The translations under genes and the position numbers were made by a program. The notes beneath the pieces were generated by a model, which worked only from the letters and a program-made list of their open reading frames with translations, did not search any database and was not told the origin of the DNA. From assembly GCA_018241665.1 (NCBI GenBank), contig JAFEDK010000025.1:62001-126000 (forward strand): a stretch of DNA of 64,000 nucleotides, written 5' to 3'. Shown piece by piece: positions 1-64,000 of the stretch. Each line of letters opens with the position of its first letter. Positions within the stretch are counted from its first letter, which is position 1. This DNA is from Pseudomonadota bacterium (GTDB lineage: Bacteria; Pseudomonadota; Gammaproteobacteria; Burkholderiales; Rhodocyclaceae).

Positions 1-127
1 TCTGCGCCAGCTGCGCCTCGGCAACGCGCTGGACGACGGCAGCGTCGAGGTGCTGGCCGGCCTTGCCGGCGGCGAGAGCGTGGCCCTCGACCCGGTGCGC
101 GCCGGCCTGGCCCGGAAGGCGCGTTGA
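1..127 (+). CDS. RND efflux periplasmic adaptor subunit, C-terminal end only
   Basis: The open frame enters from the left edge (phase starts at base 2) and ends at TGA 125-127. Only about 41 residues are visible. They include the motif VEVLAGLAGGESVALDP, which resembles the end of HlyD/AcrA-type membrane fusion proteins (typically V-x-SGL-x-x-GE-x-VV). The stop lies 3 bp before the RND permease start, so the two are almost certainly one operon. The family call rests on this short tail plus context. Confidence 0.7.
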   Translation, partial: LRQLRLGNALDDGSVEVLAGLAGGESVALDPVRAGLARKAR

Positions 128-130
128 GCC

Positions 131-3100
131 ATGGGTATCGCCGGACGTCTCGCGGCGCTGTTCCAGCGCAACGCCCTCACACCCCTGCTGGCCCTGGTGC
201 TGATGCTGCTCGGCGTGTTCGCCGCGCTGATCACGCCGAAGGAGGAAGAACCCCAGATCGACGTGACGATGGCCGACGTGATGGTGGCCTTTCCCGGCGC
301 TTCGGCGAAGGACGTTGAAGCCCTCGTCGCGCGGCCGGCGGAGCAGGTGTTGTCGCGCATTGCCGGCATGGATCACGTCTTCTCGGTGTCGCGCCCGGGC
401 ATGGCGGTGATCACCGTGCAGTTCAAAGTCGGCGTGAAGAACCAGGACGCCATCGTGCGCCTGTACGACACCATCCACAGCCACCGGGACTGGATCTCCC
501 CCGAGCTCGGCGTGGCCGAGCCGCTCATCAAGCCGAAGGGCATCGACGACGTGCCCATCGTCGCCCTTACGCTGTGGACGCGGGACGAGGCCCGTTCGGC
601 CTTCGACCTGCAGCAGATCGGTCGTGCGGTCGAGGTGGAGCTCAAGCGCGTCAAAGGAACCCGCGACGTCGGCACCATCGGCGGCCCTGGTCACGTGTTG
701 CGCGTGCTGCTCGACGTGGGGCGGATGAACGCCTTCGGCATCACGCCGCAGGACCTGAAGGGCGCGCTGCTGCTGGCCAACGCGTCCCAGCCGAGCGGTG
801 TGCTGACCCGTGCCAACCAGGAAGTGCTGGTGCAGACCGGCACCTACGTGGAGAGCGCAGCCGACGTGCGGGGCCTGGTGGTTGGCGTGTCCGGCGGCAA
901 GCCGGTGCATGTGGCCGACGTGGCGACGGTGCTCGATGGGCCGGACCAGCCGTCGCGCTACGTATGGCACGGCCTCGGCAAGGGGGCGCCGGATGCCGGC
1001 GCGGCGGCCGGCGAGCGCTTCCCGGCGGTGACCCTGTCCATTTCCAAGAAGCCCGGTGAGAACGCCGCCGACGTGGCCGACGGCGTGATCCGCCGCATCG
1101 AGGCCCTGAAGGGCAGCATCGTGCCGGACGGTGTCGAGGTGACGATCACCCGCAACTACGGCGCGACGGCCACCGAGAAGGCCGACAAGCTGATCGGCAA
1201 GCTGGTCTTCGCGACTTCGGCGGTGGTGCTGCTGGTGTTCTTTGCGCTCGGCAAGCGCGAGGCGGTGATCGTCGGTGCGGCGGTCACCCTGACTCTGGCG
1301 GCGACGCTGTTCGCGTCCTGGGCCTGGGGCTTCACGCTGAACCGGGTCAGCCTGTTTGCGCTGATCTTCTCGATCGGCATCCTGGTGGACGACGCCATCG
1401 TGGTCGTCGAGAACATCCACCGCTGGCATGCCCTGGAGCCGGGCAAGCCCCTGTGGCAGCTGATCCCGAAGGCGGTGGACGAGGTCGGCGGGCCGACCAT
1501 CCTGGCCACCTTCACGGTCATCGCGGCGCTGTTGCCGATGGCCTTCGTCAGCGGCCTGATGGGCCCCTACATGAGCCCGATCCCGATCAACGCGTCGATG
1601 GGCATGTTCATCTCGCTGGCGGTGGCCTTCGTGGTAACCCCGTGGCTGGCCGGCAAGCTGATGAAGGGCGGCCACGCGGCCTCTTCTGTGGGGGCGATTT
1701 CAATCGCCCAAACCCCGCAAGATCACGGCCCCGACCGCCTCACCCGCCGCCTCGAAGCCCTGTTCCGCCGCCTGATGACACCGCTGCTCGATCCGGTCCG
1801 TGGCGGCCGCGCGCGCACCAGGCTGTGGTTCGGCGTGGTGCTGGCGATCGCCCTGTCGGTGTCGCTGGCCGTGGTGCAGTTGGTGGTGCTGAAGATGCTG
1901 CCCTTCGACAACAAGAGCGAGTTCCAGGTGGTCCTCGACATGCCGGTCGGTACGCCGGTCGAGGCCACTGCCGAGGTGTTGCGTGAAATCGGTGCCGAGC
2001 TGGCCAAGGTCGATGAGGTCACCGATTTCCAGGCTTACGCCGGCACCGCGTCGCCGATCAACTTCAACGGTCTGGTCCGCCAGTACTACCTGCGCGCCCA
2101 GCCGGAGATGGGCGACATCCAGGTGAACCTGGTGGACAAGCATCACCGCAGCCGGCAGAGCCACGAGATTGCGGTGAGCGTGCGCGACACGGTGGCCGCC
2201 ATAGCCGGGAAGCACGGCGGCAACGTCAAGGTGGTGGAAGTGCCGCCGGGGCCGCCGGTGCTGTCGCCGATCGTCGCCGAGGTGTACGGCCCCGACTATG
2301 CCGGGCAGGTCGCGGTGGCCGGCAAGCTGCGTGCTGCTTTCGAGGCCAGCGCGGACATCGTCGGCGTGGATGACACGGTGGACGAGGCGGCGCCCAAGCT
2401 GGTGCTGCGCGTCAACCAGGCCAAGGCGGCCCAGCTCGGCGTGGCCCAGGCCGACATCGTCGAGGTGGTGCGCCTGGGCCTCGGCGGCGAGAACGTCACG
2501 CCGGTGCATGGCGGCGACAACAAGTACGAAATCCCGGTGCGCCTGACGCTGCCGGCCGAAGACCTGTCGGGCATCGAGCAGATCCTGCAGATGCGCGTGC
2601 GTGCCCGTGCGGCGGAGGCCGGCGGCGCGCTGGTGCCGGTGTCGGAGCTGGTGCAGGTGGAGCCGACGCGGCGGGAGCAGGTGATCTACCACAAGGACCT
2701 GCTGCCGGTGGTCTATGTGACCGGGGACATGGGTGGCAAGCTGGATTCGCCGCTGTACGGCATGTTCGACATCCGCAGCCGCGTGAAGGACCTGCCGCTG
2801 GTCGGCGAACGCCTGGCCGGCACCCTGGACGAGTGGTTCATCCACCAGCCGGACGACCCCTACGCGGCCTACGCCATCAAGTGGGACGGCGAATGGCAGA
2901 TCACCTACGAAACCTTCCGCGACATGGGCGCCGCCTACGCGGTCGGCCTGGTGCTGATCTACGTGCTGGTGGTGGCTCAGTTCCGCAGCTACCTGGTGCC
3001 GCTGATCATCATGGCGCCGATCCCGCTGACCCTCATCGGCGTGATGCCGGGGCACGCGCTGCTGCATAGCCAGTTCACCGCCACCAGCATGATCGGGATG

Positions 3101-3415
3101 ATCGCGCTGGCCGGCATCATCGTGCGCAACTCGATCCTGCTGGTGGATTTCATCGACCAGCAGGTGGCGGCCGGCGTGGCGATGGCGGAGGCCACCATCC
3201 ACGCGGCGGCGGTGCGCGCCAAGCCGATCGGCCTGACCGGCCTGGCGGCGATGATCGGCGCACTGTTCATCCTCGACGACCCGATCTTCAACGGGCTGGC
3301 GATCAGCCTGATCTTCGGCGTGCTGGTGTCCACGCTGCTGACCCTGGTCGTCATCCCGGTTTTGTACTTTGCCGCGACCCACGGGCGCGGCGCGCACGGC
3401 GGAGAGCCATCATGA
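131..3415 (+). CDS. Efflux RND transporter permease subunit
   Basis: This is a 1094-aa inner-membrane RND pump, normal length for the AcrB/heavy-metal RND superfamily. It shows an N-terminal membrane helix (about residues 17-35), a large periplasmic porter domain (IPGMDHVFSVSRPG-like region near 85), a helix bundle with GILVDDAIVVVENIHR near residues 417-432, a second periplasmic domain and a closing bundle with MIALAGIIVRNSILLVDF. It should work with the upstream adaptor in proton-driven export. Substrate class cannot be read from sequence. The ATG is 3 bp after the adaptor stop, and the stop overlaps the next start by 4 bp. Confidence 0.93.
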   Translation: MGIAGRLAALFQRNALTPLLALVLMLLGVFAALITPKEEEPQIDVTMADVMVAFPGASAKDVEALVARPAEQVLSRIAGMDHVFSVSRPGMAVITVQFKVGVKNQDAIVRLYDTIHSHRDWISPELGVAEPLIKPKGIDDVPIVALTLWTRDEARSAFDLQQIGRAVEVELKRVKGTRDVGTIGGPGHVLRVLLDVGRMNAFGITPQDLKGALLLANASQPSGVLTRANQEVLVQTGTYVESAADVRGLVVGVSGGKPVHVADVATVLDGPDQPSRYVWHGLGKGAPDAGAAAGERFPAVTLSISKKPGENAADVADGVIRRIEALKGSIVPDGVEVTITRNYGATATEKADKLIGKLVFATSAVVLLVFFALGKREAVIVGAAVTLTLAATLFASWAWGFTLNRVSLFALIFSIGILVDDAIVVVENIHRWHALEPGKPLWQLIPKAVDEVGGPTILATFTVIAALLPMAFVSGLMGPYMSPIPINASMGMFISLAVAFVVTPWLAGKLMKGGHAASSVGAISIAQTPQDHGPDRLTRRLEALFRRLMTPLLDPVRGGRARTRLWFGVVLAIALSVSLAVVQLVVLKMLPFDNKSEFQVVLDMPVGTPVEATAEVLREIGAELAKVDEVTDFQAYAGTASPINFNGLVRQYYLRAQPEMGDIQVNLVDKHHRSRQSHEIAVSVRDTVAAIAGKHGGNVKVVEVPPGPPVLSPIVAEVYGPDYAGQVAVAGKLRAAFEASADIVGVDDTVDEAAPKLVLRVNQAKAAQLGVAQADIVEVVRLGLGGENVTPVHGGDNKYEIPVRLTLPAEDLSGIEQILQMRVRARAAEAGGALVPVSELVQVEPTRREQVIYHKDLLPVVYVTGDMGGKLDSPLYGMFDIRSRVKDLPLVGERLAGTLDEWFIHQPDDPYAAYAIKWDGEWQITYETFRDMGAAYAVGLVLIYVLVVAQFRSYLVPLIIMAPIPLTLIGVMPGHALLHSQFTATSMIGMIALAGIIVRNSILLVDFIDQQVAAGVAMAEATIHAAAVRAKPIGLTGLAAMIGALFILDDPIFNGLAISLIFGVLVSTLLTLVVIPVLYFAATHGRGAHGGEPS

Positions 3416-3636
3416 AACTGAACATCAACCAGTGGGTGCGGGTCTTTGCCGGCACCTTCGTGCTCATCTCCCTCGGCCTCGGCGTGGAGGGCAGCCCCTT
3501 CTTCGTCAGCCACAACTTCCTGTGGTTCACCGCCTTCGTTGGCGCCAACCTGCTGCAGAGCGGATTCACGCATTTCTGTCCGCTGGAGAACATCCTGCGC
3601 AAGTTCGGTGTGAAGGACGAGGTGGGCTGCCGCTGA
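3412..3636 (+). CDS. Small DUF2892-type inner-membrane protein
   Basis: A 74-aa protein whose ATG overlaps the RND stop (ATGA arrangement), so it is translationally coupled. It has two hydrophobic segments (about 11-27 and 36-52) followed by CPLENILRKFGVKDE. This matches the DUF2892/YgaP-C-terminal pattern of two helices and a conserved CP-x-x-x-L-x-x-x-G motif. The family often accompanies rhodanese domains or efflux genes. Its function is unknown. Confidence 0.8.
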   Translation: MKLNINQWVRVFAGTFVLISLGLGVEGSPFFVSHNFLWFTAFVGANLLQSGFTHFCPLENILRKFGVKDEVGCR

Positions 3637-3696
3637 TTGTGACGGCGTGTGCCGGCGGCTCAAGCTTTAGGGGCGCCGGCCGTACACCTGCGGGTG

Positions 3697-6600
3697 ATGA
3701 GTCCGCAACCCGCAACCCCATCGAACCGTATCCGGGCTGTCCTTCGCCACCTGCGCAGCCTGCCGGGTACGGAGCGGCGCTGGTTCGGCCTGGTCCTCGG
3801 GTTGGGCCTGCTGCTGACCGGCTGGGGCTGGTCCTACCTGAGTAACCAGGATGCGGAGCTGGAGCAGGCCCGCCACGAAGCGGCGGCCGACCGGCTGGAG
3901 CACCAGCTGAAGGAGCGCTTCGGCAAGGTCGATTTCATCCTGCGGGGCGTCACCGGGCTGTTCTCCGCCCAGTACCTGGTCGAGCGGCGGGAGTTCGAGA
4001 CCTATGTGGCCGGCCTGAAGCCGACCGAGGCGCTGCCCGAAGTGCTGGGGCTCGGCTTTGCGCGGCGGGTCGAAGTGGCCCGCATCCCCGCCGTCGAGGC
4101 CTTGCTGACGGCCAGTTACGGCAAGCCGACCCGGGTCCTGCCGCCGCCCGATCCGCGCAGCAGGCGCCTGAGTTTTCCGCTGATCTACCTGTGGCCGCTG
4201 AGCGAGCGGGCGGATTCTGTGATCGGCCTCGATGCCTACGCCGACCCGGTGCGCCGGCAGGCGATGGACGCGACCCTGAAGTCCGGTGAGATGGCGATGA
4301 GCGCGCCCGCCACGCTGACCGGCCGGAATGCGGGCGAGTTGGTGCCCGGGGTGGTCCTGTACCGGGCCGCCAGGCCGCTGGACGAGGTCGGTGGGGGGGA
4401 TGGCGATTCTGCCGAGGGCCTGGTGGTGCTGGCCATTGCCGTGACGCCGATGTTCGATACCCTGCGGGCGGCGGCCATCGCCGGCTACGATCTGGTGGTG
4501 GACGACGTCACCGAGGCGCAGCCGGTGCGCGTCTATGCCGACCAGGCGGTCATCCAGGCGCCGCCGGTGGCGGTGCGTGAAGTGCATTTCGGCGAGCGCG
4601 ACTGGCGCCTGTCGATACTGCCGCCGCCACCGACCGGACAGTGGGCCTCATCGACGCTGGCTGCGGCGGGGGGCGGCGTGGCCAGCGTGTTGCTGGCTCT
4701 GGTGGTGGCCAGCCTGGCGGGGCAACAGAAGCGGGCCGAAGGCCTGGCCGCCGACATGACCCGGGAGCTGCGCGCCAGCGAGAAGCGTTTCGAGCTGGCC
4801 GTGTCGGCGACCGATGAAGGCATCTGGGAGTGGCAGGCCGACTGCGGCGAGATCTTCCTGTCGCCGCGCTGCGACCGCCTGCTGGGTTATCCGGAAGGTG
4901 GGCTGCCGCGCAGCGGGCGGGGCATCCTGCGCTCCATGTCGGTGTCCGGGCGGCATGACTTCATCGCGGCCTTTCGCGGCCTGACCCGCGACGCCCGTGC
5001 CCTCGACTGCGTGGTGGCGATTGCCCGCATCGACGGCAGCGTCGGCTGGTTCCACCTGGCCGGCAAGGCCGAGTTCGATGCGGCCGGCAAGCCGCTGCGC
5101 ACGGCCGGCGCCGCCTCCGATGTGACGGCCCTGCGGCGGGCCCGCCAGGCCGTGGCCGACTCCCATGCCCGCCTCGACGCGCTCTACCAGCACGCCTCCC
5201 TCGGCATGGCCCTGATCGACGCGGCGGGGCGCTACCTGCAGGCCAATCCGGCCTTCTGCCGCATCACCGGCTATGCGGAGGACGAACTCCATGCGGGGCT
5301 CGAGCTGGAGCCGGGGGCGCCGGCGGAGAAGGGGCCGGACACTGATCCGGCAGGTGCCGCCAGTGCCCGCGAGACCGAGTTCGTGCGCAAGGACGGGCGG
5401 CGCGTGCCGGTGCTGGTGACGACTACCGTGGTCGGCGGCAGCGATGGCCAGCGCTGGCTCATCGTCGAGGACGTGACGGCCCGCAAGGCCGAGCAGCAGG
5501 CCATCCAGGAGGCCCACGCGACCAACGAGTCCCTGATCGCGGCGATGCCGGACATGCTGTTCCAGCTCGACGACGATATGCGCATCGTGCGCTACCACGC
5601 GGACAGCCGGGAAGTCCTGTCGATGCCGCCGGAGGCCTTTCTCGGCAAGCGCCTGGACGAGTCCCTGTCGCCGGACATGGCGCGTCGCTTCGCCGAGGCA
5701 GCCCAGGCCGCGTCGCGCAGCGGGCTGTTGCAGCGGGTCGAGTACACATCGGCGCGGGGCGGCCGCCAACGCCATTTCGAAGCTCGCTTCCGGGCCGTGC
5801 GCACCGGCGGTGCGCTGGCCGTCATCCGTGACATGACCGATCTCAAGGAGGCCGAACTGGCCCTGCGCGAGAGCGAGGCGCGCTGGCAGTTCGCGCTGGA
5901 TGGCGCCGGCGATGGGGTGTGGGACTGGAACATCGCCAGCGGCCGCGTCTTCCGCTCCCCGCGCTGGCTGAGCATGCTCGGCTACGGGGTCGAGGAGGCC
6001 GGGGAGAGCGGCCGGGAATGGGCGTGGCGCGTCCATCCTGACGATCTGCCGGGCCTGCTGGCCGCCCGTGACGCCCATCTGCGCGGCGATACCCCCTATT
6101 TCACGCACCAGACGCGGTTGCGCTGCCAGGACGGCAAGTACAAATGGGTGCTGGCGCGCGGGCTGGTGGTCGAGCGCAACGACAGCGGCCGGGCGCTGCG
6201 GATGATCGGCACCCAGACCGACATCGACGAGGTGAAGGCCCGCGAGGCCCAGATCCTCGATCACAACTTCGATCTGGCGACACTGGTGGCGGCGCGCACG
6301 CGGGACCTGCAGGCCGCCAAGGAGGCCGCCGAGGCGGCCAACGAGGCCAAGTCGGTGTTCCTCGCCAACATGTCCCACGAGCTGCGCACGCCGATGCATG
6401 GGGTGCTCAGCTATGCCCGCCTGGGCGAAAGCCGTATCGCCCAGGCCGGCCACGAGAAGCTGCGCAGCTATTTCCATCGCATCCGGGTCAGCGGCGAGCG
6501 CTTGCTGCTCCTGCTCAACGACCTGCTCGACCTGTCCAAGCTGGAGGCCGGGCGGATGGTGCTGAACATGCAGTTGGTGGACATGGCCCGGGTCGTTCAG

Positions 6601-7107
6601 GACAGCCTGCGGGAGTTCGAGGCGCTGTTCCAGGCGCGCAAGCTGCATGTGCGGATGGCGTTCGACGCGGAACTGCCCCCGCTCAACGGGGATGCCGCAC
6701 GCCTGGGGCAGGTGGTGATGAACCTGCTCTCCAACGCGGCCAAGTTCACGCCGGAGGGCAAGGGCTTCCTGTTGTCCCTGCGCCTCGGCCGGCTGTCCGA
6801 GGCCCGTCCGGCACGGGTGCGGGACGACGGGCCGGCGCTGGTGTTCAGCGTGTCGGACGAGGGCGTCGGGATTCCGGCGAATGAGCTGGGGGCGGTCTTC
6901 GACAAGTTCGTGCAGAGCAGCCGGACCCGTACCGGCGCCGGCGGGACCGGGCTGGGCCTGGCGATTTGCCAGGAGATCGTCGCAGCGCATGGCGGGTACA
7001 TCCAGGCGCGCAATAATTTGGCGGGCGGTGCAGAATTCATCGTTGCATTGCCGCTGGCAGGCCAGGACAGGCCTTTGCCGGCAGAGGCCACAGAGGGAGA
7101 AACATGA
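3697..7107 (+). CDS. CHASE-domain multi-PAS sensor histidine kinase
   Basis: About 1136 aa. A first membrane helix (near 25-45) precedes a periplasmic CHASE-like sensor (about 50-300), then a second helix near 310-335 (LLALVVASLAG). Four PAS segments follow, each starting with an S/A-E-x-R/L-F motif (about 350-850); two contain the WEW/WDWN signature. The HisKA H-box NMSHELRTPMHGVLSY and an HATPase_c domain (NLLSNAAKFTP, DEGVGIP, GTGLGLAICQEIV) close the protein. There is no C-terminal receiver, so it is a pure kinase. An in-frame GTG exists at 3649, but ATG 3697 begins the conserved part. Its stop overlaps the next gene by 4 bp. Confidence 0.92.
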   Translation: MSPQPATPSNRIRAVLRHLRSLPGTERRWFGLVLGLGLLLTGWGWSYLSNQDAELEQARHEAAADRLEHQLKERFGKVDFILRGVTGLFSAQYLVERREFETYVAGLKPTEALPEVLGLGFARRVEVARIPAVEALLTASYGKPTRVLPPPDPRSRRLSFPLIYLWPLSERADSVIGLDAYADPVRRQAMDATLKSGEMAMSAPATLTGRNAGELVPGVVLYRAARPLDEVGGGDGDSAEGLVVLAIAVTPMFDTLRAAAIAGYDLVVDDVTEAQPVRVYADQAVIQAPPVAVREVHFGERDWRLSILPPPPTGQWASSTLAAAGGGVASVLLALVVASLAGQQKRAEGLAADMTRELRASEKRFELAVSATDEGIWEWQADCGEIFLSPRCDRLLGYPEGGLPRSGRGILRSMSVSGRHDFIAAFRGLTRDARALDCVVAIARIDGSVGWFHLAGKAEFDAAGKPLRTAGAASDVTALRRARQAVADSHARLDALYQHASLGMALIDAAGRYLQANPAFCRITGYAEDELHAGLELEPGAPAEKGPDTDPAGAASARETEFVRKDGRRVPVLVTTTVVGGSDGQRWLIVEDVTARKAEQQAIQEAHATNESLIAAMPDMLFQLDDDMRIVRYHADSREVLSMPPEAFLGKRLDESLSPDMARRFAEAAQAASRSGLLQRVEYTSARGGRQRHFEARFRAVRTGGALAVIRDMTDLKEAELALRESEARWQFALDGAGDGVWDWNIASGRVFRSPRWLSMLGYGVEEAGESGREWAWRVHPDDLPGLLAARDAHLRGDTPYFTHQTRLRCQDGKYKWVLARGLVVERNDSGRALRMIGTQTDIDEVKAREAQILDHNFDLATLVAARTRDLQAAKEAAEAANEAKSVFLANMSHELRTPMHGVLSYARLGESRIAQAGHEKLRSYFHRIRVSGERLLLLLNDLLDLSKLEAGRMVLNMQLVDMARVVQDSLREFEALFQARKLHVRMAFDAELPPLNGDAARLGQVVMNLLSNAAKFTPEGKGFLLSLRLGRLSEARPARVRDDGPALVFSVSDEGVGIPANELGAVFDKFVQSSRTRTGAGGTGLGLAICQEIVAAHGGYIQARNNLAGGAEFIVALPLAGQDRPLPAEATEGET

Positions 7108-8009
7108 GCAAGGCAAAGATACTGGTGGTGGACGACGAGCCCTTCAACCTGGACATCGTCGGCGAGTACCTGGATGAAATGGGTTTCGACCTGGTGATGG
7201 TGGGCTCTGGTGAAGCCGCCTGGGAGGCCTTGAGCCAGCCCGATTCGCACTTCGACCTGGTCCTGCTCGACCGCATGATGCCGGGCATGGACGGCATCAG
7301 CGTGCTGCGCAAGATCAAGGGCGACGAACGCCTGCGGTCGACCCCGGTGATCATGCAGACCGCGGCCACCTCGCCGGAGCAGGTCCGCGAGGGCCTGGCC
7401 GCCGGTGCCTACTACTACCTCACCAAGCCCTTCGAGGGCGAGGCGCTGCAGACCATCATCCGCTCCGCCCTCGACGACATGCGGGTGCGCCGCGAGCTGA
7501 CCGCCAGCCTGGCCGAACAGGCGCAGGCCTTCCGCTGCATCAAGGAAGGCGAGTTCCGCATTCGCACCCTCGAGGAGGCGCGGGTGCTGGCGTCCTTCAT
7601 CGCCCTGCTGGGGCCCCAGCCTGACACGCTGGCAATGGGCCTGTCCGAATTGCTGGTGAATGGTGTCGAGCACGGCAACCTGGGCATCGAGTTCGCCGAG
7701 AAGAGCCGCCTGCGCGAGACCGATTGCTGGGAGGAGGAGATCACCCGTCGGCTCGCGCTGCCCGAGAACCGCGACAAGGTCGTGCGCCTGCGGGTGCGCT
7801 GCGACGACAGCCGCTGGGTGTTCGAGATCCGCGACGACGGCGAAGGCTTCGACTGGCGCCAGTTCCTCGATTTCGACCCGGAGCGCGCCTTCGCGCCCAA
7901 CGGACGGGGCATCGCCCTGTCCCGCCAGCTGGCCTTCGCGAGCCTGACTTACCTGCCGCCGGGCAACCAGGTGGTGGTCACGGTGCCCAAGGTCCAGGAC
8001 CTGGCCTGA
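7104..8009 (+). CDS. Response regulator with C-terminal HATPase_c (anti-sigma-type) domain
   Basis: 301 aa. The N-terminal receiver shows VVDDEPFNLDIV, the phospho-acceptor region LVLLDRMMPGMDG and the TKPFEGE lysine motif. From about residue 140 there is an ATPase-like fold of the RsbW/SpoIIAB class: ELLVNGVEHGNLG (N-box) and EIRDDGEGFDW (G1-like). The ATG overlaps the kinase stop, so the kinase is its likely phosphodonor. The family logic is that phosphorylation tunes an anti-sigma or serine-kinase-like activity. No STAS-domain antagonist is encoded nearby. Confidence 0.88.
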   Translation: MSKAKILVVDDEPFNLDIVGEYLDEMGFDLVMVGSGEAAWEALSQPDSHFDLVLLDRMMPGMDGISVLRKIKGDERLRSTPVIMQTAATSPEQVREGLAAGAYYYLTKPFEGEALQTIIRSALDDMRVRRELTASLAEQAQAFRCIKEGEFRIRTLEEARVLASFIALLGPQPDTLAMGLSELLVNGVEHGNLGIEFAEKSRLRETDCWEEEITRRLALPENRDKVVRLRVRCDDSRWVFEIRDDGEGFDWRQFLDFDPERAFAPNGRGIALSRQLAFASLTYLPPGNQVVVTVPKVQDLA

Positions 8010-8078
8010 TACCTACTGGATGGATACCGCGGGTGCGTCCCTGCTAAGGGTGCGCCCGCCAACTGCAGAGACCCTGTA

Positions 8079-9644
8079 ATGGCAGAAAAACCGTTGCGCG
8101 TGCTGGTTGCGGACGACATCGCGTCGAACAGAAGCATTGTGGGCACCTTCCTGGCCCACCTGAATTGCGTTCCCATTTATGCCGAGGACGGCGTCGAGGC
8201 GGTCGAGCTGTTCCGGCGCGAATCCCCCGACGTGGTGCTGATGGACCTGATGATGCCGCGCATGGATGGCTTCGAGGCGATCCGCCAGATCCGCAGCATC
8301 GCCGGCGACCGCTGGGTGCCGGTGATCATCCTGTCCGCCTTGAGCGGCGAGGGCGACATCGTCCACGGCCTCGACATCGGTGCCGACGACTACCTGGCCA
8401 AGCCCTTGTCCTTCCCGGTCTTCGCTGCGCGCTTCAAGGCCTTGCGCCGCCTGCTCGACATGCAGCGGCGCCTGGCGAGTTCCCTGGAGCAGGTCCGGGC
8501 GGTGGCCAACGGGGTCATCGACGGCATCATCTCGGCGGACGACAGCGGCCGCATCCTGTCGGTCAACCGGGCGGCCAGCCAGATCTTCGGCTATCCCTCT
8601 TCGGAGATGATCGGCCAGCCCCTCGGCATGCTGATGTCCGACGGCGATTTCGGCTCCTCCGAGCTGTCCATTCCCGGCCTGCTGTCGTCCGGGCAGATGA
8701 AGGCTGGCGGCCAGATCCGCGAGATGCTCGGGCGGCGCAAGGACGGCACGACCTTCCCGATGGAGGTCGGCATGTCCGATCTCCAGCTGCCCAACCGGCG
8801 CATGTTCATCGGCGTCGTCCGCGACGTCTCCGAGGCGCGGCGCATCCAGCGCCAGCTGGCCGAGGACGCGGCGCGCCTGCAGCGCTACCACGACGAGTCG
8901 GAGCGCGAGCAGGAACTGGCGATGAGCATCATGGAGCGTCAGATCCGCAGCGACTGGCTGCACGACAGCGCGGTGCAGTACGCGGTGCTGCCGGCGCGCA
9001 ACTTCTCGGGCGACGTGGTGGCCGTGGCACGGGCGCCTGACGGCTCCCTGTACGCGATGCTGGCCGACGCCACCGGGCACGGCCTGGCCGCCGCGGTGAG
9101 CGTGCTGCCGGCGCTGGGTGCCTTCTACCGGGGGGCCGCACGCAATGCGCCGCTGACGAATCTGGTGACCGAGCTCAATGACCTGCTGTGCGGCCTGTTG
9201 CCGGCCGGGCGCTTCGTCGCCTCGGCGCTGGTCAGGCTGGAGGCCGCCCAGCCGGTCGGGCAGATCTGGGTCGGAGGCGTGCCGGACGTGCTGCTGGTCG
9301 ACGAGAGCGGTGCGGTGGCCCAGCGCTTCGTGTCGCGCCAGCTGCCCCTCGGCATCCTGCCCTCCGCCGAAGCGGGTATCGCCTGCGAGGCTTTTGGCTG
9401 GCGTACGCCATCCCAGATCGTGCTCTGTTCGGACGGCCTGACCGAGGCCGAGAACCGCCTGGGCGTGCAGTTCGGCATGGCCGGTCTGGAGCAGACCCTG
9501 CGCGCGACACCTCGCCTGTCACGGGTTGCGGGCCTGCGGGAGGCGCTGACCCGCCACCTGGGCCGGCAGTCCGCCGCCGACGACGTGTCGGTGCTGATCC
9601 TCGACTGTCTGATGCAGGGTGGAGCCCACGTGCAGGCGGCCTGA
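8079..9644 (+). CDS. Receiver-PAS-PP2C (SpoIIE/RsbU-like) phosphatase
   Basis: 521 aa. The receiver domain (1-120) has VADDIASNRSIV, VVLMDLMMPRMDG and AKPLSF. A PAS domain follows (about 140-260; DGIISADDSGRILSVNRAAS), then a coiled linker and a C-terminal SpoIIE-type PP2C domain with GDVVAVARAPDG, LADATGHGLAAAV and VLCSDGLTEAEN. The metal-binding aspartates typical of PP2C are present. It starts 69 bp after the receiver-HATPase gene. The pair would form a kinase/phosphatase switch controlled by phosphorelay. The target is unknown. Confidence 0.9.
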   Translation: MAEKPLRVLVADDIASNRSIVGTFLAHLNCVPIYAEDGVEAVELFRRESPDVVLMDLMMPRMDGFEAIRQIRSIAGDRWVPVIILSALSGEGDIVHGLDIGADDYLAKPLSFPVFAARFKALRRLLDMQRRLASSLEQVRAVANGVIDGIISADDSGRILSVNRAASQIFGYPSSEMIGQPLGMLMSDGDFGSSELSIPGLLSSGQMKAGGQIREMLGRRKDGTTFPMEVGMSDLQLPNRRMFIGVVRDVSEARRIQRQLAEDAARLQRYHDESEREQELAMSIMERQIRSDWLHDSAVQYAVLPARNFSGDVVAVARAPDGSLYAMLADATGHGLAAAVSVLPALGAFYRGAARNAPLTNLVTELNDLLCGLLPAGRFVASALVRLEAAQPVGQIWVGGVPDVLLVDESGAVAQRFVSRQLPLGILPSAEAGIACEAFGWRTPSQIVLCSDGLTEAENRLGVQFGMAGLEQTLRATPRLSRVAGLREALTRHLGRQSAADDVSVLILDCLMQGGAHVQAA

Positions 9645-9690
9645 CGCCGAAACGGCCATACTGGGGGTGCCGGGGTGTTGGGACCAAAGG

Positions 9691-9758
9691 TGTGGGGGCG
9701 AATTCATTCGCCCGCGGACTCTGTTCAACCGACCGAGGGCGAATGAATTCGCCCCCAC
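9691..9758. repeat. REP/BIME-like element, copy 1
   Basis: Left arm TGTGGGGGCGAATTCATTCG(CCC), a 23-nt spacer, then the exact inverted arm ending CGCCCCCACA. Each arm also folds on itself (GGGCGAA-TTCA-TTCGCCC). It lies between the PP2C gene and nasT. Confidence 0.9.
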
Positions 9759-9804
9759 ATGCATTCGGCCCCACAAGCCTTTTCCCCGCCATCCACAGGT
9801 TTCT

Positions 9805-9830
9805 CCATTTTGATGCTTTCCTCAAAATGG
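9805..9830. promoter_or_regulatory. Perfect 9-bp inverted repeat upstream of nasT
   Basis: CCATTTTGA and TCAAAATGG flank an 8-nt loop (TGCTTTCC). It is unusually AT-rich for this genome and ends 19 bp before the candidate sigma-54 element of nasT. It could be an operator or an RNA hairpin; no regulator is identified. Confidence 0.5.
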
Positions 9831-9848
9831 GAGCAGGTTTATTTGTCT

Positions 9849-9865
9849 CTGGCGCACTTCATGCT
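9849..9865 (+). promoter_or_regulatory. Candidate sigma-54 promoter of nasT
   Basis: CTGGCGCACTTCATGCT keeps the GG-N10-GC core, with TGGC at -24 and ATGC instead of TTGC at -12. The predicted start near 9876 would give a short leader to the nasT ATG at 9900. No exact NtrC or NifA site was found upstream. Confidence 0.45.
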
Positions 9866-9899
9866 TTAAGGTGCCATGTCTTTCCAGGGGAGCTGTTCC

Positions 9900-10475
9900 A
9901 TGCTTCGAGTGCTCGTTGTCGATTCTTCCCGCGAGCGTGCCGCCGACGTCTGTGCCGCGGTGGCGCTGGCTGGCCACCAGGTGGCGGCGGTGCTGTCCAA
10001 TGCCTTCGACCTGTCCGAGCAGGTTCTGGCGACCAAGCCGGACGTGATCTTCATCCAGGCTGATTCGCCCAGCCGGGACACCCTCGAGCATCTGGCCATC
10101 ATGAACCGGGACTGTCCGCGCCCGGTGCTGCTGTTCTCGCAGGACTCCGATTCGGCGGCGATCCGCCGTGCCGTAAAGGCCGGCGTGTCTTCGTACGTGG
10201 TGGATTCCGTGTCTTCCGAGCGGCTCGATTCGCTGGTCGAGGTGGCCATCGCCCAGTTCGAGGCTTTCCAGCACTTGCGCGCCGAGCGGGACGATGCGAC
10301 CCGCAAGCTGAGCGAGCGTATCGTCGTGGACAAGGCCAAGGGCGTGCTGATGAAGGCCCGCGGGCTCGACGAGGACGCGGCCTATCACGCGCTGCGCAAG
10401 CTGGCGATGGAGCGTGGCCGCAAGGTGGCGGACGTGGCCCAGGACGTGATCGACATGGCCAATCTATTACTCTGA
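9900..10475 (+). CDS. nasT: ANTAR-domain response regulator, nitrate/nitrite antiterminator NasT
   Basis: 191 aa. An N-terminal pseudo-receiver (VLVVDSSRERAADV, then FIQADSPSRDT in place of a canonical phospho-acceptor block) is followed by a C-terminal ANTAR RNA-binding domain (about 125-190) with SERIVVDKAKGVLMKARGLD and the A-Y-x-x-L-R-K-L-A-M-x-R-x-x-x-V core. NasT proteins bind paired hairpins in leader RNAs and permit read-through of nitrate-assimilation operons. ATG 9900 is chosen because GGGGAG lies just upstream; an ATG at 9876 is in frame but lacks a ribosome site. Its usual partner NasS is not next to it. The nitrate importer lies directly downstream. Confidence 0.88.
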   Translation: MLRVLVVDSSRERAADVCAAVALAGHQVAAVLSNAFDLSEQVLATKPDVIFIQADSPSRDTLEHLAIMNRDCPRPVLLFSQDSDSAAIRRAVKAGVSSYVVDSVSSERLDSLVEVAIAQFEAFQHLRAERDDATRKLSERIVVDKAKGVLMKARGLDEDAAYHALRKLAMERGRKVADVAQDVIDMANLLL

Positions 10476-10505
10476 AAGGAGTAGTTGCCAGCGGGGCGAT
10501 GATTC

Positions 10506-10549
10506 AGAAAGGGCGGTGGCGCGAAGGTGCCACCGCCCTTTCTGTTTTC
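10506..10549 (+). terminator. Rho-independent terminator after nasT
   Basis: A perfect 15-bp stem, AGAAAGGGCGGTGGC / GCCACCGCCCTTTCT, with an 8-nt loop, is followed by GTTTTCGGTTT. It starts 31 bp after the nasT stop, separating nasT from the nrt operon. Confidence 0.85.
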
Positions 10550-10603
10550 GGTTTCATCGTTTTTTGCGGATGTGGGCCGGAATGGTGCCGATGAGGCCAT
10601 TGC

Positions 10604-10620
10604 TGCACTGCGGAAGTGCA
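10604..10620. promoter_or_regulatory. NtrC-type enhancer dyad
   Basis: TGCACT-N5-AGTGCA is a perfect inverted repeat with the geometry of NtrC sites (TGCACC-N5-GGTGCA). Its centre is about 122 bp upstream of the transcription start predicted from the sigma-54 element at 10707-10724, a typical enhancer distance. Confidence 0.7.
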
Positions 10621-10706
10621 TGCGCAGGGCGTGCTTCTTGTACCTCTTAGGGGGTATGTCTCTCCGCTTTTCGTACTTCCCCTTTTTATTCAATGTGTTG
10701 TCGTTG

Positions 10707-10724
10707 TTGGCACGCTCCTCGCTA
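10707..10724 (+). promoter_or_regulatory. Sigma-54 promoter of the nitrate importer operon
   Basis: TTGGCACGCTCCTCGCTA has a perfect TTGGCACG -24 block, the GG-N10-GC spacing and TCGCTA at -12 (one mismatch to TTGCTA). Predicted transcription start is about 10734, immediately before the structured leader. Confidence 0.8.
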
Positions 10725-10733
10725 AATCGTAGT

Positions 10734-10865
10734 CAAAGTCGGTCCAACGGCGGGCCGGCTTGATCAGGCGATCAGACTTGGACAAAGGCGTCCATCCCTC
10801 TTGCGTGCAGTGCGCGGAGTGATGTGACGCCTCTTTTTTTTGGGTAAGCGGATCAGGGGCATGTG
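10734..10865 (+). promoter_or_regulatory. Structured leader RNA, likely NasT-responsive attenuator
   Basis: The predicted 5' leader is about 132 nt. A first stem GTCCAA/TTGGAC (10742-10747 with 10778-10783) encloses a hairpin TGATC-AGGC-GATCA (10761-10774). It is followed directly by an intrinsic terminator at 10786-10841. ANTAR proteins typically act on two adjacent stem-loops, the second overlapping a terminator, which is the layout seen here. I could not fit the exact hexaloop consensus by eye. Confidence 0.65.
10786..10841 (+). terminator. Attenuator terminator in the nrt leader
   Basis: AGGCGTC (10786-10792) pairs with GACGCCT (10826-10832), with an inner CATC/GATG and CTC/GAG extension, followed by C and eight T residues (10834-10841). 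It ends only 24 bp before the nrtA ATG, so it must be read through for expression. Confidence 0.8.
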
Positions 10866-12122
10866 ATGAGCGCGCAATTCGACGACAAGATTCTTTCCCG
10901 CCGTGGCTTTCTGAAGGCCGGCGCGACTATTGGAGGTATGGCAGCGATGGGGACGATGCTCCCGGCGGGCGGCGCGTGGGCCGCGGGTTCCGACAAGCCC
11001 GAACTGGAAGAGGTGAAGATCGGCTTCATCCCGCTGACCGACTGTTCCTCGGTGGTGATGGCCTCGGTGATGGGCTTCGACAAGAAGTACGGCATCAAGA
11101 TTACCCCGAGCAAGGAGGCCTCCTGGGCCGGCGTGCGCGACAAGCTGGCCAACGGCGAGCTGCATGCCGCCCACGTGTTGTACGGCCTGATCTACGGTCT
11201 GCATCTGGGCATTGGCGGTCCGAAGAAGGACATGGCGGTGCTGATGACCCTCAACAACAACGGCCAGGCAATCACCCTGTCCAACGGCCTGAAGGAAAAG
11301 GGCGCGGTGGATGGTGCCTCGCTGGCCAAGGTCATCGCCAAGAAGGAGAAGGAATACACCTTCGCCCAGACCTTCCCGACCGGCACCCACGCCATGTGGC
11401 TGTACTACTGGATGGCGGCCCACGGCATCGACCCCTTCAAGGACGTCAAGAACATCGTCGTGCCGCCCCCGCAGATGGTCGCCAACATGCGCGTCGGCAA
11501 CATGGACGGCTACTGTGTCGGCGAGCCGTGGAACCAGCGCGCGATCGTGGACAAGATCGGCTTCACCGCGGTGACGACCCAGGACATCTGGACCGACCAC
11601 CCGGAAAAGGTGCTGGGCGCCACGGCCGAGTTCGCCGCCAAATACCCCAACACCGCCCGCGCGATGATCTGCGCGATCCTCGAAGCCTCCAAGTGGATCG
11701 ACGCCAGCGCCGCCAACCGCGCCAAGACCGCCGAGACCGTGGCGGCCAAGAGCTATGTGAATACCGACGTGGATGTGATCCGCAGCCGCATGATCGGCCA
11801 GTACGAAAACGGCCTCGGCAAGAGCTGGTCCGAAAAGAACTACATGAAGTTCTACAACGACGGCCTGGTGAATTTCCCCTACCTGTCCGACGGCATGTGG
11901 TTCCTCACCCAGCACCGCCGCTGGGGCCTGCTCAAGCAGGACGTGGATTACCTCGGGATCGCCAAGGCGATCAACCAGACCGAGCTGTACAAGCAGGCCG
12001 CCAGCATCGTCGGCGTGCCGGTGCCCAAGTCCGACTTCCGCACCTCCAAGCTGATCGACGGTGTGGTGTGGGACGGCAAGGACCCGAAGAAGTACGCCGC
12101 CAGCTTCAAGATCCACGCCTGA
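10866..12122 (+). CDS. nrtA: Nitrate ABC transporter substrate-binding protein
   Basis: 418 aa. A Tat-type signal (SRRGFLKAGATIGG, hydrophobic stretch, AWA cleavage region near 37) begins the mature binding protein. It carries the NrtA/NasF/CmpA hallmarks IGFIPLTDCSSVVMA, GEL-HAAHVLYGLIYGLHLG and NMDGYCVGEPWN. It should capture nitrate (possibly nitrite) in the periplasm for NrtB/NrtC. ATG 10866 is preferred over GTG 10863 because CAGGGG lies 7 nt upstream. Control is inferred from the NtrC/sigma-54/attenuator leader. A REP element separates it from nrtB. Confidence 0.92.
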   Translation: MSAQFDDKILSRRGFLKAGATIGGMAAMGTMLPAGGAWAAGSDKPELEEVKIGFIPLTDCSSVVMASVMGFDKKYGIKITPSKEASWAGVRDKLANGELHAAHVLYGLIYGLHLGIGGPKKDMAVLMTLNNNGQAITLSNGLKEKGAVDGASLAKVIAKKEKEYTFAQTFPTGTHAMWLYYWMAAHGIDPFKDVKNIVVPPPQMVANMRVGNMDGYCVGEPWNQRAIVDKIGFTAVTTQDIWTDHPEKVLGATAEFAAKYPNTARAMICAILEASKWIDASAANRAKTAETVAAKSYVNTDVDVIRSRMIGQYENGLGKSWSEKNYMKFYNDGLVNFPYLSDGMWFLTQHRRWGLLKQDVDYLGIAKAINQTELYKQAASIVGVPVPKSDFRTSKLIDGVVWDGKDPKKYAASFKIHA

Positions 12123-12126
12123 CCGC

Positions 12127-12191
12127 AGGGGCGAATTCATTCGCCCTTGTCCGGTTGAACAAGATCCGTGGGCGAATGAATTCGCCCCCAC
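12127..12191. repeat. REP/BIME-like element, copy 2, inside the nrt operon
   Basis: Left arm AGGGGCGAATTCATTCGCCC, a 23-nt spacer, right arm GGGCGAATGAATTCGCCCCC. It begins 4 bp after the nrtA stop. The left head reads GCAGGGG rather than GTGGGGG. Confidence 0.9.
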
Positions 12192-12227
12192 GACGGGGAT
12201 TCGCCCCACAGATTTCTGGAGATTCCG

Positions 12228-13175
12228 ATGAGCACTGCGACCCTTACCTCTGGCCTCGTGACTGTCGGGCCGGACACCGAAGCCGCTCCCGAGACGCGGG
12301 ACGGTGTCACTGTTGCCAAGCAGGAGGCCCCCATGGCTGCCGCTACCGTTTCCCGTGCCGCGGCTGCCGAAGCGGCCGAGCCGTCCGCCTCCTTCGGCGA
12401 GCGTTGCAGTGCCTTCCTGCGCGTGGTGCTGCCGCCGCTGCTCGGCTTTGCCTTCATCATCGGCCTGTGGGCCATGGTGGCGATGAAGTCCACCGATTTT
12501 CCCGGCCCGGCAAAGACCCTCGATGCCGCCATCACGCTTTTTTCCGACCCCTTCTACCAGAATGGTCCGAATGACCAGGGCATCGGCTGGAACATCCTTT
12601 CGTCCCTCAAGCGGGTTGCGGTCGGCTTCGGTGTGGCCGCGCTGGTAGGCATCCCGATGGGCTTCATCATCGGCCGCTTCGCCTTCATGAACAGCATGCT
12701 GGAGCCGATCATCAGCATCCTGCGTCCGGTCTCGCCGCTGGCCTGGCTGCCGATCGGCCTGATGGTCTTCAAGGCCGCCGACCCGGCCTCCACCTGGACC
12801 ATCTTCATCTGCTCCATCTGGCCGATGATCCTCAACACCGCCCAGGGCGTGCAGCGCGTGCCGCAGGATTACCTGAACGTGGCGCGGGTGCTGAACCTGT
12901 CTGAGTTCAAGATCATCACCAAGATCCTTTTCCCGTCCGTGCTGCCCTACATGCTGACCGGCATCCGCCTGTCCATCGGCACCGCCTGGCTGGTCATCGT
13001 GGCCGCCGAGATGCTCACCGGCGGCGTCGGCATCGGCTTCTGGGTGTGGGACGAATGGAACAACCTCAAGGTCGAGCACATCATCATCGCCATCTTCGTG
13101 ATCGGCATCGTCGGTCTCGTGCTCGAACAATTCCTGCTGCTGATCGCCCGCCGCTTCAGCTACGGCAACAACTGA
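12228..13175 (+). CDS. nrtB: Nitrate ABC transporter permease
   Basis: 315 aa. A polar, alanine-rich N-terminal extension of about 60 residues precedes a BPD-type permease with about six helices. The cytoplasmic coupling loop has the EAA-like motif (NVARVLNLSEFKIITKILFP). GIRLSIGTAWLVIVAAEML is typical of the NrtB/SsuC/TauC branch. GGAGATTCCG precedes the ATG. The long N-terminal extension is longer than usual, and an internal ATG at 12333 is an alternative start. It belongs with nrtA and the ATPase as a nitrate importer. Confidence 0.9.
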   Translation: MSTATLTSGLVTVGPDTEAAPETRDGVTVAKQEAPMAAATVSRAAAAEAAEPSASFGERCSAFLRVVLPPLLGFAFIIGLWAMVAMKSTDFPGPAKTLDAAITLFSDPFYQNGPNDQGIGWNILSSLKRVAVGFGVAALVGIPMGFIIGRFAFMNSMLEPIISILRPVSPLAWLPIGLMVFKAADPASTWTIFICSIWPMILNTAQGVQRVPQDYLNVARVLNLSEFKIITKILFPSVLPYMLTGIRLSIGTAWLVIVAAEMLTGGVGIGFWVWDEWNNLKVEHIIIAIFVIGIVGLVLEQFLLLIARRFSYGNN

Positions 13176-13200
13176 CTGAATCCGGAACGAGGAGCTCACC

Positions 13201-13992
13201 ATGAACGCAATCGTCAAGGTCGAAAACGTCGGCATGACTTTCGACACCAAGAAAGGCCGCTTCGTCGCGCTGCAGAACGTCAATCTGCAGATCCGCCAGG
13301 GCGAGGTGGTGTCCCTGATCGGCCACTCGGGCTGTGGCAAATCGACGCTGCTGAACCTGATCGCCGGCCTCACGCTGCCCACTTCCGGGGCGATGATCTG
13401 CAACGGCCGCGAGATCGCCGGCCCCGGCCCGGAGCGGGCGGTGGTTTTCCAGAACCACTCCCTGCTGCCCTGGCTGACCTGTTTCGAGAACGTCCATCTG
13501 GCCGTCGAGCGCGTCTTCGGTGCCAAGGAGGGCAAGGACAAGCTCAAGGCCCGCACCAACGCGGCGCTGGAAATGGTGCACATGAGCCATGCGGCGCAGA
13601 AGATGCCGCACGAGATCTCCGGCGGCATGAAGCAGCGCATCGGCATCGCCCGCGCCTTTGCGATGGAACCGAAGATCCTGCTGATGGACGAGCCCTTCGG
13701 CGCCCTCGATGCGCTGACCCGCGCGTCCCTGCAGGACGAGCTGATCGGCGTGATGGAAAAGACCGGTGCCACCGTGGTGATGGTGACCCACGACGTGGAT
13801 GAGGCGGTGCTGTTGTCCGACCGCGTGGTGATGATGACCAACGGCCCGGCGGCCACCATCGGCGAGATCCTTGAAGTGAAGCTCGCCAAGCCGCGGGACC
13901 GCCTGCAACTGGCCCACGACCCGCACTTCGCGGAATGCCGTGCGGCGATCCTCGAGTTCCTGTACCAGAAGCAGATGAAGAAGGCGGCCTGA
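13201..13992 (+). CDS. nrtC: Nitrate ABC transporter ATP-binding protein
   Basis: 263 aa, a single ATPase domain without the NrtA-like fusion seen in cyanobacterial NrtC; it could equally be named nrtD/nasD. Walker A is GHSGCGKST (residues 41-49), Q-loop VFQNHSLLPW, signature ISGGMKQRIGIARA, Walker B ILLMDEPFGALDAL and H-loop VTHDVDEAV. A strong AGGAG ribosome site lies before the ATG. It is the last gene of the operon, closed by a strong terminator. No nitrate reductase gene follows. Confidence 0.92.
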   Translation: MNAIVKVENVGMTFDTKKGRFVALQNVNLQIRQGEVVSLIGHSGCGKSTLLNLIAGLTLPTSGAMICNGREIAGPGPERAVVFQNHSLLPWLTCFENVHLAVERVFGAKEGKDKLKARTNAALEMVHMSHAAQKMPHEISGGMKQRIGIARAFAMEPKILLMDEPFGALDALTRASLQDELIGVMEKTGATVVMVTHDVDEAVLLSDRVVMMTNGPAATIGEILEVKLAKPRDRLQLAHDPHFAECRAAILEFLYQKQMKKAA

Positions 13993-14009
13993 ACGGCGGC
14001 TTGAGATTG

Positions 14010-14049
14010 GCAGCGAGGCCCGGCTGGATGCCCGGGCCTCGCTGCTTTT
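14010..14049 (+). terminator. Rho-independent terminator of the nrt operon
   Basis: A 14-bp GC-rich stem, GCAGCGAGGCCCGG / CCGGGCCTCGCTGC, with an 8-nt loop and a TTTT tail, 17 bp after the stop of the ATPase gene. Confidence 0.88.
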
Positions 14050-14073
14050 GAAGCCAGGCGACGCAAAAATACC

Positions 14074-14158
14074 TGTGGGGGCGAATTCTCGTGGGGGCGA
14101 ATTCATTCGCCCTCAGCGGATTGACCGAAGTCCGCGGGCGAATGAATTCGCCCCCACA
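14074..14158. repeat. REP/BIME-like element, copy 3, with a partial duplicate of its left end
   Basis: The full 67-bp element is 14091-14157. It is preceded by a truncated copy of its left arm (TGTGGGGGCGAATTC at 14074-14088, then TC), so the first 14 bases of the arm occur twice in tandem. Confidence 0.9.
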
Positions 14159-14190
14159 GAAGGGGAAAGTGCGCCCCCGGCTCCGTGAGC

Positions 14191-15009
14191 CTACTTCAGC
14201 GCGAAGCCCCGATTGTTGAGGGCTTCCACCAGGCGGTCGCGGCCGGACAGGGAGCCGGCGTCGCGGACGCGCTTGGTCGAATGGTTGGACCAGGTGCCGC
14301 GCACCTTCATGCCCTGGCTGGTGTAGAAGGCGCTCATCGCGCTGTCGTAGTACTCCAGGCCGGCCTGCTGGGCGGGCAGGGAATAGGTTTCCTGATGCAG
14401 CACCACGGACTGCAGCGGGCGCGGCTTGACCGAGGCAGGCTGCTGCGGGTCGGGTGTGCCGACGCACAGGCCGAACATCGCGACGACCTTCGACGGTAGC
14501 TGCAGTTCGGCCGCCACGTCTTCCGGGCGGTTGCGCATCGCGCCGATATACACGGTGCCGAGGCCAAGGGATTCGGCGGCGGTGACGGCGTTCTGGGCCG
14601 CCAGCGCGGCGTCGATGACGCCCACTTCGAACATTTCCAGGTAATCCAGCGCGGCCGGGGTTTCGCCGAGCTTCTGCGCGACCGCCTCCAGGCGGGCCAG
14701 GTCGGCCAGCCACACCAGCAGCAGCGGGGCCTGGCGGATGTGTTCCTGGTCGCCGGCCAGCTCTGCCAGACGAGCCTTGCGGGCCGAATCGCGGACCGCC
14801 ACGACGCTCCATGCGTGCAGATTGGACGAACTGGCGGCGGACTGGGCGGCAGCGATGATCGCGGCGAGGGTGTCGTCGCTGACCGGGTCGGGCAGGTAGG
14901 CGCGCACCGAGCGGTGGGCCAGCAGGTGATCGATGATGGGGGAGCCGGCGGACGGTACGGCGACGTCCTTGCTGCCGTAACGGGCCTGGTAGAGGGAAGC
15001 GGTGCTCAT
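14191..15009 (-). CDS. NfsA-like NAD(P)H-dependent nitroreductase
   Basis: 272 aa. It starts MSTASLYQARYGS, with the FMN/phosphate-binding HRSVRAYLPDPVSD block near residues 32-47 and QSAASSSNLHAWSVVAVRD near 56-74. GLGTVYIGAMRNRPEDVAAEL and the C-terminal W-S-N-H-S-T-K region fit the oxygen-insensitive NfsA/FRP subgroup. It probably uses FMN and NAD(P)H to reduce quinones, nitro compounds or flavin. It is monocistronic, on the opposite strand to the nrt operon. Confidence 0.85.
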   Translation of the reverse strand: MSTASLYQARYGSKDVAVPSAGSPIIDHLLAHRSVRAYLPDPVSDDTLAAIIAAAQSAASSSNLHAWSVVAVRDSARKARLAELAGDQEHIRQAPLLLVWLADLARLEAVAQKLGETPAALDYLEMFEVGVIDAALAAQNAVTAAESLGLGTVYIGAMRNRPEDVAAELQLPSKVVAMFGLCVGTPDPQQPASVKPRPLQSVVLHQETYSLPAQQAGLEYYDSAMSAFYTSQGMKVRGTWSNHSTKRVRDAGSLSGRDRLVEALNNRGFALK

Positions 15010-15115
15010 GGGATTCCTGGCTGTGGTGAAGGCGGGCGGCGGGGCGCCTGGCCCCGTCGCCGGGAATCCCGATTTTACCGCCAACGGACCAGCCCGGTCC
15101 GCCGGCGGTGGCGGC

Positions 15116-15706
15116 TTATTCCGCGCTGCGGGCGCGACGGCTGCGCGGCTCGACGGCGGTTTCGTCGCTGGCCTTGCCTTCGTCCGCGTCATCTGCACCC
15201 AGGGCTTCCGACACCTGGCGGACCTGTTCCTCCACCAGGTCGGCGCCGCGGGCGGCGGCGTCGGCCAGTTCGTTGAAGCCGGCTTCGGCCTGGCGCAGCA
15301 CCTTCTTCACGTGGCCGATGGCGGCTTCGCCGTTGGCGTCGGCGCTGCGGGCGGCGTGTTCGAGCTGACGGTTGACGGCATGGTCGAAGACGGCGACCTG
15401 GTCGCGGGCCAGTTGCAGGATGGACTGATGCGCGTCGCCGATGATCTCGAAGTACTCGCGGACCAGGCTGGCGGAGTCGGCGCGCCAGTCGGACAGGCGT
15501 TCGACGGGCAGTGCATCGAGCTTGATCTCGCTGCGGGAGGCCAGTTCTTCCAGGTGGCTGCGGCCTTCCTCGAAGAGCTGACGGCCGTTGCGGAGGGCCA
15601 GCTCGGCGAGTTTCTCGGTGGCCTCGACCCACGCGCGGGACGCTGCGTGCAGGTTCTCGAGGGTGGCCAGACGGGTCTGCTGGATGTCGGACGGGGACAG
15701 ATACAT
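15116..15706 (-). CDS. Phasin family protein
   Basis: 196 aa. Almost entirely amphipathic helix, with few prolines or glycines, followed by an acidic/basic tail (DDADEGKASDETAVEPRSRR). Phasin features are the ATLENLHAASRAWVEATEKLAELALRNG core and the Q-L-A-R-D-Q-V-A-V-F-D heptad region. Phasins coat polyhydroxyalkanoate granules, so this implies PHA storage. AGGAG lies upstream of the ATG on the minus strand. No PHA synthase gene is in the window. Confidence 0.82.
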   Translation of the reverse strand: MYLSPSDIQQTRLATLENLHAASRAWVEATEKLAELALRNGRQLFEEGRSHLEELASRSEIKLDALPVERLSDWRADSASLVREYFEIIGDAHQSILQLARDQVAVFDHAVNRQLEHAARSADANGEAAIGHVKKVLRQAEAGFNELADAAARGADLVEEQVRQVSEALGADDADEGKASDETAVEPRSRRARSAE

Positions 15707-15789
15707 GGGGTTCTCCTGGGATGGGGGCCGGCTCAGGCTACGGCCCGGTAGTTGCAGGCACGTGACAGACCCGCCATCCCCGCGGGAGT

Positions 15790-16173
15790 TCAATGCCGGG
15801 AGAATAGGTCGCGGATCTTGCAGAGGGTGGTGGTGATGTCGAAGCGCGGGTCGGGCAGCGCCTCGCCGGCCAGGATGCGGGCCAACGCGGCGTCGGGCTG
15901 TTGCTCGCCGGTCAGCAGTACCTCGGCGCCGCGCTTCGCCATGTGGCGCACAAAGCCGTCGCCGGCGCTGGCGGCGATGACCACTTCGATGCCGTCGAGC
16001 GGATGCGGGCCGTCGTCCTCGAAGTGATGCAGGACCTGCTCGCGGGCCAGCACGATGGCGTTCGGGGCGGGCAGCGGCGAGCCGGGGATGCAGTCGTAGA
16101 TCAGCCAGTTGCGGGCCTGGCCGGCATGGCCGGCGACGTGCTGCTCGCCGGTGACGGGAATGGCGATCTTCAT
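15790..16173 (-). CDS. NifX/NifB-C-like nitrogenase cofactor-binding domain protein
   Basis: 127 aa, a single dinitrogenase iron-molybdenum-cofactor domain: MKIAIPVTG at the start, HAGQARNWLIYD, then IEVVIAASAGDGFVRHMAKRGAEVLLTGE. The fold is shared by NifX, NafY and the NifB C-terminus, which bind FeMo-co or its precursors. It lies 14 bp downstream of nifZ and shares its sigma-54 promoter. A precise nif name cannot be given from sequence alone; VnfX/NafY-like or NifB-tail-like are all possible. Confidence 0.82.
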   Translation of the reverse strand: MKIAIPVTGEQHVAGHAGQARNWLIYDCIPGSPLPAPNAIVLAREQVLHHFEDDGPHPLDGIEVVIAASAGDGFVRHMAKRGAEVLLTGEQQPDAALARILAGEALPDPRFDITTTLCKIRDLFSRH

Positions 16174-16187
16174 CGGCAGGGCTCCGC

Positions 16188-16472
16188 TCAGTGGGTTGCG
16201 CGCAGCTCGGCCGCTTCGGCCTCGTCCTGGGTCAGCTCCTCGGGCAGGCAGCCGATCGGCAGGCCAAGGTCTTGGCCTTCGCCCTCGAAGCGCACCAGGT
16301 AGATCTCCTCGCTGGGCATCGCTTCCACGTGGCCGAACTGGACGACCACGCCGCGGGTGCCGGCGGCGGCGATCAGCGCGCCTTCCTCATAGCCGGGCAG
16401 ACCGCCGTCGTTGAACAGGTCTTCGCGGCAGAACACCACGTCTCCGAGCTGGTATTGGACGATGTCTTCCAT
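16188..16472 (-). CDS. nifZ: Nitrogen fixation protein NifZ
   Basis: 94 aa. The characteristic start is Y-Q-L-G-D-V-V-F, followed by DLFNDGGLPGYEEGALIAAAGTRGVVVQFGHVE and the EIYLVRFEG strand. NifZ helps assemble or mature the P-clusters of the MoFe protein. This copy has the short form without a long C-terminal tail. Its start is 38 nt from a near-perfect sigma-54 element at 16510-16526 on the same strand. The NifX-like gene follows in the same transcript. Confidence 0.88.
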   Translation of the reverse strand: MEDIVQYQLGDVVFCREDLFNDGGLPGYEEGALIAAAGTRGVVVQFGHVEAMPSEEIYLVRFEGEGQDLGLPIGCLPEELTQDEAEAAELRATH

Positions 16473-16509
16473 GGATTTTCTCCGGTTCTAGGTGGTGATG
16501 CGGTAGCGC

Positions 16510-16526
16510 AGCAATTTCGGTGCCAC
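16510..16526 (-). promoter_or_regulatory. Sigma-54 promoter of nifZ
   Basis: Read on the minus strand: GTGGCACCGAAATTGCT, with perfect TGGCAC and TTGCT elements and N7 between TGGC and TTGC. Predicted start is about 16499, 27 nt before the nifZ ATG. No exact TGT-N10-ACA was found upstream within about 200 bp. Confidence 0.8.
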
Positions 16527-16528
16527 GC

Positions 16529-16546
16529 CCGGCACGCTTTTCGCTG
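16529..16546 (+). promoter_or_regulatory. Candidate sigma-54 promoter of the hemerythrin gene
   Basis: CCGGCACGCTTTTCGCTG keeps GG-N10-GC with CGGCACG and TCGCT, two mismatches to consensus. It lies back to back with the nifZ promoter and about 50 nt before the hemerythrin ATG. Confidence 0.45.
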
Positions 16547-16595
16547 CGCCACGGGAGAGTGCCGGCTGGCGGCGCATCTTGATGTGGAGAATGCG

Positions 16596-16982
16596 ATGGA
16601 ATGGTCCGACGAGCGCCACCTGCTTGGCCTGGCGGAAATGGATGAGACCCACCGGGAGTTCGTGGCCCTGGTGAATGCGGCCGGGGCGGCCACCGGCGCA
16701 GCCTTCGTGGAGGCCTTTGCGGCGCTGTGCGCGCACACCGAGACGCACTTTGCCAACGAGGAGACGTGGATGCGCGACAGCGCCTTTCCGGCCGAAGGCG
16801 AGCATGCCGGCGAGCACCGCCGCGTGCTCGGCGACCTGCGGCGTTTCCGCGAGCGGGTCGAAAAGGGCTCGACGATGATGGCCAAGGCCTATATCCGCGA
16901 GCAGGTGCCGGGCTGGTTCGACCTGCATGCGGCAACGATGGATGCGGCGCTGGCGGCGCACCTGAAGGCCCGCGCCGCTTGA
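16596..16982 (+). CDS. Bacteriohemerythrin
   Basis: 128 aa, normal for single-domain hemerythrins. Di-iron ligand motifs are visible in order: DETHREF, HTETHFANEE, GEHAGEHRRVL and WFDLHAATMD. It binds O2 reversibly at a non-heme di-iron site. Its position, divergent from nifZ and close to flavodoxin, suggests O2 buffering or delivery during nitrogen fixation, which is inference. ATG 16596 starts the conserved MEWSDE; longer in-frame extensions upstream overlap the nifZ promoter and are unlikely. Confidence 0.88.
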   Translation: MEWSDERHLLGLAEMDETHREFVALVNAAGAATGAAFVEAFAALCAHTETHFANEETWMRDSAFPAEGEHAGEHRRVLGDLRRFRERVEKGSTMMAKAYIREQVPGWFDLHAATMDAALAAHLKARAA

Positions 16983-17021
16983 TGGGGACCGGCCCGCAGG
17001 GCGCGGGCCGGCGGGCGGGAC

Positions 17022-17465
17022 TCAGCCGCCGAGGACGGCCTCGTAGGCCTTGCGCAGCAGTTCCAGTTCGATCTGCGCGCAGCCGCGGGCTTCGGTGATC
17101 GCCACGAAGCGTCCGCCGGCGCCGGCAATCGTCTCGAAAGGCGGGTCGATGGCGGTGAACATGGCCAGGTGGACCTCGACGCAGGCATCGCCGACATCCA
17201 CGCACTGGCGGAATTCCGGTTCGATCTTGAGCCCGCCGGAAGGCAGGCCGAGGCGCCGCTCGGCTTCCGCCAGATGGACCGACGGCAGCGTGACGACCGG
17301 TGATTCGGGGACTTCCTCGTCCGGGCACAGGCTGGCTGCGGCCGGGAAGGGAGTGAAGCCGCACATGCCGTGCTCGAAGCGCACGAAGCGCAGCCGCGCG
17401 CTGGTGGGATGCTTGTGAGCGAAGATCAGGCGGGCGCCGCCAAAGGTATCGGGGGCGTCACTCAT
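17022..17465 (-). CDS. Conserved hypothetical protein of the nif accessory cluster
   Basis: 147 aa, soluble, with no signal peptide. It starts MSDAPDTFGGARLIFAHKHP. Four or more cysteines occur, but not in a clear metal motif (MCGFTPF, SLCPDEE, RQCVDVGDAC, RGCAQIE). I do not recognise the family. It lies 75 bp downstream of the flavodoxin gene on the same strand and ends the cluster. A hairpin between the two genes may reduce read-through. A role linked to nitrogen fixation is suggested only by position. Confidence 0.7.
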   Translation of the reverse strand: MSDAPDTFGGARLIFAHKHPTSARLRFVRFEHGMCGFTPFPAAASLCPDEEVPESPVVTLPSVHLAEAERRLGLPSGGLKIEPEFRQCVDVGDACVEVHLAMFTAIDPPFETIAGAGGRFVAITEARGCAQIELELLRKAYEAVLGG

Positions 17466-17497
17466 GGACGCCCCCGACCTGTGACATGCCTGACACC

Positions 17498-17534
17498 CGC
17501 CCGCTGTTTGTCGTGTTTACGACAGAGGCGGGCG
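17498..17534 (-). terminator. Hairpin after the flavodoxin gene
   Basis: CGCCCGC pairs with GCGGGCG, and an inner GTCG pairs with CGAC around a TGTTTA loop. It starts 7 bp beyond the flavodoxin stop on the minus strand. There is no strong T-run, so it may be a partial terminator or an mRNA 3'-stabilising structure. Confidence 0.5.
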
Positions 17535-17540
17535 CGGCCA

Positions 17541-18050
17541 TCAGCCAAGCAGTTCCGACTTGACCTGGTCCAGCCAGGTGTCGACGCGCTCTTCGGTCTG
17601 TTCCTTCTGGTTGTCGTTGTCGAGGGCCAGACCGACGAATTCGCCTTCCACCACGGACTTGGACTTGGAGAACTCGTAGTCGTCGGTGGGCCAGCTGCCG
17701 ATGATCGTGGCGCCCTGGGCCTTGGCGGCGTCGTACAGGAGGATCATCGCGTCGCAGAACTCGTGGCCGTAGGCGTCCTGGTCGCCGAAGCCGAAGATGG
17801 CGACGGTTTTCCCAGACAGATCAACGCCCTTGAAGGTCGGGAAGAACTCTTTCCAGGAGTCCACCAGCTCGCCGTCGCCGAGGGTCGGGGTCGCCAGGAT
17901 GAGGGAGCTGAACTTGGCAACGTCGTCGGCGGTGGCCTTGGACACGTTGAACAGCTCGACCACATCTTCGCCGAGCTTTTTCACGATGGACTTGGCCACC
18001 TTGCGGGTGTTGCCCGTCTCGCTACCGTAAAAAAGACCGATCTTGCTCAT
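17541..18050 (-). CDS. nifF: NifF-type long-chain flavodoxin
   Basis: 169 aa. FMN phosphate loop GLFYGSETGNTRKVA at residues 4-18, aromatic loop ILATPTLGDGEL, FGFGDQDAYGHEFCDA, and the long-chain insertion region SWPTDDYEFSKSKSVVEGEFVGLALD, which matches NifF-class flavodoxins. It likely donates electrons to nitrogenase reductase. An AGGAGA ribosome site and an excellent sigma-54 promoter (18101-18117) precede it. It lies within a set of nif accessory genes. Confidence 0.88.
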   Translation of the reverse strand: MSKIGLFYGSETGNTRKVAKSIVKKLGEDVVELFNVSKATADDVAKFSSLILATPTLGDGELVDSWKEFFPTFKGVDLSGKTVAIFGFGDQDAYGHEFCDAMILLYDAAKAQGATIIGSWPTDDYEFSKSKSVVEGEFVGLALDNDNQKEQTEERVDTWLDQVKSELLG

Positions 18051-18100
18051 GAGGGATTCTCCTAGGACAGTTTGGGTTTGGTTGGTGCTGACTCGTCCTT

Positions 18101-18117
18101 TGCAAGAGACGGGCCAG
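18101..18117 (-). promoter_or_regulatory. Sigma-54 promoter of nifF
   Basis: Minus strand: CTGGCCCGTCTCTTGCA, with TGGC-N7-TTGC. Predicted start is about 18090, 40 nt before the ATG. I found no exact NifA site (TGT-N10-ACA) in the 200 bp upstream. Confidence 0.75.
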
Positions 18118-18164
18118 CCCCGGAACCCGGTGTGGCTGGAGAATCCCCGGAACGGGGTGAGGGG

Positions 18165-18932
18165 TCAGGCCGGCCGGAAGGACGGATGGCCGGTGCTGTA
18201 GCCGGCTTCGATTTCCTCGGCGACGACGCGCCAGATGGGTTTCACGAAGAAACGCAGGCCCTTGATGATGCTGTCCACGTTCATCATCGACGGCACGCGG
18301 ATGCCCCGGTGTTCGACCGGGCCGCCGATCTGGGTGATCTTGACGCCCAGCTTGGCGAAGTGCTCCGCCAGCCGCGGCTCGGTGAGGACGAACAGGGTCT
18401 CGATGCCCTCGTGCTTGGCAAGGGCGATCACGCCCAGGTAGAGGCCGATCGGGATGTACGGGAAACGCGGCTGTTCCTTGGTGCCAAAATCTTCGTCGCT
18501 GATCGCCACCGCGGCCTTGGTCTCGCCTTTGCGTCGGCGGTAGTAGGCGCGCACGGCGAGGCGCGAGACTTCGGCGATGGCGCCGCGGGGCTCCTTGGCC
18601 GGATCGATGATGGAGCGGTCCAGCGTGGCGGCACAGGTGCGCTCGAAGGGCAGCGGGTAGTCGGGTTCTTCGGGGCGGGCCATCACGAGGCGGTTGCAGC
18701 CCACCAGCGAATGCGGCTCCGAGGAGGTGCGCATCAGACAGTGCAGGCTGTGGCGGTCGTATTCGTCCGTCTCTCGACGGTCCGGGCGAACCGGCTCGAA
18801 GCCGAGTTCCTCGCAATACACTTCGTGTCGGATGCCGAACACGTTGTTGCGGCCGGCGTCGTCGAAGGCGGTGGCGATCTCGAAGTACTTCCTGAATCCT
18901 TCACCGAGGCTGAAGCGATCGAGTAGCGACAT
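18165..18932 (-). CDS. PEP-CTERM/exosortase system-associated acyltransferase (FeeM-like)
   Basis: 255 aa. Motifs are VFGIRHEVYCEELGFEP, EYDRHSLHCL, GCNRLVMARPEEPDYPLPFE, GAIAEVSRLAVRAYYRRRKGE and YLGVIALAKHEGIETLFVLTEPRLAEHFAKLG. These fit the GNAT-related N-acyl amino acid synthase/FeeM-like family repeatedly found with exosortase loci. Members probably join an acyl-ACP chain to an amino acid or similar amine. Start 18932 is preferred because AAGGG lies 8 nt upstream; ATG 18974 has none. It diverges from the ThiF operon. No exosortase gene is in view. Confidence 0.82.
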   Translation of the reverse strand: MSLLDRFSLGEGFRKYFEIATAFDDAGRNNVFGIRHEVYCEELGFEPVRPDRRETDEYDRHSLHCLMRTSSEPHSLVGCNRLVMARPEEPDYPLPFERTCAATLDRSIIDPAKEPRGAIAEVSRLAVRAYYRRRKGETKAAVAISDEDFGTKEQPRFPYIPIGLYLGVIALAKHEGIETLFVLTEPRLAEHFAKLGVKITQIGGPVEHRGIRVPSMMNVDSIIKGLRFFVKPIWRVVAEEIEAGYSTGHPSFRPA

Positions 18933-19144
18933 GGCGTTGGCCCTTGAGGTCTGAAGATTACTGGCGATACCCATTTACGGCCGGAAGTGCCGATTCCTTG
19001 AAGGGAATGGGCATCTGTTTTGATTGTAGTACGTAGGCATGCGCTTGGCGTATCGTGGCGCCCAGCCTGGGTGTGGATGCAGGGGATGGGGGCGCATGGA
19101 ACTGTCGTATCATAGGATTCCACTGCCCGAGGGATACAGACAGC

Positions 19145-20044
19145 ATGGCGAGCCGTGCCTTTGACTACGACGAAGCCTTCTCCCGCAACATCGGCTGGGT
19201 GACCCAGGCCGAGCAGGCCGCGCTGCGCGGCAAGCGGATCGCCATCGCCGGTGTCGGCGGGGTCGGCGGCTTGCATCTGCTGACCCTGGCCCGTCTGGGC
19301 GTGGGGGCCTTCCATGTGGCCGACATGGACACCTTCGACCTGGTGAATTTCAACCGCCAGGCCGGCGCGATGATGTCCACGCTCGACCGTCCGAAGGCCG
19401 AGGTGATGGCCGAGATGGCCCGCGACATCAATCCGGAGGTGGATATCCGGGTGTTCGGCGAAGGCGTCAATGCCGGCAACCTGGATGAATTCCTGGCCGG
19501 CGTCGATCTCTACGTGGATGGCCTCGACTTCTTCGCCTTCACTGCCCGGCGCGACACCTTCAACGCCTGTCACCGGCTCGGCGTGCCGGCGGTGACGGCT
19601 GCGCCGCTGGGCATGGGCACCGCGGTGCTGAGCTTCCTGCCGGGGCGGATGAGCTTCGAGGAGTACTTCCGCCTTGCCGGCTGCGACGAGGACGAGATGG
19701 CGGTGCGCTTCCTGCTCGGCCTGTCGCCGGCCATGCTGCAGCGCGCCTACCTGGCCGATCCGTCGCGGGTCGATTTCGTTGCCAGGCGCGGCCCCAGCAC
19801 CATTGCGGCCTGCCAGCTGTGCGCCGGCGTGACCGCCACCGAATCCCTGAAGATCCTGCTCGGCCGCGGCGAGGTGCTGTGCGCGCCGTGGGGCTTCCAG
19901 TTCGATGCCTACCGCAACCGCTACGTGAAGACCTGGCGGCCCGGCGGCAACAACAACCCGATCCAGCGCATCGGCCTCGCCATCGCCCGCCGCCAGCTGC
20001 GGGCGATGCGCGAGGCGGCGCGTGCCCGAGGAGGCCAGCCATGA
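19145..20044 (+). CDS. ThiF/MoeB/HesA-family (E1-like) adenylyltransferase
   Basis: 299 aa. The nucleotide-binding loop is IAIAGVGGVGGLHL (about 32-45), with DMDTFDLVNFNRQAGA (the D-x-x-x-N-x-x-R pattern of E1 enzymes, about 60-75) and DRPKAEVMAEMARDINPEV. Only one C-x2-C (ACQLCAG, near 232) is seen, so the classical pair of zinc CxxC motifs is incomplete. E1-like enzymes activate carboxylates by adenylation. Its stop overlaps the next start by 4 bp. It may act together with the nitroreductase-like partner; ThiF and nitroreductase modules are also combined in Rv1355c/MoeY-type proteins. Confidence 0.85.
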   Translation: MASRAFDYDEAFSRNIGWVTQAEQAALRGKRIAIAGVGGVGGLHLLTLARLGVGAFHVADMDTFDLVNFNRQAGAMMSTLDRPKAEVMAEMARDINPEVDIRVFGEGVNAGNLDEFLAGVDLYVDGLDFFAFTARRDTFNACHRLGVPAVTAAPLGMGTAVLSFLPGRMSFEEYFRLAGCDEDEMAVRFLLGLSPAMLQRAYLADPSRVDFVARRGPSTIAACQLCAGVTATESLKILLGRGEVLCAPWGFQFDAYRNRYVKTWRPGGNNNPIQRIGLAIARRQLRAMREAARARGGQP

Positions 20045-21117
20045 GCCGCCGCGACACCCTGCTGAAGATCCTCGACCTGGCCCGCTGGGCGCCCAGCGGC
20101 GACAACACCCAGCCGTGGCGCTTCGAGATCCTTGGCGACGACCACATCGCCGTACATGGCAACGACACCCGCGACTGGTGCCTCTACGACTTCGACGGCC
20201 ACGCCAGCCACATGGCCCATGGGGCGCTGCTGGAGACGCTGCGTATTGCTGCCAGCGGTGAAGGACTGGCGGCGAACTGGAGCCGGCGCCCCGGTTCCGA
20301 CGACAGGGCACCGGTGTTCGACGTACGCTTGGTGGAGCAGCCCGTGCCGGCAGCGGATGCCCTGCTTCCTTTCATCGAGGCGCGCGTGGTGCAGCGCCGC
20401 CCGATGCGCACCACGCCGCTGAGCGAGGCCCAGCGCCAAGCCTTGGCCGCCGCGCCGGGAGCCGGCTATACGGTGCAGTTCTTCGAATCCTTCGCCGAGC
20501 GTCGCCGGGTGGCCGGCCTGCTGTGGCGCAACGCCTACCTGCGCCTGACCTGCCCGGAAGCCTTTCCGGTGCACAAGGAAATCATCGAGTGGCGCAGCCG
20601 CTACAGCAAGGATCGTATCCCTGAGCAGGCAGTTGGCGTGGACAGCCTCACTGCGCGCCTGATGGAGTGGGTGATGGCCAGCTGGGGGCGGGTGGAGTTC
20701 TTCAACAAGTACCTGGGCGGCACCATCGCGCCGCGGGTCCAGCTCGATTTCATCCCGGCGCTGGCCTGCGCGTCCCACGTGCTGATCCGCCCCGAGCGGC
20801 CGCCGACGAGTGTCGAGGACTACGTGCGCGGTGGCATCGCGATGCAGCGCCTGTGGCTGACCGCAACCGCCGTCGGCCTGCACTTGCAGCCCGAGATGAC
20901 GCCGCTGATCTTCCGCTGGTATGCCCGCGCCGGCCGCAACTTTTCGGCGCTGCCGGAGATCGGCCGCGGCGCTGCGGCGCTGGCCGAGGAGTTCGAACGT
21001 ATCGGTGGTTTCGGCCGCGAGCAGGCACTGACCTTCTTCTGCCGGGTCGGTGTGTCTCCCGTCCCCTGGTCCCGCTCGGTGCGCAAGAGCGTGGATGAAC
21101 TGATGCTGCAAGCCTGA
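20041..21117 (+). CDS. Nitroreductase-family protein coupled to ThiF
   Basis: 358 aa, larger than a typical 200-aa nitroreductase. The FMN-binding start is LDLARWAPSGDNTQPWRFEI (about 10-29). VQRRPMRTTPLSEAQRQAL near 117 and GGIAMQRLWLTATAVGLHLQPEM near 263 are the substrate and cofactor regions of the Acg/Rv1355c-like branch. It is translationally coupled to the ThiF gene (ATGA overlap) and overlaps the CDF gene start. The substrate is unknown; a joint reaction with ThiF and the divergent acyltransferase is inference. Confidence 0.8.
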   Translation: MSRRDTLLKILDLARWAPSGDNTQPWRFEILGDDHIAVHGNDTRDWCLYDFDGHASHMAHGALLETLRIAASGEGLAANWSRRPGSDDRAPVFDVRLVEQPVPAADALLPFIEARVVQRRPMRTTPLSEAQRQALAAAPGAGYTVQFFESFAERRRVAGLLWRNAYLRLTCPEAFPVHKEIIEWRSRYSKDRIPEQAVGVDSLTARLMEWVMASWGRVEFFNKYLGGTIAPRVQLDFIPALACASHVLIRPERPPTSVEDYVRGGIAMQRLWLTATAVGLHLQPEMTPLIFRWYARAGRNFSALPEIGRGAAALAEEFERIGGFGREQALTFFCRVGVSPVPWSRSVRKSVDELMLQA

Positions 21118-22133
21118 TGAGCAACGACCACCCATCCCACCACCACGATCACCACGACGACCACGCCTGCGGCCACGATCACCACCACCACGAACACGCG
21201 GCGCACCACGGTCATGCCCACGGACACGGGCATGGCCACGGCCATCATCACCATGGCCCGGTGTCCTACGACCGGGCCTTCGCGATCGGCATCTGCCTGA
21301 ATATCGGTTTCGTCCTCATCGAGGCTTTCTACGGCTGGAGCGCAGATTCCCTGGCGCTGCTCGCTGACGCCGGCCACAACCTGTCCGACGTCGCCGGCCT
21401 GATCCTGGCATGGGGCGCCGCGCTGGCCGGCCGCCTGCGCCCGACCCACCAGCGCACCTACGGCTGGCAGCGCGCGTCCATCCTCGCCGCGCTGGCCAAT
21501 GCGATGCTGCTGCTGTTCGCGATGGGGGCGCTGGCGCTGGAGGCCGTGCAGCGCCTGCAGGCGCCGGAAGCGGTGGGTGGCTGGACGATCATCGTGGTGG
21601 CGGCCATCGGCGTGGTGGTCAATGGCGTCACCGCGGCGCTGTTCATGTCCGGCAGCAAGGACGACCTCAACATCCGCGGCGCCTTCCTGCACATGGCCGC
21701 CGATGCGCTGGTGTCCCTGGGCGTGGTTGCGGCCGGCGCGCTGTACCTGCACTTCGGCTGGCAATGGCTCGACCCGCTGGTCAGCCTGGCCATTGCGGTG
21801 GTCATCGTGCTGGGCACCTGGGGCCTGTTCCGTCAGTCCCTGCACCTGGTCTTCGACGGCGTGCCGGACAGCATCGACCTGCTCGAGGTGCATGCCTGGC
21901 TGCGCGGCCTGCCCGGCGTGAGCGGCGTCCATGACCTGCACGTGTGGGCGCTCGGTACCTCGGACGTGGCGCTTACCGCCCACCTGGTGATGCCCGGCGG
22001 CCACCCCGGCGACGCGTTCTTCACGAATCTCGCCCACGAACTGGACGAGCGCTTCCACATCCAGCACCCGACCATCCAGATCGAGATCGAAGGCATCGAC
22101 GACGGCTGCGCGGCCCCGTTGAAGCTGGGTTGA
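21117..22133 (+). CDS. Cation diffusion facilitator (CzcD/ZitB-like) metal exporter
   Basis: 338 aa. The first 47 residues are extremely histidine-rich (about 25 His), a likely cytoplasmic metal-binding tail. Six membrane helices follow, with the zinc-site motifs SLALLADAGHNLSD and GAFLHMAADALVSLG (H-x3-D pairs typical of Zn/Co/Cd exporters), then a C-terminal ferredoxin-like domain (HDLHVWALGTSDVALTAH). The ATG overlaps the nitroreductase stop, so it sits in that operon, which is an odd functional partner. A terminator follows. Confidence 0.93.
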   Translation: MSNDHPSHHHDHHDDHACGHDHHHHEHAAHHGHAHGHGHGHGHHHHGPVSYDRAFAIGICLNIGFVLIEAFYGWSADSLALLADAGHNLSDVAGLILAWGAALAGRLRPTHQRTYGWQRASILAALANAMLLLFAMGALALEAVQRLQAPEAVGGWTIIVVAAIGVVVNGVTAALFMSGSKDDLNIRGAFLHMAADALVSLGVVAAGALYLHFGWQWLDPLVSLAIAVVIVLGTWGLFRQSLHLVFDGVPDSIDLLEVHAWLRGLPGVSGVHDLHVWALGTSDVALTAHLVMPGGHPGDAFFTNLAHELDERFHIQHPTIQIEIEGIDDGCAAPLKLG

Positions 22134-22177
22134 GCGGGAGAGGACCGAGCTAGCTTGAGCCAGGCTGGGCCGGAGCC

Positions 22178-22246
22178 TGTAGGGGCGAATTCATTCGCCC
22201 TTCATCCGTTGATCAAGCTCCGCGGGCGAATGAATTCGCCCCTACA
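22178..22246. repeat. REP/BIME-like element, copy 4 (GTAG-headed)
   Basis: Arms carry TGTAGGGGCG at the left and CGCCCCTACA at the right instead of TGTGGGGGCG. Both ends carry the matching change, so the inverted pairing is preserved. Spacer 23 nt. Confidence 0.9.
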
Positions 22247-22316
22247 GGGGTTCTCTTTCACTGCGGCGTAGCCCCACGGTTCAGCCCCTCAGCCTGCTCC
22301 GCAGGTTGTAGCCCCA

Positions 22317-22347
22317 GCGCTTGCCCCGTTCTGCGGGGCGCCTTTTC
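22317..22347 (+). terminator. Rho-independent terminator downstream of the CDF gene
   Basis: GCCCCG-TTCTG-CGGGGC followed by GCCTTTTCT, about 190 bp after the CDF stop. Confidence 0.65.
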
Positions 22348-22377
22348 TGAGCTGGCGGGGAGAGCCCGTACCGTTGT

Positions 22378-22830
22378 TCAGTTGCGCGCTGCGCGGGCCA
22401 GGAAGCGATCCAGCGCGGCGCCGAAGGCTTGCCGGTCGGCCTGGCTGAAGGCGGGCGGGCCGCCGGTCTGCACGCCGGCGCCGCGCAGTTCCTCGAGGAA
22501 GTTGCGCATCGACAGGCGTTCGGCGATGTTGGCGGCGGTGTACATCTCGCCGCGTGGATTCAGCGCGTGGGCCTGGCGTTCGAGCACCGCCGAGGCCAGC
22601 GGAATATCGGCGGTGATGACCAGATCACCTGTCTCGACCTGGCTGACGATGTGGGCATCCGCCACGTCGAAGCCGGACGGCACCTGGACGGCCCGGATGA
22701 AGCGCGACGGAGGCGTGCGCAACATCCGGTTGGCGACCAGGATGGTCGGTATTTCCAGGCGTTCGGCGGCGCGGAAGACGATGTCCTTGACGACCGCCGG
22801 ACAGGCGTCGGCGTCGATCCAGATCTGCAT
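22378..22830 (-). CDS. YaiI/YqxD family (DUF188) protein
   Basis: 150 aa. It begins [17 protein letters not shown], the family's D-A-D-A-C-P signature. [33 protein letters not shown] and the [20 protein letters not shown] block are all conserved. It has a PIN-like fold with acidic residues, suggesting nuclease activity, but no function is established. It has no obvious operon partner. Confidence 0.9.
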
Positions 22831-22892
22831 GGCGGGAGGCCCGGTGTGCTGAGGCCCGCCAGTTTACCCCGCGCCGCGCCCGGCGGCAGGGA

Positions 22893-23216
22893 TCACCAGA
22901 TGCCTTCGGGGGCCTTCAGGCGTTCCACCGGCTGGTCGAGCAGGATGTGCTCCTCGACGATGGCGGTTACGTCGGCAGTCGTCACGCCGCTGTACATCAC
23001 GTTGTCCGGATAGACCAGCACGCTGGGGCCGGCCTGACAGGGGCCGAGACAACCGGTGTTGGTCAGCAGGAAGTCGTTCCACAGGTTGCGTTGCTGGAAT
23101 TCCTGCTGGAAGGCCTGCCACACGGTGTTGCAGCCCTTTTCCTGGCAGGAGCCGCGCGGGTGGCCGGGCGGGCGGCCCTGGACGCAGACGAGGATGTGCT
23201 TCTTCGGTTTCGGCAT
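22893..23216 (-). CDS. Thioredoxin-like [2Fe-2S] ferredoxin
   Basis: 107 aa. Cysteines at 11, 24, 29, 56 and 60 fit the C-x12-C...C-x3-C ligand set of thioredoxin-fold ferredoxins (Azotobacter FeSI and Aquifex Fd class). Motifs are HILVCVQGRPPGHPRGSC and TNTGCLGPCQAGPSVLVYP. Such ferredoxins are common near nif genes. A sigma-54 element with a perfect TGGCAC block lies 23-33 nt before its predicted transcript start region, supporting co-expression with nitrogen fixation. Confidence 0.87.
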   Translation of the reverse strand: MPKPKKHILVCVQGRPPGHPRGSCQEKGCNTVWQAFQQEFQQRNLWNDFLLTNTGCLGPCQAGPSVLVYPDNVMYSGVTTADVTAIVEEHILLDQPVERLKAPEGIW

Positions 23217-23248
23217 GATGCGCTCCGCAAATAGGGTGTGCCCCTTCA

Positions 23249-23265
23249 GGCAGATTCTGTGCCAA
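23249..23265 (-). promoter_or_regulatory. Candidate sigma-54 promoter of the [2Fe-2S] ferredoxin
   Basis: Minus strand: TTGGCACAGAATCTGCC, with perfect TTGGCACA, GG-N10-GC and CTGC instead of TTGC. Predicted start is about 23239, 23 nt before the ATG. A TGT-N12-ACA (not the canonical N10) lies further upstream. Confidence 0.62.
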
Positions 23266-23522
23266 TGCGCCGCAACAAAAGGAATCAAGGACTTGGCCCT
23301 GGCAGCTGTGGCGCGTATGCGACATTGCCGCGCCATTTGTCGCTAGACCGGGGGTTTGTCACGGTAGCGATCGAGTGTGAGGCATATGCTGCAGTGCAAT
23401 AGTGTTGTGTTAGATTGAGATGCCGGGTTGATATTGGAGCGTGTGCTCCGGCATCCGCTTTCGCCTGACCCGGCCGGTTTCCCTCCCCCCGCAAAGGGAG
23501 TCGCATTTCGAGGGCCATCGCC
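23266..23522. other. Intergenic region between the ferredoxin and the frd operon
   Basis: It is divergent and relatively AT-rich around 23370-23440, so it probably holds the frd promoter. A short dyad GGAGC-GTGT-GCTCC lies near 23437. I looked for a full FNR box (TTGAT-N4-ATCAA) and a sigma-54 element on the plus strand and saw neither; a lone TTGAT half-site is at about 23428. No gene is seen here. Confidence 0.5.
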
Positions 23523-24395
23523 ATGACCCGCATGCTCGAACGAAGCAGCGCGCTGCCCACCCCTGCCGGCAGTCTGGCTCCGGATATTCCGCTGCCCCAC
23601 GCATCCCTGGCGCGTCGGCGCCTCCACAGTCGTTGGCCGGCCCGGCTGGACCTGCTGCAGAGCGCGTCCGGCTTGTTCCTGGCGCTGTTCCTGGTGGCCC
23701 ACATGTTCTTCGTGTCGTCCATCCTGATCAGCCAGGAGGCCTTCTACACCGTGGCGCGCTTCTTCGAGGGGGCCTATTTCCTGGCCACGCCGCAGCCGTG
23801 GATCGTCTCCTGCGTGGTCGGCGGGGTGCTGGCGGTGTTCGTGCTGCACGCCTGGCTGGCGCTGCGCAAGTTTCCGGCCAACTTCCGCCAGTACAAGGCC
23901 TTTGCCGAACACCGGGCGGGCTTGCGCCACGACGACACCGGCCTGTGGTGGATCCAGCTATGGACCGGTTTCGCGTTGTTCTTCCTGGCCAGCATCCATC
24001 TCTACGGCATGCTGGTGCATCCGGAACTGATCGGCCCCTACGAATCTGCCGACCGGGTGTGGACCGGCAGCATGTGGCCGCTGTACCTGCTCCTGCTGTT
24101 TGCGGCGGAAATCCACGGCAGCATCGGCCTGTACCGGCTGGCGCTGAAATGGGACTGGCTGCCCGGCCGCGATCCGGTGGCCGCCCGGCGCCGCCTGCGC
24201 ATGCTGAAAACCGCCTTCAGCCTGTTCTTCATCGCGCTCGGCCTGCTCAGCCTGCTGGCCTATGTGCGGCTGGGCATCGCCCATGCCGACCGCGCCGGCG
24301 AGCGCTACCAGCCGTCCGGCGACGGGGCGCCAGCCAACGTCGCCTCGGGTATGAACGTGGCGCCGGCGATGGCGCCCGTCCGGCGGGGAGGCTGA
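23523..24395 (+). CDS. frdC: Fumarate reductase di-heme cytochrome b subunit
   Basis: 290 aa. After about 40 polar residues come five hydrophobic helices. Histidines at 60 (LVAHMFF), 109 (VLHAWLA), 159 (SIHLYGM) and 198 (EIHGSIG) match the four heme-ligand histidines of the Wolinella-type FrdC, which binds two b hemes and oxidises menaquinol or a similar quinol. The C-A-B gene order also matches that class. A C-terminal tail of about 30 residues is extra. frdA starts 2 bp after its stop. Confidence 0.9.
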
Positions 24396-24396
24396 G

Positions 24397-26376
24397 ATGC
24401 GCATTCTCTACACCGACGTGCTGGTCATCGGCGGCGGGCTGGCCGGCCTGCGGGCGGCGGTCGGCGCCCGGCGCCGCGGCCACGATGTGATCATCCTCAG
24501 CCTGGTGCCGGCCAAGCGGTCCCATTCGGCGGCGGCCCAGGGCGGCATGCAGGCCAGCCTCGGCAACACCGCCAGGGGCGAGGGCGACAATGAGGACGTG
24601 CATTTCGAGGACACCGTGCGCGGCTCCGACTGGGGCTGCGACCAGGCGGTCGCGCGCCTCTTCGTGCATGCGGCGCCGCAGGCGGTGCGCGAGCTGGCGG
24701 CCTGGGGCGTGCCGTGGAACCGGGTACGCGCGGGCGAGCGGGAGGTGGTGATGGACGGCCGCCGGGTGACGCTCAGTGAGCGGCCCGAAGCCCATGGCCT
24801 GATCGCCGCCCGCGACTTCGGCGGCACCAAGAAATGGCGCACCTGCTACGTCAGCGACGGCACCGGCCACGGGATGCTGTACGCGGTCAGCGACAAGGCG
24901 GTGGCCGAAGGCATCCCGGTTCATGAGCGCATGGAGGCCATTGCGCTGATCCATGAAGGCGGACGCTGTCACGGCGCCATCGTGCGCAACCTGGTGACGG
25001 GCGAGCTCGTCGCCTACGTGGCGAAGGCCACCTGTATCGCCACCGGCGGCTTCGGGCGCATCTACCGGGTCACGTCGAATGCGGTGATCAACGAGGGCAT
25101 CGGTGCGGCGATCGCGCTGGAAACCGGTGCGGCCTGTCTCGGCAACATGGAGGCGGTGCAGTTCCACCCGACCACGATCTTCCCGGCGGGCATCCTCGTC
25201 ACCGAAGGCTGCCGTGGTGACGGCGGCCTGTTGAAGGACGCCGCCGGCCACCGCTTCATGCCCGACTACGAGCCGGAGAAGAAGGAGCTGGCCTCCCGCG
25301 ACGTGGTGTCCCGCCGCATGGAGGAGCACATCCGCGCCGGCCACGGGGTGAACAGTCGCTTTGGCGAGCACCTGTGGCTGGACATCACGCTGCTCGGCGC
25401 GGCCCACATCGACAGCCGCCTGCGCGAGGTGAAGGAGATCTGCCGCCACTTCCTCGGCATCGATCCGGCCCGCGACTTCATCCCGGTGCGGCCGGCCCAG
25501 CACTATTCGATGGGCGGCATCCGTACCGACGCCCGTGGCGAGGCCTATGGGCTGGCCGGCCTGTTCGCCTGCGGCGAGGCCGCTTGCTGGGATCTGCACG
25601 GCTTCAACCGGCTCGGCGGCAACTCGGTGGCCGAGACGGTGGTGGCCGGCATGATCGTCGGCGAGAACATCGCCGACTTCGTGGAGTCGTCCGCGGGCGA
25701 GCTGCGGGTGTCGACGGCTCTCGTGCAGGAGTTCCTCGCCGCCGAACAGGCGAAGCTCGACACTCTGTTGCAGGGCAATGGCAACGAGAGCGCCACCGAG
25801 ATTCGGCGGCGCATGCAGGACATCATGACCGACAAGGTCGGCATCTTCCGTCGCGGCGACCTGCTGGCCGAGGCCGTCGACGAACTCCAGGCGCTGCTCC
25901 AGCGCAGCCGCCGGATCGGCGTGGCCACCCGGCGGCCGGGCAGCAACCCGGAACTGGTGGCAGCCTACCGCGTGCAGAAGATGCTCAAGCTGGCCCTGTG
26001 CGTCGCCTACGGCGCCCTCCAGCGTACCGAGAGCCGCGGCGCCCACTACCGGGAAGACCACCCACGCCGCGACGACGCCAACTGGCTCAAGCGCACCCTC
26101 GCCAGCTGGAGCGACCCGTTCCAGACCTTGCCGACCCTGGCCTACGAGGCCCTCGACGTGCGTCGCATGGAGCTGCCGCCGGGCTGGCGCGGCTACGGCG
26201 CGCGGGATGCCATCGAGCACCCGGCGACCGCGCCACGGGCGGTCGAGATCGCCACCATCCGCGAGGCCTTCGGGCATGCCGACCGCTACACGGTACAGCA
26301 GGCCTTGATGCCCTACGAGCACCTGGTCCCGGTGCGCTTCCGGGGCCGCAATGAAAGACTGGGAGACGCATCATGA
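24397..26376 (+). CDS. frdA: Fumarate reductase flavoprotein subunit
   Basis: 659 aa, the length of Wolinella FrdA. FAD-binding [19 protein letters not shown] at 10-28. [14 protein letters not shown] carries the covalent-FAD histidine at residue 43. Substrate and catalytic regions are [23 protein letters not shown] and [10 protein letters not shown], and [34 protein letters not shown] completes the capping/FAD part. It reduces fumarate to succinate at the membrane face. Its stop overlaps the following small ORF by 4 bp. The reverse reaction (succinate dehydrogenase) cannot be excluded. Confidence 0.93.
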
Positions 26377-26708
26377 ATGCCCCCAAACCCGGCATGCGCG
26401 TGCTGACGCTGCGCCTGCCCCTGCTGGACGGCAGCCTGCATGCCTTCACGCTGGCCGAAACCCGCGGCATGACCCTGCTGCGGGCGATCCGCCAGCTGCG
26501 CGGCAGCCTGCCGGCCACCCGCCTCGACAACTTCATGTGCCATGCCGGCGCCTGTGCGGCCTGCCAGCTGCTGATCGACGGCCGCCCCGGCGTGCCGTGC
26601 TCGACCTTCACCTGTGACCTGGGCAGCCAGATCAATGTGCAGCCCGGCGAGCACGCCGACGGTTGGGGGCCGCTGCGCGACGACAGCCGGTGCCTGCACC
26701 GGGGCTGA
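26373..26708 (+). CDS. Stand-alone FrdB-like [2Fe-2S] domain protein
   Basis: 111 aa. It aligns with only the N-terminal plant-type ferredoxin domain of FrdB. Cysteines 56, 61, 64 and 76 (CHAGACAAC then C) have exactly the spacing of C60, C65, C68 and C80 in the downstream FrdB, and [11 protein letters not shown] is shared. The 4Fe-4S and 3Fe-4S domain is absent. The ATGA overlap with frdA shows coupling. It may be an auxiliary electron carrier or a degenerate FrdB duplicate. Intact cluster ligands argue against simple decay. Confidence 0.8.
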
Positions 26709-26720
26709 ATGCCCCGCGGA

Positions 26721-26766
26721 GAACGATGCCATGACCACCGATAGAACGATGCCATGACCACCGATA
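26721..26766 (+). repeat. 23-bp tandem duplication spanning the frdB start, creating an 8-codon ORF
   Basis: The unit GAACGATGCCATGACCACCG(ATA) occurs twice (26721-26743 and 26744-26766). The first copy carries CGGAGA at good spacing and opens MTTDRTMP, whose TGA (26755-26757) overlaps the frdB ATG at 26754. The frdB ATG itself has no clear ribosome site, so translation may be coupled. Confidence 0.85.
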
Positions 26767-27485
26767 CGCCCCGCCAACTGACGCTGCGCATCCTGCGCAG
26801 CAGCCCGAGCGAAGGAATCGAACCCCACTGGCAGGACTTCCGCGTCGAAGAGGCGGAAGGCATGACCCTGTTCATCGCCCTCAACGAGGTCCGCGATACC
26901 CTCGATCCGTCCCTGCAGTTCGACTTCGTCTGCCGGGCCGGTATCTGCGGCAGCTGCGGCATGCTCATCGACGGCCGGCCGGGGCTGGCCTGCCGCAGCC
27001 TGACCCGCGACTTCGGGCCGCTGATCACGCTGGCGCCGCTGCCGGTGTTCGCGTTGATCGGTGACCTGTCGGTGGACACCGGCAGCTGGATGCGCGGCAC
27101 CGCCGAGCGCCTGGAGACCTGGATCCACAGCCAGGCCGAGCCCGACCTGACGGCCGTCGAGGCAAAGATGGAGCCGGAGCTGGCCGAGGCCATCTACGAG
27201 CTCGACCGCTGCATCGAATGCGGCTGCTGCGTGGCCGGCTGCGGCACGCTGCGGATGCGCGAGGACTTCGTCGGGGCGGTGGGCCTCAACAAGATCGCCC
27301 GTTTCCGCCTCGACCCCCGCGACGAGCGCAGCGACGAGGACTACTACGAACTGATCGGCGACGACGCCGGCGTGTTCGGCTGCATGTCCCTCCTTGGCTG
27401 CCACGACGTGTGCCCCAAGGGGCTGCCGCTGCAGACCCAGATTGCCTTCCTGCGCCGCAAGATGGTGGCGGTCGGGCTCAAGTAG
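26754..27485 (+). CDS. frdB: Fumarate reductase iron-sulfur subunit
   Basis: 243 aa. [2Fe-2S] ligands C60-x4-C65-x2-C68-x11-C80 (CRAGICGSC). [4Fe-4S] motif CIECGCCVAGC near 155. [3Fe-4S] motif CMSLLGCHDVCPKGLPL near 205. It transfers electrons between FrdC hemes and FrdA flavin. It is the last gene of frdCA-x-frdB. Its start lies in the second copy of a 23-bp duplication, an unusual arrangement. Confidence 0.93.
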   Translation: MTTDTPRQLTLRILRSSPSEGIEPHWQDFRVEEAEGMTLFIALNEVRDTLDPSLQFDFVCRAGICGSCGMLIDGRPGLACRSLTRDFGPLITLAPLPVFALIGDLSVDTGSWMRGTAERLETWIHSQAEPDLTAVEAKMEPELAEAIYELDRCIECGCCVAGCGTLRMREDFVGAVGLNKIARFRLDPRDERSDEDYYELIGDDAGVFGCMSLLGCHDVCPKGLPLQTQIAFLRRKMVAVGLK

Positions 27486-27671
27486 ACGCTCAATCTTTCG
27501 CCCGGCAAGCGGACGTTGTGCGCGAAGATCGCCCGTTCCGGACGAATGTCGCGCAAAACGCCGCTTTGTGGCCGTGGCGCGCAGCCTCTCCTCTCTAAGA
27601 TCGGCCCATGACGTCGTGGCCCGGGATCTCCCGACCCGGACCGTCATGCCATTCCAACAAGAGGAGACACC

Positions 27672-28745
27672 ATGCAGCAGAAGCCCCTTTCCCCGCTTAC
27701 CGGGACCGCCCGCCGTACCTTCATCGGCACCGCGCTGAAGCGCAGCGTCGCCGGCCTGCTGTCCGTTGGCGTGTTGGCCGCTCTGGCCCAGCCGGCCGCC
27801 GCGGCGGACATCCGCGAGCGCAATTTCAAGATTTCCATCGCCGTCAATGCTGGCACCGCCCACTACGACGGCGGGGTCAAGTTCTGCGAGCTGCTCGAGA
27901 AGAAGAGCGGCGGCAAGATGAAGGCCAAGATGTACGGCGGCAGCGCCCTCGGCAAGGACACCGCGGTGGTGTCGTCGATGCAGGGCGGCATCGTCGACAT
28001 GGCCATCATGAACGCCAACCTGCTCACCGGCCTGGTGAAGGACTTCGGCGTGCTGGACTTCCCCTTCGCCTTCGCCAACGAGAAGATCGCCTACAAGGTG
28101 CTCGATGGTGAGTGGGGCACCAAGCTCAGCAACAAGCTGCAGGACAAGGGCCTGGTCGGGCTGGGCTGGTGGGAGATGGGCTACCTCAACTACCACACCG
28201 GCAAGAAGCCGATCCTCAAGGTTGAGGATATCGCCGGCCAGAAGATCCGCGTCACCGAAACCCCGCTGCAGATCGACTTCCAGAACGCCCTCGGCGGCAA
28301 CGCCGTGCCGCTGCCCTTCGTCGAGGTGTACACCGCCCTCGAGCAGCACACCGTGGATGGCGGCAACCAGACCCTCATCAACCTGCAGCAGAGCAAGTTC
28401 TACGAAGTGCAGAAGTACGTGACGATCACCAATCACATGTACAACCCGCAGATGCTGCTGATGAGCAAGAAGACTTACGACAAGCTCACGCCGGACGAGA
28501 AGAAGGTGCTCGCCGAGGCGGCCGTTGAAGCCCGCGACTACCAGCGCCAGCTGTCCCAGAAGTACGGTGCCGACGCACTGGCCTTCCTGAAGACCAAGAT
28601 GACCGTGAACACCATGGCGCCCGAAGAGATCGCCAAGATGAAGGACAAGACCAAGCCGCTGATCGACAAGTACAGCAAGCAGTATGGCGAGCAGACCGCC
28701 AAGGAGATGTTCGCCGAGATCGACAAGGCCGCCAAGGCCAAGTAA
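27672..28745 (+). CDS. TRAP transporter solute-binding protein, DctP family
   Basis: 357 aa. The signal region has TARRTFIGTALKRS (possible Tat motif), a hydrophobic stretch and QPAAA-AD cleavage near 38. The mature domain has DctP features: GGSALGKDTAVVSSMQGGIVDMAIMN, GWWEMGYLNYHTGKKPI and the arginine-containing KIRVTETPLQIDFQNALGGNAVPLPFVEVYTALEQHTVDGG. It probably binds C4-dicarboxylates or related organic anions. Adjacent frd genes make fumarate a reasonable but unproven ligand. The DctQ/DctM membrane subunits are not in the window. It has a strong AGAGGAG ribosome site. Confidence 0.88.
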   Translation: MQQKPLSPLTGTARRTFIGTALKRSVAGLLSVGVLAALAQPAAAADIRERNFKISIAVNAGTAHYDGGVKFCELLEKKSGGKMKAKMYGGSALGKDTAVVSSMQGGIVDMAIMNANLLTGLVKDFGVLDFPFAFANEKIAYKVLDGEWGTKLSNKLQDKGLVGLGWWEMGYLNYHTGKKPILKVEDIAGQKIRVTETPLQIDFQNALGGNAVPLPFVEVYTALEQHTVDGGNQTLINLQQSKFYEVQKYVTITNHMYNPQMLLMSKKTYDKLTPDEKKVLAEAAVEARDYQRQLSQKYGADALAFLKTKMTVNTMAPEEIAKMKDKTKPLIDKYSKQYGEQTAKEMFAEIDKAAKAK

Positions 28746-28757
28746 GGCACTGTTTCC

Positions 28758-28825
28758 GTGGGGGCGAATTCATTCGCCCTCGGTGCCCGGACAAGCCGTG
28801 AAGGGCGAATGAATTCGCCCCCACA
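28758..28825. repeat. REP/BIME-like element, copy 5
   Basis: GTGGGGGCGAATTCATTCG arm, 23-nt spacer, inverted arm ending CCCCCACA. It lies between the convergent TRAP-binding-protein and alkA genes, 12 bp after the former's stop. Confidence 0.9.
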
Positions 28826-28844
28826 GAGCTCCAACTCGGTTTCC

Positions 28845-29717
28845 TCAGGCCTCCTTCGCCACCGCCCACAAGTGGGCTGCGGCCAGTGCCCGCCAGGGCG
28901 CGAAGTCGGCGAGCCAGGCGCGGGCCTCGGCCTCGCCGACTTTTTCTTCCCTTCCCAGCAGTTTCTGCAGGCCGCGGCGCACCGCCGCGTCGCCGTGCAG
29001 CGAACCATCCAGATGCGCGAAGCCGCGCAGCAGCGCGTAATCCACCGTCCATGGGCCGATGCCGCGGATGGCCAGCAGGCGCTCGCGGATCTCCTCGGCG
29101 GGCGTGGTGGTGAGCCAGGCTTCCAGCGGCAGCTTGCCGTCGGCAATCAGGCGGGCGAGCCTCAGCAGCGTGTCGGCCTTGGCTTGCGACAGGCCGGCGC
29201 TGCGCAGCCGGGCCTCGTCCTGCGCAGCGAATTGCGCCGCGTCCGGGTAGCAGGCCAGGCCGCCGCTGTGGCGGACGCCGATGCAGGCGATCAGCCGGCG
29301 GCGTATGGAGATCGCTGCGGCGGTGCTGATCTGCTGGCCGGTGACCGCCCAGCTGAGCGCCTCGAAGGGCGTCGCGGCTTGCGGTACGCGCAGTCCGGCG
29401 TGGCGGCTCAGCAGCGGGCCGAGCTGGGGATGGTGGCGGTGGGCCGCCTCGAAGGCGTCCACCGGCTGGTCGATACCCACGACGTGCCGGGCCAGGCCGG
29501 CGACAGCCCCGGCGCTGGCCGGGGGGCCGTCCACCTCCAGTTCCACGTCCACGTGCCCCGCTTGAAACGCAAGCTGCAGGCAGGCCGGTGCGCCATGCCA
29601 GATCAGCCCCTTCGCAAAGCCGCCGGCCTCGACCCGCTCGGCCAGCTGCTGCGGGTCGCGGGCCTGGAAGGCCAGGATGTCGGCGGGCCGGAAGGAGGCG
29701 GGAAGAGAGAGACGCAT
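28845..29717 (-). CDS. alkA: DNA-3-methyladenine glycosylase II (AlkA family)
   Basis: 290 aa, starting MRLSLPASFRPADILAFQARDP, the AlkA N-terminal domain. The helix-hairpin-helix glycosylase core includes EALSWAVTGQQISTAAAISIRRRL and LLAIRGIGPWTVDYALLRG, and the catalytic aspartate region is LDGSLHGDAAVRRGL. It excises alkylated bases. ATG 29717 starts the conserved domain; the open frame extends upstream only as shadow sequence. It lies downstream of alkB on the same strand, separated by REP copy 6 and a 12-bp repeat array. Confidence 0.9.
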   Translation of the reverse strand: MRLSLPASFRPADILAFQARDPQQLAERVEAGGFAKGLIWHGAPACLQLAFQAGHVDVELEVDGPPASAGAVAGLARHVVGIDQPVDAFEAAHRHHPQLGPLLSRHAGLRVPQAATPFEALSWAVTGQQISTAAAISIRRRLIACIGVRHSGGLACYPDAAQFAAQDEARLRSAGLSQAKADTLLRLARLIADGKLPLEAWLTTTPAEEIRERLLAIRGIGPWTVDYALLRGFAHLDGSLHGDAAVRRGLQKLLGREEKVGEAEARAWLADFAPWRALAAAHLWAVAKEA

Positions 29718-29808
29718 GGCGGTGATCCTTGGCGGAGCCGTGGGGGTTCTGCGGGCCTGGTGCTCAGGTCCCCGGTTCAGCGGCAGACCTGAGCTGAGGG
29801 TTTGGGTT

Positions 29809-29880
29809 GTGGGTTGGACTGTGGGTTGGACTGTGGGTTGGACTGTGGGTTGGACTGTGGGTTGGACTGTGGGTTGGACT
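29809..29880. repeat. Six tandem copies of a 12-bp unit abutting a REP element
   Basis: GTGGGTTGGACT is repeated six times without change (29809-29880). The last copy runs directly into GTGGGGGCG of REP copy 6, so the unit starts with the same GTGGG as the element end. Confidence 0.95.
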
Positions 29881-29947
29881 GTGGGGGCGAATTCATTCGC
29901 CCTCTGTCGGTTCCTGAACCTCCGCGGGCGAATGAATTCGCCCCCAC
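29881..29947. repeat. REP/BIME-like element, copy 6
   Basis: Full 67-bp element (22 + 23 + 22) between alkB and alkA, with the tandem array on its left side only. Confidence 0.92.
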
Positions 29948-29977
29948 GGGCGGCGGGAAGAACCGTCCCTCCCATCG

Positions 29978-30619
29978 TCAGCCCGCCTTCCTGAAGGTCA
30001 GGTTGATGCGGCACGCACCGGTCGCCGGGTGCTGGCCGTCGAGCAGTGGCAGCACGCCGTGGAAGCGCAGCCGCGCCGGGCCGCCCCACACCAGCACGTC
30101 GCCGTGGGTCAGCATGAGGCGCGCGGCCTTGTCGCTGCGGGCCAGGCCGCCGAACAGGAAGGTGACCGGCAGGCCGAGGGACACGGACACGATGGGCTGC
30201 GTGAAATCCTGTTCATCCCGATCCTGGTGCAGGGACATGCGGGTGCCCGGCGCGTAGCGGTTGATCAGGCAGGCATCCGGTACGAAACCGGGGAAGCCTG
30301 CCTGCGCTGCCGCGGCGTCGGCGAGGCGCAGCAGGCGCGGAGAGAGCTGCGGCCACGGCTGGCCGCTGTCCGGGTCGGCGGCCACGTAGCGGTAGCCGTG
30401 GCGGTCGCTGATCCAGCCGAGGCTGCCGCTGTTGCTCATCGTAACCGACATGGCCTGTCCGCCCGGCGTGAGCATCCGGCGAAACGGCGCGCGGGCGGTG
30501 ATGGTCTGCACGTCCGCCAGGATGGCGTCCGCGTCGGCCAGCGCGAAACCGTGCAGCAGCACCGCGCCGGGGGCGATGGGCTGGCATGGGTCGGTCGCCG
30601 CGAAGAGGTCGAGGGTCAT
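29978..30619 (-). CDS. alkB: Alpha-ketoglutarate-dependent DNA dealkylase AlkB
   Basis: 213 aa. The Fe(II) site HQDRDE (H-x-D) lies in RMSLHQDRDEQDF, followed by PIVSVSLGLPVTFLFGGL. The distal histidine is in RLRFHGVLPL, and R-I-N-L-T-F-R supplies the 2-oxoglutarate arginine. The nucleotide-recognition lid (SNSGSLGWISDRHGYRY) is present. It reverses 1-methyladenine and 3-methylcytosine damage. The ATG overlaps the ada stop by 4 bp. It is in an operon with ada and probably alkA. Confidence 0.93.
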   Translation of the reverse strand: MTLDLFAATDPCQPIAPGAVLLHGFALADADAILADVQTITARAPFRRMLTPGGQAMSVTMSNSGSLGWISDRHGYRYVAADPDSGQPWPQLSPRLLRLADAAAAQAGFPGFVPDACLINRYAPGTRMSLHQDRDEQDFTQPIVSVSLGLPVTFLFGGLARSDKAARLMLTHGDVLVWGGPARLRFHGVLPLLDGQHPATGACRINLTFRKAG

Positions 30620-31689
30620 GGTCGGGCCTCGCGTTCGAGCAGGGCCTGCTTGCGCTCGACGCCCCAGCGGTAGCCGGCCAGGCCGCCGTCGTTGCGCACT
30701 ACCCGATGGCAGGGCACGGCCACCGCCAGCGTGTTGGCCGCACAGGCGCCGGCCACCGCGCGCACCGCCCGTGGCAGGCCGAGGCGGTGGGCCAGTTCGG
30801 TGTAGCTCAGCCGGTTGCCCACCGGGATCTCCCGCAGCGCGTGCCAGACGCGCAGCTGGAAGGCGGTGCCGCGCAGGTCCAGCGGCAGGTCGAGGCCCCG
30901 GGCGGGGCTTTCGACGAAGCCGGCCACCCGGGCCACCAGCACTGCGAAGTCGGGGTCGTCGCCGACCAGGCGGGCGTGGGGGAAGCGGTCCTGCAGTTCG
31001 CGGGCGAGGGCGTCGGCGTCGTCGCCGAGGCTGATCGCGCAGACGCCGCGCGGGCTGGCGGCGACCAGGAGGGCGCCAAGGGTGCTCTGGCCGATCGCGA
31101 AGCGGATCTCGGTGTCGGTGCCGCCGGCCCGGTACTGGCTCGGCGTCATGCCCAGCGCAGCGTCGGTGTCGGTGTAGAAGCGTCCGCTGGAGGCGTAACC
31201 GGCGTCGTACTGGGCGGCGCTGACCGATGGGCTGGCGGCCAGGCCGTCGCGCAGGCGGCGCGCCCGCAGGGCGGCGGCGTAGGCGCGCGGCGTGAGTCCC
31301 GTCGTGGCCTTGAAAAGACGCTGCAGATGGAAGGGGCTGAGCTGGGCCTGGCGGGCGAGCTCGTCCAGGTTCGGCACGTGATCGGCATTGTCGATGAAGC
31401 GGCACAGCTCGGCGATCAGCGCCCCCTGACGCTCGGCGAGGGGCGGCAGGTCTGGCCGGCAGCGTCGGCAGGGGCGGAAGCCGGCGGCCTCGGCGTCCGC
31501 CGCGCTGGCGTGGAAGGCCACGTTCTCCGGGCGCGGCCGGCGCGAGCCGCAGGACGGACGGCAATACACGCCGGTGCTCTTCACTGAATAGAAGAAGCGG
31601 CCGTCGGCCGTCGGATCACGGGCCTGCACCGCGGCCCAGCGTGGGTCGGCAAGGGTTTGGGCGGCGGGGCTGGGGAGAGGGGCATCCAT
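30616..31689 (-). CDS. ada: Bifunctional transcriptional activator / methylated-DNA methyltransferase Ada
   Basis: 357 aa. Ada zinc domain with VYCRPSCGSRRP (methyl-acceptor cysteine region) and FRPCRRCRPD (about 35-78). AraC-type HTH (about 95-180; LSPFHLQRLFKATTGLTPRAYAAALR). C-terminal methyltransferase with the active-site PCHRVVRNDGGLAGYRWG. It repairs phosphotriesters and O6-methylguanine and activates its own operon once methylated. It is first in ada-alkB-alkA, with GCAAG direct repeats upstream. Confidence 0.95.
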   Translation of the reverse strand: MDAPLPSPAAQTLADPRWAAVQARDPTADGRFFYSVKSTGVYCRPSCGSRRPRPENVAFHASAADAEAAGFRPCRRCRPDLPPLAERQGALIAELCRFIDNADHVPNLDELARQAQLSPFHLQRLFKATTGLTPRAYAAALRARRLRDGLAASPSVSAAQYDAGYASSGRFYTDTDAALGMTPSQYRAGGTDTEIRFAIGQSTLGALLVAASPRGVCAISLGDDADALARELQDRFPHARLVGDDPDFAVLVARVAGFVESPARGLDLPLDLRGTAFQLRVWHALREIPVGNRLSYTELAHRLGLPRAVRAVAGACAANTLAVAVPCHRVVRNDGGLAGYRWGVERKQALLEREARP

Positions 31690-31731
31690 GGTCGGGGCTT
31701 GATGGGCTGCTGCGATACCCGAAATCTAGCC

Positions 31732-31763
31732 CTTGCGGGACCGGCTTGCACTCCGCTGCTTGC
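31732..31763 (-). promoter_or_regulatory. Candidate ada promoter with GCAAG direct repeats
   Basis: On the minus strand GCAAGC-N8-GCAAGC-N8-CAAGG-like repeats precede TAGATT; GTGCAA and TAGATT are 17 bp apart as -35/-10. Ada-type activators bind repeated half-sites near a weak -35. This is assigned from pattern and position only. Confidence 0.45.
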
Positions 31764-31798
31764 TTTTGAATTGCGGGGCTGGTGTTGGGGGAGGTTAC

Positions 31799-31867
31799 TG
31801 TGGGGGCGAATTCATTCGCCCGCGGTGGTCGCTCCACGTGCGGAGGGCGAATGAATTCGCCCCCACA
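31799..31867. repeat. REP/BIME-like element, copy 7
   Basis: TGTGGGGGCG-headed arm, 23-nt spacer and inverted arm, lying between divergent ada and the aldehyde dehydrogenase gene. Confidence 0.9.
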
Positions 31868-31979
31868 GTCCCAGCCCACAGTCCGGATTTCCATTGTTGG
31901 AAGAAGGCGGTGACCCTGCCGGGATTGTTCTTGGCTCCCGCGTGTCCAACAGGCGTGATCACCTTGTCGGGAGGGCGCC

Positions 31980-33497
31980 ATGCTGCATCCGCTGTTGTCT
32001 TCCGAAGTCGCTGCACTGTTTGCCGGTTTCGGTCTGCCGGCGCCGGGGGCCGGCAGTCTGGTGGCCCGTTCGCCGATCGACGGCAGCCGCATCGGTAGTT
32101 GCGTGGAGTCCGACGACCTGGATGCGGTGGTGGCGCGGGCGCGGGCGGCGTTCCTGGCCTGGCGGGAGGTGCCTGCGCCGCGCCGCGGCGAGCTGTTGCG
32201 GCGCTTCGGTGATGTGCTGCGCCAGCATAAGCCAGCACTCGGCCGGCTGGTCAGCATCGAGAGCGGCAAGATCCTGTCCGAGGGGCAGGGCGAGGTGCAG
32301 GAGATGATCGACATGTGCGACTTCGCGGTCGGCCTGTCGCGCCAGCTCTACGGCCTGACGATGGCCAGCGAGCGGCCCGGCCATCGCCTGATGGAAAGCT
32401 GGCATCCCCTCGGCGTGTGCGGCGTCATCAGTGCCTTCAATTTCCCGGTCGCCGTGTGGGCATGGAATGCCGCGCTGGCGCTGGTGTGCGGCGATGCGGT
32501 GGTTTGGAAGCCGTCGTCGCGCACGCCGCTGTGTGCGCTGGCCTGCCAGGGGCTGCTGGCCCAGGCGATGGCCGAGGCGGGCGACGTGCCGCCGGACCTC
32601 AGCCAGGTGGTGATCGGCCCCGGCACCCTCGGCACTGCGCTGGCCGATCATCCGGATGTGGCGCTGCTGTCGGCCACCGGCTCGACGGCGATGGGGCGCA
32701 GCGTGGCGCCGCGGGTGGCGGCGCGCTTCGGGCGCAGTCTGCTGGAGCTGGGCGGCAACAACGGGATGATCGTTGCACCCAGCGCCGACCTGGAGCTGGC
32801 GCTGCGGGCCATCGTCTTCGCCGCTGCCGGCACCGCCGGCCAGCGCTGCACGACCCTGCGCCGCCTGATCGTCCACGAATCCGTCGCGGCGCACCTGCTG
32901 CCGCGCCTCACGGCGGCCTTCGCCAGCCTGCCGGTCGGCAATCCGCTGGAGCCCGCCACGCTGGTCGGCCCGCTGATCGACAGCGTGGCCGTCGACGCCC
33001 ATCGGGCGGCGCTGGTCCAGGCCCATGCGGAGGGCGGTTGCGTGCATGGTGGCGAGGTGGTGGCGGTGGCCGACTGCCCGGACGGCTGCTATGTGCGTCC
33101 TGCGCTGGTGGAGATGCCCGGGCAGACAGCGCTGGTGCGCCGGGAGACCTTCAGTCCGATCCTCTACGTGCTGCGCTACCGCACGCTGGACGAGGCGCTC
33201 GCGCTGCATAACGGGGTGCCCCAGGGCCTGGCCTCGGCGATCTTCACCACCGACCTGCGCGAGGCGGAACGCTTCCTGTCGGCGGCCGGCAGCGACTGCG
33301 GCATCGCCAACGTGAACATCGGCCCGTCCGGTGCCGAGATCGGTGGCGCCTTTGGCGGCGAAAAGGAGACCGGCGGCGGCCGCGAGACCGGGGCCGACGC
33401 GTGGCGGGCCTATATGCGGCGGGCCACCAACACCATCAACTATTCCAGCGCGCTGCCGCTGGCCCAGGGCGTGCGTTTCGATGCGCCGAACGCTTGA
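31980..33497 (+). CDS. Aldehyde dehydrogenase, ALDH7/antiquitin type
   Basis: 505 aa. NAD-binding and catalytic motifs are GVISAFNFPVAVWAWNAALAL, VWKPSSRTP, SATGSTAMGR, the catalytic glutamate in LLELGGNNG, and the catalytic cysteine in AGQRCTTLRRL. ALDH7 signatures are KILSEGQGEVQEMIDMCDFAVGLSRQLYG and GGAFGGEKETGGGRE. Family members oxidise alpha-aminoadipate semialdehyde in lysine catabolism, the most likely role here. It stands alone. Confidence 0.9.
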   Translation: MLHPLLSSEVAALFAGFGLPAPGAGSLVARSPIDGSRIGSCVESDDLDAVVARARAAFLAWREVPAPRRGELLRRFGDVLRQHKPALGRLVSIESGKILSEGQGEVQEMIDMCDFAVGLSRQLYGLTMASERPGHRLMESWHPLGVCGVISAFNFPVAVWAWNAALALVCGDAVVWKPSSRTPLCALACQGLLAQAMAEAGDVPPDLSQVVIGPGTLGTALADHPDVALLSATGSTAMGRSVAPRVAARFGRSLLELGGNNGMIVAPSADLELALRAIVFAAAGTAGQRCTTLRRLIVHESVAAHLLPRLTAAFASLPVGNPLEPATLVGPLIDSVAVDAHRAALVQAHAEGGCVHGGEVVAVADCPDGCYVRPALVEMPGQTALVRRETFSPILYVLRYRTLDEALALHNGVPQGLASAIFTTDLREAERFLSAAGSDCGIANVNIGPSGAEIGGAFGGEKETGGGRETGADAWRAYMRRATNTINYSSALPLAQGVRFDAPNA

Positions 33498-33571
33498 GCG
33501 CATGGGCCCCGCAAGCGTCGTCAGCTGTTAGGCTGTGGTCCCGCCACGTGCGAGTTTTCGATCCCGAACCG

Positions 33572-34240
33572 ATGCGTCTCCTGCCCCTGCTGCTCGCCCT
33601 GTTCTGTTGCAACGGCTTCGCCGACGTCTGCGACGAGCTGCCGAAGCCGTCGGTGACGGTGAAGCTGCACGAAGAGCCGGTCGGGCTGGACACCGTGACC
33701 GGCTTGCGCACCCTCAGCCTGATGGGGCCGCGTTCCCTGCAGGAAGGCCAGCGGGTGCTCGGCCTGACGCGGGGTGCGGCCATCGTGCGTTTCGAGACCA
33801 AGGTGGTGTCCCGCGTGGATGCGTCGCGCCAGTGGGAATGCGCCAGTCCGCAGATCAGCATGACCTACGGCTTCAGCCCGCTGACCGTGTATGTGGCGAA
33901 GGAATTTCCGAAGGACAGCTGCGCCTACCGGGAGATCTACCAGCACGAGCAACGCCACGTGGATGCCTATCGCCAGCACCTGGCCGGCATCGAGAAGGAG
34001 CTCGCCGAGACCCTGACCCGCCGCTTCACCACCGGGGGGCCGTGGCGCGGCCCGGTCGGCCAGGCCCGGACGCGCATCGCCAATGAGCTGGAGGAACGCT
34101 GGAGCCCCTACGTGCGGCGCGAGATCAACAAGGTGGAGCTGGTGCAGGCACAGATCGACACGCCGGAGGAATACCGCCGCGTGGCCGAGCGCTGCGACGG
34201 CGCCATCAAGAAGATCACCCTGCAGGCGCTGCAGCGCTGA
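33572..34240 (+). CDS. Secreted zincin-like protein (DUF922-like)
   Basis: 222 aa. Signal peptide MRLLPLLLALFCCNGFADVC with cleavage near 18. The mature protein contains IYQHEQRHVDAYRQHL, an HExxH zinc-binding motif, which suggests a metallopeptidase fold of the DUF922 type. ATG 33572 is used because it begins the signal peptide; longer in-frame extensions overlap the dehydrogenase gene. No partner or substrate can be named. Confidence 0.75.
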   Translation: MRLLPLLLALFCCNGFADVCDELPKPSVTVKLHEEPVGLDTVTGLRTLSLMGPRSLQEGQRVLGLTRGAAIVRFETKVVSRVDASRQWECASPQISMTYGFSPLTVYVAKEFPKDSCAYREIYQHEQRHVDAYRQHLAGIEKELAETLTRRFTTGGPWRGPVGQARTRIANELEERWSPYVRREINKVELVQAQIDTPEEYRRVAERCDGAIKKITLQALQR

Positions 34241-34253
34241 ACCGGATGCTTGC

Positions 34254-35159
34254 TCAGGCAGGCGGCGGCTGCCAGCGCAGGGCCGCGGCCCGCCGGGCGA
34301 AGCGGCTCGTGCGTACGTGCAGACGCAGCAGGCGCCGGGCTTCGGGAAAGGCGGCGAGGGCGGCCGCGTCGTCGACGATCTCCGCATCGGCGGCCAGCCA
34401 GGCCAGGTCGCCGTGGACGAAGTCGATGAACAGCAGGCCGGCGCGCGGGGCCAGCAGCAGGTTGCCGAGGGTGTTGAAGTAATTGTTGCCGGCCAGGTCG
34501 GGCACCGTCAGCGTGTCGCCGTCCATGCGCACGAAGCCGGTCGGGCCGCCCCGGTGGGAGACATCCACGCCGTGGGCCGGCAGGCCGTCGTCGTCCGGGT
34601 GGGCGCTGGCGATGAAGAAGGTGTCGGCCGCTGCGACCAGGGTGCGCACGGGGTCGCCCAGCCCGGTGAAATCCAGGCTTTCAGGTTGGGCTTCCTGTTC
34701 GGGCGCGTACTCGGACTGGCGCGGCTGGATGTACTTCGGGCAGTTGCCGAAGCTCTGTTCGACATGGATGTCGATTCCCACGCCATCCACCGCGACGACC
34801 CGCCCGTTGGCCCGGTTGCGGCGTCGCGTGTGGGCCTCGATGCCGAGCAGGCCGACGCGGGCGCCCACCTGCAGCAGACCTCCCAGTGGATCGCCGGCCG
34901 GCGGCAGCGCGGCGATGTGCAGGCGGTCGTCAGCCGGCGCGGTGATGAAGCCCGGTGCGCCGGTAAGCAGCGAGGCCCACGGCTGGCCGGCGCCATCCAC
35001 GGCGCCGGCCACGACGAAGGGCAACTGGCCGAAGAAGGCCTGGTGGGTTTCAGGCATCGCCGGCCGGATCACCCGCGGGCCGACCTCGGCCAGCCGTTCC
35101 CGGCTGCCGGCACGGGCCTGCAGGGTTTCTTCGCCGGTGTGGAAGCTGGGGCCGGCCAT
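34254..35159 (-). CDS. Pyridoxamine 5'-phosphate oxidase-related flavin-binding protein
   Basis: 301 aa. Two split-barrel-like halves: FFGQLPFVVAGAVDGAGQPWASLLTG (about 42-67) and DTFFIASAHPDDDGLPAHGVDVSHRGGPTGFVRMDGDTLTVPD (about 183-225), followed by FNTLGNLLLAPRAGLLFIDF. This fits larger PNPOx-like FMN proteins found next to GSTs or reductases. Its function is unknown. It starts 5 bp after the GST stop, so it is in the same operon, divergent from a LysR regulator. Confidence 0.82.
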   Translation of the reverse strand: MAGPSFHTGEETLQARAGSRERLAEVGPRVIRPAMPETHQAFFGQLPFVVAGAVDGAGQPWASLLTGAPGFITAPADDRLHIAALPPAGDPLGGLLQVGARVGLLGIEAHTRRRNRANGRVVAVDGVGIDIHVEQSFGNCPKYIQPRQSEYAPEQEAQPESLDFTGLGDPVRTLVAAADTFFIASAHPDDDGLPAHGVDVSHRGGPTGFVRMDGDTLTVPDLAGNNYFNTLGNLLLAPRAGLLFIDFVHGDLAWLAADAEIVDDAAALAAFPEARRLLRLHVRTSRFARRAAALRWQPPPA

Positions 35160-35164
35160 GGTCG

Positions 35165-35797
35165 TCAGACCGCCAAGCCAATGGCGGTGGCCGGCATCGG
35201 GATGAAGCCCGGCAGCGCTTCCACGCGGGCCAGCCAGGCACGGATGTTCGGGTAGTCAGCCAGCGACACATTGCCTTCCGGCGCGTGGGCGATGTAGGTG
35301 TGGTTGGCCACGTCGGCGATGGTGGCGTGGTCGCCGACGAGGAAGGGGCGTTCGGCCAGTTCCTTCTCCATCACCGCGAACAGCGCGTGGGCGCGGGCGA
35401 TGACCTCCTTCGGGTTGAAGTCCATGCCGAACACCGTGATCAGGCGGGCTGCGCAGGGGCCGTAGGCGACCTGCCCGGAGGCCACCGACAGCCAGCGCTG
35501 GACCTGGGCGGCGCCGGCGGGATCGGTCGGCAGCCAGCTTGCATCGCCGTAGCGGCGGGCCAGGTAGACCAGGATCGCGGTGGAGTCGGCGATGGTCAGG
35601 TCGCCGTCCTGGATCACCGGCACCTGGCCGAAGGCATTCATCGCCAGGTAGGCGGGCGTTTTCTGCTCGCCGCCGGCCAGGTCCACGTCGATCGGTTCGA
35701 CGGGCAGGCCGAGCAGGGACAGGAAGAGCTCGGCCCGGTGGCTGTGGCCGGAGAGCGGGAAGCGGTACAGCTTGATCGGCTGGGCGGGCGTGTTCAT
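35165..35797 (-). CDS. Glutathione S-transferase
   Basis: 210 aa. Thioredoxin-fold N-terminus [24 protein letters not shown], with the [29 protein letters not shown] glutathione-binding segment (V-P, then the E/D-S pair), and an all-helical C-terminus including [17 protein letters not shown] (N-capping box). Likely substrates are electrophiles. AGAAACC precedes the ATG only weakly. It shares its upstream region with lysR, whose candidate operators lie there. Confidence 0.92.
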
Positions 35798-35840
35798 GGT
35801 TTCTTCCTTTGGTGTGGGTGATGGCAGCTAGTGTGCGTTG

Positions 35841-35895
35841 ATCCGATTTGTGGATAAATGGCGCAATCCTGATTTCACTCATCCGATAGATGGAG
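35841..35895. promoter_or_regulatory. Paired LysR-type operators in the gst/lysR divergent promoter
   Basis: Two boxes of the same design, ATCCGATTTGTGGAT (35841-35855, a T-N11-A dyad) and ATCCGATAGATGGAG (35881-35895), are exactly 40 bp apart. The second overlaps the ribosome site of the lysR gene, suggesting autoregulation. Confidence 0.6.
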
Positions 35896-35903
35896 TAATG
35901 ACC

Positions 35904-36785
35904 ATGGACAAGCTGAAGGCCATGGCGACCTTCGTACGCATCGCCGACGACGGCAGCCTCAGCGCCGCGGCGCGCAGCCTGGGCAGTTCGCTGCCGGCGG
36001 TGGTGCGCACGCTGGCGGCGCTGGAGGCCGAGCTGGGCGTGCGCCTGTTCAACCGCACGACCCGCCGCATCGCGCTGACCGAGGAAGGGCGGCATTACCT
36101 GGCGAGCTGCCGCAATCTGCTGGCTTCCCTCGACGAGGCGGAAGCCGCCTTGAAGGAGGAGGCCAGCGAGCTGTCCGGCCAGCTCACGGTGACGGCGCCG
36201 GTGCTGTTCGGGCAGATGTACGTGGCGCCGGCGGTGAACCGCTTCATGCTGCGCCATGAGCAGCTGCGCTGCCGCCTGCTGCTCTTCGACCGGGTCGTGA
36301 ACCTGCTGGAAGAAGGCATCGACGTGGGCATCCGCATCGGCGCGCTGGAGGATTCGACGCTGATCGCCCATCCGGTCGGCGCGGTGCGGCGCATGGTGGT
36401 GGCCAGTCCGGACTACCTGCGCGGCCGTCCGCTACCCGCTCATCCGAAGGATCTGCTGCAGGCCGACTGCATCGGCTTCCTGTCGGGTTCGGGGGGCTGG
36501 TGGCGCTTCGCGGACAAGGGCCGATCCTTCGGCGTGCCGGTGAAGGGGCGGCTGGAGTTCAACCACGTGGCGCCGGCGGTGGACGCCTGCGTGGCCGGGC
36601 TGGGCTTCGGCTGCTTCCTGTCCTACCAGATCGCCGGCCACCTCGCGGCGGGGCGGCTGCAGCCTGTGCTGGAGGATTTCGAGCCGACGCCGCGGCCGGT
36701 CAGCGTGGTCTACCCGCACGCGCGCCTGCTGCCGGCGCGGGTGCGGGTGTTCGTCGAATGGATGCGCGACGCGCTGGCGATGTGA
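35904..36785 (+). CDS. LysR-family transcriptional regulator
   Basis: 293 aa. Winged HTH at the N-terminus (MATFVRIADDGSLSAAARSLGSSLPAVVRTLAALEAELGVRLFNRTTRRIALTEEG, with key residues throughout), then the effector-binding domain from about 90. It resembles the CrgA/DhcR-like subgroup that often controls adjacent oxidoreductase or GST genes. ATG 35904 is preferred over 35898 because GGAG is 8 nt upstream of it. It is divergent from gst and the PNPOx-like gene. Confidence 0.9.
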   Translation: MDKLKAMATFVRIADDGSLSAAARSLGSSLPAVVRTLAALEAELGVRLFNRTTRRIALTEEGRHYLASCRNLLASLDEAEAALKEEASELSGQLTVTAPVLFGQMYVAPAVNRFMLRHEQLRCRLLLFDRVVNLLEEGIDVGIRIGALEDSTLIAHPVGAVRRMVVASPDYLRGRPLPAHPKDLLQADCIGFLSGSGGWWRFADKGRSFGVPVKGRLEFNHVAPAVDACVAGLGFGCFLSYQIAGHLAAGRLQPVLEDFEPTPRPVSVVYPHARLLPARVRVFVEWMRDALAM

Positions 36786-36793
36786 GGTGGTGG

Positions 36794-39193
36794 TCAGCGC
36801 TCCCGCTGCCACAGCATGCCGTGGGTCACGATGAACTGGTACTTGCGGGCGTGCTCGCGGATCACCAGCGGGACTTCCTCCTGCCGGCGCAGCACGAAGC
36901 CTTCTGCGGCCAGGAAGGCCTTGAGGGTGTCGGCGCTGCGCACCGCCTTGCCGTCCTTCTCGTAGCCACCGAGCCAGGATTCCTGCGGGGTGAACTGCTC
37001 CAGCCAGGAGTAGGGCGAGAACAGGGCGACCAGGCCGCCGACCTTGACCAGCCCGCGCGGCCCGCCGAGGCGGCCGAGCAGGGACATCGGGCTGGGCAGG
37101 CGACACAGCAGGTTGGCCAGCAGCACCGCGTCGAAGTCGGCCAGCTCAGCCGGCAGCGAACAGGCGTCGGCCTGGCGGAAGCTGACCCGGCCGCGCTCGA
37201 TGGCCGGATCGATGCGGGCCGTCACGGTCTCGCCCAGCTCACCCTCGTCGCGGCGGAAGTAGGGACGGCTGCCGTCCTGCTGCAGGGTGTTCGCGGCGTC
37301 GATGAAGGCGCGGGACAGGTCCACGCCGAGCACTTCGCCAAAGCCGCGGGCCAGCTCGAAGCTGCCGCCGCCGACCGCGCAGCCGACGTCCAGCGCACGG
37401 GCGGTGCCGGTGTCATATAGCCTGGCGGCGTCGAGCAGCCAGTCGGCGCAGCGCTGCGGGAAGGAGGTGGCGCGCTGGGGACCGCCGGGCCACGGCATCT
37501 GGGTTTGCGGTTCGCCGTGGTGGAGCAGCATGTAGTCATCCACCATGCGGGCGTCTTCATACACCTGGCTGGCGCTGCCTTCGCCGCCCAGTTTGACCAC
37601 GTTGCCGTCGTGAGCGGCCTGCACGACGCGGAAGCCGGCGTGCTGGAAGAAATGCGGGCGGAAGTGGAAGCGCGCCCACACGCTGGCTTCGTCGCCGCAG
37701 GAGATCCACGAGCCGCCGAGGATCATCTGGTGCTGGCCGTCGTAGCAGGGCGTCGAGAAGTCGTCGTAGTAGGGATGGACGCGGGCGCCGGGCAAGGGGT
37801 GGAAATCGTCCCCGTGCCATTGCCAGACATTGCCGAACACGTCGTGCACGCCGGCCAGGCTGGGGCTGGCGGCATCCACCGGCCACGGGGAGCCGTGGGC
37901 GAGCTGGCTGTTCCAGCCGTAGACGGCGGCGAGGGTAGCGCCGTCGTGGCGGGCGGGCGGATCGGTTTCGGCCCACGAGGCGTCGCGCAGCGCATGGTGC
38001 TCGGCCTCGGTGGGCAGCCTACAGGGGATGCCGTCGCGGGCGCTGCGCCAGGCGCAGTAGGCGGCGGCTTCGTGGGCGTTGACCTCGGCCGGCCAGTTCC
38101 ACGGCATGTCGACGGTCTCGAAGAGGGTGCGCAGGCGGTAATGGTGCAGGCCGGCGGGGCCGTCCGGCACCCAGAAACAGGGCCACTTGCTGTTGCGGAA
38201 GCCGCGCCATTCCCAGCCAGCGTCGGTCCAGTACTGGCGCTCGAGGTAGCCGCCGCTCTGGATGAACGCCAGGAAGGCGCCGTTGCTGACCAGCTGGTTC
38301 TCCACCTTGAAGGCTTGCAGTGCCACGCGCCGCTCGCCGTATTCGTTGTCCCAGCCGAAGCTCGGCCAGCTGCGCGGCTTGCCGATCTTGACCACGCTGG
38401 CGGGGATGTCGAGCAGGCGCGGCGAAGGGAAGTCTGTCCCGGCGATCGGCGGGAAGTGGGCCGGCGTGCCGGCGCTGGGGTGCAGGGCCGGCCATTCCTC
38501 GGGGCGGCGCACGTCGTCCAGGGGCAGTTCGCGGATCAGCACCGAGGAGGTTTCGATATGGATGCGCTCGTGCTCGAAGCCCATGAACAGCGCCCACAGG
38601 GGATCGTTCATGGTGATCGGCGCATGGCCGCGGACGAGGCCCGGGTGGGTTTCGATGAGGCGCCGCACCGTGAGGTAGACCTGCTGGCGGTAGGTGTGCA
38701 CTTCGGAGAAGCTGGGCCACAGCATCTCGTTCTTCGACATGTCGTCCCAGCGCATTTCATCCACGCCGGTCTCGAAGATGCGCTCGAAGTAAGGGTTGAC
38801 CGGGTTGTCGATGAGGCCGGCGACCCGCAGCTTGTTGATGTACAGCGCCGCCGGATGGCCGTAGTAGAAGACCATCGGGTGGCGCAGGTGGTGGTAGGGC
38901 GGGCGGTAGAAGGCTTCCTCACCCTGCAGGCTGGCGAACAGCACCTCGGTCAGGGTCCACCCGTTGTCGAAGGTGGCCAGTACCGTTTCGCGGGTACAGG
39001 TGGCGAGATCCGGCTGGGGCAGGGCGGTGAGGCGGCCGTCCGCCTGCAGGCCGAGGCAGTTCTCCGGGGCCAGCCCGGTCCACCACCAGGCCGGGCGGGG
39101 GCCGCGCAGCAGGGCGTCGTGTTCGCCGCGGAGGTTCTGGCGCCAGGGTTCGATGGCGGCGGGGATAGCCGGTTCGAGGTTCGGGTGCGGCAT
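36794..39193 (-). CDS. ovoA: 5-histidylcysteine sulfoxide synthase / methyltransferase OvoA
   Basis: 799 aa. The N-terminal DinB-like domain holds the iron-ligand motif H208-x3-H212-x-E214 (EHERIHIETS) and HHLRHPMVFYYGH near 101-113. The formylglycine-generating-like sulfoxide synthase domain follows (GVHDVFGNVWQWHGDDFHPLPG). A C-terminal SAM methyltransferase carries ALDVGCAVGGGSFELA. Together these make ovothiol A from histidine and cysteine via sulfoxide formation and N-methylation. AGGAGA precedes ATG 39193. The PLP lyase OvoB is not adjacent. It ends 8 bp from the convergent lysR stop. Confidence 0.92.
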   Translation of the reverse strand: MPHPNLEPAIPAAIEPWRQNLRGEHDALLRGPRPAWWWTGLAPENCLGLQADGRLTALPQPDLATCTRETVLATFDNGWTLTEVLFASLQGEEAFYRPPYHHLRHPMVFYYGHPAALYINKLRVAGLIDNPVNPYFERIFETGVDEMRWDDMSKNEMLWPSFSEVHTYRQQVYLTVRRLIETHPGLVRGHAPITMNDPLWALFMGFEHERIHIETSSVLIRELPLDDVRRPEEWPALHPSAGTPAHFPPIAGTDFPSPRLLDIPASVVKIGKPRSWPSFGWDNEYGERRVALQAFKVENQLVSNGAFLAFIQSGGYLERQYWTDAGWEWRGFRNSKWPCFWVPDGPAGLHHYRLRTLFETVDMPWNWPAEVNAHEAAAYCAWRSARDGIPCRLPTEAEHHALRDASWAETDPPARHDGATLAAVYGWNSQLAHGSPWPVDAASPSLAGVHDVFGNVWQWHGDDFHPLPGARVHPYYDDFSTPCYDGQHQMILGGSWISCGDEASVWARFHFRPHFFQHAGFRVVQAAHDGNVVKLGGEGSASQVYEDARMVDDYMLLHHGEPQTQMPWPGGPQRATSFPQRCADWLLDAARLYDTGTARALDVGCAVGGGSFELARGFGEVLGVDLSRAFIDAANTLQQDGSRPYFRRDEGELGETVTARIDPAIERGRVSFRQADACSLPAELADFDAVLLANLLCRLPSPMSLLGRLGGPRGLVKVGGLVALFSPYSWLEQFTPQESWLGGYEKDGKAVRSADTLKAFLAAEGFVLRRQEEVPLVIREHARKYQFIVTHGMLWQRER

Positions 39194-39237
39194 TGCGGAT
39201 CTCCTGGAAGTCTTCTTGTGGGAGGCCCGGCACAGGC

Positions 39238-40398
39238 TCATGCGAAGAGCTCGGCCTGGACCGGTAGCGGTGTGTCGTGTTCGGGAATCGCGTCGCGCCG
39301 CACCAGATTGCCGACGCGTACGCCCAGCAGGCGGATGCGCCGTTCCAGCGGGACGCGCTTGAGGCATTCACCGGCGGCGCGGCGGATCGCGGCGGCTTCG
39401 CCGATCGGGGCGGGCAGGGTCAGGTCGCGGGTGACGGTGTGGAAGTTGTCGAAGCGCAGCTTGAGGCCGATGGTCTTGCCGACGTAGCCCTTGCGCACCA
39501 GGTCGGCGGCGAGCTGTTCGCACAGGCGGGTGAAGCGTTGCGACAGTTCGTTGCGGTCCTGGCGGGGATGGAGGTCGCGCTCGAAGGTGGTCTCGCGGGA
39601 GAGGCTTTTCGGCTCGCTGTAGGTGACCACCGGACGGTCGTCCTGCCCGTGGGCGGCGCGGTGCAGCCACTGGCCGTAGCGCTCGCCGAACTGTTCCTGC
39701 AGCCACAGGGCGTCGGCGGCGGCCAGCTCGCCGATGCTGTGGATGCCCAGTGCGTCCAGCCGCTCCGCAGCCTTCGGCCCGATGCCATTGATGCGTTTGG
39801 CGGGCAGCGGCCAGATACGGGCCGGTAGATCGTCGGCGGCCACCACGGTGATGCCGGCCGGTTTTTCCAGGTCGGAGCACAGCTTGGCGAGCAGTTTGTT
39901 GGGCGCCACGCCGAGGGAGCACGACAGGCCGGTGGCGTCGCGCACGGCCTGCTGCAGGCGCAGCGCAATGGCGCGGGCGCCTTCGCGGCTGCCGTCCGGG
40001 TTGAGGGCGGTGAGGTCCAGGTAGATCTCGTCGATGCCGCGGTCTTCGAGGTCCGGCGCGATATCGCGCACGGCGGCCTTGAAGAGGCGCGAGTAGTGGC
40101 GGTAGGTGTCGAAGTCGGCCGGCAGCAGCAGCGCGTCCGGCGCCAGCTGGGCGGCCTTCATCAGGCCCATGCCGGAATGCACGCCGAGGGCCCGCGCCTC
40201 GTAGGTGGCGGTGGTGATCACGCCGCGGCCGACGTAGTCGCGCAGCCGTGGGAAGCGGGCCGGATCCTCGACCGTCGCGGCCCGGCGCCCCCCCACTACC
40301 GCCGGCAGGCCGCGCAGCTGCGGGTAACGCAACAGTTCCACCGACGCGTAGAACGCGTCCATGTCCAGGTGGGCGATGCTGCGGGGAAGCGGGGGCAT
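39238..40398 (-). CDS. dinB: DNA polymerase IV (DinB)
   Basis: 386 aa. Y-family start AHLDMDAFYASVELL with the metal aspartate, GVITTATYEARALGVHSGM, the second catalytic block DRGIDEIYLDLT, SCSLGVAPNKLLAKL, the HhH segment RINGIGPKAAERLDALGI and a C-terminal little-finger domain. It carries out error-prone bypass synthesis. The gene precedes ovoA on the same strand with a 44-bp gap, so the two may be cotranscribed. No LexA box was identified with confidence. Confidence 0.94.
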   Translation of the reverse strand: MPPLPRSIAHLDMDAFYASVELLRYPQLRGLPAVVGGRRAATVEDPARFPRLRDYVGRGVITTATYEARALGVHSGMGLMKAAQLAPDALLLPADFDTYRHYSRLFKAAVRDIAPDLEDRGIDEIYLDLTALNPDGSREGARAIALRLQQAVRDATGLSCSLGVAPNKLLAKLCSDLEKPAGITVVAADDLPARIWPLPAKRINGIGPKAAERLDALGIHSIGELAAADALWLQEQFGERYGQWLHRAAHGQDDRPVVTYSEPKSLSRETTFERDLHPRQDRNELSQRFTRLCEQLAADLVRKGYVGKTIGLKLRFDNFHTVTRDLTLPAPIGEAAAIRRAAGECLKRVPLERRIRLLGVRVGNLVRRDAIPEHDTPLPVQAELFA

Positions 40399-40523
40399 GG
40401 GTCCGGGGTGAGCGGCAGGGAGCCTTATTGTGCATCAAGGGGCGGACGAAGGCGTGGGCGCGGCCTATGCTCAGTGCAGGGGTGCGTCGCGGGAGCGCCC
40501 CGCTCGAGGCAAGGAGGAGGACC

Positions 40524-40928
40524 ATGACTGAAATGGAGGCGAAGACCCTGGCTTCCCGCTTCATCGAGTTCCTGGAGACGGGCAGCGTTCCTGTCGGCCT
40601 CTTCGAGGCCGATGTCTTCTGCGATTTCACCCTGCCCCGCTGGCGCCTGCAGGCGCGGGGCGTCGCTGACGTGATGGCCCTGCGCAAGCCGAGCCATCGG
40701 TGTCCCGGCAAGGTGCCCCGCTGGCGTTGCGACCCGACGCCGTCTGGCTTCGTGCTCGAGTTCGAGGAGAGCTGGGAGCAGGAGGGGCGGGCCTGGTACG
40801 CCCGCGAGATCGTCCGGGCCGACGCACCGGAGGGCGTGATCCGCGAGCTGTCGGTGTATTGCACTGGCGACTGGGACGCGTTGCAACGGGAGCGCCATGC
40901 GGCTGCGGTCAAGCTGCTCAGGCCCTGA
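40524..40928 (+). CDS. NTF2/SnoaL-like small protein
   Basis: 134 aa, soluble. ASRFIEFLETGSVPVGLFEADVFCDFTLPRWRLQARGVADVMALRK matches the helix-cone start of SnoaL/NTF2-like folds, and EESWEQEGRAWYAREIVRA supplies the central strand. AAGGAGGAG lies at ideal distance before the ATG. No catalytic residues or partners are evident, so the role is unknown. Confidence 0.72.
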   Translation: MTEMEAKTLASRFIEFLETGSVPVGLFEADVFCDFTLPRWRLQARGVADVMALRKPSHRCPGKVPRWRCDPTPSGFVLEFEESWEQEGRAWYAREIVRADAPEGVIRELSVYCTGDWDALQRERHAAAVKLLRP

Positions 40929-40969
40929 TCCGGGCCAAAGGCGGCCTGCCCAGCAGATGTCCGTGCAGT

Positions 40970-41054
40970 GGTGGGGAGCTGTGGATTAACTGTGGAGAAG
41001 CGTGTGGATTGCCTGTGGGGCAGCTGTGGAATCCCTGTGGGCTAATTCTTGGGT
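40970..41054. repeat. Degenerate TGTGG-rich repeats leading into the 13-bp array
   Basis: CTGTGG or TGTGG recurs about every 12-13 bp with diverged filler (TGTGGATTAAC, TGTGGAGAAGCG, TGTGGATTGCC, TGTGGGGCAGC, TGTGGAATCCC). It looks like an older, decayed section of the adjacent array. No gene is seen. Confidence 0.75.
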
Positions 41055-41158
41055 GAGGCTGTGGGATGAGGCTGTGGGGTGAGGCTGTGGGGTGAGGCTG
41101 TGGGGTGAGGCTGTGGGGTGAGGCTGTGGGGTGAGGCTGTGGGGTGAGGCTGTGGGGT
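41055..41158. repeat. Eight tandem copies of a 13-bp unit left of REP copy 8
   Basis: The unit is GAGGCTGTGGGGT. The first copy has an A for a G and the other seven are identical. A ninth unit starting at 41159 merges into TGTGGGGGCG of the REP element. Confidence 0.95.
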
Positions 41159-41163
41159 GAGGC

Positions 41164-41232
41164 TGTGGGGGCGAATTCATTCGCCCGCGGTGGTGAATCC
41201 ACCCGCGTAGGGCGAATGAATTCGCCCCCACA
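41164..41232. repeat. REP/BIME-like element, copy 8, between two different tandem arrays
   Basis: Standard arms and 23-nt spacer (41164-41232). It is flanked on the left by the 13-bp array and on the right by a 14-bp array sharing its terminal CCCCACA. Confidence 0.95.
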
Positions 41233-41337
41233 GGGGAAACCCCACAGGGGAAACCCCACAGGGGAAACCCCACAGGGGAAACCCCACAGGGGAAACCCCA
41301 CAGGGGAAACCCCACAGGGGAAACTCCACAGGGGACA
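41226..41337. repeat. Seven exact plus one diverged copy of a 14-bp unit right of REP copy 8
   Basis: The unit CCCCACAGGGGAAA starts inside the REP end (41226) and repeats exactly to 41323, with a variant copy at 41324-41337. Each unit can fold as CCCC-ACA-GGGG. Confidence 0.95.
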
Positions 41338-41368
41338 CGGGAAGTCGTCCCCATGCGGAGGCTCGGGC

Positions 41369-42778
41369 TTACTTTTTCCGCCGCAGCATCAGGCCGCCGA
41401 GGCCGAGAGCCGCCAGCGTCAGGCTGGCCGGCTCGGGGATGCGTTGGGCCTGGTAGCCGGCGAGCACGTCGCCGCTGATGCCGAGCACGAAGAACTGGTT
41501 GGGGTTGGCGGTGGGGTTGCCATTGACGCCGACGCTATCCAGGAAGTCGTTGTCGTTGGTGACGATCAGGGTGTGCTGCAGCACGCCGTCCACCAGCACG
41601 TCGGGGCCGAAGGCGAGGCCTTCGATCTTGGCCGGGATCGTGCGGTCGGTATAGCCGTTGGCCTTCAGCAGCGCAGCCAGGTCCACGAACAGGCTCTTGC
41701 CGACGGCCTTGGCGGCCAGCGCGCTTTCGCCGGTGACGCCGCTGACGTCCTGGCCCGTGCTCAGGTCCACCTGGAAGATCTTCTTGAAGCCGGCCTTGGA
41801 GTCGTCGCCGAGGCCCTTGCCGTCCCGCTCGTCGATCAGGAACTGGTGGTCGTTGATGGCCACGATCTCGCTGATGCTGGTGTACTTGGGCTTGGCGGCG
41901 GTGCCGATGTTCTCCAGCTGGTAGGCGTATTCGTGGGTGAGCTTGCCGGTGGCCAGGTCCACGGTGACGATGCGCACCACGCCGGCGTTGGTGCCGCCGT
42001 CCTGGGCCAGCGGGCTCTGCATGATGCCGACCAGGGTCTTGCCGTCCGGCGTGATGGCCAGGCCTTCCATGCCCTTGTTGGCGACGCGGCCGCTGCTGTT
42101 GCCGGCGATCTCGGCGTCGCCGGAGGCGGACAGGTTGGAGGCCGCGAACTTCTCCGGCAGCGTGATCACGCCGGTGCGCTCGCCGGTCGCGCGGTCGAAG
42201 CGGTAGATGTAGGGGCCGTACTCGTCGGAGATATAGACGCTCTTGCCGCTGGCGGCGACGCGGATGCCTTCCGGGTCGAAGCGGGCATTGGCGCTGTTGG
42301 TGGACAGCCCGGTGGCGAAGGCATCGGAGCGGCCGGTGAAGTAGTTCTGGCCGCTGCCGCCGGTCAGCACCGGGGCGCTGCCGTAGTTGAGGGCGGTGGC
42401 GCTGGACAGCAGCGTGGTGGCGTTCAGCACCGGGCTGAGGGTGGCGACGCTGCCGGCGCTGAAGCTGGCCGAGGACAGGCCCAGGCTGAGGGTCTGGAAG
42501 CGGGGAATCCAGCTGGTGGTGTTATCCACCGCGGGGTTCCAGGTGGTGGCGTTGGGGCCACGGTCCGGCGTCAGCAGGAAGCTGTCGCCGCCAGCCCAGG
42601 CGACGGCGGAGCCGAGGCCGCCGAGGATATTGGCGGCGGCGCCGTTTTCCAGGGTGCCGGTGAGGCCGGACAGATCGGCGCCGGACAGGCTGCCCTTGCC
42701 GATCAGCGCAACGCCGGCATGGGCGGAGGTGGCGATGAGGGCGGGGATGAGAAGGGCGAGCAAACGGGGGGCGAACAT
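41369..42778 (-). CDS. PEP-CTERM protein with esterase-like/phytase-like domain
   Basis: 469 aa. Signal peptide (FAPRLLALLIPALIATSAHAG). The body has phytase-like/esterase-like propeller motifs: PDRGPNATTWNPAVDNTTSW, FDPEGIRVAASGKSVYISDEYGPYIYRFD, KGMEGLAITPDGKTLVGIMQSPL and DRDGKGLGDDSKAGFKKIF. The C-terminus RIPEPASLTLAALGLGGLMLRRKK is a PEP-CTERM sorting signal (PEP motif, helix, basic tail), so it is probably anchored or exported via exosortase. Metal-dependent phosphomonoesterase activity is a family guess. AAGGAG precedes the ATG. Confidence 0.87.
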   Translation of the reverse strand: MFAPRLLALLIPALIATSAHAGVALIGKGSLSGADLSGLTGTLENGAAANILGGLGSAVAWAGGDSFLLTPDRGPNATTWNPAVDNTTSWIPRFQTLSLGLSSASFSAGSVATLSPVLNATTLLSSATALNYGSAPVLTGGSGQNYFTGRSDAFATGLSTNSANARFDPEGIRVAASGKSVYISDEYGPYIYRFDRATGERTGVITLPEKFAASNLSASGDAEIAGNSSGRVANKGMEGLAITPDGKTLVGIMQSPLAQDGGTNAGVVRIVTVDLATGKLTHEYAYQLENIGTAAKPKYTSISEIVAINDHQFLIDERDGKGLGDDSKAGFKKIFQVDLSTGQDVSGVTGESALAAKAVGKSLFVDLAALLKANGYTDRTIPAKIEGLAFGPDVLVDGVLQHTLIVTNDNDFLDSVGVNGNPTANPNQFFVLGISGDVLAGYQAQRIPEPASLTLAALGLGGLMLRRKK

Positions 42779-42883
42779 CGGGGAAACTCCTTGCGGGTCG
42801 GGTAGCGGAATTGACTAACGCTACGCGGCCCGCATTTCGCCGAAGTTACGCCTCCCTCAGTTTGCAAAGGTTTGCAGTGTTGT

Positions 42884-44698
42884 TCAGGCGGCCTCTTCCT
42901 CGGCGGCCCGCTCCTCCAGTTGCAGTGCCCACATCTGCGCGTAGGCGCCGCCGTGGGCGAGCAGTTCGGCATGGCTGCCGCGCTCGACGACGCGGCCCTG
43001 GTCGAGGACCAGGATCTCGTCGGCGTTCATCACCGTGGACAGGCGGTGGGCGATGACCAGCGTGGTGCGGCCGCGGGCGGCGGCGTCGAGCTGGGCCTGG
43101 ATGGCCTTCTCGGTCTTCGAGTCGAGGGCCGAGGTGGCTTCGTCGAAGATCAGGATGTCCGGGTTCTTCAGCAGCGTGCGGGCGATGGCCACGCGCTGCT
43201 TCTCGCCGCCGGAGAGCTTGAGGCCGCGCTCGCCGACGCGGCTCTGCCAGCCGTCCGGCAGGCGGGCGATGAAGTCCTCAAGCTGGGCGGCACGGGCGGC
43301 GGCCTCCACTTCCTCGCGGCTGGCGTCCGGGCGGCCGTACTGGATGTTGTAGAGCAGGGTGTCGTTGAACAGCACGGTGTCCTGCGGAACGATGCCGATG
43401 GCGGCGCGCAGGCTGTCCTGGGTGAGGTTGCGGATGTCCTGGCCGTTGATGCGCACCGCGCCGCCCTGCACGTCGTAGAAGCGGAACAGCAGGCGCGCCA
43501 GCGTGGACTTGCCGGAGCCGGAGTGGCCGACCACCGCCACCGTCTGGCCGGCGGGGATGGTGAAATCGACGTTGTGGAGGATCGAGCGGTTCGGGTCGTA
43601 GGCGAAGTTGACGCCGTCGAAGGCGACGCTGGCCGGGCCGCGGGCGAGCGCATGGGCGCCGGCACTGTCGGCGACTTCCCGATGGGTCGAGAGCAGGTCG
43701 AACATGCGCTCGATGTCGGTGAGGGCCTGGCGGATCTCCCGGTACAGCACGCCGAGGAAGTTGAGCGGGATGTAGAGCTGGATCAGGAAGGCATTGACCA
43801 GCACCAGGTCGCCGAGGGTCATGCGCCCGGCTGCCACGCCGTCGGCGGCGCGCCACATCATCGCGGTGACGCCGACGGCGATGATCGCCGCCTGGCCCAT
43901 GTTGAGGAGGGACAGGGACTTCTGGTTCTTGATCTGGGCGGCCGTCCACTTCTTCAGCTCGGTGTCGTAGCGGCGTGTTTCGAAGGCCTCGTTGTTGAAG
44001 TACTTCACCGTCTCGAAGTTGATCAGGCTGTCGATGGCCCGTGCGTTGGCGGCCGAGTCCAGCTCGTTGGCCTGGCGGCGCAGCGCGGTGCGCCAGTTGG
44101 TGACCTTGAAGGTGAAGGTGATGTAGAGCGCCAGCGTGACGACGGTGATGATCGCGAAGCTGGGTTCGTACTTCACCAGCAGGATGCCCAGCACCAGGCC
44201 GATTTCAACGAAGGTCGGCAGGATGGAGTACAGCGTGTAGCTGATCAGCGAGCCGATGGAGCGGGTGCCGCGCTCGATGTCGCGGGTCAGGCCGCCGGTC
44301 TGGCGTTCCAGGTGGAAGCGCAGCGACAGCGCATGCAAATGGCCGAAGACTTGCAGCGAGATTTCGCGCACCGCCTCCTGGGTGACCCGCGCGAAGACGA
44401 TCTCGCGCAGCTCGGTGAACAGTGAGGTGGAGAAGCGCAGCACGCCGTAGGCCACCAGCAGCGCCGCCGGCACCACGATGAAGGCCTGGGAGCGGGAGAT
44501 GTCGAGGCCATCCACCAGTTGCTTGAAGATCAGCGGTACGGTGACGTTGGCGAACTTGGCGGAGATCAGGCAGCCGAGGGCGAACAGCATTCGCCACTTG
44601 TAGGCCCACAGGTAGGGCAGCAGCTTCTTGATGGTCTGCCAGTCGTGGCGTTCGCCGGAGGCGGGCAAAGGGGCGGGGCCGGAGGGGGAGCGTCGCAT
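42884..44698 (-). CDS. Atm1/HMT1-type ABC exporter (fused permease and ATPase)
   Basis: 604 aa from ATG 44698. A six-helix ABC membrane domain (LPYLWAYKWRMLFALGCLISAKFANVTVPLIFKQLVD and on) precedes the ATPase with Walker A GHSGSGKSTLARLLFRFYD, IVPQDTVLFNDTLLYNI (Atm1/HMT1-specific), signature LSGGEKQRVAIARTLL and Walker B ILIFDEATSALD. Atm1 homologues export glutathione-linked sulfur or metal compounds. A longer frame to 44737 would run through a REP-like half element and is unlikely. The ribosome site is weak. Confidence 0.9.
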   Translation of the reverse strand: MRRSPSGPAPLPASGERHDWQTIKKLLPYLWAYKWRMLFALGCLISAKFANVTVPLIFKQLVDGLDISRSQAFIVVPAALLVAYGVLRFSTSLFTELREIVFARVTQEAVREISLQVFGHLHALSLRFHLERQTGGLTRDIERGTRSIGSLISYTLYSILPTFVEIGLVLGILLVKYEPSFAIITVVTLALYITFTFKVTNWRTALRRQANELDSAANARAIDSLINFETVKYFNNEAFETRRYDTELKKWTAAQIKNQKSLSLLNMGQAAIIAVGVTAMMWRAADGVAAGRMTLGDLVLVNAFLIQLYIPLNFLGVLYREIRQALTDIERMFDLLSTHREVADSAGAHALARGPASVAFDGVNFAYDPNRSILHNVDFTIPAGQTVAVVGHSGSGKSTLARLLFRFYDVQGGAVRINGQDIRNLTQDSLRAAIGIVPQDTVLFNDTLLYNIQYGRPDASREEVEAAARAAQLEDFIARLPDGWQSRVGERGLKLSGGEKQRVAIARTLLKNPDILIFDEATSALDSKTEKAIQAQLDAAARGRTTLVIAHRLSTVMNADEILVLDQGRVVERGSHAELLAHGGAYAQMWALQLEERAAEEEAA

Positions 44699-44710
44699 TT
44701 TTTTCTGGAT

Positions 44711-44732
44711 GTGGGGGCGAGTAGATTCGCCC
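44711..44732. repeat. Single REP-like half element (variant)
   Basis: GTGGGGGCGAGTAGATTCGC(CC): same head and GGGCGA/TTCGCCC stem but a different loop (GTAGA), with no partner arm. It lies between the Atm1-like gene and REP copy 9. Confidence 0.75.
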
Positions 44733-44775
44733 GGCAAACGTGGTTGGACGACGCCAATTGTAGGTGCGACCCCCC

Positions 44776-44844
44776 TGTGGGGGCGAATTCATTCGCCCTC
44801 GACAAGTAAGACGACCTCCGTGGGCGAATGAATTCGCCCCCACA
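44776..44844. repeat. REP/BIME-like element, copy 9
   Basis: TGTGGGGGCG arm, 23-nt spacer, inverted arm ending CCCCCACA, between the LysE and Atm1-like genes. Confidence 0.9.
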
Positions 44845-44862
44845 GGGAAGCCTGCTTGGGCT

Positions 44863-45489
44863 TTAGTTGTCGCTGGCGAGCAGGCGCAGGGCGAGGCCGA
44901 TGAACAGCGCGCCGCACAGGCGGTCGAGCCAGGGGCCGAGGCGCGGGCGGCGGGCGAGCAGGCGGCCGATGGTACCGGCGGCCAGCGCCAGTCCACCGAA
45001 CACGACGACGGTCTGGGCCGCGAAGACGGTGCCGAAGACCAGCATCTGCAGGCTCGGGTTGCCGGCGGCCGGGTCGGTGAATTGGGGCAGGAAGGCCAGG
45101 AAGAACAGGCCGACCTTGGGGTTCAGCGCGTTGGCGACAAAGCCGCGGCGCAGGTCACGCTGCCACGGCTGGGGCGGCAGGCCGGCCGCTGGGGACAGGC
45201 CGCCACTGCTGCGCAGGGCCTGGATGCCCAGCCACAGCAGCCAGGCTGCGCCGGCCAGCTTGACCGCCAGCAGCAGGGCGGGGGAGGTGCGCACCAGCGC
45301 GGCGATGCCGAGGGCGGCCCAGGCGGTGTGGGTTGCGCAGCCGGCCGCGCAGCCGATGCCGAAGGCCAGGCCGGCGCGTCGGCCGCGGGCCAGGCTGTGG
45401 CCGATCACCATCAGGTTGTCGGGTCCCGGCGCGAGGGTGATCAGGACAGAGATGCCGAGAAAGGCGAGGAGGGTGTCGAGGCTGGGCAT
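44863..45489 (-). CDS. LysE/RhtB-family amino acid exporter
   Basis: 208 aa with about six helices. The N-terminal signature is ITLAPGPDNLMVIGHSLARGRRAGLAFGIGCAAGC, and GFVANALNPKVGLFFLAFLPQF is the conserved N-P-K-x-x-x-F-F motif. It probably exports amino acids or related metabolites by proton exchange. It stands alone between two gene clusters. Confidence 0.92.
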   Translation of the reverse strand: MPSLDTLLAFLGISVLITLAPGPDNLMVIGHSLARGRRAGLAFGIGCAAGCATHTAWAALGIAALVRTSPALLLAVKLAGAAWLLWLGIQALRSSGGLSPAAGLPPQPWQRDLRRGFVANALNPKVGLFFLAFLPQFTDPAAGNPSLQMLVFGTVFAAQTVVVFGGLALAAGTIGRLLARRPRLGPWLDRLCGALFIGLALRLLASDN

Positions 45490-45556
45490 GGCGCCCGATT
45501 CTCGGCGGCGCGGCCGGGGGCGTCAATGCGTGATGCCCCCGGCCGCTCGGCAGACG

Positions 45557-46690
45557 TCAGTGCCGGTGAGTGCCGTCTTCCATGCACAGGACTGCCGGGT
45601 CGTTGAGGGCGGCCTCACCCATTCGTTGCAGGTTGTCGAGAACGCGCATGGAGGACTGCTCCATCGAGTCCAGATGGCGGAGTACCGCGCTCATGTCTCC
45701 GTCGGCATAAGACTGCAGGACGTTGACGCCGGCCCGGTGCACCTCGATGTGCGGCGGTTCGACCTCCCGGTAGCCGGGCAACTGGCTGAAGCAGGCGCGG
45801 CCTTCGCCTTCGTAGTACCACTTGCCGAGACGGCAGGCGGTGTGGGTGGCGAGTTCGGAGGCCTTGAGGTCGAGCAGGCCGAAGACTGCCAGGTAGATGC
45901 GGAACTTGAAGACGATGTGGTCGATCTTGGCGACTTCGACGAAGCTCTTCGCCGCGCTGCCGGCGATGACATTCTCCATGTTGGCGGACAGGCCCATCAG
46001 CAGGCGCATGTCCTCGGTGGCCCGCTGGCCGCGCGTGCTGAAGCGGCTGGATGCCTCGGCAAGGCGCTGCATACTGTCCCGCGCCTTGGTCGAGTCATCA
46101 TGGATGCGCTCCACCAGGGTCGAGATGTCGGCGGTGGCGCTGGAGGTCCGCTCGGCCAGCTTGCGAACTTCATCCGCGACGACCGCGAAGCCCCGTCCCG
46201 CCTCGCCCGCACGGGCGGCCTCGATGGCGGCGTTGAGGGCCAGCAGGTTGGTCTGGTCTGCGACGCCGCGGATCAGATTGACGATGGCGCCGATCTCGTC
46301 GGCCCGTTGGGCAAGGGTGTCCACCTCGGTGGCGGATCTTTCCGATTCGCTCGCCAGGCGCTGCAGGCTCTCGGCGATCTCGGTGGTGGCCTGGCCGCTG
46401 GCCTTGGACACATGGGCGGCCTCGACCGCCTTGTCCTTCTCCTCGTGCAGCAGGCCGGCCATCTCGGCCAGGCTGCCCTGGGCACCGGTCAGGGACGAGC
46501 CGAACTCGGCCATGCGTTGCACGACGCCGAGCAGGTTCTCGCACTGGACGCGCTTTTCGTCTTCCGCCCGGCGCAAGGCGTCGATTTCCTGCCGCAGCGC
46601 CTCGTTGTCGCCCTGCAATCTAGCTTCCCGCTCTCCGCCGCTGCGGAGTTGGGCCTGGAGCTTTTCGTATTCTGATCTGCTGATCCACAT
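45557..46690 (-). CDS. Soluble methyl-accepting chemotaxis protein with C-terminal CZB zinc domain
   Basis: 377 aa, no membrane helix. An N-terminal coiled coil (1-70) precedes an MCP signalling domain with the hairpin tip [43 protein letters not shown] (around 140-180). The C-terminal CZB domain (about 260-360) has [33 protein letters not shown] and PHIEVHRAG, whose His and Cys bind zinc. CZB receptors report zinc or hypochlorous acid, often to diguanylate-cyclase or chemotaxis pathways. It is cytoplasmic. Confidence 0.9.
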
Positions 46691-46957
46691 TATCTTGCCT
46701 GACTATGCTGATCGGGATGCGTGATCCCGGCGTGATGACGCGTGTCGCTTCGGTATGAAGCTCTGCCTTATAACGGTTGGCGGGGCAACATCACGATTGT
46801 GCGAGCGCTGATTTTGTTACGCCTTGTGAAAAGTCAATGAATTTGATGTTATTGGTGTATTTGGTGTTTTGTTCTCCGTGCCGGCGCGGCCTTGGATCAG
46901 GTAACCCGGCGCGGTGCGCCGTGGGGGGCAGAGGGCAAACCCCTGGTCGAGCCGTGC
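46691..46957. other. Intergenic region upstream of the CZB chemoreceptor
   Basis: It contains a dyad CGGGAT-GCGTG-ATCCCG (46713-46729) close to the receptor's start codon, a possible operator, and an AT-rich tract at 46800-46870. No gene is seen. Confidence 0.5.
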
Positions 46958-46973
46958 TGTCACGAAGCCGACA
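46958..46973. promoter_or_regulatory. NifA upstream activator sequence
   Basis: TGT-CACGAAGCCG-ACA is an exact TGT-N10-ACA. It is centred about 90 bp upstream of the start predicted from the sigma-54 element at 47028-47044, the standard distance for NifA. Confidence 0.72.
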
Positions 46974-47027
46974 AAATGCGGGCGCTTGTCGGATTTCCGG
47001 GGCGTGCCGGGGGCGATGAGGGGCGGC

Positions 47028-47044
47028 CTGGCCGCGTCTTTGCT
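47028..47044 (+). promoter_or_regulatory. Sigma-54 promoter of the SagB-like operon
   Basis: CTGGCCGCGTCTTTGCT has TGGC-N7-TTGC and a perfect TTGCT at -12. Predicted start is about 47055, 61 nt before the ATG. Confidence 0.75.
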
Positions 47045-47115
47045 CGATGTGCGTGAGCCGGGAGGGTGGGCACCGATCTTGCTGAACCGGGGCGAACCCA
47101 TTTTGCGCCCGCATC

Positions 47116-48717
47116 ATGTCCGAGACTCTCGCCGCTCCGCCCGAGGCCGTTTCTACACCCCCGTCTGCCGCGGCGGTGGTGCAGGCCTACCATCAGCGGA
47201 CCAAGCATCGCTTCGAAGCCTATGCCGCCGGCCCCGGCACGCTGGACTGGGATGCCCAGCCGGCGGCTTTCCGTCACTACGAGGGCGTGCCGCCGATAGC
47301 GCTGCCGCTGGCCCGCGCCGAGCATCTGACGGCGGCGCCGGTGACCCCGGCCATTCCCGATCTGGCCAGCATCGGTGCGCTGCTGCATCTGTCCTTCGGC
47401 CTGACTGCCTGGAAGACCCTCGGGCCCGACCGCTGGGCGGTACGCGCCAATCCGTCGAGCGGCAACCTGCATCCGGTCGAAGCCTACGTGCTGGTGGCCG
47501 GCGTTCCGGCGTTGGCCGACGGGCTTTACCACTACCGGCCGGAGATCCACGCGCTGGAGCTGCGCGCGGTGCATCTGCAGCCGCTGGCGGCCGGCCCGGT
47601 GCTGGCGGTCGGCCTGTCCTGCGTGATGTGGCGGGAGGCCTGGAAGTACGGCGAGCGTGCTTTCCGCTACTGCCAGCTGGATACCGGCCACGCCCAGGCC
47701 TGCCTCGATTACGCGGCGGCCCTGCTGGGCTGGCGGATGGCCGAGCAGCCCCAGGTCGGCAGCCATACGCTGGCGGCCCTGCTGGGGCTGGACCGGGCGG
47801 CCGAGTTCCCTGGCCGGCGCGCCGAGGTCAGTCAGGAGGAGGCGGAGCTGCTGCTGACCGTGGATTTCGCCGGTGGTGCCACCTGGCTGGATCCGCTGGC
47901 CTTGCATGAGGCCGCCGGGGCGGCTCGTTGGCAGGGCGTGGCCAGCCTGATCGACCGCTTCCCGATGTTCCGCTGGCCAGTCATCGCCGAAGTGGCGGCG
48001 GCGACGCGGCGTGCCGACGACAGCGGCGCGGCGCCCAACCCGCAGCGCATCCCGCGCGTGCAGCCGGCGTCCCTGATCCTGCGGCGGCGCAGCGCCCAGC
48101 GCTTCGACCCGGCCCACGTGATGGGGCGGGCCGATTTCGATCACCTGCTGGAAGCCCTGCGCCCGGCGGCGGGCGCGCGCATCGGCCTGCTGATGTTCGT
48201 CCATCGGGTCGAAGGCCTGGCGCCCGGCGTCTACTTCCTGCCCCGTGGGCCTGTCGATGGCGCCATGGCGGCGCGCCTGCAGGCCCGCTACAAGCTGCTG
48301 CCGGTGGCCGGCCTGCCCGCCGCCGACACCCTCTTCAGCCTGGCCCCGGCAGACCCGCTGGAGCTGCGCCGGGTGGCGCGCAGCCTGCACTGCCACCAGG
48401 ACATCGCGTCGAACGCCTGCATCGCCTTCGGCATGCTGGCGCCCTTCGCCGAGCTGGTGGATGCCGATCCGCCGGCCTACCGCGAGCTGTACCGGGAGGC
48501 CGGCGCCCTCGGCCAGGTGCTCTACCTGGAAGCCGAGGCGCTGGGCCTGCGCGGTACCGGCATCGGCTGCTTCTTCGATGACCCGGTGCACGGCGTGGCC
48601 GGTCTCGACGACGGCGCCTTCCAGACCCTTTATCACTTCACCATCGGCCTGCCGGTCAGCGACGGCCGCGTTGAAACCACGCCGCCCTACCCGGGGCGCA
48701 AGGATGTCCTGCGATGA
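47116..48717 (+). CDS. Tandem SagB/ThcOx-like nitroreductase-family flavoprotein
   Basis: 533 aa containing two nitroreductase-like halves. Half one (about 60-270) has RANPSSGNLHPVEAYVLV and LDTGHAQACLDYAAALLGW. Half two (about 310-525) has LILRRRSAQRFDP, LHCHQDIASNACIAFGML and GQVLYLEAEALGLRGTGIGCFFDD. SagB/ThcOx enzymes are FMN oxidases, best known for azoline oxidation in peptide natural products. No precursor peptide or YcaO gene is nearby. The NifA/sigma-54 promoter instead suggests a role during nitrogen fixation. Its stop overlaps the next start by 4 bp. Confidence 0.87.
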   Translation: MSETLAAPPEAVSTPPSAAAVVQAYHQRTKHRFEAYAAGPGTLDWDAQPAAFRHYEGVPPIALPLARAEHLTAAPVTPAIPDLASIGALLHLSFGLTAWKTLGPDRWAVRANPSSGNLHPVEAYVLVAGVPALADGLYHYRPEIHALELRAVHLQPLAAGPVLAVGLSCVMWREAWKYGERAFRYCQLDTGHAQACLDYAAALLGWRMAEQPQVGSHTLAALLGLDRAAEFPGRRAEVSQEEAELLLTVDFAGGATWLDPLALHEAAGAARWQGVASLIDRFPMFRWPVIAEVAAATRRADDSGAAPNPQRIPRVQPASLILRRRSAQRFDPAHVMGRADFDHLLEALRPAAGARIGLLMFVHRVEGLAPGVYFLPRGPVDGAMAARLQARYKLLPVAGLPAADTLFSLAPADPLELRRVARSLHCHQDIASNACIAFGMLAPFAELVDADPPAYRELYREAGALGQVLYLEAEALGLRGTGIGCFFDDPVHGVAGLDDGAFQTLYHFTIGLPVSDGRVETTPPYPGRKDVLR

Positions 48718-49547
48718 GTTCCATGACCACTTCCACTTCTACTGCCACCGGCTTCGTCCGCATCGATGCGGATGCCGCCGCCGATCTGATCCACCGCCGC
48801 GGCAGCGCGACGCTGCCAGCCCTGGCGGTGTTCGACGTGCGCGATCGGGCGACCTTCGAGCGGCGCCACATCACCGGGGCCGAGCACCTCACCGAGGCCC
48901 TGCTCGGCGGCACGATCCGCCGCCTGCCGAAAAGCACGCCGGTGCTGATCTACTGCTACCACGGCAATGCCAGTCAGGTGTATGCGGAGATGTTCTCCGA
49001 TTTCCGCTTCGTCGAGGTGTATAGCGTGGACGGTGGTTTCGAACCCCTCAACGCGGCGCTGGCCCGGCGTACCGGCGGCCTTGCCTCGGTGGCCCTGCCG
49101 GCTGCCGCCAGCGATGCGCTGCGCGCCTTCGTCGCCGAGTTCGACTTCGACCCGAGCGACCTGGACGCGCCGCGCGCCCAGGGGCTCACGCCGCTGATGC
49201 GGGCGGCCTTCGCCGGCTCCGCCGAACTGGTGGACGAACTGCTGGCGGCCGGGGTCAATCCGGCCCGCCGCAACGGCGACGGCAACAACGCCCTGTGGCT
49301 GGCCTGCGTGTCGCGGGACAAGGCGACGCTGGCGCGCCTCATCGCGGCCGGCATCGACGTGGACAACGTCAATGAGACGGGGGCGACCTGCCTGATGTAC
49401 GCGTCTTCAAGCGGCCGGGCCGAGGTGGTCGAGGTACTGCTGGCCGCCGGTGCCGATCCCTACATCCGCAACTTCGACGATGCCCGCGCGGTGGACCTGG
49501 CGTCCACCCTGGCCTGCCTGAAGCTGCTGCGCCACACCGCCAACTGA
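48714..49547 (+). CDS. Rhodanese-ankyrin repeat fusion protein
   Basis: 277 aa. Rhodanese domain about 12-115 with the active loop LIYCYHGNASQVY (Cys81) and HITGAEHL. Ankyrin repeats about 150-275: QGLTPLMRAAFAGSAELVDELLAAGVNPARRNGDGNNALWLACVSRD and on, ending DPYIRNFDDARAVDLA. Rhodaneses carry persulfide sulfur, and ankyrins give protein docking. It is coupled to the SagB-like gene (ATGA overlap). Sulfur delivery to a nitrogenase-related cofactor or to the flavoprotein is speculation. Confidence 0.9.
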   Translation: MSSMTTSTSTATGFVRIDADAAADLIHRRGSATLPALAVFDVRDRATFERRHITGAEHLTEALLGGTIRRLPKSTPVLIYCYHGNASQVYAEMFSDFRFVEVYSVDGGFEPLNAALARRTGGLASVALPAAASDALRAFVAEFDFDPSDLDAPRAQGLTPLMRAAFAGSAELVDELLAAGVNPARRNGDGNNALWLACVSRDKATLARLIAAGIDVDNVNETGATCLMYASSSGRAEVVEVLLAAGADPYIRNFDDARAVDLASTLACLKLLRHTAN

Positions 49548-49571
49548 ACGAAGCCCGACAGGAGAACCGCG

Positions 49572-49889
49572 ATGAACAAGTTCCGCTCGATTGCCTACCT
49601 GATGGAACAGGTGGAAGGACCCTTGTCCCGTGCCGGGGTGGTGGTCAGCGAGGCCTGGCGTGACAACGAGCAGGCGGTGGGCTTCTTCAGCCACGGGGAC
49701 GTCGGGCTGGCAGCCTACGTGTATACCTATGGCCAGACCGCCGGGCGTTATGGCATCAACCTCGATTTCCCGGAGCCGGACGGCTCGCCGCTGCTGCCGG
49801 TGCCGACCAGCGCCGAGAACCTGCCGCTGGCGGCGATCGTGCAGATGCTGCTGGAGCATTTCGAGGTGCCGGTGACGGCGCTGGCCTGA
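49572..49889 (+). CDS. Small conserved hypothetical protein, third gene of the SagB-like operon
   Basis: 105 aa, acidic and soluble, no cysteine. It starts MNKFRSIAYLMEQVEGPL and includes GDVGLAAYVYTYGQTAGRYGINLDFPEP. An AGGAGAAC ribosome site lies 24 bp after the rhodanese-ankyrin stop. I do not recognise the family. Operon position suggests NifA-type co-expression. Confidence 0.75.
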   Translation: MNKFRSIAYLMEQVEGPLSRAGVVVSEAWRDNEQAVGFFSHGDVGLAAYVYTYGQTAGRYGINLDFPEPDGSPLLPVPTSAENLPLAAIVQMLLEHFEVPVTALA

Positions 49890-49951
49890 CCTGCGTCGGC
49901 TACGTCCACGGCCACACGGGCGCCGCTTTGCGGTGTTCGTGGCGTTTGCGT

Positions 49952-52483
49952 TTACGGCGTGGGCCACAGGTCCACGGTGCCGAGTCCGGTCATCATCGGT
50001 GCCCGCTGCAGCAGGAAGGCTTCGGCCCGATCGGCCGGCAGGGGCTCGCTGATCAGGTAGCCCTGGATCTTCTCGCAGCCGATGCTGAGCAGGAACTTGA
50101 GCTGGGCTTCGGTTTCCACGCCCTCGGCGATCACCTCCAGCCCCATCTTGTGGGCCAGCAGCACCGTCACGTCGCAGATGTCCGCGTCGCTGGGGTCGGT
50201 CTCGATGTCCTTCACGAAGGAGCGATCGATCTTCAGGGTGCGGATCGGGAACAGCTTGAGATAGGCCAGCGACGAGTAGCCGGTGCCGAAATCGTCGATG
50301 GACAGGGTCAGGCCGCTCTCGGTGAGCGCCTTCATCACCTCGATGGTCTCGTCGGGGGACGCCATCGACACCGACTCGGTGACTTCCAGGTCGAGCAGCT
50401 CAGCCGGCAGGCCGTGGTATTCCAGCAGGTCATGGATGCGCCGCGGCAGGGTCTTGTCGAGGAATTGCCCGGTACTCAGGTTGATCGACATGCGGATCGC
50501 GCCGAGGCCCTTGTTGCGCCAGTCGCGCAGTTGCCGGCAGGCTTCCTGCAGTACCCAGTCGCCCAGCGCGTCAATGATGCCGGCTTCCTCGGCTACCGGG
50601 ATGAACTCGGACGGCGGGACCAGCCCGCGGGTCGGATGCTGCCAGCGCACCAGCGCCTCCACGCCGACCAGGCGACCGCTGCGCAGGTCCATCTGGGGCT
50701 GGTAGTACAGCACGAACTGCTCCCGCTCGAGGCCGATGCGCAGCTCCGATTCGAGGGCCAGGCGCTGGGCCGTGGCGGCGTTCATGCCTTCGGTGAAGAA
50801 CTGGTAGTTGCCGCGCCCCTTGGCCTTGGCGTAGTACATCGCCACGTCGGCGTTCTTCAGCAGGTCGCCGATTTCCAGTGCGTCGTCGGGGTACATGCAG
50901 ATGCCGATGCTCGGCGAGGTGCGCTGTTCCTGGCCGTTGATCAGGTAGGGGGCGGAGATCGCGCTGACGATCTTGTCGGCCACGTAGGCCGCGTCGGCCG
51001 GGGTGTCCACATCGGGCAGCACGACGACGAACTCGTCGCCGCCGAGGCGGGCCACGATGTCGCTCTTGCGGACCGTGCTGCTCAGGCGGTTGGCGACCTG
51101 GATCAGCAGTTCGTCGCCGACGTGGTGGCCGAGGGTGTCGTTGATGGCCTTGAAGCGATCCAGATCGATCAGCATCAGCGCCATCTGCATGCCGTTGCGG
51201 TGGCAGAAGCCGATCGCCTGCTCCAGCTTCTCGTTGAGGCTGAAGCGGTTGGGCAGGTTGGTCAGGGTGTCGTGGTGGGCCAGGTGGCGGATGCGCTCCT
51301 CGGAGGCCTTCAGCTCCGAGATGTCGATGAAGTTGCCGATGTAGTTCTGTACCTGGCCATTGGCGTCGCGAACCAGTGAGATCGACAGCCACTTGGGGTA
51401 GGGTTCGCCGTTCTTGCGCCGGTCCCACAGCTCGCCCTGCCAGGCGCCGCTGTGGTTCAGGCTGTCCCACATCTCTTTGTAGACTTCGGCCGGCGTGTTG
51501 CCGGCGGACAGCACGCGGGGATTCTGGCCGACGACTTCTTCCTGCTGGTAGCCGGTGAGCTTGGAGAACGCCTGGTTGGTGGCGACGATGCGGTTCTGCG
51601 CATCGGTGACGATGATCGCCTCGTTGCTGTTGGAGAACACCGTAGCCAGCAAGCGCAGGTGTTCCTCGGTGCTCTTGCGCTCGGTGATGTCCTGGACGGT
51701 GCCTTCGTAGCAGATGAACTCGCCCTCGGGGCCGCGTACCGTGTGGGCGTTCTCCGAGATCCAGATGATCGAGCCGTCGCAGCGGCGCACCAGGGATTCG
51801 AAATTGATGACTTCGCCGTGGCTTTCCATCAGGTGGCGGAAAGTGTGGCGGCGGCTCGGGTCCACGTAGAGCCGGCTCTCGATGTCCGACAGGTCGGCCA
51901 TCAGCTGCTGGGGCGTCTCATAGCCATACAGCCGGGCCAGGGCCGGGTTGGCGGCCAGGTAGCGGCCCTCGCGAGTGGTCTGGAAGATGCCTTCCGAGGC
52001 GTATTCGAAAATGTGGCGGTAGCGCAACTCGGTGCGCTCCAGCGCCTCCAGGGTGGCCCGCCGCGGGGTCACGTCCTCCACATAGCCCTCGATGACGATC
52101 TTGCCCTGCTCGTCGGGTACCGTGATGCCGCGCTCCAGTACCCACTTGGTGTGGCCGCTGGCGGTGGTGATGCGGTACTGCACCGCGAAGCGCTGGCCGT
52201 TGCGGGCAGCGCTGCGGATCTGCGCGCGGACCCGGGCGCGGTCGTCGGGATGGGTGATCTCTTCCCAGGAGATGCAGGCGTTATCGACGATCTCCGCCGG
52301 GGCGTAGCCGCACAGTTCGGCGCTGCCCTGGCTGACGAAGACCATCGTCCAGGAGGCGTCGTCCATGCAGCGATAGACCATGCCTTCCAGGTTGTTCACC
52401 AGTGTGTCGAGGATGCGCGTCCTGTCCACGGCCCGGGGCGTGAGGAGGCTGGTTCGACGGGGGCGTCCGAGTTGTGCTTGCAC
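49952..52483 (-). CDS. PAS-GGDEF-EAL cyclic-di-GMP enzyme
   Basis: 843 aa, no membrane helix. Three PAS/PAC segments (about 15-400), then GGDEF ([11 protein letters not shown] intact) and EAL ([15 protein letters not shown] intact, with [14 protein letters not shown] and DRSFVKDI). Both catalytic signatures look active, so it could make and/or degrade c-di-GMP under PAS control. The start is a GTG at 52483; no better start with a ribosome site is seen. An NtrC-like dyad and a weak sigma-54 match lie upstream. Confidence 0.92.
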
Positions 52484-52526
52484 GGTGATGGCCTGCGAAG
52501 AGCTGCAATAGAGGATGGCTACACTT

Positions 52527-52545
52527 CAGCAAACACCATGCCCGC
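52527..52545 (-). promoter_or_regulatory. Weak sigma-54-like element upstream of the GGDEF-EAL gene
   Basis: Minus strand: GGGCATGGTGTTTGCTG has the correct GG-N10-GC and a perfect TTGCT, but GGGCAT instead of TGGCAC at -24. Confidence 0.35.
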
Positions 52546-52582
52546 TCGTAGGCCATGTCCGTGGCTGGAAATCTCCGGAAAA

Positions 52583-52599
52583 CGCACCGTGATGGTGCG
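52583..52599. promoter_or_regulatory. NtrC-like dyad
   Basis: CGCACC-N5-GGTGCG keeps the GCACC-N5-GGTGC core of NtrC sites. It is centred about 73 bp upstream of the transcript start predicted from the weak sigma-54 element. Confidence 0.4.
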
Positions 52600-52958
52600 A
52601 TATTGAGGTGTGGTGTACTGCAGTAAGGCCAAAATCCTGTCGAAAAAGTCAGTTTGTCGACAAAATCACTGAGCATTTTTGAATTTTTTCATTTTTGATG
52701 AGTGAAGCACTTCATATCCCGATTGAAAACCGGATTCGCAGCCGTACAGGCTTGATACGGCTCGTTCTGCCCATTGCGGCCGTTCGTTCGTTGGTTGTTC
52801 TTGGACTCCGTTTGGTCAGCTCTGCTTAGTGTCTGGGGGCCTGGCCCCGATCGCATGGCACAGGACCTGCATTTAGGCCTGCAAGGACTCCTCCCTGTGC
52901 TGTTTTCCACGCCAGAGCTGGCGTGGAGAAGGCAAGGCCACGAACACGGTGATTCAGA
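52600..52958. other. AT-rich intergenic region between the GGDEF-EAL and Aer-like genes
   Basis: Markedly AT-rich from 52620 to 52760. A 43-codon ORF (52698-52829) lacks a ribosome site and the genome's usual GC-ending codons. A perfect hairpin CCACGCCA-GAGC-TGGCGTGG is at 52907-52926, just before the chemoreceptor gene. The region probably holds its promoter. Confidence 0.5.
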
Positions 52959-54593
52959 ATGCGCACGAACCTTCCCATTACAAACATCGAAACACTGCTT
53001 CCTGAAGGCGAGTTCATCTATTCCCGCACCGACCTCCACGGCAGCATCGTCGAGGCCAACGAGGCCTTCGCCAACATCAGCGGCTATCAACGGGAGGCCA
53101 TGCTCGGCCAGCCGCACAACATGGTGCGCCACCCCGACATGCCGAAGGAGGCCTTCGCCGACATGTGGCAGGACCTCAAGGCCGGCCTGCCGTGGCGCGG
53201 CCTGGTGAAGAACCGGCGTAGCGACGGTGGCTACTACTGGGTGGTGGCGAATGCCTCGCCGGTGCGCGAAAACGGCCGGGTGGTCGGCTTCCAGTCGGTA
53301 CGCTCGCGGCCGTCGCGGGAGGATGTACGGGCGGCGGAGGAGGCCTACCGGCGCGTGCGTGATGGTGACCGCTCGATCCGTATCGAACATGGCCGGGTCG
53401 TGCCGGCGCGCCGCTCGCCGTGGGCGGTGCTCACGTCGGCGCAGGTCCAGCTGCTGGGGGCGGGCGGCCTGCTGTTGGTGCTGGCGGCCGGCGCCGTGGC
53501 GCAGAGCCTCGTCAGCCTGCCCTTCCTGCGCGAATTCATGCTCGGCGCAGGCGGGCTGGGCCTGCTGTGGGGGCTGTGTTTCCTGTTCGGTTTCGTGCCG
53601 GGCCTGGCGCGGGACGCCGCCGCGCTGCATGCTTACCTCGGTCGCCTGCTTGCCACCGGAGACCTGCGCCAGCGCTTCGAGCTGTCACGTCATGACGTGC
53701 TCGGCGAGATTGCCCGCGACGCGGACCGCTTCGTGTCATCGGTGCAGGCCACGGTGCAGGGCATGGGTGATACGGCCAAGCAGGTGGCGGTGGTGTCCGG
53801 CGAGGTGGCCTCGGGCGTCAGCAACGTGAACGAGGCGGCGCGGGTGCAGAGCGACGCGACTTCGTCGGCGGCGGCCGGCATCCAGCAGATCACCGTGGCG
53901 ATCGGCGAGGTGGCCGAGCACGCCGGTGCCACCCGCGGCGCGGCGCAGACCGCCAGCGAGGTGTCGGAGCGCGGTGGCCAGGTGTCGGCCAAGGCCTGCG
54001 ACATGATCATGATCCTGGCCGATACGGTGCGCGATGCGGCCGGGCAGGTGGAACTGCTCGGCCAGCAGTCGGTGGAGATCTCGCGCATCACCGGGGTGAT
54101 CCGCGAGATTGCCGACCAGACCAACCTGCTGGCGCTCAATGCGGCCATCGAGGCGGCGCGGGCCGGCGAGCAGGGCCGCGGTTTCGCGGTGGTGGCCGAC
54201 GAAGTGCGCAAGCTGGCCGAGCGTACCGGCAAGGCGACCCAGGAAATCAGCACGATGGTGGCCGGCATCCAAAGCGAGACCCAGAAGGCGGTGGACGGCA
54301 TGCGCGACGGCGCCGGCCAGGTGCGCGACGGCGTGCTGCTGGTACAGGGCGCGCAGAGTGCGCTGCAGGAGATCAACGCCCAGATGGGGCGCACCCTCGG
54401 CATGGTGAACGACATCACCCATTCATCCGCCGAGCAGCGCAGCGCGATGACGTTGATGGCGCAGAACATCGAGCGGGTGGCGTCGATGACCGACCAGAAC
54501 GTGGCGGTGGTCAGCCAGACCCAGAGCGCGGTGGCGAGCCTGGATCAGTCGGTGGACCGCATGAGCAAGGCGATCGGCCAGTTCGTGGTGTGA
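52959..54593 (+). CDS. Aer-like PAS chemoreceptor (methyl-accepting chemotaxis protein)
   Basis: 544 aa. The N-terminal PAS domain has the Aer-type sequence [48 protein letters not shown] (about 18-65). Two adjacent membrane helices follow (about 160-210), then a HAMP-like segment and a signalling domain with [43 protein letters not shown]. It probably senses redox or oxygen through PAS-bound FAD for aerotaxis. The ribosome site is weak. Confidence 0.92.
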
Positions 54594-54615
54594 GCCGTGG
54601 CCGGCCGCGCCGCCT

Positions 54616-55002
54616 TCAGTGCAGGGTGCGCGGCATGGCCAGCGTGAATTCGGGGATGTCCGCGTCGAAAGGCGTGCCGTCCTCGGCGACCATCTGGTAG
54701 CTGCCCTTCATCGTGCCGACCGGCGTGGCGATGGTGCAGCCGCTGGTGTATTCGAAGGACTGGCCGGGCTGCAGTACCGGCTGCTGGCCGATCACGCCGG
54801 CACCCTGGACTTCCTGCACCGTGCCTTCGGCATCGGCGATGATCCAGTGGCGGCTGACCAGCTGGGCGCTGATGCGGCCGACGTTGCGGATGGTGATGTG
54901 ATAGGCGAACACGTAGCGGTTCGCCTCCAGGTCCGATTGCTCTTCGATGAAGCGGGAAACCGCGGTGACCTCGATGGCTTCCTGGTCGATGGCGCTTGTC
55001 AT
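54616..55002 (-). CDS. apaG: ApaG protein
   Basis: 128 aa, the usual length. Fibronectin-like fold with YVFAYHITIRNVGRISAQLVSRHWIIADAEGTVQEVQGAGVIGQQPVLQPGQSFEYTSGCTIATPVGTMKGSYQMV, where the G-x-G-V-x-G-x-x-P motif is diagnostic. Its exact function is unsettled. It diverges from rpe, the usual apaG-rpe-gph-trp neighbourhood of betaproteobacteria, and is convergent with the Aer-like gene, 22 bp away. Confidence 0.93.
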   Translation of the reverse strand: MTSAIDQEAIEVTAVSRFIEEQSDLEANRYVFAYHITIRNVGRISAQLVSRHWIIADAEGTVQEVQGAGVIGQQPVLQPGQSFEYTSGCTIATPVGTMKGSYQMVAEDGTPFDADIPEFTLAMPRTLH

Positions 55003-55165
55003 TTTTGTTGGGTGCTCGGGTTGGGGAGCGCTTATTGAAACTGAATTGCCCTGTAGCTGCAACCGCAGCGGCGGGGCCCGGGTACCCCGCCGACGCGCGT
55101 TGGCGGAGGCGGAGCGGGGCGGGTAGACTATGGCCCCTCCCGCGTCTCCCCCGCCAGGATTCAAC

Positions 55166-55858
55166 ATGACCTTCCGCATTGCCCCCAGCATTCTGTCCGC
55201 CGATTTCGCCAAGCTCGGCGAGGAGGTTGCCAACGTGATCGCCTCCGGCGCCGACTGGATCCACTTCGACGTGATGGACAACCATTACGTGCCGAACCTG
55301 ACCATCGGCCCGCTGGTCTGCGAGGCGATCCGTCCTTACACCACGGCGCCCATCGACGTGCATCTGATGGTCAAGCCGGTGGACCGTATCGTGCCGGACT
55401 TCGCCAAGGCCGGGGCCAACGTGATCACCTTCCACCCGGAAGCCTCCGAGCACGTCGATCGCACGCTCGGCCTGATCCGCGACAGCGGTTGCCAGGCCGG
55501 CCTGGTGTTCAACCCGGCGACGCCCCTCAACTGGATGGACCACGTGATGGACAAGCTCGACGTGGTGTTGGTGATGAGTGTGAACCCGGGCTTCGGCGGC
55601 CAGTCCTTCATTCCCGGCGCTCTCGACAAGCTGCGCGAGGCCCGCGCCAAGATCGACGCCTACGCCGAGCGCAGCGGCCGCAAGATCCTGCTGGAGATCG
55701 ATGGTGGCGTGAAGGTCGGCAACATCGCCGAGATCGCCCGCGCCGGTGCCGACACCTTCGTGGCCGGTTCGGCTGTTTTCGGGGCCGGCAAGGACAGCGA
55801 CCCGCAGCGCTACAACTCCGTGATCGGCGATCTGCGCGGCGCGCTGGCCGGCGTCTGA
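55166..55858 (+). CDS. rpe: Ribulose-phosphate 3-epimerase
   Basis: 230 aa. Motifs are [62 protein letters not shown] and [11 protein letters not shown]. It interconverts ribulose 5-phosphate and xylulose 5-phosphate in the pentose phosphate and Calvin pathways. ATG 55166 begins the conserved protein. Its 3' end overlaps the convergent glxA-like gene by 49 bp, and gph, normally next, is displaced by the glxA/MFS pair. Confidence 0.95.
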
Positions 55859-56805
55859 TCTTCTTCCACACGGCCGCGCCGCCGGGCTGACGGCGGCACG
55901 CCGTGAATCCGCAGGAAGGCGCGGCGCATCCGTTCCGCGTCGCCGAAGCCGCAGCTGCGCGCCACCGCCTGTACCGACGCGCTGCCGCTCTCCAGCGCCG
56001 CGGCGGCGGCTTCGACCCTTAGCCGCTCGACCGCCCGGGCCGGCGTCACTCCCATCTCCGTTTTGAAGCGCCGCGCGAAGTGGCGCGGGCTCATGCACGC
56101 CCGTGCGGCGAGTTCGTCCACGTCGAGGCGCGCCTGCAGGTTGTGCCGGACGTAATCCAGCAAGTCCGTGAAGGTGCCGCCGGCCACCTGCATGCCGGCG
56201 ATTTCGGAGAACTGCGACTGCCCGCCGGGGCGCCGGTAATACACCACCAGCTGCCGCGCCACCTGGCGCGCGACGCTGTCGCCGAGGTCGTCGGCGATCA
56301 GCGCGAGGCTCAGGTCGATGCCCGCGGTGATGCCCGCCGAGGTCCACAACTTGCCGTCGCGGATGTAGATCCGGTCCGCGTCCAGGCTGACCTGCGGAAA
56401 GCGCTGCGCGAAGGACGGGGAGCGCCGCCAGTGGGTGGTGGCGCGGCGGCCGTCGAGCAGGCCGGCCGCGGCCAGCAGCCAGGCCCCCGAGCACACGCTG
56501 GCGGCCCGCCGGGCGGCCGTGCAGGCGGCGCCGACGAAGGCGAGGGTGGCGGCATCGGCCGAGGCCGCATCCACGCCGTCGCCGCCCGCCACCAGCAGGG
56601 TATCGATGGCGTCGCTGGCCGCCGCCGCGCGGGTCAGCAGCTGGATGCCGCCGGAGCTCGCCACCGGGCCGCCCGCGAGGGACAGCGCTTCCAGTTGGTA
56701 GCTGCCGGGCATGACGCCGTTGGCGGCTTCGAAGGCGCTCAGCGGGCCGGCGGCGTCGAGCAACTGGAAGCCGGGATAGACGAGGAGGGCGATGCTGCGC
56801 GTCAT
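55810..56805 (-). CDS. GlxA-family transcriptional regulator (DJ-1/PfpI + AraC)
   Basis: 331 aa. N-terminal DJ-1/PfpI-like domain ([43 protein letters not shown] with a nucleophile-position cysteine near 104). C-terminal AraC HTH ([28 protein letters not shown]). It probably controls the divergent MFS gene. Its last ~16 codons overlap the 3' end of rpe on the other strand. Confidence 0.9.
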
Positions 56806-56890
56806 GGCAGAAAAAGTGGTTTGTTGGTCATTTCTGCCATGACTCTAGCCTGCGACGATGGGGCTGTCCAAATTTCCGGAGTCCCGCCCC

Positions 56891-58057
56891 ATGAACCGCA
56901 ACGTCCTCCTGCTGGCCCTGTGCCAGGCCTTGACGATGACCGTCATCGGCTTCGTGCTGGCCGCGTCGGTGTCGATCAGCCACAACCTGTCGGTGGCGGC
57001 CGGCCTGGCGACCGTGCCGCTGGCCGCCCAATACCTGGCGACGCTGCTTGCGCTGCAGGTCGCCGCCCGCCTGCTGGCGCGCTTCGGCCGGCAGAAGATC
57101 TTCGTGGCCGGTGCCCTGTGCGGCGCGGCCGGCCTGGGCCTGGCTGCGCTGGCCGTGGCGCTGGGCCATTTCCCGCTGTTCGTGCTGGCCGGCATCGGCA
57201 TCGGCGTGCAGGGGGCGACCGGCCAGTATTACCGTTTCGCCGCGCTGGAGGCCGTGCCCGCCGCGGAGCGTGGGCTGGCGGTATCGCTGACCCTCAGCGG
57301 CGGGGTGCTGGCGGCCTTCCTCGGTCCCTTCCTGGCCCGCGAGACGCGCCAGCTGTTCGACACCCCGTTCGTCGCCAGCTTCCTGATCCTCGCCGGGCTG
57401 TCGTTGCTGGCGGCGGTGCTGGCCGGCCAGCTGCGCCTGCCGGCACCGGCTGCGTGCGTTGCCGGCCCGTCCCGCCCCATCGCAGCGATCCTGCGCGACG
57501 GGCGGGTGCGCCTGGCGCTGGCGGCCGGCGCAGTGGGCTATGGCGTGATGAACCTGCTGATGACCGCCACGCCGCTGGCCATGCTGTGCGCCCGGCTGGA
57601 TTTCGACGCCACAGCTGAGGTGATCCAGTGGCACCTGCTGGCAATGTTCGCGCCATCCTTCGTCACCGGCCACCTGATCCGCCGCTGGGGCAGCCTGCCG
57701 GTGATGCTGGCCGGCTGCGTCGCGCTGCTGCTGGCGGTCGGGGTGGCGCTGGGCGGCGATGCGCTGGGGCATTTCCAGCTGGCCCTGGTCGGCGTCGGGC
57801 TGGGCTGGAACTTCCTCTACGTGGGCGCCACGACGCGGCTCGCCGAATGCTGGCAGGAGGCCGACCGGGCGCGCCTGCAGGCCCTCAACGACAGCCTGGT
57901 GTTCCTCGTCGTGTGTGTGGCCACCTTTGCCGCCGGACCGCTGGTCGATGGGATGGGCTGGGAGCGGGTCAATCTGCTGGCGTCGCTGCCCGTGCTGATG
58001 GTCGCGGCGGCGGTGTTGCGTGCGTGGCGCCGGCCGGTGCTGGCGCCGTCGGCCTGA
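56891..58057 (+). CDS. Major facilitator superfamily transporter
   Basis: 388 aa with about twelve hydrophobic helices. Motif-A-like sequence between helices 2 and 3 (ARLLARFGRQKIFVAGAL) and YRFAALEAVPAAERGLAVSLTLSGGVLAAFLGP resemble YbjJ/putative drug exporter groups. ATG 56891 is chosen because GGAG lies 9 nt upstream; ATG 56858 has no ribosome site. It is divergent from the GlxA-family regulator. The substrate is unknown. Confidence 0.87.
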   Translation: MNRNVLLLALCQALTMTVIGFVLAASVSISHNLSVAAGLATVPLAAQYLATLLALQVAARLLARFGRQKIFVAGALCGAAGLGLAALAVALGHFPLFVLAGIGIGVQGATGQYYRFAALEAVPAAERGLAVSLTLSGGVLAAFLGPFLARETRQLFDTPFVASFLILAGLSLLAAVLAGQLRLPAPAACVAGPSRPIAAILRDGRVRLALAAGAVGYGVMNLLMTATPLAMLCARLDFDATAEVIQWHLLAMFAPSFVTGHLIRRWGSLPVMLAGCVALLLAVGVALGGDALGHFQLALVGVGLGWNFLYVGATTRLAECWQEADRARLQALNDSLVFLVVCVATFAAGPLVDGMGWERVNLLASLPVLMVAAAVLRAWRRPVLAPSA

Positions 58058-58116
58058 TCTCCCTTATCCTGCGCCTCCGGGGGCGGCAGGCGCCGCCCCC
58101 GTTCCCGTACCGCCTC

Positions 58117-58815
58117 ATGAGTTCCGTAATGTCTGCTGCCCTTGCCCCCGCTTCCCGCGCCGTCCGTGCCGTGCTGTTCGACCTGGACGGCACCCTGCTC
58201 GATTCCATCCCCGACCTGTCGGAAGCCTGCCGGCGCATGATGCTGGAACTCGGCCGCCCGCCCCACGACATCGAGGTGATCCGCACTTTCGTCGGCAAGG
58301 GCATGCTCAACCTGGTGCGGCGCTGCCTGGAGGAGAGCGGCTCGGCCGGCGAGGCGGAGATCGATGCGGCGGTGGCCGCCTTCCGCCGCCACTACGCCGA
58401 TGTGAACGGCGAATGCACGCTGATCTACGACGGCGTCGTGCCGGCGCTGGAGGCCCTGCGCGAGCGTGGCGTGGCGATGGCCTGCGTGACCAACAAGCCG
58501 ACCGCCTTCACCGGGCCGCTGCTTGAACGGATGGGCATCGCCGGTTTCTTCGGCGCCACCGTCAGCGGCGACACGCTGGCCGACAAGAAGCCCCACCCGG
58601 CGCCGCTGCTGCACGCCTGCGCACTGCTCGGTGCGGCGGCGGACGAATCCCTGATGATCGGCGACTCCGCCAACGACGCCGAAGCCGCCCGCGCCGCCGG
58701 CATGCCGGTGCTGCTCGTCACCTATGGCTACAGCGAGGGCGTGGCGGTGGACAGCATCGAATGCGACGGGCTACTATCGAGCCTCGTCGATGCGCTGCCG
58801 CGCATTCTCGGCTGA
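58117..58815 (+). CDS. gph: Phosphoglycolate phosphatase (HAD family)
   Basis: 232 aa. HAD motif I VLFDLDGTLLDSIPDL, motif II VTNKPTAFTGPLL, motif III lysine in DKKPHPAPL, and motif IV MIGDSANDAEAARAAGM. Its position before trpE is the standard betaproteobacterial order. ATG 58117 or 58129 are both possible; neither has a strong ribosome site. It dephosphorylates 2-phosphoglycolate. Confidence 0.92.
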   Translation: MSSVMSAALAPASRAVRAVLFDLDGTLLDSIPDLSEACRRMMLELGRPPHDIEVIRTFVGKGMLNLVRRCLEESGSAGEAEIDAAVAAFRRHYADVNGECTLIYDGVVPALEALRERGVAMACVTNKPTAFTGPLLERMGIAGFFGATVSGDTLADKKPHPAPLLHACALLGAAADESLMIGDSANDAEAARAAGMPVLLVTYGYSEGVAVDSIECDGLLSSLVDALPRILG

Positions 58816-59006
58816 ATCCAACGGATCCCAACATCATCGTGACCCGCAAGCGCGTGTTCTTCGTAGAGGAGTTCCCTGCCGTTCGTATCCCCCGCTCTGG
58901 CGGATGCGGCGGCCGGTCATGGCTGCTCGCCTGAGCTGCCCAGAACTGTCGCGGGCCTGCCCCGTGATACCCTCGCGAAAAAGCACCACGCCCTTCCGGA
59001 GTCTCC

Positions 59007-60479
59007 ATGACCGAAGCCGAATTCCACGCCCTGGCCGCCCAGGGTTTCAACCGTATCCCGGTTACCGTCGAAACCTTCGCGGATCTCGACACCCCCCTTT
59101 CCGTCTATCTCAAGCTGGCCAACGCGCCCAATACCTACCTGCTCGAATCCGTGCAGGGCGGCGAGCGTTTTGGCCGCTATTCCATCATCGGCCTGTCCGC
59201 CCCGACGCGCATCGAGGTGCATGGCCGCTCGGTGCTGCTGCTGACCAACGACCGCGTTGTGGAGCGCCGCGACGGCGGCGATCCGCTCGAGTACATCGCC
59301 GAGTTCATGGAGCGCATCAAGGTGCCGCCGCGCGCGCGCCTGCCGCGCTTCGCCGGTGGCCTGGTGGGCTGCTTCGGCTATGACACGGTGCGCTACATCG
59401 AGCCGCGCCTGGCCAAGACCGAAAAGAAGGACGTGCTCGGCACCCCGGACATCCTGCTGCTGCTGTCCGAGGAAATCGCCATCGTCGACAACCTGTCCGG
59501 CAAGCTGACCCTGGTGGTGTATGCCGAGCCGGGCGTGCCTAACGCCTACGGCCGCGCGCAGAAGCGCCTGAAGGAGCTGGTCGGCAAGCTGCGCGAGCCG
59601 GTGTCGGTGCCCGTCGAAGTCCGCGCCGAGCCGTCCGAGCCGGTGTCGAGCTTCGGCGAAGAGGCCTTCAAGGCCGCCGTGCAGAAGGGCAAGGACTACA
59701 TCGTCGAGGGCGACATCATGCAGGTGGTGCTCAGCCAGCGCATGAGCAAGCCCTTCGGCGCCAGCCCGCTGGCCCTGTACCGGGCGATCCGCAGCCTCAA
59801 CCCGTCGCCCTACATGTTCTATTTCAACTTCGAGGACTTCCAGGTGGTCGGCGCGTCGCCGGAGATCCTGGTGCGCCTCGAGGACAAGGACGTCACCGTG
59901 CGTCCGATCGCCGGCACCCGCAAGCGCGGCGCGACCCACGACGAGGACCAGGCACTGGAGCAGGAACTGCTGGCCGACGAGAAGGAGCGTGCCGAGCACT
60001 TGCAGCTCCTCGACCTTGGCCGCAACGACTGTGGCCGCGTCGCCAAGACCGGCTCGGTGCGCGTCACCGAGCAGTTCACGGTGGAACGCTACTCCCACGT
60101 GATGCACATCGTCTCCAATGTGGAAGGCAAGCTGAAGGACGGCCTCAATCCGCTGGCCGTGCTGCGCGCCACCTTCCCGGCCGGCACCGTGTCCGGCGCG
60201 CCCAAGCTGCGCGCGATGGAGATCATCGACGAGCTGGAGCCCACCAAGCGCGGCATCTACGCCGGCTCGGTCGGCTACATCGGCTTTCATGGCGACATGG
60301 ACCTGGCCATCGCGATCCGCACCGCGGTGCTGAAGGACGGGCAGATCCACGTGCAGGCGGGCGCCGGCATCGTTGCCGACTCCGACCCCCAGGCCGAATG
60401 GGTGGAAACCCAGACCAAGGCGCGCGCCATGCTGCGCGCCGCCGAGATCGCCGAGGCCGGGCTCGATACGGCCCTGTAA
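59007..60479 (+). CDS. trpE: Anthranilate synthase component I
   Basis: 490 aa. The N-terminal tryptophan-feedback region includes [19 protein letters not shown] (the LLES motif). The chorismate-binding catalytic part has [83 protein letters not shown] and [17 protein letters not shown]. With TrpG it makes anthranilate from chorismate and glutamine. The 190-bp region upstream showed no Trp-rich leader peptide. Confidence 0.96.
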
Positions 60480-60561
60480 GCACAGAGAACGCCGCGGCCC
60501 GGCTGGCCCTGCGCGTCGCCCCGCGATGCCCGGCCACCCCGGCCCGACACCCATCAACGGC

Positions 60562-60580
60562 CCCCGCCCAGCCGGCGGGG
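60562..60580. other. GC-rich hairpin between trpE and trpG
   Basis: CCCCGCC-CAGCC-GGCGGGG in the 127-bp trpE-trpG gap. It lacks a T-run, so it is more likely an mRNA processing or stability structure than a terminator. Confidence 0.5.
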
Positions 60581-60606
60581 CGCCGCTCCGGAAAGGATGT
60601 GCAGCC

Positions 60607-61179
60607 ATGCTGCTGATGATCGACAACTACGACAGCTTCACCTACAACCTCGTGCAGTACTTTGGCGAACTGGGCGCCGACGTGCAGGTGTATCGCAACG
60701 ACGAGATCACCCTCGAGCAGATCGCCCAGCTCAAGCCCGCCCAGCTCGTCGTCTCCCCCGGCCCGTGTTCGCCGGCGGAGGCGGGCATCTCGGTGGCGGC
60801 GATCAAGGAATTCGCCGGCAAGATCCCGCTGCTCGGCGTGTGCCTCGGCCACCAGAGCATCGGCGCGGCCTTCGGCGGCAAGATCATCCACGCCAAGAAG
60901 CTGATGCACGGCAAGGTCTCGCCGGTCCATCACCTGGACAAGGGCGTCTTCAAGGGCCTGCCCAACCCGCTGACCTGCACCCGCTACCACTCCCTGGCCA
61001 TCGAGCGCGAAAGCCTGCCCGACTGCCTGGAGGTTACCGCGTGGACCGACGACGGCGAGATCATGGGTGTGCGCCACAAGACGCTGTTCGTCGAGGGCGT
61101 GCAGTTCCACCCGGAATCCATCCTCACCGAGCGCGGCCACGACCTGCTGCGCAACTTCCTCGAACAATCCCAAGCCTGA
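60607..61179 (+). CDS. trpG: Anthranilate synthase component II (glutamine amidotransferase)
   Basis: 190 aa. Class I amidotransferase with [19 protein letters not shown], the oxyanion/nucleophile block [16 protein letters not shown] (Cys near 79), and the catalytic HPE in [14 protein letters not shown]. It provides ammonia to TrpE and may also serve p-aminobenzoate synthesis. GGAAAGGATG lies upstream of the ATG. trpD follows after 12 bp. Confidence 0.96.
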
Positions 61180-61191
61180 CCGGAGCTGGCC

Positions 61192-62220
61192 ATGACGTTT
61201 TCCGCCCAGGAAGCCCTGCAACGCACCATCGATCATCGCGAGATCTTCTACGACGAGATGCTGTCGCTGATGCGCCAGATCATGGCCGGCGAGATTTCGC
61301 CGGTGATGACCGCCGCCATCCTCACTGGCCTGCGGGTCAAGAAGGAGACCATCGGCGAAATCTCTGCCGCTGCAACGGTGATGCGCGAGCTGGCGACGAA
61401 GGTCACGGTGCCCTACGACCGCCACTTCCTCGACGTGGTCGGTACCGGCGGTGACGGTTCCCACACCTTCAACATCTCCACCGCCACCATCTTCGTGGCG
61501 GCCGCCGGTGGCGCCAAGATCGCCAAGCATGGCGGGCGCAGCGTTTCCAGCAAGTCGGGCAGCGCCGACGTGCTGGAAGCCCTGGGCGTGAATCTCAACC
61601 TCAACGCCCAGCAGGTGGCCGAGTGCGTGCAGGAGACCGGCATCGGTTTCATGTTCGCCCCCAACCACCACAGCGCGATGAAGAACGTGGCGCCGGTGCG
61701 CCGCGAGATGGGCGTGCGCACGCTGTTCAACATCCTCGGCCCGCTGACCAACCCGGCCGGTGCGCCGAACACCCTGCTCGGCGTGTTCCACCCCGACCTG
61801 GTCGGCATCTGCGTGCGCGTGATGCAGCGCCTCGGCGCCGAGCACGTGCTGGTGGTGTACGGCCGCGACGGCATGGACGAGGTTTCCCTCGGCGCGGCGA
61901 CGCTGGTCGGCGAGCTGAAGGACGGCGAGATCCGCGAGTACGAGATCCACCCGGAAGACTATGGCCTGCTGATGAAGTCCAGCCGCAGCCTCAAGGTCAG
62001 CACCGCCGACGAATCGAAGGAGATGCTCCTCGGCGTGCTCGACAACCACGCCGGGCCGGCCCGCGAGATCGTCGTGCTGAACGCCGGTACCGCGCTGTAC
62101 ACGGCCAACGTGGTCGACTCCATCGGCGAGGGCATCGCCCGTGCCCGCGAGGTGCTGGTCTCCGGCGAGGCCCGCGCCAAGCTGGAAGCCTTCGTCGCCT
62201 GTACCAGGAAATTTGCCTGA
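61192..62220 (+). CDS. trpD: Anthranilate phosphoribosyltransferase
   Basis: 342 aa. The PRPP-binding [49 protein letters not shown] region is fully conserved, as are [37 protein letters not shown] and [24 protein letters not shown]. It couples anthranilate to PRPP. A REP element begins 4 bp after its stop, separating it from trpC. Confidence 0.96.
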
Positions 62221-62224
62221 CCCC

Positions 62225-62292
62225 GTAGGGGCGAATTCATTCGCCCGCAGTGCATTGATCGACCTCCGCGGGCGAATGAATTCGCCCCCACA
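62225..62292. repeat. REP/BIME-like element, copy 10, inside the trp operon
   Basis: GTAGGGGCGAATTC-type left head, 23-nt spacer, right arm ending CGCCCCCACA. The CAGGAG ribosome site of trpC begins in the element's last bases (62291-62296). Confidence 0.92.
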
Positions 62293-62302
62293 GGAGAACT
62301 GA

Positions 62303-63091
62303 ATGTCCGACATCCTCAACAAGATCCTCGCCGTGAAGCGCGAGGAAGTGGCCGCCGCCCGCGCCGCCGTCTCCGACGCCGCGGTGCGCGAGCAGGCTGC
62401 CGCCCAGCCCGCCGCCCGTGACTTCGTTGGCGCGATCCGCGCCAAGATCGCCGCCGGCCAGGCCGCGGTGATTTCCGAGATCAAGAAGGCCAGCCCGTCG
62501 AAGGGGGTGATCCGCGCCGACTTCCGTCCGGCCGAGATTGCCGCCAGCTACGAGAAGGCCGGCGCCGCCTGTCTGTCGGTGCTGACCGACCGCCAGTTCT
62601 TCCAGGGCGCCCCCGAATACCTGCAGGCCGCCCGCGCCGCCTGCAGCCTGCCGGCCCTGCGCAAGGACTTCCTGGTCGATCCCTACCAGGTCTATGAAGC
62701 CCGCGCGATGGGCGCTGACGCGATCCTGCTGATCGCCGCCGCGCTGAGCCTGGCCGAGATGCAGGAGATGGAAGCCATCGCCGAGAGCCTCGGCCTCGGC
62801 GTGCTGGTTGAAGTGCACAACGGCGCCGAGCTCGACCTCGCGCTGCAACTGCGCACGCCGCTGATGGGCGTCAACAACCGCAACCTGCGCACCTTCGAGG
62901 TCAGCCTGCAGACCACCCTTGACCTACTGCCGCGCATCCCGGCGGAGCGCATCGTCGTCACCGAGTCGGGCATCCTGCAGCCGGCCGACGTGGCGTTGAT
63001 GCGGGCCAACAAGGTCAATGCCTTCCTGGTCGGCGAAGCCTTCATGCGTGTCGACGATCCGGGCACTGGCCTGGCCAGCCTGTTCGGCTGA
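62303..63091 (+). CDS. trpC: Indole-3-glycerol phosphate synthase
   Basis: 262 aa, monofunctional TIM barrel. Motifs are [108 protein letters not shown] and [11 protein letters not shown]. It closes the indole ring. Its ribosome site abuts REP copy 10. Confidence 0.96.
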
Positions 63092-63094
63092 TCC

Positions 63095-64000
63095 ATGAGT
63101 GACGCGCCGGAGCAGCCCGCTGCCGATCCGGCGCCGGACGGTGCTCCGCCGCCGTCCACATCTCCATCCTCCTCATCGAGTCGTGAGGCGGTCCCCGCCC
63201 GCCTGCTGCGCGGGGTGCTGGCGGCCGTGCTCGGCCTGCTCACCGCCGTCGTGCTGCTGCTCGGCTGGCTCGGCGCCAGCGAGTCCGGCCTGCGGGCGCT
63301 GGCCGGGTTGGCCAATGGTCTCAGCGGCGGCCTGCTGAGCCTCGACAAGCCGCAAGGCTATCTCCTCGGTGAATTCAAGCTCGGCAGCCTGCAACTGCGC
63401 ACGCCAACGCTGCAACTGGAGATCCGCAATCTGGCGGTGGACTGGCGTCCGGGCGCGCTGGCGAACCGTCGTCTCGACGTGGCCTCGCTGGCGGCGTCCG
63501 AGCTGCGCGTCGCGAGCCTTCCCGACGACACGCCGCTGAGCCTGCCGCTCAGCCTGGAACTCCCCATCGCCGTCCACCTCGGCAGCGTCCGCGTCGATCG
63601 CCTGCTCACCGGCAAGCTGGTCGATGGTCAGGCCGCGCCGCCGGATCTGGAACTCACCGGGCTCGACGGCAGCCTCGAGTCGGATGGGCGCCATCACGAT
63701 TTTTCAAAATTGAAGGCTGCTGCGCCTTTCGGCCAGCTAGCGGCCAGCGGCCGCCTCGACGGTCGGCGGCCTTTCGCCTTGAAGGCCATGGCCAGCCTGA
63801 ACACCCGTCAAGCTGGCGAAGCCTACGCGATCGAGGCGCAGGCCGATGGCACGCTGGAAACGCTGGCGCTCCATGCCAAGGCCAAAGGGGGCGGCATGGA
63901 GGGGGCGGCCCAGGTGCAGGCCACGCCTTTCGCGGCATTACCGCTGCGCTCGGCCAAGCTTCGTGTGCAGGGCGTGGACCCGAGCCGTTTCCATGCCGCC
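63095..64000 (+). CDS. tamB: TamB/AsmA-like translocation and assembly module protein, N-terminal part
   Basis: The frame is open from ATG 63095 to the window end (302 codons). A proline/serine-rich start of about 30 residues precedes one signal-anchor helix (about 38-60; LLRGVLAAVLGLLTAVVLLLG), then repetitive beta strands such as GYLLGEFKLGSLQLRTPTLQLEIRNLAVDWRP, typical of the TamB N-terminus. Full proteins exceed 1200 residues, so most lies outside. It spans the periplasm in lipid or autotransporter traffic to the outer membrane. It begins 3 bp after the trpC stop. Confidence 0.82.
   Translation, partial: MSDAPEQPAADPAPDGAPPPSTSPSSSSSREAVPARLLRGVLAAVLGLLTAVVLLLGWLGASESGLRALAGLANGLSGGLLSLDKPQGYLLGEFKLGSLQLRTPTLQLEIRNLAVDWRPGALANRRLDVASLAASELRVASLPDDTPLSLPLSLELPIAVHLGSVRVDRLLTGKLVDGQAAPPDLELTGLDGSLESDGRHHDFSKLKAAAPFGQLAASGRLDGRRPFALKAMASLNTRQAGEAYAIEAQADGTLETLALHAKAKGGGMEGAAQVQATPFAALPLRSAKLRVQGVDPSRFHAA

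Follow-up and report, generated by a model that had tools for sequence, protein, structure and literature searches.

The window that we analyzed is a 64-kb stretch of DNA from a Zoogloea-like bacterium, whose genome has matches to nifH and nifD above cut-off and a match to NifA at 673.9 bits (the cut-off is 528.85). Three genes on the + strand are tightly linked, as a first-pass annotation had claimed and as the coordinates confirm: the first gene (47116-48717) overlaps the second (48714-49547) by 4 bp (ATGA), and a 24-bp gap, with AGGAG inside it, separates the second from the third (49572-49889). The first gene encodes a SagB-like tandem nitroreductase-fold protein (533 amino acids), the second encodes a GlpE-like rhodanese with ankyrin repeats (277 amino acids), and the third encodes a protein of 105 amino acids that has no match in Pfam or NCBIfam. 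Short open reading frames are present in the flanks of the operon.

Proteins encoded by the operon

The 533-amino-acid protein matches the SagB family (TIGR03605) with 100.9 bits, above the cut-off of 78.4, which bears out its earlier description as SagB-like. Its second half (residues 321-511) matches the nitroreductase family PF00881. Membership in the family suggests that the protein binds FMN. All 37 of the SagB members that we aligned match TIGR03605 (threshold 1e-3). Lys177-Tyr178, Cys186, Cys426, and Cys485 are invariant in the alignment, and the R110 and NPSSGNLHP motifs are present. We take R110, NPSSGNLHP, and Lys177-Tyr178 to be the FMN-site and Lys-Tyr motifs of the SagB/ThcOx family. 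The Lys-Tyr pair is catalytic in McbC-type enzymes.

The profile of the operon's SagB matches solved chains of SagB/McbC/ThcOx azoline dehydrogenases (PDB 6gos, 5lq4, and 8pz5), with which it has the family and the FMN-site and Lys-Tyr motifs in common. Unlike those enzymes, it has two nitroreductase-type halves per chain, a contig without YcaO, a NifA-type promoter, and nif genes and nifF as neighbors. The nearest solved chain is a putative nitroreductase, 3eo7_A (511 amino acids, presumably a cyanobacterial protein), which matches both halves of the SagB profile (E = 4e-47) and has Arg at the position of Lys177.

The 277-amino-acid protein matches the rhodanese family PF00581 (48 bits, with a cut-off of 22.2) and ankyrin repeats (PF12796), and it has a GlpE-like loop (YCYHGNAS) with an active-site-type cysteine (Cys81), so the earlier reading of this gene as a rhodanese plus ankyrin repeats was correct. 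The cysteine is kept in all 57 of the aligned stretches that cover this position. GlpE-type rhodaneses have a similar CYHGNAS-like loop, but the protein scores 68.6 bits against the GlpE-type profile NF001195, which is below the cut-off of 102, and unlike GlpE-type rhodaneses it carries ankyrin repeats and is joined to SagB in three genomes. In those genomes, SagB, rhodanese, and ankyrin repeats form one reading frame, which the first-pass annotation overlooked. The fusions might be likened to CoA-disulfide/persulfide reductases with a rhodanese domain, which also combine a flavin enzyme and a rhodanese in a single chain. The flavoenzyme fold of those reductases differs from the SagB type. Structure models built from four-row alignments were unusable (mean pLDDT of 42.8 and 33.6).

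The promoter in the window and in relatives

Upstream of the operon is an exact TGT-N10-ACA at 46958-46973 (TGTCACGAAGCCGACA; no strand assigned), as the first-pass annotation had reported, which we consider to be a candidate upstream activating sequence (UAS) for NifA. It is followed, 110 bp away, by our preferred candidate for the -24/-12 sigma-54 promoter (GG-N10-GC; 47068-47082 on the + strand; GGGCACCGATCTTGC). Across four Zoogloea-group genomes, the UAS and GGCACCGATCTTGCTGA (47069-47085) stand out as conserved blocks. The earlier choice of -24/-12 element was a TGGC-N7-TTGC said to lie at 47028-47044. The motif is there, at 47029-47043 on the + strand (TGGCCGCGTCTTTGC), so those coordinates were one base too wide on each side. 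However, it is probably not the operon's promoter: its TGGC half is not conserved across the same four genomes, while 47068-47082 is conserved in relatives. The element at 47029-47043 is also not reported for two Zoogloea relatives (L008 and L009).

Counts of these motifs are uninformative by themselves. TGT-N10-ACA is not enriched, with 6 occurrences in the window (4.7 expected) and 235 across the genome (311 for the reversed control). TGGC-N7-TTGC occurs 12 times in the window, as compared to 3.6 expected, and 0 of 100 shuffles reached 12; because the motif is over-represented, a single such site says little. If we consider pairs instead (a UAS and then, at 50-180 bp, a sigma-54 site that scores at least 5/6), the window has exactly one when both strands are counted, at 46958 and 47068.

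For relatives, we used a pair rule that was fixed after an initial inspection of the loci: a spacing of 50-160 bp, C or T permitted at two positions, and a score of at least 5/6. By this rule, 19 of the 32 loci in the operon's group of SagB proteins (clade 1) have a pair upstream, in nine genera, while 0.01 would be expected. Pairs were found for 0 of 22 rows from the sister group (clade 2; one row is a duplicate, as the Aromatoleum plasmid is the same as G100) and for 7 of 931 control windows. TGTC-N8-GACA lies upstream of 20 of the 32 clade-1 loci (0.22 expected). Any UAS at all was found for 25 of the 32 (1.75 expected), but this count takes in start-codon sites (in G133 and G108) and unpaired sites, so we rely on the 19 pairs. 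Among the 13 clade-1 loci with no pair, 4 lie directly behind rnf genes, 1 has just 15 bp of upstream sequence, and the other 8 are unexplained. The single Methylococcus locus has no pair either (0/1). Overall, this footprint across nine genera supports, at the level of sequence, the earlier proposal that NifA and sigma-54 control the operon.

Association with nitrogenase genes and NifF

Across 199 genomes from the family, clade 1 is present in 32 of 93 genomes with nifD and in 0 of 106 genomes without it, which supports the link to nitrogen fixation that had been proposed from the window. The 93 include 10 genomes whose nifD is below the curated cut-off (for G197, the match is at 1.9e-4 only); the contrast holds if we count only nifD above the cut-off, with clade 1 in 31/83 versus 1/116 genomes. 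We also checked if homologous operons are equally common in non-diazotrophs, and within the family they are not. Matches to the rhodanese-ankyrin protein were found in 29 family genomes, all among the 32 with clade 1; in G049, G062, G108, G133, and G177, the matches to its two parts are at separate places or partial.

Diazotrophs are not the only bacteria with members of the broader SagB family. Clade 2, which the first-pass annotation did not mention, lacks NifA-type pairs and is also found in genomes without nifD. Across the class, 337 genomes lack nifD, and 20 of them have SagB relatives; 19 of the 39 genomes with SagB have nifD. (The class scan covered 369 genomes, of which 32 have nifD; we kept G438, whose nifD is split in two pieces, and left out six weak nifD matches, in G305, G223, G304, G317, G419, and G456.) G439 has SagB and rhodanese-ankyrin genes beside nifZ-, iscA-, and nifS-like genes, with no match to nifD. 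For the plasmid-borne clade-2 SagB genes of Aromatoleum, Methylocella, and P. caledonica, no nif gene is annotated within about 6 kb, although the Methylocella one has a fixA-family gene nearby. With G000 set aside, there are 38 class-level SagB genomes, of which the 89-row SagB tree includes 34; support fell once the other four were added. All trees were built with a quick method and have SH-aLRT support only.

For 11 of the 32 clade-1 loci, the operon has rnf, nifHDK, nifENX, or nifB genes as neighbors, and several class-level SagB loci lie in nif or rnf clusters (gene calls for part of these relatives' neighborhoods are crude). The flavodoxin NifF is thought to feed nitrogenase. In the window, a long-chain flavodoxin that we call NifF from its context (17541-18050 on the - strand; TIGR01752 with 221.4 bits, and PF00258) lies 29 kb from the operon. 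In 11 of the 32 clade-1 loci, nifF is downstream on the same strand. NifF matches (E ≤ 1e-25) were found in 41 of the 199 family genomes, all with nifD. Among the family genomes with nifD, 31 of the 32 that carry clade-1 SagB have NifF, as compared to 10 of the 61 that lack it; by genus, the figures are 14/15 and 6/24. These counts are across related genomes. The third gene points the same way. Relatives of the 105-amino-acid protein were found in 32 genomes at E ≤ 0.01, and dropping 7 weaker ones left 25. We typed 34 places where relatives occur: the 7 weakest had no nifF nearby, while 19 of the other 27 (E ≤ 0.002) were within 500 bp of nifF. Comparing 25 members to Pfam, along with a profile search against PDB, gave nothing convincing. 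The tie between the SagB operon and NifF is a new element that the first-pass annotation missed, but SagB and NifF could each be a marker of a single kind of nif island and have no interaction with each other. In Klebsiella, a cysteine of NifF forms a disulfide with CoA. We rejected thiol modification of NifF as the operon's role, as NifF from 18 loci and from the window have no conserved cysteine.

Among the matches listed, we found no description of the operon in the open-licence literature. It is not named in the available parts of PMC3916325, PMC5748707, PMC2820453, PMC7825797, PMC9542535, or PMC3912193, and our search terms do not occur in PMC12727197. Three reports describe genes that might be compared. 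In Paraburkholderia phymatum, the ankyrin gene Bphy_7751 is NifA-dependent (log2FC of -7.11; PMC8305402). It is 39% identical to residues 146-275 of the 277-amino-acid protein, which is the ankyrin part only, and it adjoins nifH (beside nifHDK), with no SagB annotated in that 12-kb stretch. In Azotobacter vinelandii, a VnfA1-dependent operon includes the nitroreductase-annotated Avin_02400 (PMC9542535). That operon resembles the one in the window in placing a nitroreductase-annotated gene under a nitrogenase-type activator (in the window, probably NifA), but it has an alternative-nitrogenase regulator and other partner genes. Finally, a nif cluster has a 1629-bp "rhodanese domain protein" gene whose neighbors are a globin and a response regulator (PMC3912193); it is similar in length to SagB.

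Possible roles of the operon

We think it somewhat likely that the operon is an accessory to nitrogen fixation, controlled by NifA and sigma-54, and that it serves the branch of nitrogenase's electron supply that runs through NifF. This explanation draws on sequence-level evidence: the promoter footprint, the confinement of clade 1 to family genomes with nifD, the rnf, nif, and nifF neighbors, the fusions, and the co-occurrence with NifF. The NifA dependence of Bphy_7751 and the NifA, nifH, and nifD of the genome itself also count in its favor. NifA would bind at 46958-46973 and activate sigma-54 transcription from 47068-47082. In this view, the tandem SagB is an FMN pseudodimer, exchanging electrons with either NifF or the Rnf/ferredoxin pool. 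The rhodanese-ankyrin protein would bind SagB, which we propose because the two are fused in three genomes, and would provide a persulfide relay or a docking surface. The 105-amino-acid protein would be a partner of NifF, and no peptide would be modified. A more specific version, which is tentative and which we would sooner doubt than accept, is that the three proteins (with the small one binding NifF) are, under the control of NifA, a dedicated and undescribed redox partner of NifF, which they reduce or redox-tune either in parallel with Rnf or downstream of it.

Alternatively, the rhodanese might supply the assembly of Fe-S clusters or FeMo-co with sulfane sulfur, with SagB oxidizing or reducing thiols or persulfides to load it, and the tie to NifF would be incidental. 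The conserved rhodanese cysteine, the three invariant cysteines of SagB, the fusions, and the nifENX, nifB, nifS-like, and iscA-like genes in some neighborhoods would all fit. We consider this unlikely, as it leaves the co-occurrence with NifF unexplained, and as no match to the rhodanese-ankyrin protein was found at 1e-25 in three clade-1 genomes (G149, G056, and G112); in G149 and G056, SagB still adjoins nifF. Protection of nitrogenase from O2 or oxidative stress, by an FMN oxidase that consumes O2 or repairs redox-damaged carriers, seems less plausible still: globin and Rieske-type genes are neighbors in Methylococcus and some class-level relatives, but our search of clade-1 family stretches gave no match to globins, and G063 alone had one of the Rieske type.

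We see very little chance that this SagB has the classical role of its family, as an azole-forming dehydrogenase for RiPPs, even though it scores above the TIGR03605 cut-off and retains the Lys-Tyr pair. YcaO has a single match in the genome, which is on another contig (C44, while the operon is on C17), and because the operon's genes either overlap or are separated by 24 bp, there is no precursor gene between them. It is just as improbable that the motifs arose by chance and that the operon has nothing to do with nitrogen fixation. The motif counts, and the lack of conservation of the original -24/-12 candidate, would be expected in that case, but the 19 pairs in clade 1, with none in its sister group, and the absence of clade 1 from family genomes without nifD would not be.

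To our knowledge, the route of electrons to NifF and ferredoxin in diazotrophs with Rnf is incompletely understood, and this supply of electrons matters for transferring nitrogenase into new hosts. A conserved module that is apparently controlled by NifA and tied to NifF offers a new component that can be tested directly. If our favored explanation is true, then enzymes of the SagB family would gain a role outside of peptide modification.

The operon and its putative promoter

The first-pass annotation described three linked genes, and all three are borne out at 47116-49889 (+). They encode a SagB-family protein of 533 aa, whose second half is of the nitroreductase type, a rhodanese-ankyrin protein of 277 aa, and a 105-aa orphan. 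Genes 1 and 2 overlap by ATGA, and gene 3 starts 24 bp on, with AGGAG in the gap. The genome is a 5.43-Mb draft (our stretch is G000:C17:62001-126000); in a named relative, Zoogloea sp. LCSB751, the 105-aa protein is 90% identical. In three genomes from three genera, SagB, rhodanese and ankyrin are fused in one open frame (at least 845 aa in G011, 820 aa in G038, and 790 aa in G032), which is good evidence that they cooperate. Genome annotations already label parts of the operon as nitroreductase family, SagB/ThcOx or ankyrin, and no description of the operon was found among the matches listed for the searchable portion of the open-licence literature.

The closest solved chain to SagB is 3eo7, a putative nitroreductase of 511 residues, followed by BmdC, the SagB-type/CyaGox chains, and McbC. 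Residues that are invariant across 37 SagB proteins include R110, most of NPSSGNLHP, K177-Y178, R184, C186, H192, C426, and C485. In McbC-type enzymes, the Lys-Tyr pair has a catalytic role. All 57 of the aligned rhodanese stretches keep Cys81; several of these stretches come from overlapping loci of one genome.

By itself, TGT-N10-ACA occurs at chance frequency, and TGGC-N7-TTGC is frequent in the window. Across four Zoogloea-group genomes, conservation upstream of the operon is strong in two blocks, TGTCAYGAARCCGACA and GGCACCGATCTTGCTGA. The -24/-12 element had originally been placed at 47028-47044, but its TGGC (at 47029) is not conserved in these genomes, although TTGCTCG from the same stretch is. 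A better candidate is 47068-47082, which lies 110 bp from the upstream activator sequence (UAS) at 46958-46973. If a pair is defined as a UAS followed at 50-180 bp by a sigma-54 site that scores at least 5/6, then these two sites form the sole pair on either strand of the window. Similar pairs lie at this genome's own nifH and on the divergent nifQ side. Between the UAS and the promoter, TTGTCGG (46986-46992) and CGTCYTTGCTCG (47035-47046) are also conserved in the four genomes; these stretches are perhaps a half UAS or the site of another regulator.

Association with nitrogenase genes

Among 199 genomes from the family, 49 encode SagB (E ≤ 1e-20) and 93 have nifD (83 above the curated cut-off). 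In a tree of 55 SagB proteins, the operon's SagB falls in clade 1 (32 rows, SH-aLRT 100); a second group has Methylococcus at its base. Clade 1 was found in 32 of 93 genomes with nifD and in 0 of 106 without (Fisher P = 9e-13, although the genomes are not independent). Counting only nifD above the cut-off, it was found in 31/83 vs. 1/116, and the exception (G030) has a partial nifD. The rhodanese-ankyrin protein (1e-25) is present in 29 genomes, all among the 32 with clade 1, and the small protein (best E < 1e-5) in 25, all with nifD (below the cut-off in G066). The second group is tied less tightly to nifD, which 14 of its 19 genomes have.

A wider sample covered 369 genomes of the class: 39 have SagB (E ≤ 1e-50), 32 have nifD, and 19 have both, so the broader SagB family also occurs in 20 genomes that lack nifD. 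In an 89-row tree, clade 1, Methylococcus and seven class-level rows form a 40-row clade (SH-aLRT 97), all from nif-bearing genomes. Adding four further, partly incomplete rows left 38 rows in the smallest clade that unites clade 1, Methylococcus and four of the class-level rows; support dropped to 64, and the one newcomer in it, G501, has nifD. This outer clade is not robust. Outside it, G439 (L185:4380-9600) has SagB in two pieces and a rhodanese-ankyrin gene beside nifZ-, iscA- and nifS-like genes, with no nifD match. Either its nitrogenase genes were lost or unassembled, or the operon has a different role there.

Eleven of the 32 clade-1 loci adjoin rnf or nif genes. The neighbours are rnfE/rnfH in genus g6 (four genomes), LRV-nifENX in g67 (four), nifHDK in g62 (two), and the nifB cluster in G011. 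SagB also lies within nif clusters in several class-level relatives. On a Methylococcus plasmid, genes for a globin, a Rieske protein, an ArsC-like protein, SagB, GlpE and an ankyrin protein are divergent from nifHDK. In three Zoogloea-group genomes, the operon is away from the nif operons, yet nifF is on the same contig.

Across the family, 19 of 32 clade-1 SagB genes have a pair within 600 bp upstream, vs. 0.01 expected from first-order resampling (the spacing rule used here, 50-160 bp, was set after a first look at the data). These 19 loci span nine genera (g1, g27, g38, g49, g56, g57, g60, g66, and g67). Among other 600-bp windows of the same loci, 7 of 931 have a pair, all in four loci of g67. 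No pair was found upstream of SagB in the 22 rows of the sister clade, which is the second group of this tandem enzyme (loci L108-L126, whose hosts include genomes with and without nifD), or for the one Methylococcus gene. Thirteen clade-1 loci have no pair. Four of these come immediately after rnfH/rnfE and could be part of the rnf operon; in G063, the upstream sequence is just 15 bp long; the other eight have no evident explanation.

Outside evidence comes from Paraburkholderia phymatum, where the ankyrin gene Bphy_7751 falls by log2 7.11 in nodules of a nifA mutant (PMC8305402). Bphy_7751 adjoins nifH, and its product is 39% identical to the operon's rhodanese-ankyrin protein over the ankyrin part. 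Since the two proteins are related in one domain only, this would bear on NifA control of the operon only indirectly.

The link to NifF and the possible role of the operon

A second nif mini-cluster at 15790-18050 (-) encodes a nifF-type long-chain flavodoxin (17541-18050), a 147-aa ORF of no assigned family, a protein with a NifZ domain (PF04319), and a NifX-like protein whose PF02579 match is below the cut-off. It contains two TGT-N10-ACA motifs (at 17480 and 17509) and a candidate sigma-54 site, TGGCACCGAAATTGC, at 16525-16511 ahead of the NifZ gene. A hemerythrin-domain protein is encoded on the opposite strand (16371-16982, +).

We call the flavodoxin NifF from its context and distribution. 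As a query, it matches 41 of 199 family genomes at 1e-25, all with nifD. Among the 93 genomes with nifD, NifF is present in 31/32 with clade-1 SagB vs. 10/61 without (P = 7e-15), or 30/31 vs. 9/52 if nifD must exceed the cut-off; by genus, it is 14/15 vs. 6/24 (P = 4e-5). The second SagB group shows the opposite trend (2/14 vs. 39/79 without), and both of its NifF carriers also have clade 1. In 11 of 32 clade-1 loci, from six genera, nifF lies downstream of SagB on the same strand. (In G161, G049 and G108, the sequence examined stops less than 1 kb past SagB; in G161, the rhodanese-ankyrin, small-protein and nifF genes are on a separate contig.) Of 27 places with small-protein matches (E ≤ 0.002), 19 are within 500 bp of nifF on the same strand. 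At L169:700-8500, the order is nifA, a transposase-like ORF, a thioredoxin-like 2Fe-2S ferredoxin, NifZ-like, flavodoxin, a small-protein paralogue, NifX-like, and nifB; the paralogue represents a second branch of the 105-aa family next to nifF.

NifF and SagB may both just mark one type of nif island. This is the strongest point against a role for the operon in the NifF branch, and the tests that we ran fit either explanation. Supply of sulfur is the main rival account of what the proteins do. Overall, the operon is very probably a NifA-controlled accessory module for nif, which is the best-supported reading. It is about an even bet that the module serves the NifF branch, and, more speculatively, it might act by exchanging electrons from FMN to FMN.
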